A stretch of 64,000 nt of DNA, from the NCBI GenBank assembly GCA_000016765.1, contig CP000699.1:620001-684000 (forward strand). The letters are read 5' to 3'. The DNA comes from Rhizorhabdus wittichii RW1 (GTDB lineage Bacteria; Pseudomonadota; Alphaproteobacteria; Sphingomonadales; Sphingomonadaceae). Position numbers and translations under genes: made by a program. The notes beneath the pieces are model-generated. The model saw only the letters and a program-made list of their open reading frames with translations, made no database searches and was not told the origin of the DNA. Below are positions 1 to 64,000 of the stretch, piece after piece. Each line of letters starts with the position of its first letter. Positions within the stretch are counted from its first letter, which is position 1.

Positions 1-75
1 ATGGACCCGGAGGCCAAGCACGCGATGAGCCACCGCGCCGACGCCTTCGCCAAGCTCGTCGCGGCGGTGTTCTAG
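1..75 (+). CDS. rdgB: RdgB/HAM1 family non-canonical purine NTP pyrophosphatase, C-terminal fragment
   Basis: Only the last 24 codons and the TAG stop lie in the window; the gene begins upstream. The tail reads MDPEAKHAMSHRADAFAKLV and ends in F, which matches the conserved C-terminus of RdgB (the S-H-R-x-x-A-F segment near the substrate pocket). RdgB hydrolyses dITP, XTP and related deaminated purine nucleotides to monophosphates, keeping them out of DNA. Its position just before hemW on the same strand agrees with the common rdgB-hemW order in alphaproteobacteria. The reading rests on a short stretch, so it leans on both the motif and the context. Confidence 0.75.
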   Translation: MDPEAKHAMSHRADAFAKLVAAVF

Positions 76-87
76 AACCGAAAGATT

Positions 88-230
88 CCCCTCCCTGCAA
101 GGGAGGGGTGTAGGGGTGGGTAACGGAGCCGAGGGGCTCGACGCCCCTCGGCGGAGTTCGACGGAACGATGGAAGGCTCGCTACCGCTCGCCACCCACCC
201 CCCGGCCCCCTCCCTTGAAAGGGAGGGGGG
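88..230. repeat. Dispersed palindromic repeat, family D, copy 1 (overlaps hemW start)
   Basis: The element is bounded by two GC-rich hairpins, CCCCTCCCT-gca-AGGGAGGGG at 88-108 and CCCTCCCTT-gaa-AGGGAGGG at about 209-228, with a GAGGGGC/GCCCCTC palindrome between them. The reverse complement of 34743-34881 carries the same blocks in the same order (GGGTGGGT, ACGGAGCCGAGGGGCTCGA, CCCCTCGGCG, GCTCGC, CCCACCCC). It is therefore a mobile or scattered repeat and not gene-specific sequence. The first hairpin could also terminate rdgB, although no U-run follows. Confidence 0.75.
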
Positions 231-1362
231 GCTCGCCCTCTACATCCATTGGCCCTTCTGCGTGTCGAAGTGCCCCTATTGCGACTTCAACAGCCATGTC
301 CGCGAGAGCGTCGACCAGCAGGCATGGCGCGACGCGCTGCTCCGCGACCTGGCGCATGAGGCCGCCGCGCTTCCCGGCCGCCGGCTCGGCTCGATCTTCT
401 TCGGCGGCGGGACGCCGTCGCTGATGCCGCCGGCGACGGTCGCCGCGCTGATCGATGCCGCGACCCGCCACTGGCCCGCCGCCGACGACATCGAGATCAC
501 GCTGGAGGCCAACCCTTCCTCGGTCGAGGCCGCGCGCTTCGCCGATCTCGCCCGCGCCGGGATCAACCGCGTCTCGCTGGGTCTCCAGGCGCTCGACGAT
601 GCGGTGCTCGGCTGGCTCGGCCGTGCCCATGGCGTGACGGAGGGGCTGGCCGCGCTCGACACCGCCCAGACGAGTTTCGGGCGGGTCAGCTTCGACCTGA
701 TCTATGCCCGGCCCGGCCAGACGCCCGAGGCCTGGGCCGCCGAGCTCGGCCGCGCCCTGTCGTTCGGCACCGAGCATCTCTCGCTCTACCAGCTCACCAT
801 CGAGCCCGGCACCCAGTTCGCGACCCGCGTCGCCAAGGGCGAGTTCGTTCCGCTCGATCCCGATGCCGGGGCCGAGCTGTTCGAGCAGACCCGCGCGGCC
901 ACCGCGGCGGCGGGGCTGCCCGCCTATGAAATCTCGAACCATGCCCGCCCCGGCGCGGAGAGCCGCCACAACCTGACCTACTGGCGCTACGGCAATTATG
1001 CCGGGATCGGCCCAGGCGCGCATGGCCGCCGCGACGGCCGCGCCACGGTACGCCGCAAGAAGCCCGAGAACTGGCTCGCGCGGGTCGAGGCCAACGGCCA
1101 TGGCATCGAGCGCGAGGACGACCTCCCATCCGAGGCGCGGGCGCAGGAGGCGCTGCTGATGGGGTTGCGGCTGGCCGAAGGCGTCGACCTCGCCCGGATC
1201 GCCGCGATGAGCGGCCTGCCGGTCGGGCGGCTCGTCGATGCCATCGCCATCGACCGGTTGGCGCGACAGGGCCTGCTCGCCCGCGACGGCGACCGGCTGA
1301 CCGTCAGCGACGCCGGCATGCTGCTGCTCGACGCGATCCTTGCCGAGATCGTGACAGCCTAA
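169..1362 (+). CDS. hemW: HemW-type radical SAM protein (haem chaperone, coproporphyrinogen oxidase-like)
   Basis: HemW proteins bind haem and a [4Fe-4S] cluster and are thought to hand haem to acceptor proteins; they are often mis-annotated as HemN. The radical SAM motif CX3CX2C is visible as Cys31, Cys35, Cys38 (CVSKCPYC), followed by GGGTPSL at 79-85 and a C-terminal HemN-type domain. At 397 residues it is slightly long for the family. The excess is the first 21 codons, which are encoded by a dispersed repeat (88-230). An in-frame TAA at 121 and the absence of any other ATG/GTG/TTG before the conserved core (ALYIHWPF) make ATG 169 the only usual start. The SD signal is weak (GGAG about 12 nt upstream). 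Confidence 0.92.
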   Translation: MEGSLPLATHPPAPSLEREGGLALYIHWPFCVSKCPYCDFNSHVRESVDQQAWRDALLRDLAHEAAALPGRRLGSIFFGGGTPSLMPPATVAALIDAATRHWPAADDIEITLEANPSSVEAARFADLARAGINRVSLGLQALDDAVLGWLGRAHGVTEGLAALDTAQTSFGRVSFDLIYARPGQTPEAWAAELGRALSFGTEHLSLYQLTIEPGTQFATRVAKGEFVPLDPDAGAELFEQTRAATAAAGLPAYEISNHARPGAESRHNLTYWRYGNYAGIGPGAHGRRDGRATVRRKKPENWLARVEANGHGIEREDDLPSEARAQEALLMGLRLAEGVDLARIAAMSGLPVGRLVDAIAIDRLARQGLLARDGDRLTVSDAGMLLLDAILAEIVTA

Positions 1363-1513
1363 CTTACCTATTCCGATAAACGCAATTATTACGATTGCAA
1401 TTCATGCAATCGCTGCGCCACCTTTGGAAATTGCCATCTCGGCTCGTCGCGCCTAGATCACGCTGCATCGCACAATCGCAGATGCGATATAAAAGCAAAG
1501 CAGGAAACATCAC

Positions 1514-1597
1514 ATGCGGTACTTTGAAAGCGCGGCCTCGGCGATCATCGCGATTGCGGCTCAGGCGCTGGCTATCGGGGTCGTGGTCGCCCTCTGA
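1514..1597 (+). CDS. 27-residue hydrophobic small protein (hypothetical)
   Basis: This mini-ORF starts at ATG 1514, has a good AGGAAA ribosome-binding site 8 nt upstream and an AT-rich GATATAAAA stretch (1487-1495) that could be a -10 region. The product begins MRYFESAASA and then becomes a single hydrophobic Ala/Ile/Val helix running to the stop. The size and profile fit a one-pass inner-membrane micro-protein. I know of no function. It lies in an otherwise gene-free 444-bp gap after hemW, just before a large palindromic element. Coding status is inferred from the RBS, the promoter-like DNA and the clean amphipathic-to-hydrophobic composition; a regulatory leader peptide is the alternative. 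Confidence 0.5.
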   Translation: MRYFESAASAIIAIAAQALAIGVVVAL

Positions 1598-1624
1598 CCC
1601 AATTCGCGGCGGTGCTCGTCCCTT

Positions 1625-1750
1625 AGACCTTGATCGTTTCAGGCTGAATCAGCCTGAAACGTGAAACAAGGTCTCAACATTTTGAAGAGAGCCTGATTCA
1701 CGCCATCGGCGGAAGCGCAAAGCGCTTCCACCTCAGACGATCAGGCTCTA
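1625..1750. repeat. Nested palindromic intergenic element
   Basis: Two linked inverted repeats are visible. The first has the core GTTTCAGGCT-gaatc-AGCCTGAAAC (1636-1660), flanked by AGACCTTG and CAAGGTCT, which can extend the stem. The second has outer arms AGAGCCTGAT ... ATCAGGCTCT enclosing an inner GGAAGCG-caaa-GCGCTTCC hairpin. The element fills most of the gap between the mini-ORF and the end of the gene on the opposite strand. It could act as a bidirectional terminator between these convergent transcripts or be a scattered repeat; no second full copy is in the window. Confidence 0.6.
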
Positions 1751-1806
1751 GGGCCGGCACCGCCACGATTTACCCTCTTCCGCATTTTCTTCGCAATTGC
1801 AGCAAA

Positions 1807-2991
1807 TCACTCCTTGAAGCTGGACGGTGCCGGCGAGACGGTCTTGACGCCGCTCGGCGTGGCCTCCCCGACCTCGAGCGCGCGCTGCGCCACGCCGGTC
1901 GGGCCGAAGCGGAACGCGCCGTCGACGCCGACGAAGCCATCCTCGTCGCGCAGCCTGTCGGCGGGGAAGCGCTCGCCAACCTTCCAGTCGCGCGCGATCT
2001 TCACCACCAGCAGCATCGAATCATAGCCGAGGCTGGCGAGCCGGAACGGCGCCTTGCCGAACTGCCGCCGATAGGATGCCGCGAGCTGGCGATAGCGACT
2101 GTCCGAGACGCTCGCGTACCAGGCGCCGTTGAGCGCCGGGGCGGTCAGCGCGGAGGGCTCCGCCGCCCATAGCTCGGTGCCCAGCACCCGCGCCTGCTGA
2201 CTGGATATCTTGCGGATCAGCGGCACCGCGCTGATCGCGAGCCGGGCATTGTCGGCGATCAGCACGCCCTCATAGGCCTGGCTGCGGCCGAGATCGGCGA
2301 TCGCCTTCTGGAGCGACTTGCTGTTGCGCTCATAGCTCTTCATCGCGACGAGGTTGGCGTCGGCATTCTCGACCGATCGGATCACGGCGGTCGACGCGTT
2401 GCGGCCGTAGACGCCGACCGGCACCAGCGCGGCGAAGCGCTTGATGCCCTTGCTCCGGGCGAAATGGACGACCCGGTCGATCGACTGGGTCGGCGAGAAG
2501 CCCATCACGAACACGCCGTTGCCGGCCACCGCCGCGTCGTTCGAATAGGAGACGACCGGGATGCCCGCCTTGCGCGCCGCCGGCGCCACCGCCGCGGCGT
2601 CCTCCGACAGCAGCGGGCCGAGGAACAGCCGGTTGCCGTCCGCCACCGCGCGATTCGCGGCGGCGGCCGCGCCGGCGGCGGTGTCATAGGTGGTCATCCG
2701 CACCGACTTGTTGCCGGTGTCGATCAGCGCCATCGTCGCGGCGTTGGCGATCGACTGGCCGACCGCGGCGTTGGGCCCCGACAGCGGCACCAGCAGCGCG
2801 ACGCGATGCCGCGCCTTGTCGCCGGGAAATCCGCTCTCGACCGGCGCCTCGGTCGCCGGCGGGGGCGTCGCGGGGCCCGGGCGCCCCTTCGGCACCATGC
2901 CCGCGCAGCTCGCCAGCAGGGCGGTGAGCCCCAGCAGCGACCAACGGGCCATCGAATGAAGCGGTTGCCTGTACGTGGGGGCCTCTGCCAT
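1807..2991 (-). CDS. Penicillin-binding protein activator (LpoA-like) lipoprotein
   Basis: The 394-residue product has a short signal peptide ending in a lipobox (LLASC, Cys at about residue 29), so it should be a lipoprotein. The mature part is a type I periplasmic-binding-protein fold (VALLVPLSGPNAAVGQSIANA; RMTTYDTAA; a central GVLIADNA segment), as in LpoA, which activates class A penicillin-binding proteins. The start at 2991 is chosen because AAGGCGGAA precedes it at good spacing; ATG 2952 would give a 16-residue signal peptide. It diverges from rsmI with only 12 bp between start codons. The lpoA/rsmI/yraN/gshB neighbourhood is widely conserved in proteobacteria and supports the call over a generic ABC-transporter binding protein. 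Confidence 0.82.
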   Translation of the reverse strand: MAEAPTYRQPLHSMARWSLLGLTALLASCAGMVPKGRPGPATPPPATEAPVESGFPGDKARHRVALLVPLSGPNAAVGQSIANAATMALIDTGNKSVRMTTYDTAAGAAAAANRAVADGNRLFLGPLLSEDAAAVAPAARKAGIPVVSYSNDAAVAGNGVFVMGFSPTQSIDRVVHFARSKGIKRFAALVPVGVYGRNASTAVIRSVENADANLVAMKSYERNSKSLQKAIADLGRSQAYEGVLIADNARLAISAVPLIRKISSQQARVLGTELWAAEPSALTAPALNGAWYASVSDSRYRQLAASYRRQFGKAPFRLASLGYDSMLLVVKIARDWKVGERFPADRLRDEDGFVGVDGAFRFGPTGVAQRALEVGEATPSGVKTVSPAPSSFKE

Positions 2992-3003
2992 CTGTTCCGC
3001 CTT

Positions 3004-3885
3004 ATGAACCAAATTACCGAACCAGGGGCGACCGATGCGCAGGCATCCGAAGCACCCCTCCCCCCCGGCCTGTATATCGTGGCCACGCCGATCGGCAACT
3101 TGGGTGATCTCTCCCCGCGCGCCGCATCGGTCCTGACCCGGGCCGAAACGATCGCGGTCGAGGACAGCCGCGTCACCGCCAAGCTGCTCCAGCGCCTCGG
3201 GGTGAAGCGGCCCATGACACCCTATCATGACCATAATGCGGACAAGGTGCGCCCGGGCCTGATCGCGCGGATGGCGACCCAGGCGGTGGCGCTGGTCTCC
3301 GACGCGGGGACGCCGCTGATCTCCGATCCCGGCTACAAGCTGGTGCGCGACGCGCGCGCGGCCGGGATCACGGTCACCACCCTGCCCGGCCCCTGCGCGG
3401 CGATCGCGGCGCTGACGCTGGCGGGGCTGCCCACCGACCGCTTCTTCTTCCTCGGCTTCCTCCCCGCCAAGGACAAGGCGCGCGCCGAGGCGATCGCCGA
3501 GGTGGCGGACGTCCGCGCGACCCTGATCCTCTACGAAGCCGGCCCGCGCCTCGGCGCGACCCTCCAGGCGCTCGCCGACGGCCTCGGCGATCGCGAGGCG
3601 GCGGTGGTGCGCGAGATCAGCAAGACCTTCGAGGAAAGCGTGCTCGGGCCGCTCTCCGACCTCGCCGAGCGCTATCGCGAGAGCGGCCCCAAGGGGGAGA
3701 TCGTCATCGTCGTCGGCCCGCCCGGCCCGCGCGCCGCCGCCTCGCCCGAGGACGCCGACGCGCTGCTCCGCGCCGCGCTCGCCCATCTGCCCGCCGCCAA
3801 GGCCGCCGGCGAGGTCGCCCGCGCCACCGGGCTCAACCGCCGCGAGCTCTATGCGCGGGCGATGGCGATCAAGGACGGCGATTGA
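3004..3885 (+). CDS. rsmI: 16S rRNA (cytidine(1402)-2'-O)-methyltransferase
   Basis: RsmI adds the 2'-O-methyl group at C1402 of 16S rRNA in the decoding centre. The 293-residue protein carries the SpoU-unrelated tetrapyrrole-methylase fold with YIVATPIGNLGDLSPRA near the N-terminus, SDAGTPLISDPGYKLV in the middle and LPGPCAAIAAL for the SAM site. The start ATG 3004 gives a 20-residue leader before the conserved core. The TGA overlaps the TTG start of yraN by three bases, so the two are probably translationally coupled. Confidence 0.95.
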   Translation: MNQITEPGATDAQASEAPLPPGLYIVATPIGNLGDLSPRAASVLTRAETIAVEDSRVTAKLLQRLGVKRPMTPYHDHNADKVRPGLIARMATQAVALVSDAGTPLISDPGYKLVRDARAAGITVTTLPGPCAAIAALTLAGLPTDRFFFLGFLPAKDKARAEAIAEVADVRATLILYEAGPRLGATLQALADGLGDREAAVVREISKTFEESVLGPLSDLAERYRESGPKGEIVIVVGPPGPRAAASPEDADALLRAALAHLPAAKAAGEVARATGLNRRELYARAMAIKDGD

Positions 3886-4238
3886 ACCGCCGCGCCGCCG
3901 CCGAGCGGCAGGGCCGCACCGGCGAGCGCATCGCCGCCTGGTGGCTGCGCCTGCACGGCTGGCGGATCGTCGGCAGCCGGGTGAAGACCCGGCGCGGCGA
4001 GGTCGACCTGATCGCGAGGCGCGGCCGGACGCTCGCCTTCGTCGAGGTCAAGACGCGCGGCGACGCCGCCGGGCTCGCCACCGCGATCGACGAATACCGG
4101 CTCCGCCGCGTCGCCGCCGCGGCCGAGGCTCTGCTGCCGCGCTATGGCGTGGGCGTCGAGAATGTGCGGATCGACGTGATGCTGGTCCGCCCCTGGCGAC
4201 GGCCCGTGCACCTGACGAATGTGTGGCACGGCCAATGA
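3882..4238 (+). CDS. YraN family (UPF0102) endonuclease-like protein
   Basis: The 118-residue protein has the Mrr/Holliday-junction-resolvase-like core of UPF0102: RRGEVDLIARRGRTLAFVEVK, with the E-VDL and VEVK residues typical of a PD-(D/E)XK nuclease metal site. Function in the cell is unproven for the family. The start is a TTG (3882-3884) that overlaps the rsmI stop; no better start exists before the conserved AAERQGRTGERIA segment. Its place after rsmI and before gshB is the usual one in alphaproteobacteria. Confidence 0.88.
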   Translation: MNRRAAAERQGRTGERIAAWWLRLHGWRIVGSRVKTRRGEVDLIARRGRTLAFVEVKTRGDAAGLATAIDEYRLRRVAAAAEALLPRYGVGVENVRIDVMLVRPWRRPVHLTNVWHGQ

Positions 4239-4240
4239 CT

Positions 4241-4262
4241 CCCCTCCCTTGAAAGGGAGGGG
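4241..4262. repeat. Short GC-rich hairpin of family D
   Basis: CCCCTCCCTT-ga-AAGGGAGGGG is a perfect inverted repeat just after the yraN stop. It matches the terminal hairpins of the longer family D elements at 88-230 and 34743-34881. With no U-run behind it, it is better called a solo repeat half than a proven terminator. Confidence 0.6.
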
Positions 4263-4337
4263 CTTATTCCCCCGCGCCCATTGCAGCACCGCGCGCCGCA
4301 CCCTAGTTAGGCCCCCGAAACCATCGGAGCCTGCCCC

Positions 4338-5285
4338 ATGTCCCTGAGAGTCGCCGTCCAGATGGACCCGCTGGAGACGATCAACATCGCGGGCGATTCG
4401 ACCTTCGCGATCATGCTCGATGCGCTCCGGCGCGGGCATCGCCTGTGGCATTACCAGGCCGGCGACCTCTGCTATCGCGACGGGCGGGTGACCGCGCCGG
4501 CGCGGCCGATCCAAAAGCTCCAGCGCGTGGCGGGCGATCATTTCGCGGTCGGCGATCCGGTCGTCATCGACCTCGCCGACGATGTCGACGTGGTGCTGAT
4601 GCGGCAGGACCCGCCCTTCGACCTCGCCTATATCACCGCGACCCACCTGCTCGAACGCGTCCAGCACGCGACGCTGGTGGTCAACGACCCGGCCTCGGTC
4701 CGCAACGCGCCCGAGAAGCTGTTCGTGCTCGACTATGCCGAGTTCATGCCGCCGACGATGATCACCCGCCGGCTCGACGACGCCCGCGCCTTCCATGCCG
4801 AGCATGGTGAGGTGGTGGTGAAGCCGCTCTACGGCAATGCCGGGTCGGCGGTGTTCCATGTCGGCCGCAACGACGCCAACCTCGCCGCCCTCACCGAACT
4901 GTTCGGCCAGGTCTGGCGCGAGCCGTTCATGGTCCAGGCCTTCCTTCCCGACGTGTCGAAGGGCGACAAGCGAATCGTGCTGATCGACGGGAAAGTCGCG
5001 GGCGCAATCAATCGCTTGCCGAAGGAAGGTGAGATTCGATCGAACCTTGCGGCGGGCGGCCGCGCCGACGCGACCGAGCTGTCCCCGCGCGAGGTGGAGA
5101 TCTGCGACAAGCTGGGTCCGGATCTCGCGGCGCGCGGGCTGCTGTTCGTCGGGATCGACGTGATTGCCGGACACCTGACCGAGATCAACGTCACCTCGCC
5201 GACCGGCATCGTCGCGATCGACAGGTTCAACGGCACCGACACGCCCGCGATGATCTGGGACGCGATCGAGGCCAAGCTCCGCTAG
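4338..5285 (+). CDS. gshB: Glutathione synthase
   Basis: GshB joins glycine to gamma-glutamylcysteine using ATP, the last step of glutathione synthesis, in the cytoplasm. The 315-residue protein shows the prokaryotic GshB order: RVAVQMDPLETINIAGDSTFA at the N-terminus, VLMRQDPPFDLAYITATHLLE, VVKPLYGNAGSAVFHV in the ATP-grasp fold, and ITEINVTSPTG-like metal-binding residues (HLTEINVTSPTGI) near the C-terminus. Length matches the E. coli enzyme. It follows yraN by 99 bp that contain a hairpin repeat, so it may have its own promoter. Confidence 0.97.
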   Translation: MSLRVAVQMDPLETINIAGDSTFAIMLDALRRGHRLWHYQAGDLCYRDGRVTAPARPIQKLQRVAGDHFAVGDPVVIDLADDVDVVLMRQDPPFDLAYITATHLLERVQHATLVVNDPASVRNAPEKLFVLDYAEFMPPTMITRRLDDARAFHAEHGEVVVKPLYGNAGSAVFHVGRNDANLAALTELFGQVWREPFMVQAFLPDVSKGDKRIVLIDGKVAGAINRLPKEGEIRSNLAAGGRADATELSPREVEICDKLGPDLAARGLLFVGIDVIAGHLTEINVTSPTGIVAIDRFNGTDTPAMIWDAIEAKLR

Positions 5286-5289
5286 GCCG

Positions 5290-5889
5290 ATGACCGGCTG
5301 GGTGCAGCAACTGATCGCCGACGGCGGCTATCTTGGCCTGTTCCTGCTGATGTTCGGGGAGACGGTGTTCCCGCCGATCCCGTCCGAGGTCATCATGTCG
5401 ATGGCCGGGCTGCAGGCGGCGAAGGGCACGATGCTGCTGCCCGCCGCGATCCTCGCCGGCACGGCCGGCGCGATGCTCGGCAACATCGTCTGGTATCTCG
5501 CCGCGCGCCGGCTGGGACTCGATCGGCTCCGGCCGCTGATCGAGCGCCATGGCCGCTGGCTGACGATGGATTGGGCGGAGGTCGACCGCGGCGAACGCTG
5601 GTTCATGCGCCACGGCCATCTGTTCGTCTGCATCGGCCGCATGCTGCCGACCGCGCGCTCGCTGGTCTCGGTGCCGGCAGGGCTGATGCGGATGCGCTTC
5701 CTGCCCTTCCTGCTGTGGTCGTCGGTCGGCACGCTCGGCTGGTCGACGATGCTCGCGGTCGGCGGCTGGGTGCTGGGCACCCGCTTCGCCGCGATGGAGG
5801 CCTGGCTCGGCGTCGCCTCGACCGTGCTGCTGGCCGTGCTCGGCGGCTTCTATATCTGGCGGGTGCTGACTTGGAAGCCGTCCCGCTGA
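5290..5889 (+). CDS. DedA family integral membrane protein
   Basis: The 199-residue protein has the DedA/SNARE-associated domain: LFLLMFGETVFPPIPSEVIM in the first re-entrant segment and RMLPTARSLVSVPAGLMRM with the functionally important Arg residues in the second. About four or five membrane segments are predictable. DedA proteins act as flippases for undecaprenyl phosphate or phospholipids and are needed for membrane homeostasis; which substrate applies here cannot be told. It starts four bases after gshB and is likely cotranscribed. Confidence 0.9.
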   Translation: MTGWVQQLIADGGYLGLFLLMFGETVFPPIPSEVIMSMAGLQAAKGTMLLPAAILAGTAGAMLGNIVWYLAARRLGLDRLRPLIERHGRWLTMDWAEVDRGERWFMRHGHLFVCIGRMLPTARSLVSVPAGLMRMRFLPFLLWSSVGTLGWSTMLAVGGWVLGTRFAAMEAWLGVASTVLLAVLGGFYIWRVLTWKPSR

Positions 5890-5895
5890 GGAAGA

Positions 5896-6360
5896 TCAGA
5901 ACGCCTTTTCGAGCCGGTCGAGCAGGCTGAGCGCCGGGCTGGCGGCCGGCGCCACGTCGACCGGCGGCTCGACCTCCAGTCGCCGGACGCGGGCATAGAG
6001 ATCCTGGCTGGCGTCGATCAGCGCGATCGCGGCGGGCGGCAGGCCGGCGGTCGAGATCGCGTCGCTGGGCGTCGCATCCCCAAGCCGGCGGGCGGCGGCG
6101 GCGGCTTCCTCGTCGCTCATCTGGCCCAGTTCGATCGCCCGTTCGGTCAGCAGCCAGGCGAGGACGTGCATCAACCGGCTCGTGACCTTGAGCGATTCGC
6201 AGCTCAGCGTGACGCGGGCGAGCGGATCGAGCGCCTCGCGGTCGTCGCGCCCACGATGCTCGAAATAGCCGCGCGCCTCGTCGGCGAGCAGCATCGCTTC
6301 GGTGTAGAGGCTGTTGACCAGCCGTCCCCGCAGGCGAATCTCTTTCGGTCCTTCACCCAT
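5896..6360 (-). CDS. DUF1465 / RcdA-like protein
   Basis: The 154-residue protein begins GEGPKEIRLRGRLVNSLYTEAMLLADEAR and is largely helical, matching the DUF1465 family that contains Caulobacter RcdA. RcdA is an adaptor that helps the CpdR-primed ClpXP protease deliver substrates, including CtrA, during the cell cycle. In sphingomonads the role is inferred by homology. It is convergent with the DedA gene (6 bp apart) and downstream of the MerR gene on the same strand. clpX and clpP lie 18 kb away in this window. Confidence 0.78.
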   Translation of the reverse strand: MGEGPKEIRLRGRLVNSLYTEAMLLADEARGYFEHRGRDDREALDPLARVTLSCESLKVTSRLMHVLAWLLTERAIELGQMSDEEAAAAARRLGDATPSDAISTAGLPPAAIALIDASQDLYARVRRLEVEPPVDVAPAASPALSLLDRLEKAF

Positions 6361-6408
6361 ATGCCCGGTGATGACACAGCCGCCCGCCGCCGCGAAACCA
6401 AAAGTGGG

Positions 6409-6813
6409 TTAACCGGCCTCGATCCGGTCGGCGAAACGGCCGAGATGGTCGATCATCGTCTGCAGCTCGACCATCCGCCGGCGGAGATGGTCGGCCTTGG
6501 CGCGGCAGCGCAGCGCGGTGACGGTCCGCTGGGTCGCCCCGCCGTCGCCGACGTCGTAGAGGTCGAGCAGCTCGGCGATCTCGTCGAGGCCGAAGCCCAT
6601 CGCCTTGCCCTGCAATATCCAGGCGACGCGGAACCGGTCGCGCCGCGAATAGACCCGCGTCGCGCCGTCGCGGATCGGGGCGATCAGCCCCTCCTCCTCG
6701 TAGAAGCGCAGCGCACGGGGCGTTATCCCGAACTCCTTCGACAGTTCGGCGATGCCGAAGCTCTGGGCGTCGGTCGATGCTATATCGACGATGGGAGCGC
6801 AATCACTGGCCAC
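6409..6813 (-). CDS. MerR family transcriptional regulator
   Basis: The 134-residue protein has a MerR winged-helix near the N-terminus (FGIAELSKEFGITPRALRFYEEEGLIAP, then RVYSRRDRFRVAWI) and a C-terminal coiled-coil dimerisation helix. No Cys-rich metal-binding end is present, so it is not a typical metal sensor. The 18-residue leader before the DNA-binding domain is unusual but the ATG at 6813 is the natural start. A MerR-type promoter with a palindromic overlong spacer sits 82-111 bp upstream, consistent with autoregulation. The neighbouring genes do not reveal its effector. Confidence 0.88.
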   Translation of the reverse strand: MASDCAPIVDIASTDAQSFGIAELSKEFGITPRALRFYEEEGLIAPIRDGATRVYSRRDRFRVAWILQGKAMGFGLDEIAELLDLYDVGDGGATQRTVTALRCRAKADHLRRRMVELQTMIDHLGRFADRIEAG

Positions 6814-6894
6814 GGAACCACCCCTGAAAGGACTGTCCCTGCCCCTACGGCAAGCGCGCTCCGACCATCAATCGAACAATCTCAGATGCTTACC

Positions 6895-6924
6895 ACTTTA
6901 GTCTAAGGTTCGACCTTGGTCTAA
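6895..6924 (-). promoter_or_regulatory. Putative MerR-type promoter/operator upstream of the merR gene
   Basis: On the minus strand TTAGAC (6924-6919) and TAAAGT (6900-6895) are separated by 18 bp, longer than the 17-bp optimum, as is usual for promoters that MerR proteins untwist. The spacer holds the palindrome AAGGT-cga-ACCTT (6905-6917). This is inferred from pattern only. Confidence 0.45.
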
Positions 6925-6929
6925 GCGTT

Positions 6930-6962
6930 GTTTGGAAATGATCCTGCGGATCATTTCCAAAC
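6930..6962. other. Perfect 15-bp inverted repeat (stem-loop) after hisI
   Basis: GTTTGGAAATGATCC (6930-6944) and GGATCATTTCCAAAC (6948-6962) are perfect complements around a TGC loop. The element lies between the hisI stop and the merR promoter. There is no following U-run on either strand, so a classical intrinsic terminator is doubtful; mRNA 3'-end stabilisation is possible. Confidence 0.6.
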
Positions 6963-6967
6963 CAGCT

Positions 6968-7342
6968 CTAAACCTCGATGGTCCGCACCAGGGTCGGGCC
7001 GTCGCGGTCGATCCGGCGATAGAAGCAGCTCCGCTCGCCGGTGTGGCATGCCGGCCCCGCCGGCTCGCAGCGCAGCCAGATGGCGTCCTGGTCGCAATCG
7101 ATCCGCGCCTCGACGACGCGCATGACGTTGCCGCTGCTCTCGCCCTTCTTCCACAACCGCCCGCGCGAGCGCGAGAAAAAGGTCGCCTCCCCGCTCTCCA
7201 GGGTCGCGGCGAGCGCCTCGGCGTTCATATGGGCGAGCATCAGCACCTCGCCCGAACGATGGTCGGTCACCACGGCGGTGACGAGGCCGGCGGCGTCGTA
7301 GCGCGGGTCGAGCGCGCTGCCCTGTTCACGATCCTGATCCAT
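6968..7342 (-). CDS. hisI: Phosphoribosyl-AMP cyclohydrolase
   Basis: HisI opens the purine ring of phosphoribosyl-AMP in histidine synthesis, a cytosolic zinc- and magnesium-dependent step. The 124-residue protein has the mono-functional layout: [11 protein letters not shown], then [18 protein letters not shown], the metal motif [11 protein letters not shown] and [11 protein letters not shown]. The chosen ATG at 7342 (MDQDREQG) removes an unconserved 19-residue extension. No HisE domain is attached. It diverges from purF; the two share a 107-bp intergenic region. Confidence 0.95.
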
Positions 7343-7449
7343 GGCGGGAGCGATGCGCCAAAGCCGTGCCGCAGGCAAGACCGGGCGAAAACCGTCCACC
7401 CACAGATTTATTGTGACAGTGGGGCGACAAACGCCGACACCGTCACTAT

Positions 7450-8946
7450 ATGCCGCCCATATCGGCCACCGCGATGGGATTCGCGATGCTCACCACGCAT
7501 CCGTTTGATGACGACAAGCTGCGCGAAGAGTGCGGCGTATTCGGGATTTGGGGCGCGGAGACCGCCGCCGCCATGGTTGCGCTCGGCCTGCACGCGTTGC
7601 AGCACCGGGGGCAGGAGGCGGCCGGGATCACGAGCTGGGACGGCCATGCCTTCCACACCCACAGGGCGATGGGCCATGTCGCCGGGAATTTCGACAAGGA
7701 CGAGGTGATCCGCGGCCTGCCCGGCCATGTCGCCTGCGGCCACGTCCGCTACTCGACGACGGGCGAGACCGCGCTGCGCAACGTGCAGCCGCTGTTCGCT
7801 GAACTGTCGTCGGGCGGCTTCGCGATCGCCCATAACGGCAATATCTCGAACGCGATGAAGCTGCGCCGGGAACTGGTCCGGGGCGGATCGATCTTCCAGT
7901 CGACCAGCGACACCGAGACGATCATCCACCTCGTCGCCATGTCGAAATACCGGACGCTGCTCGATCGCTTCATCGATGCGCTCAAGCAGGTCGAGGGCGC
8001 CTATTCGCTGATCTGCATGACGCCCGAGGGCATGATCGCCTGCCGCGATCCGCTCGGCATCCGTCCGCTGGTGCTCGGCCGGGTCGGCGACGCCTATATC
8101 TTCGCGTCGGAGACGGTCGCGCTCGACGTGGTCGGCGCCACCTTCATCCGCCAGGTCGAGCCGGGCGAGCTGGTGATCGTGTCGGAGGGCGGGCTGCGCT
8201 CGATCCGGCCGTTCGCCGACGTCCGCGCGCGGCCCTGCATCTTCGAGCATGTCTATTTCTCGCGGCCCGATTCGATCGTCGACGGCTCGTCGGTCTATTC
8301 GGTGCGCAAACGGATCGGCGCGCAGCTCGCGATCGAGAACGGCGTCGACGCCGACCTCGTCGTCCCCGTCCCCGACTCGGGCACGCCCGCCGCGATCGGC
8401 TATGCCCAGCAATCGGGCATTCCGTTCGAGCTCGGCATCATCCGGTCGCACTATGTCGGCCGCACCTTCATCCAGCCCGGCGACCAGGTCCGCCATCTCG
8501 GCGTCAAGCTCAAGCACAACGCCAACCGCGCGCTGATCGACGGCCAGCGGCTCGTGCTGATCGACGATTCGATCGTCCGCGGCACGACCAGCGTGAAGAT
8601 CCTCCAGATGCTCCGTGATGCCGGCGCGCGCGAGGTGCACCTGCGCATCGCCAGCCCGCCGACCCGGCACAGCTGCTTCTACGGCGTCGACACGCCCGAA
8701 CGCGCCAAGCTGCTCGCCGCGCAGATGAACGTCGCGGAGATGGCCGCCTATATCGGCGCGGACAGCCTCGCCTTCCTGTCGATCGACGGCCTCTACAAGG
8801 CGCTGGGCGACGAAGGCCGGGTCGATCGCGCGCCGACCTTCTGCGACGCCTGCTTCACCGGCGACTATCCGACCCACCTCACCGATCATGAGGAACTGAC
8901 CCCGACCGACCAGCTTGCCCTGCACGGCGAGCGGGTCGTCGCCTGA
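7450..8946 (+). CDS. purF: Amidophosphoribosyltransferase
   Basis: PurF makes phosphoribosylamine from PRPP and glutamine, the first committed purine step. The N-terminal glutaminase nucleophile is Cys28 ([10 protein letters not shown]), so a leader must be removed, as in the Bacillus-type enzyme. Cysteines compatible with its [4Fe-4S] cluster are seen in [20 protein letters not shown] and [10 protein letters not shown]. The PRPP loop is [16 protein letters not shown] 7450 is used; ATG 7474 or 7486 would only shorten the leader. Length (498) is normal. Confidence 0.95.
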
Positions 8947-8968
8947 TCCTCCCCACCGGGACCGAACC

Positions 8969-9679
8969 ATGGACAAGCCATTTTCCGGCAAGCTCGCGCT
9001 CGTCACCGGCGCATCGCGCGGCATCGGCGCCGCGACCGCCGAGGCGCTGGGCGCCGCCGGCGCGCACGTCATCCTGACCGCGCGCACGTCGGGGGGGCTC
9101 GAGGAGGTCGAGGAGCGTATCCACGCGGCCGGCGGCAGCGCCACCATCGCTCCGCTCGACCTGGCCGAGAACGACAGCATCGCCCGGCTGGCCGAGGCGA
9201 TCGGCGGGCGCTGGCAGGCGCTCGACATCCTCGTCCTCAACGCGGCGATGCTCGGCACGCTCGCCCCGGTCCCGGCCATCGACGCCAAGGAATTCGCCCG
9301 GCTGCTGACGCTCAACATCATGGCGCAGCAGCAGCTCATCGCCGCCTTCGACCCGATGCTGCGGGCGAGCGCGGCGGGCCGGGTGATCGGCCTGACCAGC
9401 ACCGTCGCCCAGGCGCCGCGCGCCTATTGGGGCGCCTATGGCGCATCCAAGGCCGCGCTGGAGACGCTGCTGCTCGCCTATGCCGAGGAGGTGGGCAAGA
9501 TCAGCCCGATCCGGGTCGCCGTCGTCAACCCAGGCGCCACCGCGACTGCGATGCGGCAGAAGGCCTATCCGGGCGAGGACCAGACGACGCTCAGGAGCCC
9601 GGCCAACGTCGGCGCGGCGCTGGTCGAGCTGATCGCGCAGGATTTCGAGACCGGGCTACGAACCAGGATCGAGGGCTGA
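8969..9679 (+). CDS. SDR family NAD(P)-dependent oxidoreductase
   Basis: The 236-residue protein is a classical short-chain dehydrogenase: TGASRGIGAATAEALG for the dinucleotide-binding loop, NAAMLG near the middle, Ser (LTSTVAQAP) and YGASKAALE giving the catalytic Tyr-x-x-x-Lys. An NPGATAT segment follows. The substrate cannot be predicted. Start ATG 8969 is 23 bp after purF, on the same strand, so the two may be cotranscribed. YciK-like sequences are the nearest family I recognise. Confidence 0.88.
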   Translation: MDKPFSGKLALVTGASRGIGAATAEALGAAGAHVILTARTSGGLEEVEERIHAAGGSATIAPLDLAENDSIARLAEAIGGRWQALDILVLNAAMLGTLAPVPAIDAKEFARLLTLNIMAQQQLIAAFDPMLRASAAGRVIGLTSTVAQAPRAYWGAYGASKAALETLLLAYAEEVGKISPIRVAVVNPGATATAMRQKAYPGEDQTTLRSPANVGAALVELIAQDFETGLRTRIEG

Positions 9680-9737
9680 CCGTCTCCTGCCCTCATCCGG
9701 TGCGGATGATGGGCGGTCGGGATGACGCCGGCTCGGC

Positions 9738-11018
9738 TTACGCCTTCACCAGCGTCACCTGCGCCACGTCGATGCCGCCGCCGGCGAAGCCGCCCTCGCA
9801 ATACATCAGGTAGAAGCGCCAGAGCTTGACGAAGGCCTCGTCGAAGCCGGTGGGGAGCCGCCCCTCGGCGATCGCGCCGTCGAAGCTCTCGCGCCAGCGC
9901 CGCAGCGTCTCCGCATAGTGCAGCCCGAAGCGGTGGCGGCTCGACGCCTCCCAGCGCAGCCCGGCCTTCTCCGCCGCCGCGCGGAAGCGGCTTTCGGAGA
10001 TCAGCATCCCGCCGGGGAAGATATAGGTCTGGATGAAGTCGGCGTCGGTCCGATAGCTTTCGAAGATATCGTCGTCGATCTCGATATACTGGATCGCCGC
10101 CCGGCCGCCCGGCTTCAGCGCGCGGGCGATCGCCTCCATATAGGTCGGCCAATATTTCTCGCCGACCGCCTCGACCATCTCGACGCTGGCGACCGCGTCA
10201 TATTGCCCGGGAACGTCGCGATAGTCGCGGATCTCGAAATGGGCATGGTCCGACAGCCCGCCCGCCGCGAGCCGCGCGTCGGCAAAGGCCTTCTGCTCGA
10301 CCGACAGGGTGATGCCGGTGACGTCGGCGCCATAATCGGCGGCCGCGACCTCGGCGAGCCCACCCCATCCGCAGCCGATCTCGAGCAGCTTCGCGCCGGG
10401 CTTGAGGTCGAGCCGGTCGAGCAGCGCCGTGATCTTGCGGTGCTGCGCCCGTTCGATCGGCTCCGCGGCATCGATCGGCTCGGCGAACAGCGCCGACGAA
10501 TAGCTCATCGTCCGGTCGAGCCACAGCTCGTAGAAGTCGTTGCCCAGGTCGTAATGGAAGGCGATGTTGCGCCGGGCGTTGGTGCGGCTGTTCCGGCGGA
10601 AGGCGTGCCAGATCAGGTTGAAGAAGCGCAGCGGCCCCTGCGCGCGCCCCAGTTCGCCGAGCGGATGGCGGTTGCGCATGAACAGGTCGAAGATCGGCAC
10701 CGGATCGGGGCTGGTCCATTCGCCGTCGGCCCAACTCCGGTACCAGCCCACCGAACCGGTGGTGACGAGCCGGATCAGCGGGTTCCAGTTGCGCAGCTCG
10801 ACGATCGCGACCGGGCCGGGCTTGCGGCCGCCCAGCACCCGGAAGCTGCCGTCGGGCAGGGTCGCCTCGATCGCCCCTTCCTCCAGCCCCAGGTCGATGC
10901 GGTCGAGCAGCCGCTGGAAACCGGGCGCCAGCAATCGCGCGACCCAGCTCGATCCGGTGGCGAAACGACGATCGGCGAGAAGGAGGTGCTGTCCCCGCAC
11001 GGGCGGCTGCGCATTCAT
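9738..11018 (-). CDS. Cyclopropane-fatty-acyl-phospholipid synthase family methyltransferase
   Basis: The 426-residue protein has an N-terminal lipid-binding region and a C-terminal SAM-dependent methyltransferase domain with LLEIGCGWGGLAEVAA for SAM motif I and YDLGNDFYELWLDRTMSYSSALF, the hallmark of CFA synthases. QKAFADARL and SVEMVEAVGEKYW follow. CFA synthases methylate double bonds of membrane phospholipid acyl chains, but related sphingomonad proteins act on other lipids, so the exact product is open. It is convergent with the SDR gene. Confidence 0.88.
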   Translation of the reverse strand: MNAQPPVRGQHLLLADRRFATGSSWVARLLAPGFQRLLDRIDLGLEEGAIEATLPDGSFRVLGGRKPGPVAIVELRNWNPLIRLVTTGSVGWYRSWADGEWTSPDPVPIFDLFMRNRHPLGELGRAQGPLRFFNLIWHAFRRNSRTNARRNIAFHYDLGNDFYELWLDRTMSYSSALFAEPIDAAEPIERAQHRKITALLDRLDLKPGAKLLEIGCGWGGLAEVAAADYGADVTGITLSVEQKAFADARLAAGGLSDHAHFEIRDYRDVPGQYDAVASVEMVEAVGEKYWPTYMEAIARALKPGGRAAIQYIEIDDDIFESYRTDADFIQTYIFPGGMLISESRFRAAAEKAGLRWEASSRHRFGLHYAETLRRWRESFDGAIAEGRLPTGFDEAFVKLWRFYLMYCEGGFAGGGIDVAQVTLVKA

Positions 11019-11146
11019 CTGGTCTTGTCCGTCCTGTTCCCCAACCGGCCGATATCATGCCGCTTATATGGAGGCTTACGGCAGCGGAAGAAGCATTGTT
11101 GCAGGGACGGCGACAAATTCCTGGGGATCGATCGGGGGCGGCGCGA

Positions 11147-11620
11147 TCAATGGCCGGGCGTGGCGGGAGCCGGCGCCTTGGCACCGTCCGGCCGCGCCGG
11201 ATTGGCCATGCTGTGGAGCAGCGCGACGCGATCGGCCTCGGGCAAGGCGCGCAGCAGCGACAGCAGCCGATCGTTCTGGCGGGTGCGCATCTCGCCCTGC
11301 AGCGCCTCTTCGCGCCGGAGCAGCGGCTCCAGCTTTTCGACGTCGACGGTGGCCCCGGCGATGAGCTGAGCCTTCTGCTGACGGATCGTCGTCATCTCCG
11401 CCTGGATCTCCTTCAGGCGGGGATCGGGGGTGCCGATGATCCGGGCAGCGATCGCCCGTCCCTCGGGCGACAGGGTGATGCGGCGCACCGGCACGCCCGG
11501 CGTCGGCGCGAGCGCCCCGCCGGCCGTGGCCGCGGCGGCGGGCTTGGCCGTGGTCGGCGCGGCGATCGCGGCGGCCGGCGCGGCAAGGAGCAAAGCGATC
11601 GACATCGTGCCACGCATCAT
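11147..11620 (-). CDS. Secreted helical protein, ZraP/CpxP-like (heavy-metal-sensor-like)
   Basis: The 157-residue protein has an N-terminal signal peptide (MMRGTMSIALLLAAPAAAIA) and a mature part made of an Ala/Pro-rich linker and amphipathic helices: RLKEIQAEMTTIRQQKAQL followed by KLEPLLRREEALQGEMR and NDRLLSLLRALPEADRVALL. This pattern resembles periplasmic ZraP/CnrX-like proteins. No Cys or His cluster for metal is evident, so a metal role is not shown. It is 23 bp upstream... on the reading side it follows no clear partner; folE lies next to it on the same strand (23 bp between 11620 and 11644). Confidence 0.6.
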   Translation of the reverse strand: MMRGTMSIALLLAAPAAAIAAPTTAKPAAAATAGGALAPTPGVPVRRITLSPEGRAIAARIIGTPDPRLKEIQAEMTTIRQQKAQLIAGATVDVEKLEPLLRREEALQGEMRTRQNDRLLSLLRALPEADRVALLHSMANPARPDGAKAPAPATPGH

Positions 11621-11643
11621 AGGACCACCTCTCCCGGAGATTC

Positions 11644-12264
11644 TCAGCCGAGCCCCATCAGGCTCAGTACCTCCTTACGGCTTCGATCGTCGTCGCGGAA
11701 GACGCCCATCATGCGGCTCGTCGTCATCCCGACACCGGGCGTGCGAACGCCGCGCGCCGTCATGCAGGCATGGGTCGCGTGGATGACGACGGCGACGCCG
11801 AGCGGCTCCAGATTCGTCCAGATGCAGTCCGCGATCTCGGCGGTCAGCCGCTCCTGTATCTGCAAGCGGCGGGCGAAGCCGTGCAGCACCCGCGCCAGCT
11901 TCGAGATGCCGACCACCCGGCTGTGCGGCAGATAGGCGATATGCGCATGGCCGATGATCGGCGCCATGTGATGCTCGCAATGCGACTGGAACGGGATGTC
12001 GCGCAGCAGGACGATCTCGTCATAGCCGCCGACCTCCTCGAAGGTCCGGCTGAGATGGACCGAGGGGTCCTCGTCATAGCCTTGGCAATATTCCTTCCAG
12101 GCGCGGCCGACCCGCGACGGCGTATCGAGCAGGCCCTCCCGGTCGGGATTGTCGCCCGACCAGCGGATCAGGGTGCGGATCGCCTCCTGCACGTGCTCCG
12201 GCACCGCGATCTTCCCCTTGGGCGTCCCGTGCAGCGCCTCGTCATCGTCACCGAGTATCGACAT
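11644..12264 (-). CDS. folE: GTP cyclohydrolase I (type IA)
   Basis: FolE converts GTP to dihydroneopterin triphosphate at the head of folate synthesis. The 206-residue protein shows RVGRAWKEYCQGYDEDP, the zinc ligand segment CEHHMAPIIGHAHIAYLP, and HACMTARGVR with the second zinc Cys. These residues place it in the canonical zinc enzyme, not the FolE2 type. It is followed on the same strand by the ZraP-like gene, 23 bp downstream, so the two may be cotranscribed. Confidence 0.96.
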   Translation of the reverse strand: MSILGDDDEALHGTPKGKIAVPEHVQEAIRTLIRWSGDNPDREGLLDTPSRVGRAWKEYCQGYDEDPSVHLSRTFEEVGGYDEIVLLRDIPFQSHCEHHMAPIIGHAHIAYLPHSRVVGISKLARVLHGFARRLQIQERLTAEIADCIWTNLEPLGVAVVIHATHACMTARGVRTPGVGMTTSRMMGVFRDDDRSRKEVLSLMGLG

Positions 12265-12324
12265 TCCGCATCCTGTCCTTCTTGTTCGGGTCCGCCTAAC
12301 GCATCGCGCGACGGAATGTAAACG

Positions 12325-12900
12325 TCAGCGCGGCCACATCCGCCGGAATTCGGGTTCCCCATCGATGAACTGATGCTTCAGCGCACCTGCGATATGGAGC
12401 AGCAGCAGGGCGATCAGCAGATAGCCGCCGATCTCGTGCATCTCGCCGAACAGGCCGTGGAGCATCTCCTTGCGGTCGGCCGGCAGCGCCATGACGAAGC
12501 CGGCGCGCGGGACGTCGAACAGGCCGAACAGGCGCAGCGGAATCTCGGGCGCCGCCTTCCATGCGCTGTCGTGCAGCCATCCGGTCAGCGGCATCCACAG
12601 CATGAAGAGATAGAGGCCGAAATGGGCCAGATGGGCCAGCCCCCGCTCCCATGCCGCCATGCCCGTCGAGAAGGGCGGCGGCCGGTGCCCGAGCCGCCAC
12701 AGGATGCGCAGCAGCACCAGGCCCAGCACCGTGATCCCGATCGACTTGTGGGTGTCGATCGCGAAGCGGATATCCTCGTCGGGGAGCTTCTCGGCGAGCA
12801 GGCCGAGCAGCAGGTTGCCGATCATCAGCACGGCGATCAGCCAATGCATGACGATCGCGAAACTGGTGTAGCGCCGCGTCAGCGGGCGTTCATCGGCCAT
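12325..12900 (-). CDS. Cytochrome b561 family membrane protein
   Basis: The 191-residue protein has four membrane helices and the YodB/CybB pattern: RYTSFAIVMHWLIAVLMIGN with a haem-ligand His in helix 1, DTHKSIGITVLGLVLLR in helix 2, and two further His-bearing helices (LHGLFGEMHEIGGYLLIALLLLHIAGALKH). Such proteins carry two b haems and oxidise quinol or deliver electrons in the inner membrane. It is probably monocistronic; folE begins 60 bp downstream. Confidence 0.9.
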   Translation of the reverse strand: MADERPLTRRYTSFAIVMHWLIAVLMIGNLLLGLLAEKLPDEDIRFAIDTHKSIGITVLGLVLLRILWRLGHRPPPFSTGMAAWERGLAHLAHFGLYLFMLWMPLTGWLHDSAWKAAPEIPLRLFGLFDVPRAGFVMALPADRKEMLHGLFGEMHEIGGYLLIALLLLHIAGALKHQFIDGEPEFRRMWPR

Positions 12901-13023
12901 GGCTATGCTCCGGGACTGGATCGTTGCGATACTTCAACATTCCGATCATAGAGCGCGAAACGGCGGATTCCAGCCGGATCGCACAATGAACCACCCCGTG
13001 AGTCGCCCCGGCCCCGCCAGCCC

Positions 13024-14469
13024 ATGACCCTATCGACCTCGATCGAAGCCCGCTTCAACGCCTTCTCGCCGCGCCTCAACCGGCGTCCATTGACCCTGCC
13101 CGCGCTGCTGCTCCACGGCGGCGCGCTGCTGGTGCTGGTCGTCCTGACCGCGCAAGCCTGGCAATGGACGGGCATCCTCGCCTGGTCGGTCGGGCTCGTC
13201 TATCTCGCCTATGACACGGCGCTGCTGCTGTTCGTCGGCGTCCAGACGCTCCCCCTGCGTCATTTCGCACCCGCGCAGGACGGCGGCGGCGCGCGGCCGA
13301 CCCTGGCGGTGCTGGTCGCCGCCCACAACGAGGCGGCGGTGCTCGAACAGACCGTCCATGCGCTGCTCGCGCAACAGGACCCGCCCGACATCATTCTGAT
13401 CGCCGACGACGGCTCGACCGATCCCACGCCACGGGCGATGGAGCGAGCCTTCGGCATGGCGCCCCCTCCCCTCGGCGAGATGGCGGCGTCGCCCTCCGTG
13501 CCGTCGCTGCGCTGGCTGCGGCTGCCGCATGGCGGCAAGGCGCGCGCGCTCAACGCCGCGCTCGAGGCGATCGACAGCGACATCGTCCTGACCGTCGACG
13601 CCGACACCATCCTCGCCCCGGATGCGATCGCGGCGATGCGCGCCGCCTTCCACCGCGAACCGGCGCTGGTGGCGGCGACCGGGCTGCTCCGGCCGATCTG
13701 CGACCGCAGCGCCGCCGGGCGGCTGTTCGAATGGTTCCAGACCTATGAATATGTCCGCAACTTCATCTCGCGCTTCGCGTGGATGCGGGTCGACGGGCTG
13801 CTGCTGATCTCGGGCGCTTTCGCCGGCTTCCGGCGCGAGGCGGTCGTCACGGTCGGCGGCTTCGACCCCGAATGCCTGGTCGAGGATTATGAGCTGATCC
13901 ACCGGCTGCACCGCTGGTCCGCCGATCATGGCTGCGGCTGGAAGGTCCGCGTGCTGGGCGAGGCGCGCGCCCAGACCGACGCGCCCGGCCATGTCGCCGC
14001 CTTCCTGCGGCAGCGGCGGCGCTGGTTCGGCGGCTTCCTCCAGACCCAATATTGGAACCGCGACATGGTCGGCAATCCGCGCTTCGGCCGGCTCGGCACG
14101 ATGATGCTGCCGGTCAAGGCGTTCGACACGGTCCAGCCCCTGTTCGGCCTGGTCGCCTTCACCCTTCTGCTCGGCTTCGCGATGGAGGGTCGCCTGCCGG
14201 TGGTCGGGCCGATCCTGATCGCGATGCTGGCCAAGGTCGCGATCGACCTCGGCTTCCACATCTGGTCGATCATGCTCTACCGGCGCTGGTCGGGCGGCAT
14301 GCTGCCCGAGGGCTGGGGCCGCGTCCTCGCCGCCTCCTTCATCGAGCCGTTCAGCTTCCAGCTCCTGCGCCATCTCGGCGCCGCCTGGGGCTGGGTCGCC
14401 TTCCTCACCCGCAGCTCGACCTGGAGCAAGGCCCGGCGCGGCGGGATATTGGCGCGCGCGGCGTCCTGA
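13024..14469 (+). CDS. Family 2 glycosyltransferase, membrane-bound
   Basis: The 481-residue protein has two N-terminal membrane helices, a GT2 domain and further helices at the C-terminus, like PgaC/IcaA-type synthases. Catalytic landmarks are LIADDGSTDPTP, LTVDADTIL (DxD-type), VEDYELIHRL and the QRRRW motif for processive enzymes. The sugar and the polymer are unknown, and no partner export gene lies beside it. It is divergent from the cytochrome b561 gene with 123 bp between. Confidence 0.88.
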   Translation: MTLSTSIEARFNAFSPRLNRRPLTLPALLLHGGALLVLVVLTAQAWQWTGILAWSVGLVYLAYDTALLLFVGVQTLPLRHFAPAQDGGGARPTLAVLVAAHNEAAVLEQTVHALLAQQDPPDIILIADDGSTDPTPRAMERAFGMAPPPLGEMAASPSVPSLRWLRLPHGGKARALNAALEAIDSDIVLTVDADTILAPDAIAAMRAAFHREPALVAATGLLRPICDRSAAGRLFEWFQTYEYVRNFISRFAWMRVDGLLLISGAFAGFRREAVVTVGGFDPECLVEDYELIHRLHRWSADHGCGWKVRVLGEARAQTDAPGHVAAFLRQRRRWFGGFLQTQYWNRDMVGNPRFGRLGTMMLPVKAFDTVQPLFGLVAFTLLLGFAMEGRLPVVGPILIAMLAKVAIDLGFHIWSIMLYRRWSGGMLPEGWGRVLAASFIEPFSFQLLRHLGAAWGWVAFLTRSSTWSKARRGGILARAAS

Positions 14470-14539
14470 CCGGCGCGATGCTGGCCAATCGCCCGCGAAC
14501 CTTGTAGCGAGCGGGCCTGCGACAACCGAAGGCGGATCG

Positions 14540-14839
14540 ATGAGCGACGACGACTATATCTACGACGAGGCCACCGGCGAATGGATCAGCGCCGCCGATG
14601 CCGGAGCGGCGGGCGCCACTTCGCAGGTCGAGGTCCGCGATTCGGTCGGCAACCTCCTCGCCGACGGCGACAGCGTGACGCTGATCAAGGACCTGAAGGT
14701 CAAGGGCACCAGCCAGACGCTCAAGCGCGGCACGGTGATCAAGTCGATCCGCCTGACCGGCGACGATCAGGAGATCGACTGCCGCTTCGAAGGCATCAAG
14801 GGCCTGGTGCTGCGCGCCGAGTTCGTCCGGAAAAGATAA
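14540..14839 (+). CDS. PhnA/YjdM family protein lacking the zinc ribbon
   Basis: The 99-residue protein matches the C-terminal PhnA domain closely (VRDSVGNLLADGDSVTLIKDLKVKG, then QTLKRGTVIKSIRL and IDCRFEGIKGLVLRAEFV). The family's usual N-terminal CxxC...CxxC zinc ribbon is replaced by a Cys-free acidic stretch (DDDYIYDEATGEWI). Despite the name, E. coli YjdM is not shown to degrade phosphonates. The function is unknown. Confidence 0.85.
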   Translation: MSDDDYIYDEATGEWISAADAGAAGATSQVEVRDSVGNLLADGDSVTLIKDLKVKGTSQTLKRGTVIKSIRLTGDDQEIDCRFEGIKGLVLRAEFVRKR

Positions 14840-14859
14840 GCCTCCTCTCCCCCTCCCAA

Positions 14860-14942
14860 CGTCATCCCGGCGAAAGCCGGGATCTCCCTGCCTTTCTCCG
14901 GCCCAAGAAAGAAGTGAGATCCTGGCTTTCGCCAGGATGACG
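14860..14942. repeat. REP-like doublet, family C
   Basis: The element starts with the hairpin CGTCATCCCGGCGAAAGCCGGGATCT and ends with an inverted partner (AGATCCTGGCTTTCGCCAGGATGACG), about 80 bp in all. Related doublets lie at 23459-23538 and 58581-58668. It separates two convergent genes (phnA-like and metA). It may have spread through a RAYT-type transposase encoded elsewhere. Confidence 0.75.
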
Positions 14943-14952
14943 ATCGAGGCCC

Positions 14953-15906
14953 TCAGCCCGCGGCCGCCTCGATCGGCCCCGCATCGTTCGCGGGCGGCCG
15001 GCCTCCGCCGATCGCGGCGATATCGAACGGGGTCGTCCGGTAGATCTCGTTGATCCAGTTGCCGAACAGCAGATGGGCATGGCCGCGCCAGCGGTTCTCG
15101 GGCGGCCGGGCCGGATCGTCCCCGGGAAAATAGCCCGCTGGCAGCGGCCCCTGTCCGTCGCGGAAATATTCGTCGGCCAGCGACCGCGTGTCATATTCGA
15201 CATGGTTGAACATGTGGAGCGACCGGTGCGCCGGATCGTCGAGCAGGCACGGGCCGGTCTCGGCGCTGTCGAGCAGCGTCTCCAGCCCGCTGCCGGCCGG
15301 GATGTCCGCCTGCCGGATCTCCGCCCAGCGCGACACCGGGATATGGGGATCGTCGGAAAAGCCGCGCAGATAGGGCGATGCCGGCGCGAGGTTGCGGTGG
15401 CGGAACAGGCCGAACGCCTTGGCGGGCAGCAGATGCTTGGGCACGCCGTGGAAATGATGCAGCGCGGCCTGCGCCGCCCAGCAGATGGTGAAGCTGCTGT
15501 GGACGTGGGTCTGAGTCCAGTCGAGCACGCGGCACAGTTCGGGCCAGTAGCCCACCTCCTCGAACGGCAGATGCTCGACCGGGGCGCCGGTGATGACGAA
15601 GCCGTCGAACCGCTCGTCGCGCACCTCGGCCCAGGGGCGGTAGAAGGCCGCCATATGATCGGCGGGGGTATGGCGCGCGACATGGTCGGTCATCCGCACC
15701 AGCGTGAGCTCGACCTGCAACGGCGTCGCGCCGAGCAGCCGGGCGAGTTGCGTCTCGGTGCTGATCTTGTTCGGCATCAGGTTGAGCAGGCCGATCCTGA
15801 GCGGCCTGATGTCCTGCCGCACGGCATCGGTGCGGCGCATGACGACGACGCCCTCCTGTTCGAGGATGGGACGGGCGGGAAGGTCGTCGGGTATCTTGAT
15901 CGGCAC
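14953..15906 (-). CDS. metA: MetA-family homoserine O-acyltransferase (residue 111 predicts acetyl-CoA)
   Basis: MetA acylates homoserine at the start of methionine synthesis. The 317-residue protein has MetA's triad region: Cys142 in [20 protein letters not shown], and the His/Glu segment in [10 protein letters not shown]. Position 111 is Glu ([18 protein letters not shown]). In the Bacillus cereus enzyme Glu111 was shown to select acetyl-CoA, whereas E. coli has Gly and uses succinyl-CoA, so this is better named an O-acetyltransferase. The start is GTG 15906 with AAGGA 11 nt upstream. A SAM-I-like riboswitch precedes it. Confidence 0.93.
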
Positions 15907-15972
15907 GTCGCGTCATTCCTTGTCGGATGGGTCGACGCGATGGGCTTGGTCCGCTTGGTTGCCGGATCGGCC

Positions 15973-16050
15973 ACATCCCCCCTCGCGGGAGCGCCACCTT
16001 GCCCGGATCGGCAGGTTGGCGTTGGGCGCCGGCCCAACTCTTGATGCTGC
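15973..16050 (-). promoter_or_regulatory. Putative compact SAM-I-clan riboswitch upstream of metA
   Basis: On the minus strand the leader contains AUCAAGAG, a seven-base-pair hairpin GUUGGGC-cggc-GCCCAAC, then GCCAACC, a P3 stem UGCC...GGCA, AAGGUGGC, a P4 hairpin (CUCCC-gcga-GGGGGGA), and GAUGU pairing with the first GCAUC as P1. CAACC ... AAGGU around P3 and AUCAAGAG are hallmark SAM-I elements. P2 is short and lacks the usual kink-turn, as in SAM-IV or SAM-I/IV variants. The location 67-144 nt upstream of the GTG of a methionine gene fits. Not confirmed by covariance search. Confidence 0.65.
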
Positions 16051-16098
16051 ATCTTCCCTAGGCGCGGGAGCGGCGCTTGGCAATCCCCCGGCCCGCGC

Positions 16099-16968
16099 TC
16101 AGGCGGCGGCGGCGCCCGGCCGGATCGTGTCATGCTCCTCGGCCAGCGCCTGGACCAGCGGCTGGAGCCGGCGGTCATAGCGAGCCAGCACGTCGGGGGC
16201 GCCGACCTGGGCATGGTGGGTGACGAAGCCCTCGCCGGTCCACAGGTGGAGCGCGACGCCGGGCTGCTCGGCGACGATCATCGGCCGCTCGTCGGGGCGT
16301 TCGGGATCGATCGGCGCCATCTCCAGCGCGACCTGCGGCGCGGTCGAGGGCGCGACGGCGAGCATGCGGCCGCGCCAGCTCGTGGTGATCGAGCGGTGGA
16401 TATGGCCCGAGATCATCGTCACGCCGGGCCGGTCGCCGATCGCCTTGTCGAGCATCACCACCCAGGGCTCGGTCTGATGCGCGGTCATCCAGGGGATGCC
16501 GGTCTCGATCGGCGGGTGATGGAGGACGATCAGCACCGGCTTGCCCGGCACCTCGGCTAGGCGCGCCTTGAGCCAGCCCGCGCGGCGATGGCCGAAGGCG
16601 CCGCCATGATGGCCGGGGTCGAGCGTGTCGAGGACGATGATCCGCACCTCGGGCTCGTCGATCACATATTGGACGAAGCCGTCCTCGACCGGCAGGTCGG
16701 GAAAGACCTGCTTCATCGCGGCGCGGTCGTCATGGTTGCCGACGCACAGATGGACCGGGAAGCCGCAGCCGTCGATCAGGCCCTTGAGCCGTTCATAGCT
16801 GGCCACGTCGCCATGGTCGGTGAGGTCGCCGGTCAGGAACAGCCGGTCGGGCACGACCGAAAGGCCCATCACATAGTCGATCGCGGCGGCGACCCGATGG
16901 AAGTTGAGCTCGTCGGGATTCTCGAGATCGAAGCCGATATGCAGGTCGGTCAGTTGCGCGATCAGCAT
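16099..16968 (-). CDS. CpdA-type metallophosphoesterase (3',5'-cAMP phosphodiesterase-like)
   Basis: The 289-residue cytosolic protein has the metallophosphoesterase motifs in order: QLTDLHIG, FLTGDLTDHG, CVGNHDDR, VLHHPPIE and GHIHRS. These match class III cyclic-nucleotide phosphodiesterases such as CpdA/Rv0805. Substrate is not certain, because the family includes broad phosphodiesterases. It is of interest that the adjacent operon encodes a protein with two cyclic-nucleotide-binding-type domains; the genes lie on the same strand with 128 bp between. Confidence 0.85.
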   Translation of the reverse strand: MLIAQLTDLHIGFDLENPDELNFHRVAAAIDYVMGLSVVPDRLFLTGDLTDHGDVASYERLKGLIDGCGFPVHLCVGNHDDRAAMKQVFPDLPVEDGFVQYVIDEPEVRIIVLDTLDPGHHGGAFGHRRAGWLKARLAEVPGKPVLIVLHHPPIETGIPWMTAHQTEPWVVMLDKAIGDRPGVTMISGHIHRSITTSWRGRMLAVAPSTAPQVALEMAPIDPERPDERPMIVAEQPGVALHLWTGEGFVTHHAQVGAPDVLARYDRRLQPLVQALAEEHDTIRPGAAAA

Positions 16969-17096
16969 GACTTGGTCCCTTGCGCTCCGCCGGTAAAACG
17001 CCCCCGGCCCCCCAACGGTCCATCATCAGACCACCTGCTGGCACCGGCTGCTGTGATTTCCTACACAACGGATCGTAAAAAGCGGTAAACCGGGGC

Positions 17097-18920
17097 TTAA
17101 ATACCGGTACCTGCCTGCTTCAGCGCTTTCTCCCGGATATGTTCGACCGCCTTGCCGCGGGCGCGATTGTCGCGAACCATCAGCGGAGCGAAGTCGTTCC
17201 GGTGATAGTCGTGGCACATCGCGCAGGCCGACGGCACTTCCTTGTGCGCGTCCTGGCCGCCATGGCATTCCTGACATTTGGCCAGCTTCGGCAGGTTGAC
17301 GTCGGACGACAGCTTCGATCCCTTCACCGCATGGCAGCTCGCGCAGCTCTCGGTGTCGTGCGAGGCATGGTCGAACCAGCCCTTCATCATGTAGCGCCGG
17401 CTGAGCGCCACCGGAGTGACCGCGAAGGGCGTCGTCGGATTGCCGGTCGCGCGGACCGTATGGCAATCGAAGCAGGCCCCGCCCTTCGAGAAGACCGCGC
17501 GGATCGCCTGGTCGGCATTGCCGATGTGCATCGCGCTGGTCTGCGCGAAGCTGGCGCGCTGCGCGGCGCTGGCGAAGTCGCCCGGACGGCGGCGGTCCAT
17601 GCCCTGCAACGCGGGATTGCGGGGCGCGCCGGCGCGGTAGAAGGCGCGGATGTCGGCGACGACCTGGGCCGGATCGCCGTGGCGCAGGGTGCGGATCGTG
17701 CCGCCGACCTGATCGAAGGCGAGCGAGTGGCAGGCGCCGCAGGCCGGCTCCATCTTCACCGCGACGAAGCTCGATCCGGTCGCGTCGCGGATGTGGCAGT
17801 TGGCGCAATCGAGCGGCGCGCCATAGCCTTCGGCCTTGCCCAGCGTCTTCGCCATCTGCGCCACGCCGTTGGTGGTCGACAGGTGGAGATCGTGCGGGAA
17901 TTTCAAGCCGTTGTCCTCCTTCGGGTTCGCGTCGAGCGAGACGCGGCGGAAGGACGGCAGGCCGTTCTCCCCGACGAAGCGGATCGTCGGCTCGAACTGC
18001 GGATGGTGATCGCCGAAATCATCGGCGTCCTTGAGCGCGGTGTCGATCCGCTTGCTCATATCGCCGTGGCAGTTGGTGCAGAAGCGCTCGTCGGTCACCG
18101 GCATCGCCGTCTGGCCCTGATGCTCGGTATGGCATTCGACGCAGCGGCCGGGCTGGATGCCGAAGATCCCGCCGACGAACTGCTTGGTGCCGTCGATGAT
18201 GCCGGGCGAGCCCTTGGCTTCCAGCAGCTTCGCCTTGTCGGCATGGTCGTGGACCTTGGTGTGACAGGCGACGCAGGCGGTATCGCGCACCGCTTCTCCG
18301 GCCTTCACATGGCAGGCCTGGCAGTTGTTCTCGAGGCTGCGATGGACCTGCGACAGCTTGCCCGACGTCCACAGCTCGTCGGCGTGGAACGCGACCTTGC
18401 GACTATTGTCTGTCGGCTGGGTGTGGATCGACACCAGCGGCCAGGCGAGGAAGATCGCGAGCACCAGCAATACGCCAGCCCAGGCCATGATGCGCCGGCC
18501 CGGCAGCACCGACGCCAGCGAGAAGACCCGTGCCTCCTCCTTCTCCTCGGACGCGTTGGAGATGGCGCCGACGCGTTCGACGGTGATGACGACCGCGCCC
18601 TTCTCGTCGCCCTCGCCCGGCTCGACCGACAGCGAATGGCTGCCGATGCGGATATTGGCGCCCGGCGAGGCGGAGAAGCGCTCATGCTCGGTCGACTTGC
18701 CGTCGACGAGGAAAGGCATGCCCGCGGTCGCGACGATCTCGACGGCGCCGCCCGCGGCGCTGCGGATCACCGCATGGTTCAGCGCCACCGCCAGGTCGGG
18801 CAGGTGGATGTCGCTCGACGGGCTGCGGCCGATGCTCAGCTCGGCCTTGTCGAAGCTCTTGGGGCGGACGATGTCCCGCCCGTCGGCGGTGCGCGCTACC
18901 GTGCGAACGATGAAGCTCAT
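17097..18920 (-). CDS. FHA-like domain / transmembrane / decahaem c-type cytochrome
   Basis: The 607-residue protein starts with an FHA-like domain (IGRSPSSDIHLPD at 30-42, LNHAVIR at 47-53). A membrane span follows at 144-163 (IMAWAGVLLVLAIFLAWPL), then a region with ten CxxCH haem sites: CQACH, CVACH, CVECH, CTNCH, CANCH, CGACH, CFDCH, CASCH, CQECH and CAMCH. The span predicts the FHA part in the cytosol and the haems in the periplasm. The canonical phosphothreonine-binding Ser is replaced (AVALNHA), so ligand binding is uncertain. It starts 10 bp after the membrane cytochrome b gene. Confidence 0.85.
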   Translation of the reverse strand: MSFIVRTVARTADGRDIVRPKSFDKAELSIGRSPSSDIHLPDLAVALNHAVIRSAAGGAVEIVATAGMPFLVDGKSTEHERFSASPGANIRIGSHSLSVEPGEGDEKGAVVITVERVGAISNASEEKEEARVFSLASVLPGRRIMAWAGVLLVLAIFLAWPLVSIHTQPTDNSRKVAFHADELWTSGKLSQVHRSLENNCQACHVKAGEAVRDTACVACHTKVHDHADKAKLLEAKGSPGIIDGTKQFVGGIFGIQPGRCVECHTEHQGQTAMPVTDERFCTNCHGDMSKRIDTALKDADDFGDHHPQFEPTIRFVGENGLPSFRRVSLDANPKEDNGLKFPHDLHLSTTNGVAQMAKTLGKAEGYGAPLDCANCHIRDATGSSFVAVKMEPACGACHSLAFDQVGGTIRTLRHGDPAQVVADIRAFYRAGAPRNPALQGMDRRRPGDFASAAQRASFAQTSAMHIGNADQAIRAVFSKGGACFDCHTVRATGNPTTPFAVTPVALSRRYMMKGWFDHASHDTESCASCHAVKGSKLSSDVNLPKLAKCQECHGGQDAHKEVPSACAMCHDYHRNDFAPLMVRDNRARGKAVEHIREKALKQAGTGI

Positions 18921-18930
18921 CTGCGCGTTC

Positions 18931-19809
18931 TCACCAATAATAGAAGACGGAGACGATGTGGACGAACAGCGCCGCGATCAGCGCGAAGGTCAGCGGGATA
19001 TGGAGATAGAGCCACACCTCCAGCAGCGCCTTCAGCCGCAGATGCTTGCGGATGCGCGACAGCGACGATCGCTTGCGCTCCAGCAGCACCTCGACATGGT
19101 CGTAGGGATCGGCGGCCGCCTCCTTGCGCCCCGCATGCGCGCGCACGGCGGCCAGCGCCGCGCGCGTCCCGCAGTTGCGATAGTGGCCGGTCAGCCGCGC
19201 GACCAGGCCGCCGCCGAACGGATCGTCGTCGAGCGCCATCCGGACGATCGCCGCGCCCTCGGCATCGAGCGGCTGCGCCGCCTCGTTGAGCTGGCGGTCG
19301 ATCATCCGCAGGTTGTCGAGCATCTGGACCTGGGTCGTCTCGCCCCGGTTGGCCGACAGCGCCTGGGGCAGCATCGCATAGGTGGCGATGCCGAACACGC
19401 CCGAGGCGATGACGATCATCATCAGCGCATAGGCGAGCGTGTGGACGTTCCACCCGAAGTCGAAGCCGGTGTGCAGCGTCGCGATGACGATCAGCGACAG
19501 GCCCAGATAGACATGGGCCGAGGTCCAGCTCTTGAGCGACCAGCGGCCCGGCGTGATCGCGCGCTTGCGGACGCCGAGCATCGTCAGCCACAGGATCAGG
19601 AGGACGCCGATCGTGCCGGTGGTGTAGCCGTAGATGCTGCCGCCATTGGGCTTCGGCTGGACGTCGTTGAACGCGTAGATCAGCAGCGCCACCGCGCTGA
19701 TCGCCAGCGCGATCTTGAGCCATTTATAGCCCTGGTAGCGCAGGAAGCCCTCATGCTCGGAGGCGCGCTCGCGACCCGTGGTCGCCTGCCGTAGCGATTT
19801 GCTGGCCAT
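18931..19809 (-). CDS. Five-helix membrane protein, probable diheme cytochrome b
   Basis: The 292-residue protein has membrane helices near 30-47, 62-79, 98-115, 122-148 and 262-287, with a soluble loop (about 150-255). His99 and His113 in helix 3, and His270 and His284 in helix 5, are both 14 residues apart, the spacing that allows two b haems to stack across a membrane. The start ATG 19809 shares its A with the TGA of the upstream gene (TGATG), so translation is probably coupled. It resembles cytochrome b561-like or ferric-reductase-like proteins only loosely. It should link the cytosolic Fe-S protein to the periplasmic haems. Confidence 0.8.
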   Translation of the reverse strand: MASKSLRQATTGRERASEHEGFLRYQGYKWLKIALAISAVALLIYAFNDVQPKPNGGSIYGYTTGTIGVLLILWLTMLGVRKRAITPGRWSLKSWTSAHVYLGLSLIVIATLHTGFDFGWNVHTLAYALMMIVIASGVFGIATYAMLPQALSANRGETTQVQMLDNLRMIDRQLNEAAQPLDAEGAAIVRMALDDDPFGGGLVARLTGHYRNCGTRAALAAVRAHAGRKEAAADPYDHVEVLLERKRSSLSRIRKHLRLKALLEVWLYLHIPLTFALIAALFVHIVSVFYYW

Positions 19810-22262
19810 CAGGCGTCGTCCCGTTGCAGCCGGGCGACCGTCAGGAATTCCTCGGGCGCGACACGGATCGCCGCCCCCGTCGGACAGGCGCGGACACAGC
19901 TCGGGCCGCCCTCGATACCCGAGCACATGTCGCACTTGACCGCGCGTTTCGCCTTCTCGACGCCGGGCGTCGCATTGGCATAGGCCCAGTCATGGCTGGG
20001 CTCTCCCGGTCCCGGCCCCTGCCCGAACAGGAACCATTTCCACAGGGAAGGCTTCTGCGGCGGCTCCTTCTCCATGCGGATCACGCCATAGGGGCAGTTC
20101 CGCTGGCAGTTGCCGCAGCCGATGCAGGTGTCGTCGATATAGACCTCGCCGTCCTGGCCGCGATGGATCGCGGTCGGCGGGCAGTCGGCCATGCAGTGCG
20201 GATGCTCGCAATGGCGGCAACTCGTCGGCACGTGGAGATGCGCGAAGGTGCGCCCCGCCTCGCGGTCGAGCCGCGAGATGCCCTCATGGCTGTCGGCGCA
20301 GGCCTTCTCGCAATTGTCGCAGCCGACGCAGAGATTCTCGTCGATCAGCAGCACGTCGGTCGCCTCGCCGACGCCGTTGTCGACCAGGAAGTTCGCGACC
20401 GAGCTGTACATGTCGACGACGGTGGCGAAGCTGTCCTTCTTCGCCTCGATGAACGAGGCGAGGTCCTCGCGCTCGCCGATCGCCACCTTCGCCCGGGCGA
20501 AGAATTCCGGCTTGGCCTCCAGCAGCCGGCGGAACGCATCGCCGCCGAGCTTGATCACCTCCGACTTCACCGCGGCGCGCACGGTCTGCTTGCGGATGCC
20601 GTTGTCGAACAGTTCGAGCTCGCCGACATAATTGCCGGCGGGAACATAGGAGAGGAACACCGGCTTGCCGCCGATCGCCTTCTCGACGACCACCGATCCC
20701 GACCGGATCACATAGACGTCATTGCCTTCCTCGCCCTCGCGGAAGATCGCCTCGCCGGCGCGGATGCCCTTGATCTCGGCGGTCTCCAGCACCTCGGCCA
20801 GGTCGGCGGGCTGGAGCCCCGACTGCCACATCTGGAGGAGCTGGCGCTCGGTGGAGATGCGGGTGACGGCGCGCTTCACGCCCGGCACCGACGCCATCAG
20901 CTTGAGGATCGCGTTGCGCGGGATCTCGACGACGATGGTCTCGGCGACCGAGCGGATCGTCGAGCCGCGGCGGCGACCGGAGACGAGGCCGACCTCGCCG
21001 AAGATCGATCCCTCGGGAATGACGATCCCGGTCGAGCGGCCGTCGGGCAGCGGGATGTCGACCGATCCTTGCGCGATGCAGAACAGCGACGATCCCGGCG
21101 CGTTCTTCTCGAAGATGATGTCGTTCTTGCCGTAGTAGCGGACTTCGGAGTCCAGCATGAACTCGCGCATCTGCAACGGCGACAGGTCGTTGAGGATCTG
21201 GACGTTGGTGCGGATGAACTCCAGCCACTCGTCGACCGACTTCTTGACCGGCAGGTTGACGAATTTGCCTTCGAGGATCGGTTCGTCGGCGGGCTTCAGG
21301 CCGGTGTTGCCGTTGATGAACTCGACGACGTCATAGCCCTGGTTCATGCAGTGCTTGATCAGCGGATAGCCGGCCAGCGCGCCGATCACGTAGATGCCGG
21401 CGTTGGTCGTCTCGAACTGCGGCGACAGCGTCGGGAAGGCCTCGCGGTCCGGGCTGGTGAACTCGATCCCGCATTCCTCGATGAACTTGCGCGGCGCGGC
21501 CGAGCCCATGCGCGCGATCACGCGGTCGCAGCGGATGCGCGCCTCGCCGTCGCGGGTGTCGAGGACGAGATGCCCCGCCTCGAGCCGGTTCGGCGAGGTG
21601 TCGGTCATCACGTTCATCCGCCCCTCGTCGCGCGCCTGCATCAGCAGCTTGACGTTGGCGCCCTTGGCGCGGCTGAAATCGGCGCCGCGGTTGAGGATGG
21701 TGACGATGTTGCCCTGCGCCGCGTCCTGCGCGAGGCCCAGCGCATTCTCGATGCCGGCGTCGCCCGATCCGACGACGGTGATGTGCTCGTCGACATATTC
21801 GCCGGGATCGTCGAGCTGATACTGGACGTGGATGCCGCTGCTCTCGATGCCCGGCGCGCGCAGCAGGTTCGGGTTGCCCTGGGTGCCGATCGCCAGGATG
21901 ACCGTCTCGGCATGGATCTCGGTCTTGTCGGCCAGGGTGAGGACGAACGCGCCCTTCTGCCCGGTGATCGCCTTCACCTCGCTCTTGAAGCGGACGTTGA
22001 CCTTGTGGCCGGCGGTCTGCTCGTCCCAGATGCCGAGGATCTTCTCGCGCTTGCCCGCATCGAAATCGACGTCCGAGCGCAGCACGAGCTGGCTCGGCGT
22101 CGCCATGACGTGCTTGCCCTTCTGATATTTGAAGATCGTATCGGAAAGGTGGTCGGTCTTTTCGAGCAGGACGTGCGGTATGCCGAGCTTGGCCGCGTGA
22201 GCCGCAGCGCTCATCCCCGCCGGCCCCGAGCCAACGATGGCAATACGGTAGGTATCCGCCAC
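19809..22262 (-). CDS. FAD/NAD(P)H oxidoreductase fused to two cNMP-binding-type domains and a four-cluster ferredoxin
   Basis: The 817-residue protein has an FAD Rossmann region (IVGSGPAGMSAA, 9-20), an NAD(P)H Rossmann (VVGSGDAGIENA, 163-174), and no CxxC redox disulfide. It resembles YpdA/thioredoxin-reductase-like flavoproteins. Two cyclic-nucleotide-binding-type folds follow (about 360-470 and 485-600; FGEVGL and GELEL segments). The C-terminus has Cys 645/648/651/655, 682/685/690/694, 713/716/719/723 and 777/780/789/793, sixteen ligands for four [4Fe-4S] clusters, as in DmsB/NrfC. GTG 22262 is preferred: AGGGGGAA lies 4 nt upstream and the flavin motif follows. A longer TTG start at 22343 lacks an RBS. 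Confidence 0.87.
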   Translation of the reverse strand: MADTYRIAIVGSGPAGMSAAAHAAKLGIPHVLLEKTDHLSDTIFKYQKGKHVMATPSQLVLRSDVDFDAGKREKILGIWDEQTAGHKVNVRFKSEVKAITGQKGAFVLTLADKTEIHAETVILAIGTQGNPNLLRAPGIESSGIHVQYQLDDPGEYVDEHITVVGSGDAGIENALGLAQDAAQGNIVTILNRGADFSRAKGANVKLLMQARDEGRMNVMTDTSPNRLEAGHLVLDTRDGEARIRCDRVIARMGSAAPRKFIEECGIEFTSPDREAFPTLSPQFETTNAGIYVIGALAGYPLIKHCMNQGYDVVEFINGNTGLKPADEPILEGKFVNLPVKKSVDEWLEFIRTNVQILNDLSPLQMREFMLDSEVRYYGKNDIIFEKNAPGSSLFCIAQGSVDIPLPDGRSTGIVIPEGSIFGEVGLVSGRRRGSTIRSVAETIVVEIPRNAILKLMASVPGVKRAVTRISTERQLLQMWQSGLQPADLAEVLETAEIKGIRAGEAIFREGEEGNDVYVIRSGSVVVEKAIGGKPVFLSYVPAGNYVGELELFDNGIRKQTVRAAVKSEVIKLGGDAFRRLLEAKPEFFARAKVAIGEREDLASFIEAKKDSFATVVDMYSSVANFLVDNGVGEATDVLLIDENLCVGCDNCEKACADSHEGISRLDREAGRTFAHLHVPTSCRHCEHPHCMADCPPTAIHRGQDGEVYIDDTCIGCGNCQRNCPYGVIRMEKEPPQKPSLWKWFLFGQGPGPGEPSHDWAYANATPGVEKAKRAVKCDMCSGIEGGPSCVRACPTGAAIRVAPEEFLTVARLQRDDA

Positions 22263-22455
22263 TGATTCCCCCTGCCCCGTTTCACCGCCGCCGAGCGAGC
22301 GGCCGTCATTAGACCCCGAAATTCTCGCATGCCCCTGCGACAAAGCGTGAATTTAGTGTCTGCCCCGTCCCTACTCTATCAGCTTCGACGCGTTCCGCTA
22401 GACTTTCGTTACATTTGGTTATCAAAGGCCATTACCCTCGATTGCGGAGAGAAAT

Positions 22456-23430
22456 GTGACGAAGGACACCACCGCGAACAAAGGTCTCTCGCTGCCCTTC
22501 GCGCGGATCGCGCTGATCCTCGCCGCGCTGATCGCCCTGGCGGCGGTCGTCCTGGCGGTGACGCGCTCGCGGTCGGGGCTCGATGAGACCGCCGCGCCGG
22601 GACAGGGAGCGGGCCAGGCCGGCGACGTCGGATCGATGATCGCCGGGCTCGAAAAGCGGCTCAAGGACAATCCGGACGACTTCAAGGGCTGGGCGACGCT
22701 CGGCTGGTCCTATTATAATCTCGGCCGCTATGCCGACGCCGCGCAGGCCTATGCCAGGGCGACGAAGATCGATCCGTCCAACGCGGAGATCTGGTCGGCG
22801 CTGGGCGAGGTCCAGCTCCTGTCGGGTCCCGGCGGGGTCACTCCGGCGGCCGAGGCCTCGTTCCGCAAGGCGGTGTCGATCGACCCGACCGACCATCGCG
22901 CCCGCTATTTCCTCGCGGTGAAGAAGGACCAGGACGGCGACCACAAGGGCGCGATCGACGACTGGATCGCGATCCTCAAGGACAGCCCCGCCGGCGCGCC
23001 CTGGGAAGGGCCGGTCCGCGAGCTGATCGCCAAGGTCTCCGCCGAGCACAAGATCGACGTGGCGGGCCGCGTGCCGCCGCCTTCCGTGCCCCAGCAGTCG
23101 TCCTCGGCCGCGCCGACGGCCGGCGGCGACAGCGTCGCGACCGCCGGCATCCCGGGGCCCAGCGCCGCCGACCTCAAGGCCGCGACGGCGATGACCCCGT
23201 CGCAGCAGGACGAGCTCGCCCGCTCGATGGTCGCCCGCCTCGCCGCCCGGCTGGAGCAGAATCCGCGCGACGCCGATCGCTGGATCATGCTGATGCGCTC
23301 GCGGATGATGCTCAACGACCCCGCCGGCGCGAAGGACGCGCTCGCCAGGGCGAAGACCGTCTTCAAGGGCGACGCCGGCCAGATCGCCCGCTTCGACGAG
23401 GCCGCGAAGACGCTCGGCGTGGAGCGCTGA
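22456..23430 (+). CDS. TPR protein with N-terminal membrane anchor, CcmI/NrfG-like
   Basis: The 324-residue protein has a membrane helix (IALILAALIALAAVVLAV, about 18-36) and TPR units (GWATLGWSYYNLGRYADAAQAYARATKIDP, then further units) outside the cytosol. The layout matches the C-terminal domain of CcmI/CycH or NrfG, which bind apocytochrome c for haem ligation. No Ccm genes adjoin it. It diverges from the decahaem operon across a 193-bp region, so it may help maturation of that cytochrome; this is inference. The start is GTG 22456; no strong SD is visible. A generic TPR protein is the alternative. Confidence 0.7.
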   Translation: MTKDTTANKGLSLPFARIALILAALIALAAVVLAVTRSRSGLDETAAPGQGAGQAGDVGSMIAGLEKRLKDNPDDFKGWATLGWSYYNLGRYADAAQAYARATKIDPSNAEIWSALGEVQLLSGPGGVTPAAEASFRKAVSIDPTDHRARYFLAVKKDQDGDHKGAIDDWIAILKDSPAGAPWEGPVRELIAKVSAEHKIDVAGRVPPPSVPQQSSSAAPTAGGDSVATAGIPGPSAADLKAATAMTPSQQDELARSMVARLAARLEQNPRDADRWIMLMRSRMMLNDPAGAKDALARAKTVFKGDAGQIARFDEAAKTLGVER

Positions 23431-23458
23431 GCATCCTCCTGCCGCCCTGTCCCTCTTC

Positions 23459-23538
23459 CGTCATCCCGGCGGAGGCCGGGATCTCGGGAGAGGTTTGCAC
23501 CCTCACCTCCTGAGACCCCGGCCTCCGCCGGGGTGACG
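23459..23538. repeat. REP-like doublet, family C
   Basis: CGTCATCCCGGCGGAGGCCGGGATCTC starts the element and its partner (GAGACCCCGGCCTCCGCCGGGGTGACG) ends it. It is related to the doublets at 14860-14942 and 58581-58668 and sits between two convergent genes, next to the clpX terminator. Confidence 0.75.
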
Positions 23539-23539
23539 C

Positions 23540-23570
23540 AAAAAAGGCCGCCGGATCGCTCCGGCGGCCC
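23540..23570 (-). terminator. Intrinsic terminator of clpX
   Basis: On the minus strand, GGCCGCCGG-agcgat-CCGGCGGCC followed by six T (complement of 23540-23545) lies 27 bp after the clpX stop. The opposite strand has a weaker T-rich tail (CTTCTTC), so it may also end transcription coming from the TPR gene. The same stem sequence recurs downstream of tig. Confidence 0.85.
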
Positions 23571-23596
23571 TTCTTCGTTCGGGATATCCTATCGGA

Positions 23597-24871
23597 TCAG
23601 GCGGCGTCGCCGCCGGCCTTTTCCTTGTTCTTCTTGGTGAAGACGCGGACCGGGTCCTTGCGGCCCTCGACCACGTCCTTGTCGACCATGATCTCGTCGA
23701 CCCCGTCCATCGACGGCAGGTCGAACATCGTGTCGAGCAGCAGCCCTTCGAGGATCGAGCGCAGGCCGCGCGCGCCGGTCTTGCGGGTGATCGCCTTGCG
23801 GGCGATCGCGACCAGCGCGTCGTCGGTGAAGCCGAGCTTGACACCCTCCATGTCGAACAGCTTCTGATACTGCTTGACCAGCGCGTTCTTCGGCGCCGTC
23901 AGGATCTCGACCAGCGCGGCCTCGTCGAGGTCCATCAGCGTCGCGATCACCGGCAGGCGGCCGACGAATTCGGGGATCAGGCCGAACTTGAGCAGGTCCT
24001 CGGGCTCGCACTGCTGGAGGGTCTCGCCGGTGCGGCGCTCCTCGGGCGCGGCGACATAGGCGCCGAAGCCGATCGACTTGCCCTGCAGGCGATCGCCGAT
24101 GATCTTCTCCAGCCCCGCGAAGGCGCCGCCGCAGATGAACAGGATGTTGGTCGTGTCGACCTGGAGGAACTCCTGCTGCGGATGCTTGCGGCCGCCCTGC
24201 GGCGGAACGCTCGCGGTGGTGCCTTCCATCAGCTTGAGCAGCGCCTGCTGGACACCCTCGCCCGACACGTCGCGCGTGATCGAGGGATTGTCGGCCTTGC
24301 GGCTGATCTTGTCGATCTCGTCGATATAGACGATGCCGCGCTGCGCCCGCTCGACATTATAGTCGGAGGCCTGGAGCAGCTTGAGGATGATGTTCTCGAC
24401 ATCCTCGCCGACATAGCCCGCCTCGGTCAGCGTGGTGGCGTCGGCCATGGTGAACGGCACGTCGAGCAGCCGCGCCATCGTCTGGGCGAGCAGCGTCTTG
24501 CCCGATCCGGTCGGGCCGACGAGCAGGATGTTCGACTTGGCCAGCTCGACATCGGCGCCCTTGGCGCCGTGGTTGAGCCGCTTGTAATGGTTGTGCACCG
24601 CGACCGAGAGGACGCGCTTGGCCTTGGCCTGGCCGATCACATATTGGTCGAGATGCTCGCAAATCTCGTGCGGGGTCGGGACCCCGCCGTCCTTCTTGCT
24701 GACGAGCGCGCCCTTCGTCTCCTCACGGATGATGTCGTTGCAGAGCTCGACGCACTCGTCGCAGATGAACACGGTCGGGCCAGCGATCAGCTTGCGGACC
24801 TCGTGCTGCGACTTGCCGCAGAAGGAGCAGTAAAGCGTGCTCTTCGAGTCGCCGCCGGTCAACTTCGTCAT
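23597..24871 (-). CDS. clpX: ClpX, ATPase subunit of the ClpXP protease
   Basis: ClpX unfolds substrates and feeds them to ClpP. The 424-residue protein has the N-terminal zinc-binding domain ([10 protein letters not shown] and [10 protein letters not shown]), Walker A GPTGSGKT, the pore loop segment GYVGEDVE, Walker [10 protein letters not shown] and a GRLPV segment in the ClpX C-terminal domain. Length matches the E. coli enzyme. It is downstream of clpP on the same strand, with a 343-bp gap, so it may have its own promoter. In alphaproteobacteria ClpXP degrades CtrA with RcdA and CpdR. Confidence 0.98.
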
Positions 24872-25155
24872 AAACTAGATCCTGACTCCACTAGGGATCG
24901 AACGCATCCTAAACATGTCCTCCCCCTTCTCACAACCATCTTGAGAAGCGATGAAGGCCAAGCGGGTTCCCATCGATATGGGAAGCCGTTTTCCGGGTGC
25001 AACCGGATGGCGCCCCCGCGCCCCGGCCGGATCGCGCGCCGCCGGCCCGCGCCGCGGAAAACCGCGCGACTCGGCCGGCCGCGACGCGCAGGACGCGCCC
25101 TCCCCGATCCGGGAAAGGCGCGTCCCAGGCGTCGGCCATGCCGGGCGCCGGCCGA

Positions 25156-25812
25156 TCAGGCGGCGATCGCCTCGTCGGCGGGGCTCGGACGCTTGTCGAA
25201 CACCTCGTCGATCAGGCCGAAGGCCTTGGCCTCGTCGGCCTCGAGGAACTTGTCGCGGTCCATCGCCGCCTCGATCGCCTCTATCGGCTGCTTGGTGTAC
25301 TTCGCGTAGAGCGAATTGAGCCGGTGGCGCATGCGCAGGATCTCGCGCGCCTGGATCTCGATGTCGGCCGCCATGCCCTGGGCGCCGCCCGACGGCTGGT
25401 GGACCATGATCCGGCTGTTGGTGAGCGCGACGCGCATCCCCGGCTCGCCCGCCGCGAGCAGGAAGCTGCCCATCGACGCCGCCTGGCCGATGCAGACCGT
25501 GCCGACGCGCGGGCGGATATATTGCATCGTGTCGTGGATCGCGAGGCCGGCCGTCACCACGCCGCCCGGCGAGTTGATGTACATGAAGATGTCCTTCTTC
25601 GGATTCTCCGATTCGAGGAACAGCAGCTGGGCGGTGATGAGCGAGGCCATATGGTCCTCGACCTGGCCGGTCACGAAGATGATCCGCTCGCGCAGCAGGC
25701 GCGAATAAATGTCGAAGCTGCGCTCGCCGCGGTTCGACTGCTCGATCACGACGGGGACCAGGGCGCCGGTTTCCGGATTCAGAAACTCACCGGTTTCGAA
25801 GGGATTGTGCAT
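25156..25812 (-). CDS. clpP: ClpP, serine peptidase subunit
   Basis: The 218-residue protein has the catalytic Ser in [14 protein letters not shown] and the His in [13 protein letters not shown], with the Asp in the later helix region, so the triad is complete. An N-terminal propeptide-like stretch precedes [20 protein letters not shown]. It forms the 14-mer chamber used with ClpX or ClpA. The gap to clpX (24872-25155) holds only a weak short ORF; I see no terminator in it. Confidence 0.98.
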
Positions 25813-25940
25813 GGGAAGGTCTGGTCCTTTGCTTTGCCTTGCCCGGCCTACATCGGCCTTTGCCGCGGGGGTTTCAAGGGGGTCCGCGCTGGTTGATCCC
25901 CGCCCTGCCCGTCATGCCGGCGGAGGATCGGAGAAAGCAG

Positions 25941-25970
25941 AAGGGCCGCCGGATCGCTCCGACGGCCCTT
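25941..25970 (-). terminator. Hairpin terminator-like element after tig
   Basis: AAGGGCCGTCGGAGCGATCCGGCGGCCCTT on the minus strand forms a strong stem 26 bp after the tig stop, with a mixed C/T tail (CTGCTTTCT) behind it. It contains the same GGAGCGATCCGGCGGCC core as the clpX terminator. Confidence 0.6.
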
Positions 25971-25995
25971 CGCGAATGGATCGAAGACCGGCCGA

Positions 25996-27651
25996 TTACT
26001 CGGCGGCGGCCTTCTTCTTGGCCGGAGCCTTCTTCGGCGCGGCGGCAGGAGCCTCCTCGGCCTTGGCGGCGGCGGCCTTCTTGGCCGGGGCCTTCTTCGG
26101 CGCCGGAGCGGCCTCGGCGGCTTCCTCGGTCTTCACCGCGGCCTTCTTCTTGGCAGCCGGCTTGTCCTCGGCGGCAGGAGCCTCCTCGGCGGCCGGCTTG
26201 GCAGCGGCCTTCTTCGCGGCCGGCTTCTTGGCCGGAGCGGCATGATCATGGTCGTGGTCGTGATCATGGTGGTCATGACCGCAGCCCGGGCCATGGACAT
26301 GGCCCTTGCCGATCGTGTCGTCGTCGGCCTCGATCGCGGCTTCCAGCTCGTCGCGGGTGACGGTGCGGTCGCTGACCTCGGCCTTGTCGAACAGGAAGTC
26401 GACGACCTTGTCCTCATAGAGCGGCGCGCGGAGCTGCGCCGCGGCCATCGGGTCCTGCTGCAGATACTGGACGAAGCGGTCGCGGTCGGCGGGCTGATAC
26501 TGCATCGCCGCCTGCTGGACGAGGCGCTGCATCTCCTGCGCGCTCACCTCGACGCCGTTCTGCTGGCCGATCTCGGACAGCAGCAGGCCCAGGCGGACGC
26601 GGCGCTCGGCGATCGCGCGATAATCGTCGCGGTCCTTCTCCATCTCGGCGCGGGCGGCCTCGGGGTCCTCCTCGTGGGTCGCCTCATGCTCGAGCTGCGC
26701 CCAGATCTGGCCGAACTCGGCCTCGACCATCGACGGCGGGACCGGGAAGTCGTGGCCGGCGGCGAGCTGGTCGAGCAGCTTGCGCTTCATATGGGTGCGG
26801 GTCAGGCCGTTGAGCTCCTGCTCGACCTGGCCCTTGATCAGCTCGCGAAGCTGGTCGAGGCCCTGCAGGCCCAGCGACTGCGCGAACTCGTCGTCGACCT
26901 TGGTCTCGCCGGGGACGCGGACGTCGGTGGCGGTGACTTCGAAGACGGCGGCCTTACCGGCCAGCGACTTCTCGCCATAATCCTTCGGGAAGGTGACGTT
27001 CAGGCTGCGCGATTCGCCCTTCTTGATGCCTTCGAGCTGGTCCTCGAAACCGGGGATCAGGCGGCCCGAGCCAAGCTCGACCGACATGCCGGTGCCGGTG
27101 CCGCCCTCGAAGGCGACGCCGTCGACGCTGCCGGCGAAATCGAGCACGACGAGGTCGCCCTCGACCGCGGGGTGGCCGTCCTTGGCGTCGTCATAGCGCT
27201 TCTGCTGGTCGGCGATGCGCTTGATCTGCGCGTCGATCTCGTCGGTCGGGGCCTCGACGCTCAGGCGCTCCAGCTTGAGGCCTTCGATCGCGGGCGGCGG
27301 CACGTCGGGGAGCACTTCGAGCTCGACCTTGAGCGCCACGTCCTTGCCGGGCTCATAGTCGCCGCCGACCAGCTCGACCGAGGGCTGCATCGCGGGACGC
27401 AGCTTCTGCTCGGCGAGGAGCTGCTGGACGCCGTCCTGCACGGTCTTGTTGAGCACGTCCTGCTCGATCGCCGGGCCATGCATCTTCTTGATCAGGTTGG
27501 CGGGCACCTTGCCGGGGCGGAAGCCGGGCATGCGGACCTGCGGCGCGATCGACTTGATCTCGGCCTCGACGCGCTGGGCGACATCATTGGCGGGGATCGT
27601 CACCGTATAGGCGCGCTTGAGGCCCTCGTTCAGCGTTTCGACAGTCTGCAT
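25996..27651 (-). CDS. tig: Trigger factor with His-rich and Lys/Ala-rich C-terminal extension
   Basis: Trigger factor binds the ribosome and folds nascent chains. The 551-residue protein (E. coli: 432) has the ribosome-binding domain (MQTVETLNEG at the start), an FKBP-like domain (DLVVLDFAGSVDG, GFEDQLEGIKKGE) and the C-terminal chaperone arms. A 101-residue tail (451-551) follows. It starts with nine His and one Cys in twenty residues (HVHGPGCGHDHHDHDHDHDH) and goes on as a repeated KK-A-P, histone-H1-like tract. Start ATG 27651 fits the family N-terminus; a 9-bp longer start is possible. It is next to clpP-clpX on the same strand, the classic tig-clpP-clpX order. Confidence 0.96.
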   Translation of the reverse strand: MQTVETLNEGLKRAYTVTIPANDVAQRVEAEIKSIAPQVRMPGFRPGKVPANLIKKMHGPAIEQDVLNKTVQDGVQQLLAEQKLRPAMQPSVELVGGDYEPGKDVALKVELEVLPDVPPPAIEGLKLERLSVEAPTDEIDAQIKRIADQQKRYDDAKDGHPAVEGDLVVLDFAGSVDGVAFEGGTGTGMSVELGSGRLIPGFEDQLEGIKKGESRSLNVTFPKDYGEKSLAGKAAVFEVTATDVRVPGETKVDDEFAQSLGLQGLDQLRELIKGQVEQELNGLTRTHMKRKLLDQLAAGHDFPVPPSMVEAEFGQIWAQLEHEATHEEDPEAARAEMEKDRDDYRAIAERRVRLGLLLSEIGQQNGVEVSAQEMQRLVQQAAMQYQPADRDRFVQYLQQDPMAAAQLRAPLYEDKVVDFLFDKAEVSDRTVTRDELEAAIEADDDTIGKGHVHGPGCGHDHHDHDHDHDHAAPAKKPAAKKAAAKPAAEEAPAAEDKPAAKKKAAVKTEEAAEAAPAPKKAPAKKAAAAKAEEAPAAAPKKAPAKKKAAAE

Positions 27652-27720
27652 GGGTCGCATCCAACCTCTATCTCGAGAAAATCTGTGTCGGTCCCGCTTC
27701 GCGCTGCTGGATGGCGAAGC

Positions 27721-27805
27721 TGGTGCGGGCGAAGGGACTCGAACCCCCACATCTTGCGATACTGGAACCTAAATCCAGCGCGTCTACCAGTTCCGCCACG
27801 CCCGC
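27721..27805 (-). tRNA. tRNA-Leu (UAG anticodon)
   Basis: The minus strand reads as a class II tRNA of 85 nt including an encoded CCA. The acceptor stem is GCGGGCG/CGCCCGC, the anticodon stem-loop is CTGGA-TTTAGGT-TCCAG with anticodon TAG (UAG), a short variable arm follows, and the T loop carries GTTCGAG. Leucine identity is given by the anticodon and the long variable arm. It lies 70 bp upstream of tig on the same strand. Confidence 0.93.
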
Positions 27806-28126
27806 AAATAAGGACCGCCGGTCGGCGCGCTCTATAGCAACATGGCGGGCCAGTACAACCCGGCCGTGCGACAAGCGAAAAAGACGGGCTTAATGTATAG
27901 ACAAAAGCCTATCCGGGGCTGCGCTTTCCAGGGTCCAGACTTTAGATTCTCTCCGAAAGTGATCGAATCCTACGGATTTCCCGATCTTTCCGTCATTCCC
28001 GCGAAAGCGGGAATCCACGGTCACGGCACGTCCAACCTCTTGCGGGCCGCCGTCCATGGATTCCCGCTTTCGCGGGAATGACGATGGGGAGGCGGGAGAC
28101 GTGCATCAAATTGACCCGGAACGAGT
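27806..28126. other. Gene-free region with a family B repeat
   Basis: I see no gene in this stretch between tRNA-Leu and the 1046-residue ORF. It holds the repeat at 27991-28083; the rest has a lower GC content near 27870-27990 but no clear ORF with an RBS. Confidence 0.6.
27991..28083. repeat. REP-like doublet, family B, copy 1
   Basis: Terminal hairpins CGTCATTCCCGCGAAAGCGGGAATCC and its mirror image GGATTCCCGCTTTCGCGGGAATGACG flank a 40-bp core. The second copy at 51574-51666 is in inverted orientation and shares the core (GTCACGG, CTCTTGCGGGCCGCCGTCCATGG). Confidence 0.82.
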
Positions 28127-31100
28127 CTAGCTCTGGACCGGCCGCGCCGGATTGTTCGACGCCTGGAGATAGACGAACCAGCCCTCCCCGGCGCGCTCGC
28201 CCTTGGCCAGCTCCTCGGCCTTCTTCTGCTCGCGCCAGCGGTTGGCGATCGCCTGCGCGGCGACGAGGTCCTCGCCCGACTGGCCGAGCAGGTAGCGGAG
28301 CAGCGACGGTCCGGCGATCAGCTGATCCATCGCCTGTCCGTCGCGGGTGACCGAGCGGCCATGGTCGTCGAACCGGTCCCAGCCCGGCGCCCGCCCCCAC
28401 AGCCGTTCGAGATCGGCATAGCCGTGCGGCAGGCGGGCGACCTCGCCGCCGGCCGCGGCGATATGATCGGGGCCCCAGATGCCCTGCATATAGGGGACAT
28501 GGTCGAGCGGCGGCAGGGTCGCGCCCCCGACGATCCGGCCGACGATCCGCTTGCGGTGCATCGCGATCAGCCAGTCGAGCACTGCCCCCGCCCTGGGTGA
28601 CGCCGCGCGCAGGGCCGCGTTGAAGCCGAGTTTCTCGCCCGTGGCCAATGCGCTCAGCCAGTAGCCGATGCTGAATTCATGCTGGTAGACTCCCCACCCG
28701 CCCTTGGCGACCACCCCAAAGTGGCGCGCGGCGGCATAGACGGCGTGGGTGAGGTTCAGTTGCCCGCCCGGCATCAGGTTGGCGGGCGGGTTCAGGAAGC
28801 CGGGCGTCGCGGCGTAATGCCGGTCGTGGAACAGCTCGAAGTCGAAGACGACGAAGTCGAGCACCTCGCGCCGGCTGTAGAGCCGCTGCGACGTCGCGCT
28901 CGCCGTCTTCCAGGCGAGCGCCGCGTGCAGGAAGGCCCAGGCCCCCTCGCGCGCGGCCCACAGGTCGAGCGCGGCGTCGCCGATGATGTCGTTCGAATAG
29001 AGCCGGTTCTGGTCCCAGAAGCGATGGCCGAGAAAGGCGAATTCGGGTGTGCGGAACAGCAGGCTGCCCCAGCCCGGAAACTGGTGCCCGTGCAGCTTGT
29101 CGATCTGGAAGGTGCCGAAATAGGGCCGCTCTGGCGCGTCGCCGGCATAGGGCACCGCCACCCGCAGCGGATTGGTGCCGCGCACCCAGGCATAGGTGCG
29201 GCCGCCCTGCTGATACCAGGCCTGCGCCGGCGGCAGCGCCATGTTGCCGGGGCCGTAATAATGGTTGCGCGCCGCGACGGGCCGCTGCGGCGCGCCCTTG
29301 AAGACGGGCCGGTTGCGCCCCTTCTCGAAGGCGTGGACCGGATCGGAGACATAGCCGGTCAGATAGTCGAGGGCGATGGCGCGCCACGGCGTGCCGTCGT
29401 GCGGCCGCGCGCCGTCGGGCAGGTTCATGTGCCAGACGACGGGCTCGGGGATGGTCTGGCGATCGTCGCGCATGCCGCCCGATCCGGTGATCGGCGAGCG
29501 GCCCTGGACGTTGAACGGCGTATATTCGAGCCACAGCGCCGCATTGGCCGCCATCGAATTGGCCGAATAGAGCAGCGCGCCATAGGGATCGCGGGTGCGC
29601 CCGGCCCGGTCGACCATCGTCCGATAGTCGCTCTGCTTCCACGGCATGACGCGGACATTGCCGAAGCCGTTCGCCTGCCCCTCATTGCCCGCGCCGCCGC
29701 CGAAGACGCGCAGGTCGTAGCCGTTGACCGAATAGTCGAGGTGGCAGCCGAACGGCACGCTCAGGTCGAACAGCGGCACCGTTCGGCGGATGCCGGCCTG
29801 GTCGTGGTTGCCGGGATCGCGGTTGCGCCAGATGATGCCCGAGCGGACCGTGCCGTGCGGATACCAGCGATGCTCGCGGCTGGTGACCGCGCAGCCGCGC
29901 CCGTCGAACGGCCCCTGGAAATGGGCCGGGACGTCGGCGCCGTTGAGCGGGCCGCCGTCGGGCCGCTCGACGGTCGCGAGCAGCCGGTCCTCGCGGTCGT
30001 AGATCAGCCATTTGTGCGGGACCATATAGGCGTTGCGGCCGCTCGGATCGCCGAACGGATTGTCGGGCATGACGCTCGCGTCCCAGTCATAGCCGAACTG
30101 GAACTGGACATAGTCGCCCGCGCGGATCGCCTCGCAGCGATAGGCGATGCCGTCGATCACGGGAACGGGCCCCCGCGGCAGGCATTCGATCCAGGCCGGC
30201 TGCGCGGCGCCCAGCCAGGCGTCCTCGAAACGGCAGTTCTGCACCGCCGGCCGGGCCATAACCAGTTCGTTCGGGTGCGGCACGCCCGTCCCGCTCGACC
30301 AGTCGACCAGCACCGCCTTCCAGGGCTGGCCCGGCGGCACGTCGAGCGGGCCGATGGTGACGTCGAGCGTGCCGACCGATCCGTCCGGCCCGCGCCACGC
30401 CAGCGTCCGCGCCGGTTGCGGCGCCGCCACGGCGCGCGCGTCGACGACGAGGCGCGGCAGGTCGGCGCCCGCGACCATGCCGTCCGCGACCGGAGAATAG
30501 CTCTCCTTCACCACCGGCCGGTCGAAGCCGATCGCGACCTCACGGACGAGCAGCCCGTCGATCGCCTGCCGCAGATTGCCGAGCGCGGCGTTGACCGAGA
30601 AGCCCATCTCGGGCGTGATCCGGGGCTTGAACGGCGTCCGGAACGGTCCGCCCGCCGGCTTGCCGTCGATCAGGAAGGCGAGCGTCCCGCCCGCCCCCGC
30701 CGGATCGTCGCGCCATTCGACCTCCAGCAGCTGCTCGACGCCGGGGGTGCGGTCGACCGTGCTGGCGAACCCGGCCTGGGTCCGATCGCCACGCCCGATC
30801 ACGCATTCGAGCCGGTTGCTGCCATAGCGGGTCATCAGTGCGATCGTGCCGACCGTCCAGCCCGTCAGGTAGAAGAGCAGCGCCCCGTCCGCGCGCGGCG
30901 GCACGATCCCCCGGAACGAACAGCGCAGCCGCCGGGGCGTCTGGGTCCGCAGCGGATCGGCGCTGGTGCCGAAATCGATGCCGAGCGCCTGCGACTGGAG
31001 GTAGCTGCTCCTGTCGAGCAGCACGCCCTTCCCGGTCGGCTTGCCGGGCCCGGCGACGGCGAGGCTGATCCGGCCGGCCAGCCCGTCGCCCTCGCTCGTC

Positions 31101-31267
31101 GCGGTGGTGGCTTGCGGCGGAAAGCGCCAGACGGCGCCGGTCGGCCGATACTCGACGGCTTCGACCCGCCGCGCGATCGCCAGCCCCGACGGTACCGAGA
31201 AACGATACTCGCCCTCGCCCGCCGGCAGGTTGAGCGGAACGATGCTGCCGGGATCGCCGTAGATCAT
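28127..31267 (-). CDS. Large hypothetical protein (1046 residues), LamG/concanavalin-like N-terminal part
   Basis: I do not recognise this gene. It has no signal peptide or membrane helix. Residues about 70-250 look like a concanavalin/LamG-type beta-sandwich region (YLQSQALGIDFGTSADPLRT, then FYLTGWTVGTIALMTRYG and KPAGGPFRTPF). The C-terminal half has many aromatic residues and helices with FFE/FDHR-type clusters (FDFELFHDRHYAATPGF). Codon usage and GC content match neighbours. It stands alone between tRNA-Leu/tig and gatB, and no secretion or phage gene adjoins it. The alternative is a carbohydrate-active or structural protein of unknown kind. Confidence 0.72.
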   Translation of the reverse strand: MIYGDPGSIVPLNLPAGEGEYRFSVPSGLAIARRVEAVEYRPTGAVWRFPPQATTATSEGDGLAGRISLAVAGPGKPTGKGVLLDRSSYLQSQALGIDFGTSADPLRTQTPRRLRCSFRGIVPPRADGALLFYLTGWTVGTIALMTRYGSNRLECVIGRGDRTQAGFASTVDRTPGVEQLLEVEWRDDPAGAGGTLAFLIDGKPAGGPFRTPFKPRITPEMGFSVNAALGNLRQAIDGLLVREVAIGFDRPVVKESYSPVADGMVAGADLPRLVVDARAVAAPQPARTLAWRGPDGSVGTLDVTIGPLDVPPGQPWKAVLVDWSSGTGVPHPNELVMARPAVQNCRFEDAWLGAAQPAWIECLPRGPVPVIDGIAYRCEAIRAGDYVQFQFGYDWDASVMPDNPFGDPSGRNAYMVPHKWLIYDREDRLLATVERPDGGPLNGADVPAHFQGPFDGRGCAVTSREHRWYPHGTVRSGIIWRNRDPGNHDQAGIRRTVPLFDLSVPFGCHLDYSVNGYDLRVFGGGAGNEGQANGFGNVRVMPWKQSDYRTMVDRAGRTRDPYGALLYSANSMAANAALWLEYTPFNVQGRSPITGSGGMRDDRQTIPEPVVWHMNLPDGARPHDGTPWRAIALDYLTGYVSDPVHAFEKGRNRPVFKGAPQRPVAARNHYYGPGNMALPPAQAWYQQGGRTYAWVRGTNPLRVAVPYAGDAPERPYFGTFQIDKLHGHQFPGWGSLLFRTPEFAFLGHRFWDQNRLYSNDIIGDAALDLWAAREGAWAFLHAALAWKTASATSQRLYSRREVLDFVVFDFELFHDRHYAATPGFLNPPANLMPGGQLNLTHAVYAAARHFGVVAKGGWGVYQHEFSIGYWLSALATGEKLGFNAALRAASPRAGAVLDWLIAMHRKRIVGRIVGGATLPPLDHVPYMQGIWGPDHIAAAGGEVARLPHGYADLERLWGRAPGWDRFDDHGRSVTRDGQAMDQLIAGPSLLRYLLGQSGEDLVAAQAIANRWREQKKAEELAKGERAGEGWFVYLQASNNPARPVQS

Positions 31268-31313
31268 GGCCTCGGCATAGCCGACTGTCCCCTTGGCGTC
31301 CCACCCAATTCAC

Positions 31314-31409
31314 GTCACCCCAGCGAAGGCTGGGGTCCATGTCTCTCTTCAGCCAGATGGCATCTGAGAAGGAAACAGACATGGATGCCTGCCTTCGCAG
31401 GCATGACGA
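31314..31409. repeat. REP-like doublet, family A, copy 1
   Basis: The element opens CGTCACCCCAGCGAAGGCTGGGGTCC and ends CTTCGCAGGCATGACG, with a conserved GATGGCATCTGAGAAGG core. Two other copies in the same orientation lie at 49909-50006 and 53403-53499. Confidence 0.8.
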
Positions 31410-31437
31410 AGAAAGTTTGTTGGCTCGACGGCGAAGG

Positions 31438-32922
31438 TCAGCCCAACGTCTTCTTGAGCAGCTCGTTGACGACGCCGGGATTGGCCTTGCCGCCCATCGC
31501 CTTCATCGTCTGGCCGACGAAGAAGCCGAACAGCTTGTCCTTGCCGCCGCGATATTCGGCGACCTTGTCGGCGTTGGCGGCCATCACCTCGGCGATCACC
31601 GCCTCGATCGCGCCGGTGTCGCTGGTCTGCTTGAGGCCGCGTTCCTCGACGATCCTGGCGGGATCGTCGCCGGTCTCCAGCATGATCTCGAACACCTGCT
31701 TGGCCAGCGTGCCCGACAACGTTCCGTCGGCGACCAGCGCGAGCAGCTCTGCGCCCTGCCTGGGGCTGACCGGGCTCTCGTCGATCGCCTTGCCAAGCCG
31801 GTTGAGCGCGCCGAACAGGTCGGAGATCAGCCAGTTGGACGCGGCGCGGGCCACCTCCGCGCCGGGCTTGCCGGCCGCGTCGAGCAGCGCCTCGAACCAG
31901 CGCGCCGTCTCGACGTCCGAGGTCAGCACCGCGGCGTTATACGCGGGGAGCCCCAGCTCGCCTTCATAGCGGGCGCGCTTAGCGTCGGGCAGCTCGGGCA
32001 GCTCGGCGCGGCACTGCGCGACGAATTCCTCGCTCAGCTCGAGCGGCAGCAGATCGGGATCGGGGAAATAGCGATAGTCGTGCGCATCCTCCTTGGAGCG
32101 CATCGACCGCGTCTCGTTCCGGTCGGGATCGTAGAGCCGCGTCTCCTGGACGATCTTGCCGCCGCCTTCGATCACGTCGACCTGGCGGTTCGCCTCGCTC
32201 TCGATCGCGGCCATCACGAAGCGGATCGAGTTGACGTTCTTCGTCTCGGTCCGGGTGCCGAACGGATCGCCGGCCTTGCGCACCGAGACGTTGACGTCGG
32301 CGCGCATCGAGCCTTCTTCCATATTGCCGTCGCACGAACCGACATAGCGGAGGATCGATCGCAGCTTCCGGAGATAAGCTCCTGCTTCGGAAGGAGAGCG
32401 CATGTCGGGCTTCGACACGATCTCCATCAGCGCGACGCCCGATCGGTTGAGGTCGACATAGGAGCGGGTCGGATGCTGGTCGTGCATCAGCTTGCCCGCG
32501 TCCTGCTCGACATGGAGCCGCTCGACGCCGATCGTCCTGGCCTCGGCGATGCCGGCCTTCTCGTCGGCGTCGATCGTGATCGTGCCCTCGCCCACCAGCG
32601 GGTGGTAGAGCTGCGAGATCTGATAGCCCTGAGGCAGATCGGCGTAGAAGTAGTTCTTGCGGTCGAAGCGCGACCAGCGGTTGATCTCCGCGCCCAGCGC
32701 CATGCCGGTCTTGACCGCCTGGCGGATGCACTCCTCGTTCGGGACGGGGAGCATGCCCGGCATCGCCGCGTCGACCAGCGACACGCTCTGGTTCGGCTCG
32801 GCCCCGAACGCCGCCGAGGCGCCCGAGAAGAGCTTGGCGTTGGAGACGACCTGCGCATGGACCTCGAGGCCGATCACGACCTCCCATTCGCCGGTGGCGC
32901 CCTGGATACGATAGCTGCTCAT
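31438..32922 (-). CDS. gatB: Asp-tRNA(Asn)/Glu-tRNA(Gln) amidotransferase subunit B
   Basis: GatB is the tRNA-binding and kinase subunit of the GatCAB complex, which turns mis-charged Glu-tRNA(Gln) or Asp-tRNA(Asn) into the correct form. The 494-residue protein starts at ATG 32922 and shows [13 protein letters not shown] at the N-terminus, the metal/ATP region [20 protein letters not shown] and a C-terminal YqeY-like tail. The ATG overlaps gatA's TGA by four bases (ATGA), so translation is coupled; the longer start with MGEM is rejected. Confidence 0.97.
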
Positions 32923-34406
32923 TTCGCCCACCAGTTCTGCGGCTTGGCGGTGAAGCCGGCGCGCTGTTCGATCGCGAGGCCGGCGTTGAGGACGCCCTGC
33001 TCGTCGAGCGGGCGGCCGATGATCTGGAGGCCCAGCGGCAGGCCCTGCCCGTCGAGGCCCGCCGGCACCGACATGGCGGGGACGCCCGCGAGGCTGGCCG
33101 GGACGGTGAAGACGTCGTTGAGGTACATCTCCAGCGGATCGGCGCTCTTCTCGCCCAGCGCGAAGGCGGCGGACGGCGCGGTCGGCGTCAGCAGCACGTC
33201 GACCTGCCGGAACGCCTCCTCGAAGTCGCGGGCGATCAGCGCGCGGACCTTCTGCGCCTTGGTGTAATAGGCGTCGTAATAGCCCGCCGACAGCACATAG
33301 GTGCCGATCAGGATGCGGCGCTTGACCTCGGGCCCGAAGCCGGCGGCGCGGGTCGCGGCGTACATCTCCTGGAGATTGGCGCCCTCGGGCAGGTCGCGCA
33401 GGCCGTAGCGCACGCCGTCATAGCGGGCGAGGTTCGACGACGCCTCGGCGGGCGCGATGATATAGTAGGTCGGCAGCGCATAGCGGGTGTGCGGCAGCGA
33501 CACGTCGACGATCTCGGCGCCCGCGTCGCGGAGCCATTCGATGCCCTGCCGCCACAGCGCGTCGATCTCGGCGGGCATGTTGTCGACCCGATATTCCTTG
33601 GGAATACCGACCTTCTTACCCTTGAGATCGCTCGATAAATTCGCTTCCCACTTCGGAACCGCAACGTCGAGCGAGGTCGAGTCCTTCGGGTCGAAGCCCG
33701 ACATCGCCTCGAGCAGGATCGCGCTGTCGCGGACGTCCTGCGCCATCGCGCCCGCCTGGTCGAGCGACGAGGCGAAGGCGACGATGCCGAAGCGCGAGCA
33801 GCGGCCATAGGTCGGCTTGATCCCGGCGATGCCGGTGAAGGCGGCCGGCTGGCGGATCGAGCCGCCGGTGTCGGTGCCGGTCGCCGCCGGCACGATCCGC
33901 GCCGCGATCGCCGACGAGGAGCCGCCCGACGAGCCGCCCGGCGCCAGCGGGGCGTTGCCGCCGTCGTTGCGCCGCCACGGCGAGACGACGTTGCCATAGG
34001 CGCTGGTCTCGTTCGACGAGCCCATCGCGAACTGGTCGAGGTTGAGCTTGCCGAGCATGCCCGCGCCCGCCGCGAACAGCTTGCCGGTCACGGTCGATTC
34101 ATAGGTCGGCGTGAAGCCGCCCAGCATGTGGCTGGCCGCCGTGGTCTGGTGGCCGGCGGTGCAGAACAGGTCCTTGATGCCGAGCGGAACGCCCGACAGC
34201 GGCAGCAGCTCGCCCGCCGCGCGCGCCCTGTCGGCCGCCTCGGCCGCCGCGGTCGCGTGATCGGGGGTCTCGATGATGAAGGCGTTGAGCGCCTTGGCGC
34301 CGGCGACGGCGCCATTGAAGGCGTCGGCGATCTCGCGCGCCGAGAAGTCGCCGGCGCGGAAGCCGTCGCGCAGGCCCGCAAGGCCCAGGTCGGTGATAGC
34401 CGTCAT
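32919..34406 (-). CDS. gatA: Asp-tRNA(Asn)/Glu-tRNA(Gln) amidotransferase subunit A
   Basis: GatA is the amidase subunit that draws ammonia from glutamine. The 495-residue protein carries the amidase-signature triad: Lys in [11 protein letters not shown], the cis-Ser in the [13 protein letters not shown] segment, and the nucleophilic Ser in [11 protein letters not shown]. Its stop overlaps the gatB start by four bases and its start overlaps the gatC stop (TAATG), giving a coupled gatC-gatA-gatB operon. Confidence 0.98.
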
Positions 34407-34693
34407 TATTCGATCACCTTCGGCACCGCGAAGAAGCCATGTTCGGCCTGCGGCGCATTGGCCAGCACCTTGTCGCGGATATTGCCGTCGGTGACGACGT
34501 CATCGCGCAGGCGCTGGTGGTTCGGGATCACGGCGGCGAGCGGCGCGACACCATCGGTATCGACCTCGCCGAGCTGCTCGATCCAGCCCAGGATGTTGTT
34601 GAGTTCGGGGACCATCGCCTCGACATCGCCGTCGGTGACGGCAATGCGCGCGAGGCTCGCGATCTTGCGGACGGTTGCGGCATCGACTGACAT
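34406..34693 (-). CDS. gatC: Asp-tRNA(Asn)/Glu-tRNA(Gln) amidotransferase subunit C
   Basis: GatC stabilises GatA and links it to GatB. The 95-residue protein starts [19 protein letters not shown], has [19 protein letters not shown] and ends with FFAVPKVIE, the family pattern. The longer upstream reading in the same frame passes through a family D repeat and is rejected. It heads the gatCAB operon; the overlap with gatA is one base. Confidence 0.95.
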
Positions 34694-34742
34694 GGCCGCG
34701 CCGCTACCATCGGGGCGACGCGGCGGCAATGCCTTACTAGCT

Positions 34743-34881
34743 CCCCTCCCTGCCGAGGGAGGGGTTGGGGGTGGGTCGCGAGCGAAGCGAGCGCTCCGCG
34801 GTCCTCGACCAACTTCGCCGAGGGGCATCGAGCCCCTCGGCTCCGTAACCCACCCCTAGCCCCTCCCTGGCAGGGAGGGGG
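34743..34881. repeat. Dispersed palindromic repeat, family D, copy 2
   Basis: The element is bounded by CCCCTCCCT-gccg-AGGGAGGGG and CCCCTCCCTggcAGGGAGGGG hairpins, with an inner GAGGGGC/GCCCCTC palindrome. It is in reverse orientation to the copy at 88-230. It fills the divergent region between gatC and the DUF3089 gene. Confidence 0.78.
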
Positions 34882-34976
34882 ATTATGCGGGTTGGCATTG
34901 GACGCACGCACGATTGCCCGCTACGCACTTGCGCGACCGCATCGTTCATGTTGCACTGCACCATCGGAGCCCGCCG

Positions 34977-36092
34977 TTGCTCGCTCGCCGTTTCCTCTAC
35001 ATCATCGCGGGGTTGATCGTGCTGACCTTGGCCGCCGGAATCGGCTGGACCCTGTTCCAGGACCAGCTCATGCGCTTCGCCTTCGTGCCGGGCGTCCGCT
35101 TCGACGCCGATGCGGCGGGGCCGGCGCCCGATTATGCGCGGCCGGCGAGCTGGCTGGCGCGGCCCGACCTGCCCGACGATCCGTCGCGCTGGCTGCCCAA
35201 GGGGGTCGCGCGCGCCGGCGGCAAGCCCGAGGTCGCGGTCTTCTACGTCGCGCCGACCACCTATTATGGCAAGGCCAGCTGGAACGCCGGGCTCGACGAC
35301 CGCGAATCGCGCAAATGGCTGACCGTGTTCGGCTGGAGCGAGGCGAGCGCGTTCAACCAGGCCGGGGCGGTCTGGGCGCCGCGCTACCGCTCCGCCGCGC
35401 TCGGCGCCTTCCTCAGCAGCGCGCCGGATTCGGCGAAGGCGCTCGACCTCGCCTATGGCGACGTGGCACGCGCCTTCGACGCCTTCCTGGCGCAGATTCC
35501 GGCGTCGCGGCCGATCATCCTGGCCGGGCACAGCCAGGGCACCGTCCACCTGATGCGGCTGATGCGCGAGCGGGTGGCGGGCAAGCCCGTCGCCAAGCGG
35601 ATCGTCGCCGCCTATCTGGTCGGCTGGCCGATCTCGACCACGGCGGACGTGCCCGCGCTCGGCCTGCCCGCCTGCACCGGGCCGGGCCAGGCCCAGTGCC
35701 TGCTGTCGTGGCAGAGCTTCGCCGAGCCCGCCGACCCGCGCATGATCCGCGAGATCTACGAGGCGGCTCCCGGCTTCACCGGCGCGCCGCGCAAGGGCAC
35801 GCCGATGCTCTGCATCAACCCGCTGACCGGCGCGCCCGGCACCGCCGCGCTGCCCGCCGCCAATCTCGGGTCGCTGGCGCCCGGCGCCGACTTCATGGAT
35901 GCCGAGCTGAAGCCGGGCGCGATCTCGGCGCGCTGCGATCCGTCGGGCCTGCTGCTGATCGGCGGGCCGCCCAAGGGGTTCGACCGCTTCGTGATGCCGG
36001 GCAACAATTACCATGTGTTCGACTATGCGCTGTTCTGGGCCAATATCCGAGCCGATGCGGCGGCGCGCGCCGGGACCTTCCTGAAGCGGTGA
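34977..36092 (+). CDS. DUF3089 family alpha/beta-hydrolase-like protein
   Basis: The 371-residue protein has an N-terminal membrane helix ([19 protein letters not shown]) and a DUF3089 domain. The nucleophile elbow is [11 protein letters not shown], a serine-hydrolase pattern. The substrate is unknown. TTG 34977 is chosen because GGAG precedes it at eight bases and it leads straight into the helix; ATG 34914 would add 21 residues. Its TGA overlaps the GTG of ruvX by four bases, so the two are coupled. The pairing with a recombination nuclease has no evident logic. Confidence 0.8.
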
Positions 36093-36544
36093 TCTCCGCC
36101 TCCACCCTCGACTTCCGCGACGCCCTGCCCGATCGCGGCCGGCTGGCGGGGCTGGACGTCGGCACCCGGACGATCGGCGTGGCGCTGTGCGACGCGGGCT
36201 GGACGATCGCCAGCCCGGCCGAGACGATCCTGCGCGCCAAGTTCAGCGTCGACGCCGCGAAGCTGCGCGCGCTGGTCGCGGCGCAACTGGTGAAGGGGCT
36301 GGTGATCGGCCTGCCGCTCAACCTCGACGGCAGCGATTCGCCGCGCACCCAGTCGGTCCGCGCCTTCGCCCGCAACGTCGAGCCGTTCGGCCTGCCGATC
36401 CTGCTGTGGGACGAGCGCTGGTCGACCCAGGCGGTGACGCGCACCCTGCTCGACGCCGACGCGAGCCGCGCCCGCCGCGCCGAGCTGGTCGACAAGCTCG
36501 CCGCCGCCTACATCCTGCAGGGCGCGATCGACGCGATGATCTGA
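36089..36544 (+). CDS. ruvX: Holliday junction resolvase RuvX / YqgF family protein
   Basis: The 151-residue protein has the RNase-H-like YqgF fold: [15 protein letters not shown] with the first Asp, [18 protein letters not shown], and [12 protein letters not shown] with the Glu. YqgF proteins are implicated in 16S/23S rRNA 5'-end processing or Holliday junction handling; which applies is unsettled. The start is GTG 36089, inside the last codon of the DUF3089 gene. In proteobacteria ruvX is often near pyrB, as here. Confidence 0.9.
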
Positions 36545-36572
36545 CGCCGAAACAGACCGGAAAAAAAGGGAT

Positions 36573-36597
36573 ATCCTGACTTTCGTCAGGATGACGC
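36573..36597. repeat. Solo REP-like hairpin
   Basis: ATCCTGACTTTCGTCAGGAT is an 8-bp stem with a tttc loop, followed by GACG. It matches half of the family C doublets and lies between ruvX and pyrB. A-rich and T-rich flanks are limited, so it is a weak terminator candidate. Confidence 0.5.
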
Positions 36598-36655
36598 CTG
36601 GTAAGCATCAACCCCGCTTGAGCTTCGCCCCGCGCTGGCCTACAGCGCGGCTTTA

Positions 36656-37606
36656 ATGTCCGCATCCTTCCCGCACCGCCATCTCACCGGCATCTACGGG
36701 CTTCAGCCGCACGAGATCCTGTTCCTGCTCGACGAAGCCGAGCAGTGGATCGCGCTCAACCGCGCGACCAGCAAGCATGACGATCGCCTCGCCGGCCTGA
36801 CGCTGATCAATGCCTTCTTCGAAAACTCGACCCGGACGCTGCTATCGTTCGAGATCGCCGGCAAGCGCCTCGGCGCCGACGTGGTCAACATGCAGGTCGG
36901 CGCGTCGAGCGTGAAGAAGGGCGAGACGCTGATCGACACGGCGATGACGCTCAACGCGATGCGCGCGGACATGATCGTGATCCGCCACCAGTCGTCGGGC
37001 GCTGTGCAGCTCATCGCCGACAAGGTCGACTGCCCGGTGCTCAACGCCGGCGACGGACGGCACGAGCATCCGACCCAGGCGCTGCTCGACGCGCTGACGA
37101 TCCGCCGCCGCAAGGGCCGGATCGCCGGGCTGGTCGTCGCGATCTGCGGCGACATCCTGCACAGCCGGGTGGCGCGGTCGAACATCCTGGCGCTGACCAC
37201 GCTCGGCGCCGAGGTCCGCGTCGTCGCGCCGCCGACGCTGATGCCCGCCGCGATCGAACGAATGGGCGCGGTCCCCTTCCATGATTTCGACGCGGGGCTC
37301 GACGGTGCCGACGTGGTGATGATGCTCCGACTCCAGAACGAGCGGATGGACGGGGCCTATCTCCCCTCCCCGCGCGAGTTCCACGCGCTCTACGGCCTCA
37401 CCCCCGAACGGCTGGAGCGCGCCGCGCCCGACGCGCTGGTCATGCATCCGGGGCCGATGAACCGGGGGGTCGAGATCACCAGCAGCGTCGCCGACCATCC
37501 GAGCCGATCGGCGATCACCGAGCAGGTCGAGATGGGCGTCGCGGTGCGCATGGCCTGCCTCGACGTGCTGACCCGCCGACGGCGCGGCGTGGAGGGCTGG
37601 GCATGA
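36656..37606 (+). CDS. pyrB: Aspartate carbamoyltransferase catalytic subunit
   Basis: PyrB joins carbamoyl phosphate and aspartate in pyrimidine synthesis. The 316-residue protein shows [13 protein letters not shown] for the carbamoyl-phosphate site, [26 protein letters not shown] and [11 protein letters not shown]. Length fits the catalytic chain. No pyrI is beside it; instead the next gene is a pyrC-like gene that overlaps by four bases (ATGA), which fits the Pseudomonas-type complex of PyrB with an inactive PyrC homologue. Confidence 0.97.
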
Positions 37607-38832
37607 CCGGCGCCCTTGCCATCGTCGACGCCCGGCTGGTCGATCCCGCCGCCGGGACGATCACGCGCGGCAACCTGCTGATCCGCGACCGGCGCATCGC
37701 CGCGACCGGGCAGTTCGACCTGCCGCCGGACGCCGAGACGATCGACGCGGGCGGCGCCCATGTCGCGCCGGGCCTGGTCGACCTCGGCATCTTCGCGATC
37801 GACATGCCGGCCTTCACCGCCGGCGGCATCACCCGCGCGGTGCTGATGCCCGACCAGTCGCCGCCGCTCGACCATGCCGCGCTCGTCCAGCGCGCCGCGG
37901 CGGCCGGCAAGCCCGACGTCTGGGTCCATCCGCTCGCCGCCGCGACCAAGGGGCTCGACGGCAGGGAACTCGCCGAGATCGGCCTGATGAAGGCCGGCGG
38001 CGCCTGCGCGGTCGCGACCGGACGCGGCTGGATCGCCGATTCGGGCGTGATGCTGCGCGTCCTCTCCTATGCCCGCTCGCTCGGCCTGACCGTTGTCAGC
38101 CATGCCGAGGATGGCGGCGTCACCACCGGAGCGGTCGCGACCGAAGGCGAATATGCAACCCGCATGGGCCTGCCCGCCGCCCCGGCGATCGCCGAGGCGA
38201 TGGCGGTGGCGCGCGACCTGATGCTGGCCGAGCAGACCGGCGCCCGCCTCCATTTCCGACAGCTTTCGACCGCGCGCGCCTTCGATCTGGTGCGCGACGC
38301 CAAGCGGCGCGGCGTGCCCGTCACCTGCGGCATCAGCCCGGCGCACCTGCTGCTGTCCGACATCGCGGTCGGCGGCTTCCGCACCTTCGCCCGCCTCTCC
38401 CCGCCGCTCCGCAGCGAGGACGACCGGCAGGCGGCGCTCGCGGCGCTGGCCGACGGCACGATCGACCTGATCTGCTCGAGCCACGACCCGCAGGGGCCCG
38501 AGGCCAAGCGCCTGCCCTTCGCCGATGCCGAGCCCGGCATGGCCGGCGCGGAGACGCTGCTGACGCTGTCGCTGTCGCTGGTCCGCGACGGGGTGGTCAC
38601 TTTGCCGCGGCTGATCGACCTGCTGTCGGCGGCGCCCGCGACGCTGCTCGGCCTGCCCGGCGGATCGCTGGCGGTCGGCGCCGAGGCCGATCTGGTGCTG
38701 TTCGACCCGGACATGCCGTGGCGGATCGATTCGGATCACATGGCGTCGCGCGCGGGCAACACGCCGTTCGACGGCCTGCCCGTCCAGGGCAAGGTGATCC
38801 AGACGATCAAGGGCGGCGTGCTGCTCCGCTGA
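37603..38832 (+). CDS. pyrX: Dihydroorotase-like protein without catalytic residues (PyrC-prime/PyrX type)
   Basis: The 409-residue protein has the dihydroorotase amidohydrolase fold ([16 protein letters not shown], then [14 protein letters not shown]). The zinc HxH motif (canonical D-x-H-x-H) is replaced by DLGIFAID, the H-x-x-H-S segment reads HFRQLST, and the final DHAPH reads SSHDP. An active metal site is unlikely. In Pseudomonas, an inactive PyrC-like chain is needed for the aspartate carbamoyltransferase complex. Overlap with pyrB by four bases supports the same role. A working dihydroorotase must then be elsewhere. Confidence 0.88.
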
Positions 38833-38834
38833 GC

Positions 38835-40028
38835 TCAAGCCGGCTCGGCCGCCTTGGCGCGCAGGGCCCATTGCATCGGCCGGTCGCCGCCATCCATGCG
38901 GACGAAGCATTGCGCGCCTGCCGACTGTATCCGTCGGCACAGCTTCGATGCATCCGCCCGGCTCGCCAGTCCGCTGATCGACAGGCGATGGAGCACGACG
39001 CCGCGCCTGCGGAAGGCCGAGCCGGTCGGCATGTGATCGGCGAGGAAGGTCGCGCGTCGGCCGAGCGCGGCCCAGGCGACCTCGGTGCGCTCCACGGTCG
39101 AATAGGCGCCGACCTGGACGGCCCAGGCGAGCGCGGGCCGGACCGGGACGACATGTGCCGCCAGCAGGACCGGCCGGGCCGCGCGCATCCGTGGCGGGCC
39201 GGCGAAGGCGGATGCGACAGGCTCGCTCGGCGGGACCGGCGGCGGCGCGATCAGGGGCGGTGGCGGCGCGGGCGGCGTCGGAACATGGGCGAGCAACACC
39301 GGCGCGGAGGCCGGGACAGGTTCGGCAATCAGGGCGAGCGCCTCGGGCTGGCCAGCATCGGCCGACGGCAGGACACCGAGCATCGCGCCGACCTGCATCG
39401 CCGGATCGGCGCGCAACTGCCCCACCATCGCCCAGCGGCGGAGCCGTTCGGCGACGAGATCGGCGGGAACGTCCTGCGCGGCGATCGCCGCCGCTTCGTT
39501 CCAGCGCCCTTCGAGGGCATAGGCGAAGGCGAGATTCTGGCGGATCCGGGCATCGGCGCCGGGCGCGCGCGCCGCCGCGATCAGCAGCGGCCGAGCCTCG
39601 TCGGGCCGGCCGAGCAGCGCCAGCGCCAGCCCGACGTCGCTGTCGTTGCCGCCGCCGCGCAGGCCGTCGAGCAGGGCCATGGCCTCGTCCGCCCGGCCCA
39701 GCGCGATCTGCGCCAGCGCGCGGTTGATCGCGACCCGCGCCTGGGCCGGATCGAGCGCCAGCGCGTCGCCGAACGCCGTCTCGGCCGAGCGGAAGCGCCC
39801 GGCGGCGAGATAGGCCCGCCCCAGCGTCGCCCGCGCCTGCGGATCGCGCGGGGCTTCGCGCACGGCGGCCTCGGCCTGGCGGACGGCGGCGGCGGGAACG
39901 CCGCGCGCCATCGCCTCGCGCGCGCCGGCGATCAGCCGGTCGGCCCGCTTGTGGGTCGCCGCGCTCGCCCCGGAAACCAGCACGAGGCCGATCGCGGTGG
40001 CCGTGAGGCCGGTCCAGTTCATCCTCAT
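38835..40028 (-). CDS. Secreted TPR-SPOR domain protein
   Basis: The 397-residue protein has a signal peptide (LVLVSGASA), TPR-like repeats at about 35-200 (AATLGRAYLAAGRFRSAETAFGDALALDP), a Pro-rich linker, and a C-terminal SPOR domain (AWAVQVGAYSTVERTEVAW ... GVVLHRLSISGLASRADASKLCRRIQ). SPOR domains bind denuded glycan at the division septum. It is divergent from a second SPOR protein (start 40201) with a CtrA-like box between. The role is probably in cell division or envelope work, by domain only. Confidence 0.82.
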   Translation of the reverse strand: MRMNWTGLTATAIGLVLVSGASAATHKRADRLIAGAREAMARGVPAAAVRQAEAAVREAPRDPQARATLGRAYLAAGRFRSAETAFGDALALDPAQARVAINRALAQIALGRADEAMALLDGLRGGGNDSDVGLALALLGRPDEARPLLIAAARAPGADARIRQNLAFAYALEGRWNEAAAIAAQDVPADLVAERLRRWAMVGQLRADPAMQVGAMLGVLPSADAGQPEALALIAEPVPASAPVLLAHVPTPPAPPPPLIAPPPVPPSEPVASAFAGPPRMRAARPVLLAAHVVPVRPALAWAVQVGAYSTVERTEVAWAALGRRATFLADHMPTGSAFRRRGVVLHRLSISGLASRADASKLCRRIQSAGAQCFVRMDGGDRPMQWALRAKAAEPA

Positions 40029-40088
40029 CGCGGGCCCCCTGTCCTCGCTTCGGTCGGGATCATCCGCGCCAGGGTGCGCGCGCCGATG

Positions 40089-40103
40089 CTAAACTTTGGT
40101 TAA
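40089..40103. promoter_or_regulatory. CtrA-like box between two SPOR genes
   Basis: The reverse strand reads TTAACCAAAGTTTAG, i.e. TTAA-N7-TTAG, one mismatch from the CtrA consensus TTAA-N7-TTAA. It lies 61 bp upstream of one gene and 98 bp upstream of the other. Confidence 0.4.
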
Positions 40104-40200
40104 CGATGATCGGCGCGAGCGCGTTGGGGCTATCGCCAGTCGCGTCGAACGCGCTATCACCCCGCGCGAAACCATGCCGAAACATCGGGGGCGATCGAGT

Positions 40201-41295
40201 ATGAGAAGCTTTGTCCTGGGCTGTGCGTTGGCGGCGGCGACCGTTGCCGCACCGGCGATCGCGGGCGTCAAGGAAGGCGTCGAGGCCTGGGCGAAGGGCG
40301 ATTACCCCACCGCCATCGCCGAATGGCGCGGCCCCGCCGCGGCCGGCGATCCCGACGCCCAGTTCAACCTCGGACAGGCCTACAAGCTCGGCCGCGGCGT
40401 GCCGATGGAGCCAGCGACGGCGCTCGACTGGTATCGCAAGGCGGCCGCATCGGGCCATGAGCAGGCGCAGGCGACGCTCGGCCTGCTGCTGTTCCAGAAC
40501 GGACAGCGCCCCGAGGCGATGACCTGGCTGAAGAAGGCCGCCGACCAGGGCGAGGCGCGCGCGCAATATGTCGTCGGCACCGCCTATTTCAACGGCGACC
40601 TGCTGCCCCGCGACTGGCCGCGCGCCTATGCGCTGATGACCCGCGCCAAGGCGGCGAACATTGGCGCGGCGACCACCAGCCTCCAGCAGATGGACCAGAT
40701 CATCCCGCAGGAGCAGCGCGAGGCCGGCCTCGCCCTCTCCCGCGAGATGGAGCGGACCGCGCAGCTACGAACCAACGACGTCGCCACGCCGGGCATGCCG
40801 CTGACCATGCGCAACTCGGTGACGCCGCCGGTCGGCCAGACCAGCGTGCCGCCCTCGACGACGTCGACACCGGTGATGGCCCCCGCTCCGGCGCCGACGG
40901 CCGCGCCGACGATCATGGCCCAGGCCGGCGGTACGCCCTGGCGGGCGCCCACCACCGCCCCGGCCGCATCGCCGCCGCCCGCGCCCAAGCCGACCGCGCC
41001 GAAGAGCGTGGCCCCCACGCCTGCCCCTGCTCCTGCTCCTGCTCCCGCGATCGTCGCGTCACCGAGCGGCGGCTGGAAGATCCAGCTCGGCGCCTTTTCG
41101 AGCGCCGACGCCGCGCGCAACGCCTGGACCAGCCTGTCGGCGCGCGCCGGCCTCAAGGCGCTGACGCCGAGCTTCTCGGCGGTCGGCGCGCTGACGCGTC
41201 TCCAGGCGGGGCCGCTCGCCTCGCGCACGGCGGCGAACCAGGCCTGCGCGGCGGTGAAGGCGGCGGGAACCACCTGCTTCCCGGTCGCGCCCTGA
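40201..41295 (+). CDS. Secreted Sel1-repeat and SPOR domain protein
   Basis: The 364-residue protein has a signal peptide (ALAAATVAAPAIA), Sel1-like repeats (YPTAIAEWRGPAAAGDPDAQFNLGQ; ATALDWYRKAAASGHEQAQATLG; further units), a long Pro/Ala/Thr linker and a C-terminal SPOR domain (GGWKIQLGAFSSADAARNAW ... LTRLQAGPLASRTAANQACAAVKAAG). ATG 40201 has GGGGGCGA upstream and is preferred to the longer reading. It mirrors the divergent TPR-SPOR protein in build. Confidence 0.83.
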   Translation: MRSFVLGCALAAATVAAPAIAGVKEGVEAWAKGDYPTAIAEWRGPAAAGDPDAQFNLGQAYKLGRGVPMEPATALDWYRKAAASGHEQAQATLGLLLFQNGQRPEAMTWLKKAADQGEARAQYVVGTAYFNGDLLPRDWPRAYALMTRAKAANIGAATTSLQQMDQIIPQEQREAGLALSREMERTAQLRTNDVATPGMPLTMRNSVTPPVGQTSVPPSTTSTPVMAPAPAPTAAPTIMAQAGGTPWRAPTTAPAASPPPAPKPTAPKSVAPTPAPAPAPAPAIVASPSGGWKIQLGAFSSADAARNAWTSLSARAGLKALTPSFSAVGALTRLQAGPLASRTAANQACAAVKAAGTTCFPVAP

Positions 41296-41358
41296 GGGGC
41301 CGCGTCGGCGGATCGTCGTTAACGCTATCTTGATGGATAAGGGCGATAAGCGCCGGAC

Positions 41359-41700
41359 GTGAAGGTAGCGGAAGCGTGCATGCGGCACTGGCGTGATTTC
41401 GATCGGGTTGCAGCGATGGCGAGCCCCTGGCGGCGGCGGCGCGTCTGCCAGCTCATCATCGACGGCATCCCCCTGCCCGTGGCGCTGCGCCAGATCGACG
41501 CCGGCGGCGCGCGCCTCGACATCGGGACGCCGCTCCCGCTCGGATCGACGGTCGAGCTGCGCCATCCCGAGGCGGGATCGATCCGCGCCCGGATCAGCGA
41601 GATCGGCGAAAACAGCCTGCGGATCGCCTTCGACCGCAGCGAAGCCGCCGTCGCCTATGCGCTGGCGGCGATCACCGCCGACATGACCAGCGGCAACTGA
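41359..41700 (+). CDS. PilZ-like domain protein (degenerate motif)
   Basis: The 113-residue protein has a PilZ-like profile, with a RRRR-containing segment (WRRRRVCQLIIDG), a beta strand stretch VALRQIDAGGARLDIG and GSTVELRHPEAGSIRARISEIG. The usual (D/N)xSxxG motif reads IDAGGAR, so cyclic-di-GMP binding is doubtful. The start is GTG 41359; ATG 41380 is possible. It is convergent with serB. Confidence 0.62.
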   Translation: MKVAEACMRHWRDFDRVAAMASPWRRRRVCQLIIDGIPLPVALRQIDAGGARLDIGTPLPLGSTVELRHPEAGSIRARISEIGENSLRIAFDRSEAAVAYALAAITADMTSGN

Positions 41701-41701
41701 A

Positions 41702-42580
41702 TCAGATCACCCAGTCCTTGCGCGCATAGCCCTGCGCGTAGAGCAATGCGGTCAGGTCGCCATGATCGATCCGCGCGCCCGCGGCCGCCGCGGTCTTCGG
41801 CTTGGCATGATAGGCGACGCCGAGCCCGGCGGCCTGGATCATCGGAATGTCGTTGGCGCCGTCGCCGACCGCGAGGCACTGGTCGGGCGACAGGCCGTGC
41901 GCGGCGGCCTCGTCGAGCAGGGTACGGCGCTTGGTCTCGGCACCGACGATCGGCCGGGCGACGGTGCCCGACAGCTTGCCGTCGGCGAACTCCAGCACGT
42001 TCGACAGTGCGCGGGTGAAACCGATCTCGGTCGCGACCCGGTCGGCGAACAGGGTGAAGCCGCCCGAGACGAGGTAACAGTCGACATCGTTCGCCCGCAT
42101 CGTCCGCACCAGCTCGCGCGCGCCGGCCATGATCACCACCCGCTCGGCATGGCAGCGGTCGATCACCGAGGCGTCGAGCCCCGCGAGCAGCGCCACCCGC
42201 GCGTCGAGCGCGCCTTCGAAGTCGAGCTCGCCGCGCATCGCCCGTTCGGTGATCTCGGCGATCTGCGGCTTGATGCCGGCATAGTCGGCCAGCTCGTCGA
42301 TGCATTCGATCGTGATCATCGTCGAATCCATGTCGGCGACGAGCATCCGCCGCCGCCGTCCCGCCGCCGCCTGGACGACCACGTCGACCCCCGCGAAAGC
42401 CCCTTCCAGCGCCGCGCGCGCCGCCGCCGGATCGCCGTCGAAGCCGAGGTCGCAGGCGATCCCCGGCTCGATCCACGCCGAATCCCCGGTGCGCAGACCG
42501 GCGGCGGCGAGGCGATCGGCCGCGGTCGAAATATCCCCCGCTTCGATCCGGTCCGATGCTATCAGCGTGGCGATGAACAA
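41702..42580 (-). CDS. serB: Phosphoserine phosphatase
   Basis: SerB removes phosphate from phosphoserine in serine synthesis. The 292-residue protein has an N-terminal ACT-like part and a HAD phosphatase domain with [17 protein letters not shown] (nucleophile Asp in DMDST), the Ser in VSGGFTLFA, and [10 protein letters not shown]. The start is the TTG at 42580, with GGGGAG upstream and the family N-terminus FIATLIA. It overlaps divergently the miaA start by eight bases. Confidence 0.93.
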
Positions 42581-43517
42581 GAGCGTCTCCCCGAAATATC
42601 CGGTCGCGCTTATTGCGGGGCCGACCGCCAGCGGCAAGTCCGCATTGGCGATCCGCCTCGCGGAGATCGCCGACGGGGTGGTGATCAACGCCGATGCGAG
42701 CCAGGTCTATGCCGACCTGCGGGTGCTGAGCGCCCGCCCCGATCCGGCCGAGGAGGCGCGCGCGCCACACCGGCTGTTCGGCTATCGCGACGCGGCCGAG
42801 CCTTGCAGCGCCGCCGACTGGGCCGCCGACGCGAAGCGCGCGATCGCCGCGGCGCGCGAGGCGGGCAAGCTGCCGATCCTGGTCGGCGGCACCGGCCTCT
42901 ACCTGCGCACGCTGATCTTCGGCATCGCGCCGGTGCCCGAGATCGATCCGGCGATCCGCGCCGAGGTGCGCGCGCTGCCGGTCGAGGCGGCCCATGCCGC
43001 GCTCGCCGCCGAGGACCCGGCGATGGGCCATCTGCGCCCGCAGGACGCCACCCGCATCGCCCGCGCGCTGGAGGTGATCCGTTCGACCGGCCGGTCGCTG
43101 TCGCACTGGCAGGCGGAGCTGACCGGCGGGATCGGCGGCGAGATCGCCGTCGCCGCCGCGATCGTGCTGCCGCCGCGCGACTGGCTGCGGGCGCGCTGCG
43201 ACGCCCGGTTCGAGGCGATGCTCGATCAGGGCGCGGTCGAGGAAGTGAAGAAGTTGCGCGCGCGCGGGCTTGATCCGATGCTCCCGGCCATGCAGGCTAT
43301 CGGCGTGCGCGAGATCGCCGCCTGGCAGGACGGGCTGATCGACCGCGAAACGATGGTGGCGAAGGCCCAGGCCGCGACCCGGCAATATGCCAAGCGGCAA
43401 TATACCTGGTTCCGCCATCAGCCGCCCGCCGCATGGCAGCGGATCGATACGCAACTCAATGATAACGAGATCGGCAAGATTGCAATTAAATTACGCAATG
43501 ATGCGTTGACAGAGTAG
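42573..43517 (+). CDS. miaA: tRNA dimethylallyltransferase
   Basis: MiaA adds the isopentenyl group to A37 of tRNAs that read U-starting codons. The 314-residue protein has the P-loop [35 protein letters not shown] and the C-terminal [12 protein letters not shown] motif. ATG 42573 is used because the P-loop follows at residue 13. The SD is poor and the start region is shared with divergent serB; a leaderless or weak start is possible. Confidence 0.95.
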
Positions 43518-43534
43518 TTTATTACCGATAGGTC
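43506..43534 (+). promoter_or_regulatory. Putative promoter of ilvB
   Basis: TTGACA (43506-43511) lies in the last codons of miaA. After 17 bp a -10-like TAGGTC (43529-43534) follows, with the ilvB start 45 bp on. The -10 is a weak match, so the site is only a candidate. Confidence 0.4.
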
Positions 43535-43579
43535 CCGCCGCTCGTTTCAATGCGCTGCGGCGCACAAGAGGAAGAGACC

Positions 43580-45334
43580 ATGACTGCCGAGATGACGGGG
43601 GCCGACATACTGATCCAGGCGCTGAACGACCTCGGCGTCGAGGTCGTCTTCGGCTATCCGGGCGGCGCGGTGCTTCCGATCTACGACGCGCTGTTCAAGC
43701 AGAACCGCATCCGCCACATCCTGGTGCGGCACGAGGCCGGCGCGGTGCATGCGGCGGAGGGCTATGCGCGCTCGACCGGCAAGCCCGGCGTGGTGCTGGT
43801 GACCTCGGGCCCCGGCGCCACCAATGCGGTGACCGGCATCGCCGACGCGCTGCTGGATTCGATCCCGCTGGTGGTGCTGACCGGCCAGGTCGGCACCCCG
43901 CTGATCGGCAGCGACGCCTTCCAGGAATGCGACACGGTGGGCATCACGCGCCACTGCACCAAGCATAATTACCTGGTGAAGGACCCCGCCCTGCTCGGCG
44001 ACGTGATCCACGAGGCGTTCCACATCGCCACCTCGGGCCGGCCGGGGCCGGTGGTGGTGGACCTGCCGAAGGACGTGCAGGTGGCGAGCGCCGCCTATCG
44101 CAAGCCCAGCGTGCAAGCGCTGCCGCACAAGGGCTATCGCCCGCAGGTGAAGGCCGATCCGACGCTGATCGAGCAGGCGGTGGCGATGATCGCCGCGGCC
44201 GAGCGGCCGATCCTCTACACCGGCGGCGGCATCATCAATGCGGGCCCGCTCGCCAGCCAGGTGCTGCGCGAGCTGGCGCGCGTCACCGGGGCGCCGGTGA
44301 CGTCGACGCTGATGGGCCTGGGCGCCTTCCCCGCGTCGAGCGGCCAGTGGCTGGGCATGCTGGGCATGCACGGCACCTATGAAGCCAATATGGCGATGAA
44401 CAAGGCCGACCTGATCGTCTGCCTGGGCGCGCGCTTCGACGACCGGGTGACCGGCCGGCTCGACGCCTTCGCGCCGCATTCGAAGAAGATCCATGTCGAT
44501 ATCGACCGCTCGTCGATCAACAAGATCGTGCGCGCCGACATCGGCATCGTCGGCGACGTCGGCCGCGCGATGGAGGACATGGTCAAGATCTGGAAGGCGG
44601 GCCAGCACCAGGCCCGCGACCTGGCCGCCTGGTACGAGCAGATCGACGCCTGGCGCGCGCGCAAAAGCCTGAAGTTCCCGGCCTCGACCAAGGAGATCAT
44701 GCCCCAGCTCGCGATCCGCAAGCTGTGGGAGGCGACCCATGCGCTCAAGCCGATCATCACCACCGAGGTCGGCCAGCACCAGATGTGGGCGGCCCAGCAT
44801 TTCGACTTCGAGGGGCCGAACAAATGGCTCACCTCGGGCGGGCTCGGCACGATGGGCTACGGCCTGCCGGCGGCGATCGGCGCGCAGCTCGGCAATCCCA
44901 ACGCGCTGGTGATCGACATCGCGGGCGAAGCCTCGATCCAGATGAACATCCAGGAGCTGGGCACGGCGACGCAATATCGCCTGCCGGTCAAGGTGTTCAT
45001 CCTCAACAACGAATATATGGGCATGGTCCGCCAGTGGCAGGACCTGACCTATGCGGGCCGCTATTCGCAGAGCTACAGCGACGCGCTGCCCGATTTCGTC
45101 AAGCTGGCCGAGGCCTATGGCTGGAAGGGCGTGCTGATCGAGAAGCCCGAGGAACTCGACGCCGGCATCGCCGCGATGCTCGAGCATGACGGGCCGGTGA
45201 TCGTCGACTGCCGGGTGGCGAAGCTGGCCAACTGCTTCCCGATGATCCCGAGCGGCGCGGCGCACACCGACATGATCCTCGAAGCCGACGAGGTGGTCGG
45301 CGAGATGGACGACGAGGCCAAGGCGCTCGTTTGA
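43580..45334 (+). CDS. ilvB: Acetolactate synthase large subunit
   Basis: This thiamine-diphosphate enzyme makes acetolactate or acetohydroxybutyrate, the first branched-chain amino acid step. The 584-residue protein carries GYPGGAVLPIYDAL and RHEAGAVHAAEGYARS with the key Glu, GPGATNAVTGIADA, and the TPP region with GDAS-like residues (IAGEASIQMN) and NNEYMGMVRQWQ. ATG 43580 follows AGGAAGAG. It heads an ilvB-ilvN-ilvC run on the plus strand. Confidence 0.97.
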   Translation: MTAEMTGADILIQALNDLGVEVVFGYPGGAVLPIYDALFKQNRIRHILVRHEAGAVHAAEGYARSTGKPGVVLVTSGPGATNAVTGIADALLDSIPLVVLTGQVGTPLIGSDAFQECDTVGITRHCTKHNYLVKDPALLGDVIHEAFHIATSGRPGPVVVDLPKDVQVASAAYRKPSVQALPHKGYRPQVKADPTLIEQAVAMIAAAERPILYTGGGIINAGPLASQVLRELARVTGAPVTSTLMGLGAFPASSGQWLGMLGMHGTYEANMAMNKADLIVCLGARFDDRVTGRLDAFAPHSKKIHVDIDRSSINKIVRADIGIVGDVGRAMEDMVKIWKAGQHQARDLAAWYEQIDAWRARKSLKFPASTKEIMPQLAIRKLWEATHALKPIITTEVGQHQMWAAQHFDFEGPNKWLTSGGLGTMGYGLPAAIGAQLGNPNALVIDIAGEASIQMNIQELGTATQYRLPVKVFILNNEYMGMVRQWQDLTYAGRYSQSYSDALPDFVKLAEAYGWKGVLIEKPEELDAGIAAMLEHDGPVIVDCRVAKLANCFPMIPSGAAHTDMILEADEVVGEMDDEAKALV

Positions 45335-45376
45335 TCCCCCTCCCCACCTCCTTCGACCGACACAGAGAAAGACATC

Positions 45377-47036
<1,660 letters not shown>

Positions 47037-47090
47037 TCCGATCGCTTCCGGAACCCGAACACAGGGTTTCGGAATAGACGGTTGTCGAAG

Positions 47091-47122
47091 GGGCGGCAGG
47101 CGCTAGTCTGCCGCCCTTTCTC
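47091..47122 (+). terminator. Intrinsic terminator after ilvC
   Basis: GGGCGGCAG (47091-47099) and CTGCCGCCC (47108-47116) pair across an eight-base loop and are followed by TTTCTC. It lies 54 bp after the ilvC stop. Confidence 0.85.
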
Positions 47123-47137
47123 ATATGGGAGACGATC

Positions 47138-47755
47138 ATGGTCCGTTCCGCCGCCGCCCTGCTGCTGGGCTTCTCTCTGGTCGCCCTGCCGGTCGTCGCC
47201 CAGGTTCCGACGACTCCGCCGGGCATCTCCGACGTGCGCCGCGTGACGGCGGGGACCTATACGGTCGATCCGGGCCACAGCCAGGTGACCTTCACCGTCA
47301 ACCATCTGGGCTTCAGCACCTATCGCGGCTTCTTCGGATCGCCGACCGGATCGATGACGATCGATCCCAAGGCACCAGCCAAGGCGAAGGTGGCGATCGA
47401 CATCCCGATGAGCGGCATCACCACCACCGTCAAGGAACTCGACGAGCATCTCAAGGCCGCCGACTTCTTCGATGCGGCGAAATATCCGACCGCCCGTTTC
47501 GAATCGACCTCGGTCCGCGTCACCGGCCCCAAGACCGCGAAAATCGCCGGCAACCTGACGGTCAAGGGCGTGACCAAGCCGGTCGTGCTCGACACCGTCT
47601 TCGTCGGCGCCGGCACGATGATGGGCAAGCGCACCATCGGCTTCGACGCGACCACCACCGTCAAGCGCAGCGACTTCGGCGTCAGCTACGGCATCCCGCT
47701 GGTGCCCGACACCGTCCCGCTGCAGATCTCGGTCGCCTTCGAGAAGGCCGAATAA
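47138..47755 (+). CDS. YceI family periplasmic protein
   Basis: The 205-residue protein has a signal peptide (LLLGFSLVALPVVAQ) and a YceI beta-barrel domain, YTVDPGHSQVTFTVNHLGFSTYRGFF, TTVKELDEHLKAADFFDAAKYPTARF and TIGFDATTTVKRSDFGVSYG. YceI proteins bind polyisoprenoid-type lipids, such as quinone precursors, in the periplasm. It starts 16 bp after the ilvC terminator, so it has its own promoter. Function in this organism is unknown. Confidence 0.92.
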   Translation: MVRSAAALLLGFSLVALPVVAQVPTTPPGISDVRRVTAGTYTVDPGHSQVTFTVNHLGFSTYRGFFGSPTGSMTIDPKAPAKAKVAIDIPMSGITTTVKELDEHLKAADFFDAAKYPTARFESTSVRVTGPKTAKIAGNLTVKGVTKPVVLDTVFVGAGTMMGKRTIGFDATTTVKRSDFGVSYGIPLVPDTVPLQISVAFEKAE

Positions 47756-47817
47756 CGGCCGGCCGCCGGTCGATCGAGGCTGGACAGCGACCCGGAGGCT
47801 CCGCCATTCTCTTCCCG

Positions 47818-48837
47818 ATGGCGGGCCCCCTGACATTCTACGGAACCCTGTTCGGTGCGGCCGTGCTGTGCCTGGTATCGCCCGGGGCCAGCGCGGCGGA
47901 GGAGGCGCCGACGGCGGCGGAAGCCCCGCCGGACGCCGCGTCGCGGCTGGACCGCGAGATCGCGATGATCCGCAAGGGGCGGCTCGACGAGGCCGAGCGC
48001 CTGCTGTCGCGCGATATGGCGGCGGAGCGCAGCCCGCGCGTCCGCGCCGACCTGCTCGCCGCCTTCGCCACGCAGCTCTTCCTCAACGCCCCGAAGCTCG
48101 ACGATCCGACTTCGGCGCTGGTGCTCGACTATCTGGAGCGCGCGGTGGACGCCTATCGGCTGGTGCTGGGCGCCGGCGATCCCGAGGTCGCGACCGCGCT
48201 GATCCGCCGCGCCGAGGTCGAGCGGCTGCTCCATCCCGACGATCCGGCGCTATGGACCGACAGCGCCTATCAACAGGCCTATCGCATCCGTTTCGAACGC
48301 CTCGGCGCGACATCGCCGGTGACGCTGGGCACGCTGATCCCGATGGCCGAGCTCGCCGCCCTGCCTTCACGCACCCAAGGCGATCCGGCGAAGATCGAAG
48401 CCGCCGCCGCCATGCTCCGGCAGGCGGCCGAAGGCACCGCGGCGGCGCAGGACGATGGCGCACGGGCCGTGCACGCCGAGACGCTCGAAACGTTGCAGCG
48501 GTTCGAGGCGGCCTATGGCGCGGGACGGTCCGATGGCCCCCGGCCGCAGATCATGACCGCGGGCGCCGCCCGGCAATGCGTCGGCGTGAACCTCGACGAC
48601 GCGATCCTCTTCTCGGGCGAACCGGCCCAGTTCGCCATGCTGCGCGACCGCTTCGCGAGGGCGGGGCTCGCGCTGCTCCCCTGCGGATCGATGCTCGCCT
48701 TCCCGCTCGGCCCCGGCATCGACCCGACCCCGGTGCTCGACCTGTTGACCGACATCTCGGCGGGCCGGATCAAGGGTCTCTACATGGGCCTTCGCAACCC
48801 CGACGAAACGCCTGCTCCGTCGCCGGAGGCTCCGTAA
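47818..48837 (+). CDS. Secreted hypothetical protein with TPR-like helices
   Basis: The 339-residue protein has a signal peptide (LFGAAVLCLVSPGASA) and helical repeat-like segments (DREIAMIRKGRLDEAERLLSRDM, VLDYLERAVDAYRLVLG), then a Cys-bearing C-terminal region (AARQCVGVNLDDA, LALLPCGSMLAFP). No family is recognised. It follows the YceI gene by 62 bp on the same strand. A longer reading from 47125 passes through the YceI gene in another frame and is rejected. Confidence 0.62.
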   Translation: MAGPLTFYGTLFGAAVLCLVSPGASAAEEAPTAAEAPPDAASRLDREIAMIRKGRLDEAERLLSRDMAAERSPRVRADLLAAFATQLFLNAPKLDDPTSALVLDYLERAVDAYRLVLGAGDPEVATALIRRAEVERLLHPDDPALWTDSAYQQAYRIRFERLGATSPVTLGTLIPMAELAALPSRTQGDPAKIEAAAAMLRQAAEGTAAAQDDGARAVHAETLETLQRFEAAYGAGRSDGPRPQIMTAGAARQCVGVNLDDAILFSGEPAQFAMLRDRFARAGLALLPCGSMLAFPLGPGIDPTPVLDLLTDISAGRIKGLYMGLRNPDETPAPSPEAP

Positions 48838-48841
48838 CCCT

Positions 48842-49249
48842 TCAGACCAGCGCGTCGAGGAGCCCGATCAGCGGCTTGTCCGCCGGCGGCATCGGCAGGT
48901 TGTGCAGCTCGACCGGGCGGACCCAGCGGAGCGCAGGGGCCTCGATCGCCTGCGGGATGCCGCGCCATTTGCGGCAGATATAGACCAGCAGGATCATGTG
49001 CCGTCCGCCCAGCGGCTCGCTGGCGAAGCAGGCGGGGGCGAGGCAGGCCTGCTCGACGCCGATGCCCAGCTCCTCGTGCAGTTCGCGGATCAGGGCGGCT
49101 TCGGGGGTCTCGCCCTCCTCGACCTTGCCGCCCGGGAATTCCCACAGTCCCCCCATCGACTTGTCGGCCGGCCGCTGCTGGACGAGCAGCCGCCCGTCGC
49201 CGTCGACCAGCGCCGCCGCGACGACGATTAGGGGCTTTCCCTTATCCAT
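48842..49249 (-). CDS. mutT: MutT-type Nudix hydrolase (8-oxo-dGTP diphosphatase)
   Basis: MutT cleans oxidised dGTP from the nucleotide pool. The 135-residue protein has the Nudix box GGKVEEGETPEAALIRELHEELG and the MutT-type LLVQQRPADKSMGGLWEFPGG before it. It is the usual length. It is divergent from the first Flp pilin gene. Confidence 0.9.
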   Translation of the reverse strand: MDKGKPLIVVAAALVDGDGRLLVQQRPADKSMGGLWEFPGGKVEEGETPEAALIRELHEELGIGVEQACLAPACFASEPLGGRHMILLVYICRKWRGIPQAIEAPALRWVRPVELHNLPMPPADKPLIGLLDALV

Positions 49250-49263
49250 TGGTATGAAGGCCT

Positions 49264-49278
49264 TTAGGGGTTTCTTAA
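49264..49278 (+). promoter_or_regulatory. CtrA-like box upstream of Flp pilin
   Basis: TTAGGGGTTTCTTAA is TTAG-N7-TTAA, one mismatch from the CtrA consensus TTAA-N7-TTAA. It lies 75 bp before the first pilin's ATG. In Caulobacter CtrA activates pilA. Confidence 0.4.
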
Positions 49279-49352
49279 TTCGCGACGCCTACGCAATAAG
49301 CGTCTGCAGATCAAAGCGATTTGGCACGCCGGTCGCTCGAGGGGAATTCCGC

Positions 49353-49538
49353 ATGGGAAAGGATCGCCGTCACGTGCCGTTCCGCGCCCTCGCCCGCGAT
49401 TGCCGGGGTGCCACCGCCGTCGAATATGGCCTGATCCTCTCGCTGATCTTCATGGCCATCATGGGCGCGGTCGCGAGCCTGGGCAGTTCGGTCCAGAGCC
49501 GCTGGAACGACATCGCCGAGCGCGTCACCTCGATCTGA
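49353..49538 (+). CDS. Flp/Fap family pilin-like protein
   Basis: The 61-residue protein has a short leader with basic residues and a Flp-type cleavage site and hydrophobic core (RGATAVEYGLILSLIFMAIM). The E at the +5 position of mature pilin is kept. GGGGA precedes the ATG. A second, shorter Flp pilin follows at 49652, but the two sequences differ (61 versus 55 residues). Prepilin peptidase and Tad genes are not near, except a CpaF 12 kb downstream. Confidence 0.85.
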   Translation: MGKDRRHVPFRALARDCRGATAVEYGLILSLIFMAIMGAVASLGSSVQSRWNDIAERVTSI

Positions 49539-49651
49539 GCCGCCATTAACGAAATAAAAGGAACTCCCCGCTACGGTGCCAGCGTTGGCCAATGGTTGGA
49601 GGCCAGCCGGGCCGGACACACCACCCGAAATCGGGAAGCGGGAGTAGAGAT

Positions 49652-49819
49652 ATGAAGTTCGTTGCTAAGCTGCTGAAGAACAACAAGGGTGCCACCGCGA
49701 TCGAATATGGTCTGATCGCCGCCCTCATCGCCGTCGCCGCGATCACCGCGATGACGAGCCTCGGCAACCAGCTCCAGAAGACGTTCAACAACGTCTCCAA
49801 CAACATGAAGGCGAGCTAA
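49652..49819 (+). CDS. Flp pilin (type IVb)
   Basis: The 55-residue protein has a Lys-rich leader (MKFVAKLLKNNK), the pilin cleavage motif KGATAIEYGL and a hydrophobic segment with an amphipathic tail (NQLQKTFNNVSNN). GGGAG lies at good spacing. The core is the classic Flp pattern and is likely the major pilin; the upstream copy may be a minor pilin. A strong terminator follows. Confidence 0.95.
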   Translation: MKFVAKLLKNNKGATAIEYGLIAALIAVAAITAMTSLGNQLQKTFNNVSNNMKAS

Positions 49820-49854
49820 GGCCACTAGCCTTACGGCTTAGGCTGGCTTCGAGA

Positions 49855-49885
49855 GGGCGGCGGGGACAACCCGCCGCCCTTTCTG
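49855..49885 (+). terminator. Intrinsic terminator after Flp pilin
   Basis: GGGCGGCGGG and CCCGCCGCCC pair across a five-base loop and are followed by TTTCT. It is 36 bp after the stop of the second pilin gene. Confidence 0.85.
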
Positions 49886-49908
49886 TATGTGTCCAACCGC
49901 TTCTCTAC

Positions 49909-50006
49909 CGTCGCCCCAGCGAAGGCTGGGGCCCATGTCTTTCTTCACCCGAGATGGCATCTGAGAAGACCACAGACATGGATGCCAGCCTCCGCTGGCA
50001 TGACGA
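49909..50006. repeat. REP-like doublet, family A, copy 2
   Basis: It opens CGTCGCCCCAGCGAAGGCTGGGG and ends GCTGGCATGACG with the core GAGATGGCATCTGAGAAG. It is the same orientation as the copies at 31314 and 53403. Confidence 0.8.
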
Positions 50007-50027
50007 ATCATGTGTGAGAGCGGTATA

Positions 50028-51467
50028 CTAATTCCGCACGATCACCTTGACCCGCTCGCCGGTGCGCAGCGTGTCGCCCTTCTCCAGGCCGTTGAGCACC
50101 AGGAAGCGGTCGAGCGGCGCGTCGGGGAAGGCCATCATCCGCGCGAAGGTGTCGGGGGTCTCGCCCGCCTTGACCTTGAGCACCTTGACGCGCAGCGGGC
50201 GGGCGCCCTGCGCCTCGGCGGCCGACAGGCGGCGCATGCTCTCGACCAGCGATTCGAACGGGCCGATCCCCTGCCCCGACCGGGTCAGCGTCACGAAATG
50301 ATAGGCCGTCGCGCCGTTATCGGGGCGGTAGGCGAACACGCCGACGTCGAGCGGCCCGGCATTGCTATTTCCCTGGCCGAAGGCGTAGCGGAAATCGACA
50401 CCCTTGCCCTTGCCGCCCTGGACCTGGCCATGGCGGATGTTCCCGCCGAGCTTCGAGAAGACCTGGCCGATATAGCCGTCGAGCCCGCCTGAGCCGATCG
50501 CGCCGCCCGAGAAGCTCGCCTGGCCGCCATTGCCGCTGATCGTCACGGCGGCGTCGGTGTTGCTGACCGCATAACCGCGCGGCACGGTGAAGGCGAGCCG
50601 CTGGGTCGGCAGCTTGAACTCCTGCCCGTCGAGGAAGCCCTTGGCCGGATCGTCGCCCCACACCAGCCCGTCGACCGCGTCGAGCAGCGCGTCGTTGTTG
50701 CGCAGGCCTCGGCCGGCCTTGCCGGTCTCCTGCGCCTTGCCGCGCGCGCGCTTCACCCGGTCGACCGAATTGGGATGGGTGCTGGCCCAGGTCGGCAGCG
50801 AATTCGCCTTGCCGCTGATCCGCGCGTCGAGGTCCTGCTGCGCGCCCAGCACGCCGAGCATGTCCGACGAGGCGAGCGGGTCATAGCCGGCATTGGCCAG
50901 ATAGCGGACGCCGAGATCGTCGGCCTGATATTCCTGGGTGCGCGAGAAGCCCTTGGTGATCAGGTCGGCACCGACGCCCGCGCCCCGGCCGATCAGGCTG
51001 CCCACCCCCGAATCGCCCGCGACCGCGCCGACGATGCCGGCGAGCACCGAGGTGATCGTCGCGGTCTGCTGTCGCTTGGCCGAGTGGCGCGCGGCGACAT
51101 GGCCGACCTCATGCCCCAGCACCGAGGCGAGTTCCGCCTCGTCGTTCATGATCGCGAGCAGGCCGCGGGTCACATAGACATAGCCGCCGGGTATGGCGAA
51201 GGCGTTGTTGACCGGCGAATCGAGCAGCGTGACGGTGAAGTCGCGCTCCGAATTGGACAGACCCGACTGGACCGCGATCTTGCGGCCGACCCGCTCGACA
51301 TAGTCGGCGGCCGGGCCCTTCATCGCGCCGCCGAATTCCTGGACGAGCTGCGGATGCGCCTCCGCGCCGGTGCGCTTGTCGCTGGCCGAAATCGACTGGA
51401 CCTGCGCCAGGGCGACGCCGGGAATGGCGACGAGCGACAGACTGGTCCAGAGCAGAAACGTCTTCAT
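50028..51467 (-). CDS. M48 family periplasmic metalloprotease with C-terminal LysM-like end
   Basis: The 479-residue protein has a signal peptide (LSLVAIPGVALAQ) and an M48 peptidase domain with HEVGH at 119-123 as zinc ligands and a downstream Glu in the EYQADDLG segment. BepA/YfgC-type proteins act in outer-membrane protein quality control. A LysM-like segment ends it (VLKVKAGETPDTFARMM ... LNGLEKGDTLRTGERVKVIV), which is unusual relative to E. coli BepA, which has TPR units instead. Confidence 0.88.
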   Translation of the reverse strand: MKTFLLWTSLSLVAIPGVALAQVQSISASDKRTGAEAHPQLVQEFGGAMKGPAADYVERVGRKIAVQSGLSNSERDFTVTLLDSPVNNAFAIPGGYVYVTRGLLAIMNDEAELASVLGHEVGHVAARHSAKRQQTATITSVLAGIVGAVAGDSGVGSLIGRGAGVGADLITKGFSRTQEYQADDLGVRYLANAGYDPLASSDMLGVLGAQQDLDARISGKANSLPTWASTHPNSVDRVKRARGKAQETGKAGRGLRNNDALLDAVDGLVWGDDPAKGFLDGQEFKLPTQRLAFTVPRGYAVSNTDAAVTISGNGGQASFSGGAIGSGGLDGYIGQVFSKLGGNIRHGQVQGGKGKGVDFRYAFGQGNSNAGPLDVGVFAYRPDNGATAYHFVTLTRSGQGIGPFESLVESMRRLSAAEAQGARPLRVKVLKVKAGETPDTFARMMAFPDAPLDRFLVLNGLEKGDTLRTGERVKVIVRN

Positions 51468-51573
51468 GCGATCCTCCCACGCAACCCAACGCAGAAAGCA
51501 GATAACCGCTGAACGGTTCCGTTACGACTTTTTCCGTCCGGGAATCATTACGCAATCCATGCCTCTGCTTATC

Positions 51574-51666
51574 CGTCATTCCCGCGAAAGCGGGAATCCA
51601 TGGACGGCGGCCCGCAAGAGACGAAATGTCCCGTGACCGTGGATTCCCGCTTTCGCGGGAATGACG
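51574..51666. repeat. REP-like doublet, family B, copy 2 (inverted)
   Basis: Terminal hairpins CGTCATTCCCGCGAAAGCGGGAATCC and the mirror image flank a core that is the reverse complement of the copy at 27991-28083, with a few differences near the middle. Confidence 0.82.
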
Positions 51667-51692
51667 AAGAAAATGCAGGGCCGTGGGGCCCG

Positions 51693-52634
51693 TCAGCCGA
51701 TGGCGAGGAACTTGTCGCGGCGCGCGGCGCGCAGCGCCGTCGGCTTCTTGCCGGCCAGCTTGTCGAGCTCCTCGCCGATGGCGGCGCCGAGCGCCGCGAT
51801 CGCGGCGGCCGGATCGCGATGCGCGCCGCCGACCGGCTCCGCCACCACGCGGTCGACCACGCCGAGCTTCTGGAGATCGGCGGCGGTGACCTTCATCGCC
51901 TCGGCCGCCTCGGCCGCCTTGTCGCCGGTGCGCCACAGGATCGAGGCGCAACCCTCGGGCGAGATCACCGAATAGACGGCATGTTCGAACATCAGCACGC
52001 TGTTGGCCGCCGCGACCGCGATCGCCCCGCCCGAGCCGCCTTCGCCGACGACCGCCGCGACCATCGGCACGCCGAGCGCGAGGCAGGCCTCGGTCGAGCG
52101 CGCGATCGCCTCGGCCTGGCCGCGCTCCTCGGCCTGGATGCCGGGAAAGGCGCCCGAGGTGTCGACGAGGCTGACCACCGGCAGGCCGAAGCGGTCGGCC
52201 AGTTCCATCAGCCGGATCGCCTTGCGATAGCCCTCGGGCTTGGCCATGCCGAAATTGTGGCGGATGCGCGAGGCGGTGTCGTCGCCCTTCTCATGGCCGA
52301 TCACCATCACCTTGCGGTCGCCCAGGCGACCGAGGCCACCGATGATCGCCTGATCGTCGGCGAAGGCGCGGTCGCCTGCCAGCGGCATGAAATCGGTGAT
52401 GAAGCCGGCAACGTAGTCCTTGAAGTGCGGGCGCTCGGGGTGGCGGGCGACCTGCGTCTTCTGCCACGGCGTCAGCTTCGCATAGGTGTCGCGCAGCAGC
52501 TTGTCGGACTTGGCTTCGAGCTTGGAGGCTTCGCTCTCGAGGTCGAGCGAACCGGCGTCGGCGGTCGACCGGAGTTCGGCGATGCGCGCCTGCAGCTCGG
52601 CGATAGGCTTTTCGAATTCGAGATAGGCAACCAT
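51693..52634 (-). CDS. accA: Acetyl-CoA carboxylase carboxyltransferase subunit alpha
   Basis: AccA works with AccD to move carboxyl from biotin to acetyl-CoA. The 313-residue protein has the crotonase-like fold: [47 protein letters not shown] and [14 protein letters not shown]. The ATG at 52634 is conserved for the family ([13 protein letters not shown]). No partner acc genes adjoin it, as is usual. Confidence 0.96.
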
Positions 52635-52746
52635 CGGCCCCGGTTAGGCGGGCGCGACGCTCCAGTCAACGAAGCCCGCGCCGCGAAGGCGCGCAAGGCC
52701 GAACGGCCGCCCGAGCTTATGCGAGGAGAGTCGATAAAAAACAGCC

Positions 52747-52774
52747 CTTGAAGCCGGAAAGCCCTTCCCTATCT
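52747..52774 (+). promoter_or_regulatory. Putative RpoH (sigma-32) promoter of hsp20
   Basis: CTTGAA (52747-52752) and CCCTATCT (52767-52774) are separated by 14 bp, close to the sigma-32 consensus CTTGAA-N13-15-CCCCATNT. The hsp20 ATG is about 100 nt downstream. Confidence 0.65.
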
Positions 52775-52779
52775 CGATC

Positions 52780-52874
52780 CTGCCGGCCGTCGCCAGAAGG
52801 GGCGGTGCGGCATGGTCCGGCGGATGCTCCGCGGACCGACATGGTCAACATCGCTTGATGAGGAAACAGACCCG
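52780..52874 (+). other. hsp20 5' leader with a hairpin (possible thermosensor, unproven)
   Basis: A stem GGTCC ... GGACC (52814-52837) with an inner GCGGA/TCCGC pairing forms in the leader. The CATC-gctt-GATG motif lies just before the AGGAAA SD. Small heat-shock genes of alphaproteobacteria often have ROSE thermometers, but the canonical SD-masking hairpin is not evident here. Confidence 0.3.
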
Positions 52875-53342
52875 ATGCGTAGCCTTGATTTCGCTCCCCT
52901 CCTCCGATCCTCGATCGGCTTCGAGAATCTCAACCGCCTCGTCGACTTCGCGCGCGGCGACGGCGACAGCTATCCGCCCTACAATATCGAGAAGACGGGC
53001 GACGGCGCCTATCGCATCCAGATGGCGCTCGCCGGCTTCACCCGCGACGAGATCGACGTGACCGTGCAGGACAATGTGCTGATCATCATCGGCCGCGCCG
53101 TCGAGGCCACCGATGCCGACAAGCGCGAATTCCTGCATCGCGGCATCGCCAAGCGCGCGTTCGAGCGCCGTTTCCAGCTCGCCGACACCATCAAGGTGAC
53201 CGGCGCCGGCTATGAGAACGGCCTGCTCAACGTCGAGCTGGTGCGCGAGATCCCCGAGCACAAGAAGCCGCGCCGCATCGCCATCGACGGCGTCGAGCCC
53301 CAGTCGGTGATCGACGCGGAGCCGAGCAAGGCCGCCGCGTAG
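52875..53342 (+). CDS. Hsp20 family small heat-shock protein (IbpA-like)
   Basis: The 155-residue protein has the alpha-crystallin domain (PPYNIEKTGDGAYRIQMALAGF, KREFLHRGIAKRAFERRFQLAD) and the C-terminal GLLNVELVREIP segment. The IxI-type end is replaced by RRIAI. Small heat-shock proteins hold unfolding proteins in the cytosol. ATG 52875 has AGGAAA at nine bases, and the longer reading from 52812 lacks family support. Confidence 0.93.
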   Translation: MRSLDFAPLLRSSIGFENLNRLVDFARGDGDSYPPYNIEKTGDGAYRIQMALAGFTRDEIDVTVQDNVLIIIGRAVEATDADKREFLHRGIAKRAFERRFQLADTIKVTGAGYENGLLNVELVREIPEHKKPRRIAIDGVEPQSVIDAEPSKAAA

Positions 53343-53359
53343 ATCGCGACGGGCAGAGG

Positions 53360-53395
53360 AAAGCCGGGCCGCAAGGTCCGGCTTTCTGATTCTCG
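53360..53395 (+). terminator. Intrinsic terminator after hsp20
   Basis: AAAGCCGG (53361-53368) pairs with CCGGCTTT (53379-53386), followed by CTGATTCT. It is 18 bp after the hsp20 stop. Confidence 0.75.
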
Positions 53396-53402
53396 CAAGA
53401 GC

Positions 53403-53499
53403 CGTCACCCCAGCGCAGGCTGGGGTCCATGTCTCTCATCGGCCAGATGGCCATCGAGGAGAGAACAGACATGGATGCCAGCCTGCGCTGGCATGACGG
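53403..53499. repeat. REP-like doublet, family A, copy 3
   Basis: It opens CGTCACCCCAGCGCAGGCTGGGG and ends GCGCTGGCATGACG. It is in the same orientation as the copies at 31314 and 49909, between the hsp20 terminator and the atp promoter region. Confidence 0.8.
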
Positions 53500-53687
53500 A
53501 TAAGGGACTGACGAACGGGGCCGGAACTGAACTTCGACACCCCCCACCAAACTTCACCGTAACTTGTACCTCAGGTGCCTTGCATAAGGGGGGCACCCCT
53601 GCTAACCGGCCCGCGAACCATGCAGGGGCGCCTTCCCGGCGGCCCTTTTTGCGCATGGCCCAACCTTTTTTGGGGGAATGAAAGCGC
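53500..53687 (+). promoter_or_regulatory. Leader/promoter region of the atp operon
   Basis: No gene is seen in this stretch before atpH. A -35-like TTGCAT (53581-53586) and a weak -10-like TAACC 17 bp on are candidates. A run TTTTTTGGGGGAATGA precedes the GTG of atpH and gives its SD. The promoter assignment is weak. Confidence 0.3.
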
Positions 53688-54242
53688 GTGGAGAATTCCG
53701 GCGGTATTCAGGCTAGCCTCAGCGGACGTTATGCGACCGCGTTGTTCGGTCTCGCACGGGACGAAAAGGCGATCGACGCGGTCTCCGCGAGCCTTCAGTC
53801 GCTCAAGGCCGCGCTGACCGAATCGGACGACTTCCGTCGGTTGACGACGAGCCCGCTCGTTTCGCGCGACGAGGCGATGAAGGCGGTGGCCGCGACGGCC
53901 GCGAGCCTCGGCATCGATCCCCTCACCACCAAGTTCCTCGGCGTGCTCGCGCAGAATCGCCGCCTCGGCCAGCTCGGCGCGGTGATCCGCTCCTTCGGGA
54001 CGCTCTCGGCCCGACACCGCGGCGAGACCACTGCCGAGGTCACCTCGGCCCACCCGCTGACCGCCACCCAGGTCAAGGCCCTGAAGGCCAAGCTCAAGAC
54101 CCAGCTCGACCGCGACGTCGCAGTCGATCTCACCGTCGATCCGTCCATCCTCGGCGGCCTGATCGTCAAGATCGGCTCGCGCCAGATCGACGGTTCGATC
54201 CGCTCCAAACTGAACTCCCTCGCGATTGCGATGAAAGGCTGA
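53688..54242 (+). CDS. atpH: ATP synthase F1 subunit delta
   Basis: The delta subunit links F1 to the peripheral stalk. The 184-residue protein starts with GTG 53688 (GGGGGAA upstream) and shows the family pattern: [38 protein letters not shown] and the C-terminal [30 protein letters not shown]. It heads the F1 operon; the F0 genes are not here, as is common in alphaproteobacteria. Confidence 0.95.
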
Positions 54243-54244
54243 AC

Positions 54245-55774
<1,530 letters not shown>

Positions 55775-55834
55775 CATACTGATATCTCACCCGGCCTTGC
55801 GCCGGGTGAAGCAGGACGGAAGAGACAAGACTAG

Positions 55835-56719
55835 ATGGCAAGTCTCAAGGCCCTCAAGGTCCGCATCACTTCGGTGAAGTCGACCCAGAAGATCACCAAG
55901 GCGATGAAGATGGTCGCCGCCGCGAAGCTGCGCCGCGCGCAGATGGCTGCGGAAGCCGGTCGCCCCTATGCCGAGCGGCTGGACGCGGTGATGTCGAGCC
56001 TCGCTTCGAAGGTGACGGTCGGGCCGCAGAGCCCGAAGCTGCTCGCCGGGACCGGCAACGACCAGGTTCACCTGCTCGTCGTCGCGACCTCGGAGCGCGG
56101 CCTCGCCGGTGCGTTCAACACCAACATCGTCCGTGCCGCGCGCAAGACCGCGGACAGCCTGATCGCGCAGGGCAAGACGGTGAAATTCTACCTGATCGGC
56201 AAGAAGGGCCGCGCCGTGCTGCAGCGGCTCTTCCCCGGCAAGATCGTCCACCAGGTCGACCAGAGCCACATCAAGAACGTCGCATTCAGCGATGCCCATA
56301 TGGTGGCCGAAGACCTGATCGGTCGCTATTCGGCCGGCGAGTTCGATGTCGCGCACCTGTTCTTCGCCAAGTTCCAGTCGGCGCTGGTCCAGGAGCCGAC
56401 CGAGTTGCAGATCATCCCGGTCCCGCTGACCGCCGACACCGGCGCGGCGGCAACGGGCGCCTCGGCGGCGGTCGAATATGAGCCGGACGAGGAAGCGATC
56501 CTCACCGAGCTGCTGCCGCGCAACGTCGCCGTCCAGCTGTTCCGCGCGATGCTGGAGAATGCCGCGTCCGAACAGGGCAGCCGCATGACCGCGATGGACA
56601 ACGCGACCCGCAATGCCGGCGAGATGATCAACAAGCTGACGATCCAGTACAACCGGACCCGTCAGGCGGCGATCACCACCGAGCTCATCGAAATCATCGC
56701 TGGCGCTGAAGCGCTGTAA
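55835..56719 (+). CDS. atpG: ATP synthase F1 subunit gamma
   Basis: The 294-residue gamma subunit forms the central rotor shaft. It begins [30 protein letters not shown]-like with both long helices, and ends [23 protein letters not shown], both highly conserved. The usual length and position between atpA and atpD confirm it. Confidence 0.98.
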
Positions 56720-58198
<1,479 letters not shown>

Positions 58199-58211
58199 TC
58201 CCACCCCCTAT

Positions 58212-58235
58212 CCCCTCCCTTGAACCGGAGGGGGG
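58212..58235. repeat. Family D hairpin half between atpD and atpC (carries the SD)
   Basis: CCCCTCCCTTGAACCGGAGGGGGG is a hairpin like those in family D. Its 3' arm GGAGGGGGGAGA supplies the Shine-Dalgarno of atpC, ten bases before the ATG at 58245. Confidence 0.65.
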
Positions 58236-58244
58236 AGACGTAGA

Positions 58245-58508
58245 ATGGCAGACCTGCATTTCGAACTCGTCACCCCGGAAAGGCTCCTCCGCTCGGAGGA
58301 GGTCCATATGGTGGTGGTCCCCGGTTCCGAGGGCGACTTCGGCGTGCTCGCGGGCCATGCGCCCTTCATGTCGACGGTCCGCTCGGGCGAACTGGCGATC
58401 TACTCGAGCCCGACCACGGTTGCCGCGCGCATCCATGTCGAGGGCGGCTTCGCCGAGGTCAACGAGAAGGGCCTGACGGTGCTGGCGGAGCAGGCGACCG
58501 AAGCCTGA
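58245..58508 (+). CDS. atpC: ATP synthase F1 subunit epsilon, short form
   Basis: The 87-residue protein has only the N-terminal beta-sandwich domain ([58 protein letters not shown]). The E. coli subunit (139 residues) has a C-terminal helical domain that inhibits ATP hydrolysis; it is absent. In alphaproteobacteria a separate zeta protein can take that role. It ends the F1 operon; a terminator follows 30 bp on. Confidence 0.94.
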
Positions 58509-58537
58509 TCCCCTGCCCCCGCGGCAAGACACAGGAC

Positions 58538-58571
58538 AAGGCCCGGCGCAGCGATGCGACCGGGCCTTTTC
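58538..58571 (+). terminator. Intrinsic terminator of the atp operon
   Basis: GGCCCGG (58540-58546) pairs with CCGGGCC (58560-58566), and an inner CGCA/TGCG pairing extends the stem. A TTTT tail follows. It ends transcription after atpC. Confidence 0.85.
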
Positions 58572-58580
58572 TAATAGCAT

Positions 58581-58668
58581 CGTCATCCCGGCGAAAACCG
58601 GGATCTCCCTTCTTCTCCTTTCCCATGCGGCACGAAGGCAGTGAGATCCGGCTTTCGCCGGGATGACG
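58581..58668. repeat. REP-like doublet, family C
   Basis: It opens CGTCATCCCGGCGAAAACCGGGATCTCC and ends GAGATCCGGCTTTCGCCGGGATGACG, between the atp terminator and the ArsR gene. It matches the copies at 14860 and 23459. Confidence 0.8.
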
Positions 58669-58683
58669 GGATGGTGATCCGAC

Positions 58684-59037
58684 CTACTCCTCGACGAACG
58701 CCTTGAGCCGCAGCAGCGCATCGTCCCACTGCGCCGCAACCCGGTCGAGATAGGCGCGCGCCATATCGAGCGGTTCGGGGCGACAGGCGTAGCGGCTCTC
58801 CCGCCCATGGCGGAGGCTCTCGACCAGGCCGACGTCCTGCAACACCCGCAGATGCTTGGTCACCGCCTGGCGGGTCAGGTCGGTGTCGGCGGCGAGCATC
58901 GTGATCGAGCGGGTGCGCCCGTCGCTGAGCCGCATCAGCAGCGACAGCCGGGTGCGGTCCCCCAGCGCCGCGAAGATCGGCGCCGGGTCGGTCGCGCGGG
59001 CGGTCTCAACCATCGACGCCAGCGTCGACATGGGCAC
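58684..59037 (-). CDS. ArsR family transcriptional regulator
   Basis: The 117-residue protein has an ArsR-type winged helix (PIFAALGDRTRLSLLMRLSDG, DLTRQAVTKHLRVLQDVGLVE) and a C-terminal dimer helix. No metal-binding Cys motif is seen, so it probably senses a small molecule or is the SRPBCC-linked subtype. It overlaps the end of the SRPBCC gene by about 30 bp and is cotranscribed downstream of it, the reverse of the usual order. Confidence 0.88.
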   Translation of the reverse strand: MPMSTLASMVETARATDPAPIFAALGDRTRLSLLMRLSDGRTRSITMLAADTDLTRQAVTKHLRVLQDVGLVESLRHGRESRYACRPEPLDMARAYLDRVAAQWDDALLRLKAFVEE

Positions 59038-59464
59038 GGATATTCTCGACCTGCGCGGTCCACCCCCCGCTGTTCATCCGGATCGCCTCGTCGCGGCGAT
59101 GCGCGGGGATGTGGTCGAAGCCCGATTCGGTGACGATCAGCCGTGTCCCCGCCCCCACCGGTTCAAGCTGGAATTCGACGAGAGTCGGCTCCTCCTGCGA
59201 ATAGTCGACCGCCGGATCGATCGCATAGGGATGCCAGGTGAAGGCGAAGCGGCGCGGTTCCTCCATCGCGACGATCCGCACGTTCCAGCGGACATGCTCG
59301 TAGCCCTCGTGCGTGATGTGCCCCGTCGCCGGCTGGCCCACGACGAAGGGCTGCTCGATCGCGACGCGGAACCATTGCCCGAACTCGCGGTGATCGGTGA
59401 GCGCGCGCCACACCCGGTCGATGGGTGCGCGAAGGTCGACGGTGCGTTCGATAGAATTGGTCAT
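59006..59464 (-). CDS. SRPBCC / AHSA1 family protein
   Basis: The 152-residue protein has the AHSA1 START-like fold with a hydrophobic cavity: NSIERTVDLRAPIDRVWRAL, GQWFRVAIEQPF, RFAFTWHPYAIDP and GTRLIVTESGFDHIP. ATG 59464 (MTNSIERT) fits the family N-terminus. Such proteins are usually encoded beside an ArsR regulator and bind a hydrophobic ligand. The gene is first in a two-gene operon whose promoter holds a perfect 16-bp inverted repeat. Confidence 0.87.
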   Translation of the reverse strand: MTNSIERTVDLRAPIDRVWRALTDHREFGQWFRVAIEQPFVVGQPATGHITHEGYEHVRWNVRIVAMEEPRRFAFTWHPYAIDPAVDYSQEEPTLVEFQLEPVGAGTRLIVTESGFDHIPAHRRDEAIRMNSGGWTAQVENIRAHVDAGVDG

Positions 59465-59503
59465 GGCAGGCAACCTCCTGATTGCCAGGCATCATGCTCC
59501 TTG

Positions 59504-59541
59504 GGGCATAATATGCAACCATTAAGTTGCATATTATGCCC
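59504..59541 (-). promoter_or_regulatory. Perfect 16-bp inverted repeat, probable ArsR operator
   Basis: GGGCATAATATGCAAC (59504-59519) and GTTGCATATTATGCCC (59526-59541) are exact complements across six bases (cattaa). It lies 40-77 bp upstream of the SRPBCC start. TATTAT and CATAAT within it could be -10 sequences, so a bound repressor would block transcription. Confidence 0.65.
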
Positions 59542-59643
59542 GCTGCAAGTTCGGTAAGAATCTCCAAACCCGTTTCAGTTCAAACTGAAAGCCGCTCCTT
59601 CCTGGTATAAGGTCGGGCACGGCATCACGGGAATCGTCAGCGC

Positions 59644-61464
59644 ATGGCATCGATCAGTTCGCTTCAGCAGACCGAAGTCACCTTCCTGTCCGGGATCAAT
59701 GCCAGCGGCATTCTCGCCGGCGAAAGCTACTGGACCTGGAACGTCGACAACCCCGCCACCTACAATCCGGCGGACAACTACACCGCCAAATTCGGCGCCG
59801 GCACGGCCGGCACCGGCGCCACGATCAGCTATGCCTTCGACATCGCATCGAATTGGAGCGCGGTCGAGCAATCGGCCTTCGCGTCGGCGGCCGCGCTCTG
59901 GTCGGCCGTGGCCGACGTCACCTTCGTCCAGGCCAGCCCCGGCACCGCCGAGGTGATCCTGCGGCGCGGGAGCGACGGCCACGCCTCGGGCGGCCAGAAC
60001 ACGTTCTTCCCGGGCAGCACCGGAACGACGACGATCGGCCGCGCGCGGGACGGCGCGATCGAGATCGACACCAGCGCGGCGGGTTTCGGGCCGATCGGCT
60101 CGACGTTCAGCGAATATGGCGGCTATCCTTATACGACGCTGGTTCACGAATGGGGCCATGTGTTGGGCCTCGGCCATGGCGGCGCCTATGACGAGAGCCT
60201 CGACTTCGGCTCGCCGCGCTACACCAGCTTCGACTCGCGGGCCTGGACGCTGATGTCCTACAACGATCCCGACAGCGGCTTTTCCTGGGGCACGTCGCGC
60301 GCCAGCGACGGGTTGCTCTATCGCAACACGCCGGTCACGCCGATGCCGCTCGACATCGTCGCGATCCAGCGGATCTACGGGGTCGCCGTCGATACGCCGC
60401 TGTCGGGCGGGCAGGTCTACGGCTTCAACAGCAACATCGCCGGCCCGATCGCCAAATATTTCGACTTCACCCAGAACAGCCGGCCGATCGTCACGCTGTG
60501 GAACAAGGGGGTCGGCAACACGCTCGACGTGTCGGGCTTCACCAGCCCCTCGACGATCGACCTGCACGACGGCGCGTTCAGCAGCGTCACCGGCCTGAAG
60601 AACGACATCGCGATCGCCTATGGCACCCGGATCGACAGCGCGATCACCGGCCCCGGCAACGACACGATCGTCGGCAACGACAACAGCAACGTCATCATGG
60701 CCGGCGCGGGCAACGACTCCATCACCGGCGGCAGCGGCAACGACCATCTCTACGGCGCCGCCTCCCGCGCGGTGCAGGGCGACGGTTCGGACACGATCAC
60801 CGGCGGCGCCGGCAACGACTATCTCCAGGGCAATGCCGGCGACGACCGGCTCGACGGCGGCACCGGATCGGACCGGATCCAGGGCGGCCAGGGCAATGAC
60901 AGCATCGTCGGCAATAGCGGCAACGACAGTGTCAACGGCAATCTGGGCAGCGATACGATCGACGGCGGCGAAGGCAATGATTCGCTGCGCGGCGGCCAGG
61001 GCGGCGACAGCATCCAGGGCGGCGCCGGCAACGACGTGCTGCTGGGCGACCTCGGCGACGACACGCTGGCCGGCGGCGCGGGCATCGACATCCTCACCGG
61101 TGGCGGCGATGCCGACGTTTTCGCCTTCGCGACCGGCGACGCGACCTTCGCCACGAGCGGCGCGCTCGCCTACATGACCGACATGATCGCCGACTTCACC
61201 GACGGCACCGACCATATCCACCTGGGCTTCGGCGTGCCCAGCGGCGTCGCCTATGATCCTGGCGCGTTCGACACGCTGGCCCAGGCTGTCGCCGCGGCGC
61301 AGGCCCGGCTCGATGGCGGCGCGGGCTTCACCGACGTGGCGGTGCTCAAGGTCGGCGGCGACCTCTATCTCTTCTACGATCCGGGCAGCTCGTCGCCGAT
61401 CGAGGCGATCAAGCTCGCCGGCCTGTCCGATCCGGCCGCGATCAGCGTGGCCGACTTCGTCTGA
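59644..61464 (+). CDS. Serralysin-like M10 metalloprotease with RTX repeats
   Basis: The 606-residue protein has no classical signal peptide, as expected for type I secretion. The zinc motif HEWGHVLGLGH occupies 168-178 (HExxHxxGxxH) and a Met-turn is seen in LMSYNDP. From about residue 340 there are GGxGNDxLxG calcium-binding nonapeptides (GGSGNDHLYG, GGAGNDYLQG, GGQGNDSIVG and others), and the C-terminus has a typical hydrophobic secretion signal end. No T1SS genes adjoin it. Confidence 0.9.
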   Translation: MASISSLQQTEVTFLSGINASGILAGESYWTWNVDNPATYNPADNYTAKFGAGTAGTGATISYAFDIASNWSAVEQSAFASAAALWSAVADVTFVQASPGTAEVILRRGSDGHASGGQNTFFPGSTGTTTIGRARDGAIEIDTSAAGFGPIGSTFSEYGGYPYTTLVHEWGHVLGLGHGGAYDESLDFGSPRYTSFDSRAWTLMSYNDPDSGFSWGTSRASDGLLYRNTPVTPMPLDIVAIQRIYGVAVDTPLSGGQVYGFNSNIAGPIAKYFDFTQNSRPIVTLWNKGVGNTLDVSGFTSPSTIDLHDGAFSSVTGLKNDIAIAYGTRIDSAITGPGNDTIVGNDNSNVIMAGAGNDSITGGSGNDHLYGAASRAVQGDGSDTITGGAGNDYLQGNAGDDRLDGGTGSDRIQGGQGNDSIVGNSGNDSVNGNLGSDTIDGGEGNDSLRGGQGGDSIQGGAGNDVLLGDLGDDTLAGGAGIDILTGGGDADVFAFATGDATFATSGALAYMTDMIADFTDGTDHIHLGFGVPSGVAYDPGAFDTLAQAVAAAQARLDGGAGFTDVAVLKVGGDLYLFYDPGSSSPIEAIKLAGLSDPAAISVADFV

Positions 61465-61559
61465 TCGAACCGATGACCAACGCCCAATTAACCGATTCTG
61501 AGGGGTTTGCCGTTACCCGATGACCGTTCGGCCGGAACTGGCCGTCGGGGACTGATCGA

Positions 61560-63125
61560 ATGAGTGCTTTCGGCAAGCGTGGAGCGATGACGCACGGGGC
61601 CAAGCCCGCCTTCGGCGTGGCGCGCCCGATGCACGTCGACAGCGCGCCCGGACCGCTGACCGGCGGGCTGCAATTCCCGTCGATCGACAGCGCCGCCTTC
61701 CCCGGCGCGGGCACCGATCCCTTCGCCGGCCTGCCGAGCTTCGACGATCCGATCGCGGTGAGCGAGGAGGACGTCGCCCTCCCCAAGCATGCCGACGCGA
61801 TGGCGCGGCTCGCGATCCGCGAGGCCTCGTCGGGCGATGCCGGCCGCGCGCGGGTCGAGGGGTTCGAGGCGTCGATCCACAAGATCAAGGAACAGGTGCT
61901 TCCCCGCCTGCTCGAACGGGTCGACCCCGAAGCCGCCGCCTCGCTGAGCAAGGACGAGTTGGCCGAGGAGTTCCGCCCGATCATCGGCGAGGTGCTCGCC
62001 GAGCTGCGCATCACCCTCAACCGCCGCGAGCAGTTCGCGCTCGAAAAGGTGCTGATCGACGAGCTGCTCGGCCTGGGGCCGCTCGAGGAGCTGCTGAGCG
62101 ACCCGTTGATCACCGACATCATGGTCAACGGCCCCGAGCAGACCTATGTCGAGCGCAAGGGCAAGCTCGAGCTCGCCAAGGTCACCTTCCGCGACGAGGA
62201 GCATCTGTTCCAGATCGCCCAGCGCATCGTCTCCAAGGTCGGCCGCCGGGTCGACCAGACCACGCCGCTGGCCGACGCGCGCCTGACCGACGGCAGCCGC
62301 GTCAACGTCATCGTCCCGCCGCTGTCGCTGCGCGGCACGGCGATCTCGATCCGCAAATTCTCGTCCAAGCCGATCACGCTCGACATGATGGCGCGCAGCG
62401 GATCGATGAGCGAGCAGATGGCGACGATGCTCAAGATCGCCGGGGCGAGCCGCTTCAACATCGTCATCTCGGGCGGCACCGGATCGGGCAAGACGACGAT
62501 GCTCAACGCGCTGTCGAAGATGATCGACCCGGGCGAGCGCGTCGTCACCATCGAGGACGCGGCCGAGCTCCGGCTGCAGCAGCCGCACTGGCTGCCGCTC
62601 GAGACGCGGCCCGCCAATCTGGAAGGCCAGGGCGCGATCACGATCCGCGACCTCGTCGTCAACGCGCTGCGCATGCGGCCCGACCGCATCATCCTGGGCG
62701 AGATTCGCGGGCCGGAATGTTTCGACATGCTGGCCGCGATGAACACCGGTCATGACGGATCGATGTGCACCCTCCACTCCAACAGCCCGCGCGAGGCGCT
62801 GGCGCGCATGGAGAACATGGTGATGATGTCGGACATCAAGGTGCCCAAGGAGGCGATCTCGAAGCAGATCGCCGACTCGGTCGACCTGATCGTCCAAGTC
62901 AAGCGCCTGCGCGACGGATCGCGCCGCGTCACCAGCATCACCGAGGTGCTGGGCATGGAAGGTCCGGTGATCATCACCCAGGAACTGTTCAAGTTCGAAT
63001 ATCATGCCGAGGATTCGGAAGGCCGGATCATCGGCGAATTCGCGACCTCGGGCCTGCGACCCTACACGATCGAGAAAGCGCGCCAGTTCGGCTTCGATCA
63101 GCCGCTGCTCGAAGCCTGCCTCTGA
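61560..63125 (+). CDS. cpaF: CpaF/TadA type secretion ATPase
   Basis: The 521-residue protein has the GSPII-E/TadA core: TDIMVNGPEQTYVERKGKL, Walker A SGGTGSGKTTMLNALS, TIEDAAELRLQQPHW and GEIRGPECFDML. It powers Flp (Tad) pilus assembly. The N-terminal 130 residues are variable and Pro-rich. It follows the RTX protease gene by 95 bp. The other cpa/tad genes are not in this window, although two Flp pilins are 12 kb upstream. Confidence 0.94.
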   Translation: MSAFGKRGAMTHGAKPAFGVARPMHVDSAPGPLTGGLQFPSIDSAAFPGAGTDPFAGLPSFDDPIAVSEEDVALPKHADAMARLAIREASSGDAGRARVEGFEASIHKIKEQVLPRLLERVDPEAAASLSKDELAEEFRPIIGEVLAELRITLNRREQFALEKVLIDELLGLGPLEELLSDPLITDIMVNGPEQTYVERKGKLELAKVTFRDEEHLFQIAQRIVSKVGRRVDQTTPLADARLTDGSRVNVIVPPLSLRGTAISIRKFSSKPITLDMMARSGSMSEQMATMLKIAGASRFNIVISGGTGSGKTTMLNALSKMIDPGERVVTIEDAAELRLQQPHWLPLETRPANLEGQGAITIRDLVVNALRMRPDRIILGEIRGPECFDMLAAMNTGHDGSMCTLHSNSPREALARMENMVMMSDIKVPKEAISKQIADSVDLIVQVKRLRDGSRRVTSITEVLGMEGPVIITQELFKFEYHAEDSEGRIIGEFATSGLRPYTIEKARQFGFDQPLLEACL

Positions 63126-63134
63126 AACTCCGCC

Positions 63135-63335
63135 CTATTTATCGCCGATCCACCATGCGGCGAACAACGCCGTCATGATCAGCGCGAGCACCGTGACCAG
63201 CGGCCAGGGGACCCATCCGGTCCGTCCCGCCTGGCGATCCGCCTCGCGCCGGCGGTGGCGGCGCCAGTCGGCCGCGACGGACAGCACCGCCAGCGCGACG
63301 AAGAGAAGGGTCGGCCAAGCATAATCCGATTGCAC
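63135..63335 (-). CDS. Small membrane protein with two helices (hypothetical)
   Basis: The 66-residue protein has two hydrophobic segments (WPTLLFVALAVLSVAA and WPLVTVLALIMTALFAAWWIG) joined by a basic, Arg-rich loop (DWRRHRRREADRQAGR). The topology would be a hairpin with the loop in the cytosol. No family is recognised. It is convergent with cpaF (stop to stop 9 bp apart) and divergent from the gene starting at 63389. Confidence 0.6.
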   Translation of the reverse strand: MQSDYAWPTLLFVALAVLSVAADWRRHRRREADRQAGRTGWVPWPLVTVLALIMTALFAAWWIGDK

Positions 63336-63388
63336 CTTTGCGCCGCTCCGTCTTCATTACGCCGATGTTCCATATCGGGAGACCACCG

Positions 63389-64000
63389 GTGCGTTACCCG
63401 CTTTATGCCGCCCTCGCCATCGCCCTGATCGCGCCCGCCGCCATCGCCCCCGCAGCATCGGCCAGCGCCGCCAAGGCCGACCCCGCCGTCGCCAAGGCGG
63501 TCGCCGACACCAGGCGCAGCGAGGCGAACCGCGCCCGCGACCAATATCGCCACCCGGCCGAGACGCTCGCCTTCTTCGACGTCCATCCGGGCCAGACGGT
63601 CGTCGAATTCTACCCCGGCGGCGGCTGGTACACCGAGATCCTGGCGCCAGTGCTGAAGGGCAATGGCAGCTATGTCGCGCTGGCCCCCGAGCGCGGGGTG
63701 GCGAGCACCACCGCGATGCTGGAGCGCAACAAGGACTGGTTCGGCCCGGTGACGATCGCGGCGTTCAGCCCGACCACGCCGTCGACGATCGCGCCCGGCA
63801 GCGCCGACCGCGTGCTGACCTTCCGCAACGTCCACAACCTGATCATGGCCGGCGACGCCGTCGCCGCGAAGGCCTTCGCCGACTTCTACGCCGCGCTGAA
63901 GCCGGGCGGCATCCTCGGCGTCGCCGACCATCGCCTGCCCGAGGACCAGGACAGCGCGCTGGAGAAGAAGAGCGGCTATATCAAGCGCTCGACGATTATC
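63389..64000 (+). CDS. Periplasmic SAM-dependent methyltransferase-like protein, N-terminal part
   Basis: The gene runs past the window end; 204 codons are visible. It has a signal peptide (ALAIALIAPAAIAPAASA) and a class I methyltransferase-like fold: YRHPAETLAFFDVHPGQTVVE, YPGGGWYTEILAPVL and FYAALKPGGILGVADHRLPED. A class I methyltransferase with a Sec signal is odd, because SAM is not expected in the periplasm; the family (often called 'class I SAM-dependent methyltransferase') is common in sphingomonads but its activity is unproven. GTG 63389 has GGGAGA upstream; ATG 63365 is the alternative. Confidence 0.75.
   Translation, partial: MRYPLYAALAIALIAPAAIAPAASASAAKADPAVAKAVADTRRSEANRARDQYRHPAETLAFFDVHPGQTVVEFYPGGGWYTEILAPVLKGNGSYVALAPERGVASTTAMLERNKDWFGPVTIAAFSPTTPSTIAPGSADRVLTFRNVHNLIMAGDAVAAKAFADFYAALKPGGILGVADHRLPEDQDSALEKKSGYIKRSTII

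Follow-up and report, generated by a model that had tools for sequence, protein, structure and literature searches.

An operon of Rhizorhabdus wittichii RW1 as a candidate inner-membrane half of an NAD(P)H-driven electron conduit

Background

Work on extracellular electron transfer has concentrated on anaerobic metal reducers and iron oxidisers, and sphingomonads are regarded as strict aerobes. The genome of Rhizorhabdus wittichii RW1 (5,915,246 bp in three contigs; nearest named relatives Rhizorhabdus and Sphingomonas) contains three adjacent genes whose products look like a path for electrons from NAD(P)H in the cytoplasm to multihaem cytochrome c in the periplasm. They lie in a stretch of 64,000 nucleotides (contig CP000699.1, positions 620,001 to 684,000), here called the window, to which positions given without a locus or contig name refer. 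The question raised by these genes is whether they work as one unit, where their electrons would go and what would control the flow. The passages retrieved from papers on Sphingomonas wittichii RW1 do not mention these genes.

Organisation and distribution of the operon

An earlier note on this DNA had described three genes, and re-reading of the sequence confirmed it in every detail: the coordinates, the TGATG overlap, in which the stop of gene 1 (TGA) and the start of gene 2 (ATG) have one base in common, and the gap of 10 bp between gene 2 and the start of gene 3. The genes are:

19809-22262, minus strand: gene 1 (817 aa, GTG start), flavin/NAD(P)H module, two cyclic-nucleotide-binding (cNMP) domains and a four-cluster [4Fe-4S] module
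18931-19809, minus strand: gene 2 (292 aa), five-helix inner-membrane protein, two b haems predicted
17097-18920, minus strand: gene 3 (607 aa), FHA domain, membrane helix and ten predicted c haems

Gene 3 was found in 26 of 289 searched genomes of the class. Nearly all of its neighbourhoods also carry gene 2, plus the end of gene 1 where the stretch is long enough, and the wider stretches around it have the order 1-2-3, which recurs outside the class. The exception is one genus (loci L032 and L099), in which gene 1 is found on the far side of the outer-membrane genes described below. At least 589 relatives of gene 2 were confirmed, and in the 80 named sphingomonad loci with gene 2 that were examined gene 1 and gene 3 were each found 79 times. 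Two genomes outside the class have genes 1 and 2 fused in a frame of about 1120 aa (L205:3052-6423 and L206:6850-10206); the decahaem homologue beside these fusions has nine CxxCH motifs only. The earlier note had made synteny in other genomes the test of its operon, and the possibility that the three genes never co-occur elsewhere is refuted by this gene content and order, observed directly across the class and beyond it. In the window genome gene 2 is present in a single copy.

Modules and cofactor ligands

The product of gene 1 can be divided as follows:

21303-22262, minus strand: flavin/NAD(P)H module (residues 1-320; Pyr_redox_2/3), YpdA/TrxR-like fold without CxxC
20883-21185, minus strand: first cNMP-binding domain (about residues 360-460), pocket E423 and R432
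20469-20810, minus strand: second cNMP-binding domain (about residues 485-598), pocket E548 and R557
19854-20351, minus strand: module of four [4Fe-4S] ferredoxin clusters (residues 638-803), including PF13247, with Fer4 matches

Pfam recognised Pyr_redox_2/3, two cNMP_binding domains (PF00027, 116.4 bits, above the gathering score) and 4Fe-4S domains, of which Fer4_11 (PF13247) scored 42.5 bits against a cut-off of 26.2. The sixteen cysteines of the four [4Fe-4S] sets are invariant in all 94 gene 1 homologues, and the Fe-S module is similar to the NrfC/DmsB/HydN-type partners of membrane subunits. The flavin module is alike in fold to the YpdA/Bdr flavoproteins but lacks the cysteines of a disulfide reductase: CxxC occurs in 0/94 homologues, and the YpdA-type catalytic Cys in 3/94, being Ala in the window protein. 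A YpdA/Bdr disulfide reductase identity was rejected on this absence and on the TIGR04018 score (114.9 versus 339.9 bits). Since both kinds of cysteine are missing, disulfide reduction is an improbable role for the module, which would more likely pass electrons to the fused Fe-S module.

In gene 2 the conserved histidines are found in two repeated motifs:

19471-19527, minus strand: WX3HX13H on TM3 (W95, H99, H113)
18958-19014, minus strand: WX3HX13H on TM5 (W266, H270, H284)

The AlphaFold model has five long membrane helices (mean pLDDT 71), and histidines 99, 113, 270 and 284 are kept in 104-105 of 105 homologues, in agreement with the five-helix protein and the bis-His pairs 99/270 and 113/284 proposed before; His 123 is also invariant or nearly so. 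Two such motifs did not arise in any of 20,000 shuffles of the gene. From the charge pattern and the order of the helices, the pair H99/H270 would face the cytoplasm and the pair H113/H284 the periplasm. Membership of the prokaryotic cytochrome b561 family was rejected, as gene 2 scored 25.6 bits with PF01292 against a gathering cut-off of 30.1. The ferric reductase domain (PF01794) was also below threshold (15.5 versus 28 bits). Profile searches gave no solved relative and Foldseek nothing below E 0.5, and the matches of VIA-align, with middling Z, were rejected as proteins that merely look alike in having long helices. At 12325-12900 on the minus strand, about 4 kb off the operon, there is a true cytochrome b561 gene (PF01292, 110 bits), which was seen in 2/56 loci of relatives.

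Gene 3 combines two very different parts:

18591-18920, minus strand: FHA domain (residues 1-110), predicted cytoplasmic
17202-18344, minus strand: ten CxxCH motifs and ten conserved distal His (residues 193-573), predicted periplasmic

Pfam matches were to FHA (PF00498, 23.2 bits, cut-off 20.7) and to multihaem c3/c7 domains. The histidines of all ten CxxCH motifs are present in 100/100 homologues, and exactly ten further histidines are 98-100% conserved, which is what would be expected for ten bis-His haems. The FHA domain matches GarA/OdhI and keeps part of the known surface (G31 and R32 in 100/100 homologues, H49 in 90/100). At the Ser position, however, E, N, T, A or D is found, and the Asn is replaced by Asp in 66/100 homologues. 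A phospho-threonine-reading domain is therefore doubtful, the contact Ser being lost in nearly all homologues and the Asn mostly Asp, and for the same reason docking appears a more likely role than a phospho-switch.

The Pfam matches and the conserved ligands thus agree with the FAD/NAD(P)H, Fe-S and ten-CxxCH modules that the earlier note had assigned. The comparison of homologues supports the view that the three parts are one conserved unit in which every cofactor ligand is kept, and we infer that the cofactors are bound.

Neighbouring genes and possible regulation

Two neighbours accompany the operon:

16099-16968, minus strand: cyclic-nucleotide phosphodiesterase, SpdA/CpdA-like, conserved downstream neighbour of gene 3
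22456-23430, plus strand: CcmH/CycH-type TPR protein of cytochrome c maturation (PF23914, 96.6 bits), conserved divergent neighbour

The phosphodiesterase gene follows gene 3 directly on the same strand in 74/74 testable sphingomonad loci, and the CcmH/CycH-type gene is placed divergently upstream of gene 1 in 64/67. When ten neighbours from the window were sought in 56 full loci, the phosphodiesterase was found 55 times, the CcmH/CycH-type gene 53 times and the other eight 1-3 times each. The adjacency of the phosphodiesterase is confined to Sphingomonadales. This protein scored 148 bits with the curated SpdA model NF050112, below its cut-off of 400, but contains the DxH, GD, GNHD and GHxH metallophosphatase motifs, and so would represent a subfamily related to SpdA.

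The tandem cNMP domains of gene 1 can be aligned to the regulatory half of PKA and to that of PKG. Fold and ligand pocket are alike, the difference being that the pair in gene 1 would regulate a redox chain and not a kinase. In the first pocket E423 and R432 are both kept in 94/94 homologues; in the second, E548 is kept in 92/94 and R557 in 94/94. Because Glu and Arg are retained in both pockets, the domains align with PKA/PKG and a phosphodiesterase gene adjoins the operon, cyclic-nucleotide control of the first electron step is plausible. It had been suggested before that cyclic-nucleotide-type and FHA domains may gate the flow: the first half of this idea is strengthened by the pockets and by the 74/74 phosphodiesterase, and the second, as far as it means gating by phospho-threonine, is weakened by the loss of the Ser. 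No oxygen-responsive promoter motif was apparent upstream of gene 1, boxes of the FNR, CRP and OxyR types being found in only 0-1 of 96 loci.

The host genome has two class III cyclases. One of these, a CHASE2 adenylate/guanylate cyclase (C1:236817-238865, L091:5817-7865), is encoded 11.5 kb upstream of the outer-membrane decahaem gene described in the following section. The same arrangement (6-27 kb upstream, same strand) was found in 24/32 sphingomonad genomes, against 1/32 for a ClpX control. Along with the cyclase, the stretch retains a gene for a giant secreted protein, one for the likely partner in its secretion and several of metabolism, each in 5-8 of 10 genomes. We considered this cyclase as source of the ligand and set it aside as a weak lead, as the giant secreted-protein module is kept along with it and the link is probably one of neighbourhood synteny; the cyclase probably belongs to that adjoining module.

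Distant partner genes

Clustering of neighbours revealed what comes next in many relatives: genes for an HbpS-like protein, a barrel of about 600 aa and a decahaem-LVIVD protein of about 1250 aa. In several relatives the operon and the partner genes form one same-strand cluster. In the window genome the partners are found about 400 kb from the operon:

about C1:221,290-230,740, one strand, tightly packed: tetrahaem c554-family cytochrome, HbpS-like lipoprotein, barrel and decahaem-LVIVD protein

The tetrahaem cytochrome (P0007) is present in 25/26 genomes with the operon and in 1/263 others (p 9e-34) and the decahaem-LVIVD protein (P0004) in 20/26 and 0/263 (Fisher p 7e-26), p-values that are inflated by the relatedness of the 289 genomes. 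The barrel is found in the same 20 genomes as the decahaem-LVIVD protein, and the latter occurs, adjacent or distant, in 32/32 searched sphingomonad genomes with the operon. Six of the 26 operon genomes have no outer-membrane set, and all of these except G120 retain the tetrahaem protein. One sampled genome of the class (G011:C70:21228-22445; assembly 77% complete) is alone in having the tetrahaem cytochrome with the operon not found. This co-occurrence is a direct observation, and since it is strict in spite of the distant location it argues for joint function of the operon and the partner set. We conclude that the three genes account for just the inner half of a larger system. The three-gene chain proposed earlier is borne out in its parts, but it was incomplete, the tetrahaem and outer-membrane partners lying elsewhere in the genome.

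The barrel was modelled (mean pLDDT 58) with 18 long strands; its first match was AlgE (E 1e-14), OprD-type channels were matched too, and the C-terminal residue is Phe or Tyr in all twelve aligned copies. It is very likely an outer-membrane protein and, judging from the model, probably narrower than the MtrB type and narrow for a haem chain. The decahaem-LVIVD protein contains ten CxxCH motifs and LVIVD repeats, with about 80 residues per haem, and is less wire-like than gene 3. It lacks a lipobox and may be periplasmic.

Other features of these regions are the lipobox (LASC) and repeated HbpS-like stretches of the HbpS-like protein (L090:15981-17993), which in a conduit might handle haem or metal, and, in nine genomes, a secreted protein of about 150 aa encoded between gene 3 and the HbpS-like gene (for example L034:8458-8910 and L039:10634-11113), for which Pfam gave no match. 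A tyrosine recombinase of the phage integrase family (L090:8317-9822) directly adjoins the outer-membrane gene set in this genome and may bear on the separation of the set from the operon.

Proposed electron path and alternatives

We lean towards the reading that the operon is the inner-membrane half of a conduit that takes electrons from NAD(P)H towards the outer membrane and may be controlled by cyclic nucleotides. Electrons would pass from NAD(P)H, presumably NADPH rather than NADH, to FAD and the four [4Fe-4S] clusters, all within gene 1, then to the two b haems of gene 2 and so across the membrane, and from there to the ten bis-His c haems of the membrane-tethered gene 3. The periplasmic tetrahaem cytochrome would be the next carrier and would deliver, in most hosts, to the outer-membrane set of decahaem-LVIVD protein, 18-strand barrel and HbpS-like lipoprotein, or beyond it. 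A cyclic nucleotide, bound between the flavin and Fe-S modules, would probably switch the first step, its level being set by the neighbouring phosphodiesterase. NAD(P)H as the partner is supported by a sister set with a different, non-homologous NAD(P)H reductase (see below).

Several observations weigh against this reading: the 18 strands of the barrel and its weak model, the missing lipobox of P0004, the 6/26 genomes devoid of the outer-membrane set, the restriction of the adjacent phosphodiesterase to Sphingomonadales and the failure to find a promoter motif that responds to oxygen. The likeness of the barrel to the 18-strand AlgE/OprD proteins and not to MtrB, the wide spacing of the haems in P0004 and the retention of the tetrahaem protein in all but one of those six genomes could also be taken to mean that the terminal step is in the periplasm or the outer membrane, with the decahaem-LVIVD or the tetrahaem protein reducing a soluble compound, the barrel serving as its substrate channel and nothing exported to solids. 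This is a possibility that we consider rather unlikely, as the decahaem-LVIVD protein and the barrel always co-occur and P0004 has no resemblance to known reductases.

The direction of the flow is itself a matter of interpretation. Electrons from an outside donor such as Fe(II), Mn(II) or another could run through the chain to NAD(P)+, which we find improbable because the operon shows no energy input for such an uphill reduction and sphingomonads are heterotrophs. In favour of it, He et al. 2017 (PMC5566968) modelled inward flow for the PCC3/PCC4 clusters of iron oxidisers, which have the same type of inner-membrane protein, there towards quinone, and also suggested quinone exchange for such proteins. 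The latter, together with the resemblance of the Fe-S module to NrfC/DmsB/HydN-type partners, would suit an arrangement in which the quinone pool is the redox partner of gene 2, leaving gene 1 as a side-branch for input or as a sensor. We hold this to be the least probable of the readings: with a flavin module for NAD(P)H fused to the Fe-S protein, and a non-homologous reductase in its place in the sister set, the chain has no need of input from quinone, and there is no solved relative with a quinone site.

The outward conduit, if correct, would be a complete and conserved candidate in sphingomonads that are common in soil and water, with NAD(P)H as its starting point and a built-in pair of second-messenger domains. 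Export of electrons by such aerobes, with metals, humics, other cells or periplasmic enzymes as the receivers, would become testable, and so would its switching by cyclic nucleotides. We are tempted to go further and imagine a cyclic-nucleotide-gated, NAD(P)H-driven machine for extracellular electron export, widespread in sphingomonads, with its own phosphodiesterase and a decahaem-LVIVD protein at the surface, but this is tentative and we regard it as doubtful.

Comparison with known systems

The literature searched for FHA or LVIVD combined with multihaem cytochromes contained nothing relevant. The membrane domain of ferric reductases and NADPH oxidases (PF01794) has, as here, two HX13H bis-His pairs across the membrane and cytoplasmic NAD(P)H; it differs in having direct flavin contact where the operon has Fe-S clusters, and the operon would pass its electrons onward to c haems. 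MtrCAB, PioAB and MtoAB share decahaem cytochromes, an outer-membrane barrel and a proposed conduit through the envelope, but their input is quinol via CymA instead of NAD(P)H, and the barrel of the RW1 genome is probably of another, smaller type, with 18 strands in a weak model (mean pLDDT 58) against the 26-28 of MtrB. Gene 3 was rejected as a member of the DmsE/MtrA family (13.4 versus 192.2 bits). The Geobacter ExtHIJKLMNOPQS proteins include a porin-like protein, multihaem cytochromes and an inner-membrane cytochrome b, and Ext uses Rieske/cytochrome b proteins (PMC5877670). P0004 has short local similarity to ExtM, and membership of Ext was rejected on its score with NF040943 (65.9 versus 800 bits).

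The closest description is that of the "PCC3" and "PCC4" clusters by He, Barco, Emerson and Roden 2017 (PMC5566968), which were defined in silico only, by comparative genomics. The inner-membrane proteins of these clusters are marked by five helices, with SGxxG in TM4 and WX3HX13H in both TM3 and TM5; in PCC4 subgroup II the gene of this protein is preceded by a PF13247 Fe-S gene, and PCC4 has three periplasmic multihaem cytochromes with 4, 5 and 10 haems (PMC5566968). Gene 2 matches this signature exactly, and a PF13247 Fe-S gene is likewise placed upstream of it. The claim that no characterised system has this make-up is therefore literally true, but the same inner-membrane class, with an Fe-S gene and multihaem cytochromes, had been described in silico as PCC4 in 2017 (PMC5566968). 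No characterisation of PCC-type inner-membrane proteins was found in the literature searched, and this orphan family would gain functional partners.

PCC4 and the present system share tetrahaem and decahaem c cytochromes and fusions of genes 1 and 2. A porin belongs to the cluster in PCC4; its putative counterpart, the barrel, is clustered in many relatives and 400 kb off here. The haem set differs, with 4 (P0007), 10 (gene 3) and 10 (P0004) haems and no pentahaem protein. Moreover the published account of PCC4 does not include the fused NAD(P)H flavin module, the FHA domain on the decahaem protein, the decahaem-LVIVD protein, the HbpS-like lipoprotein and the phosphodiesterase.

The inner-membrane and cNMP/Fe-S proteins of the window have homologues in two PCC4-like loci from other classes, L207 and L208. 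These loci (L207:2-8498 and L208:4844-12149) encode a c554-type cytochrome, a cNMP/Fe-S protein without flavin module, the inner-membrane protein and, as a protein of its own, an FNR-type NAD(P)H/[2Fe-2S] reductase. They also encode a decahaem protein, which has a Cys-rich N-terminus instead of FHA, and a barrel-like ORF in L207 has no similarity to the barrel of the window genome. As the haem numbers differ and the comparison was with published descriptions and not sequences, we do not file the present system as PCC4; the most fitting view is that of a sister type, set apart by those descriptions, with a different, fused NAD(P)H flavoprotein.
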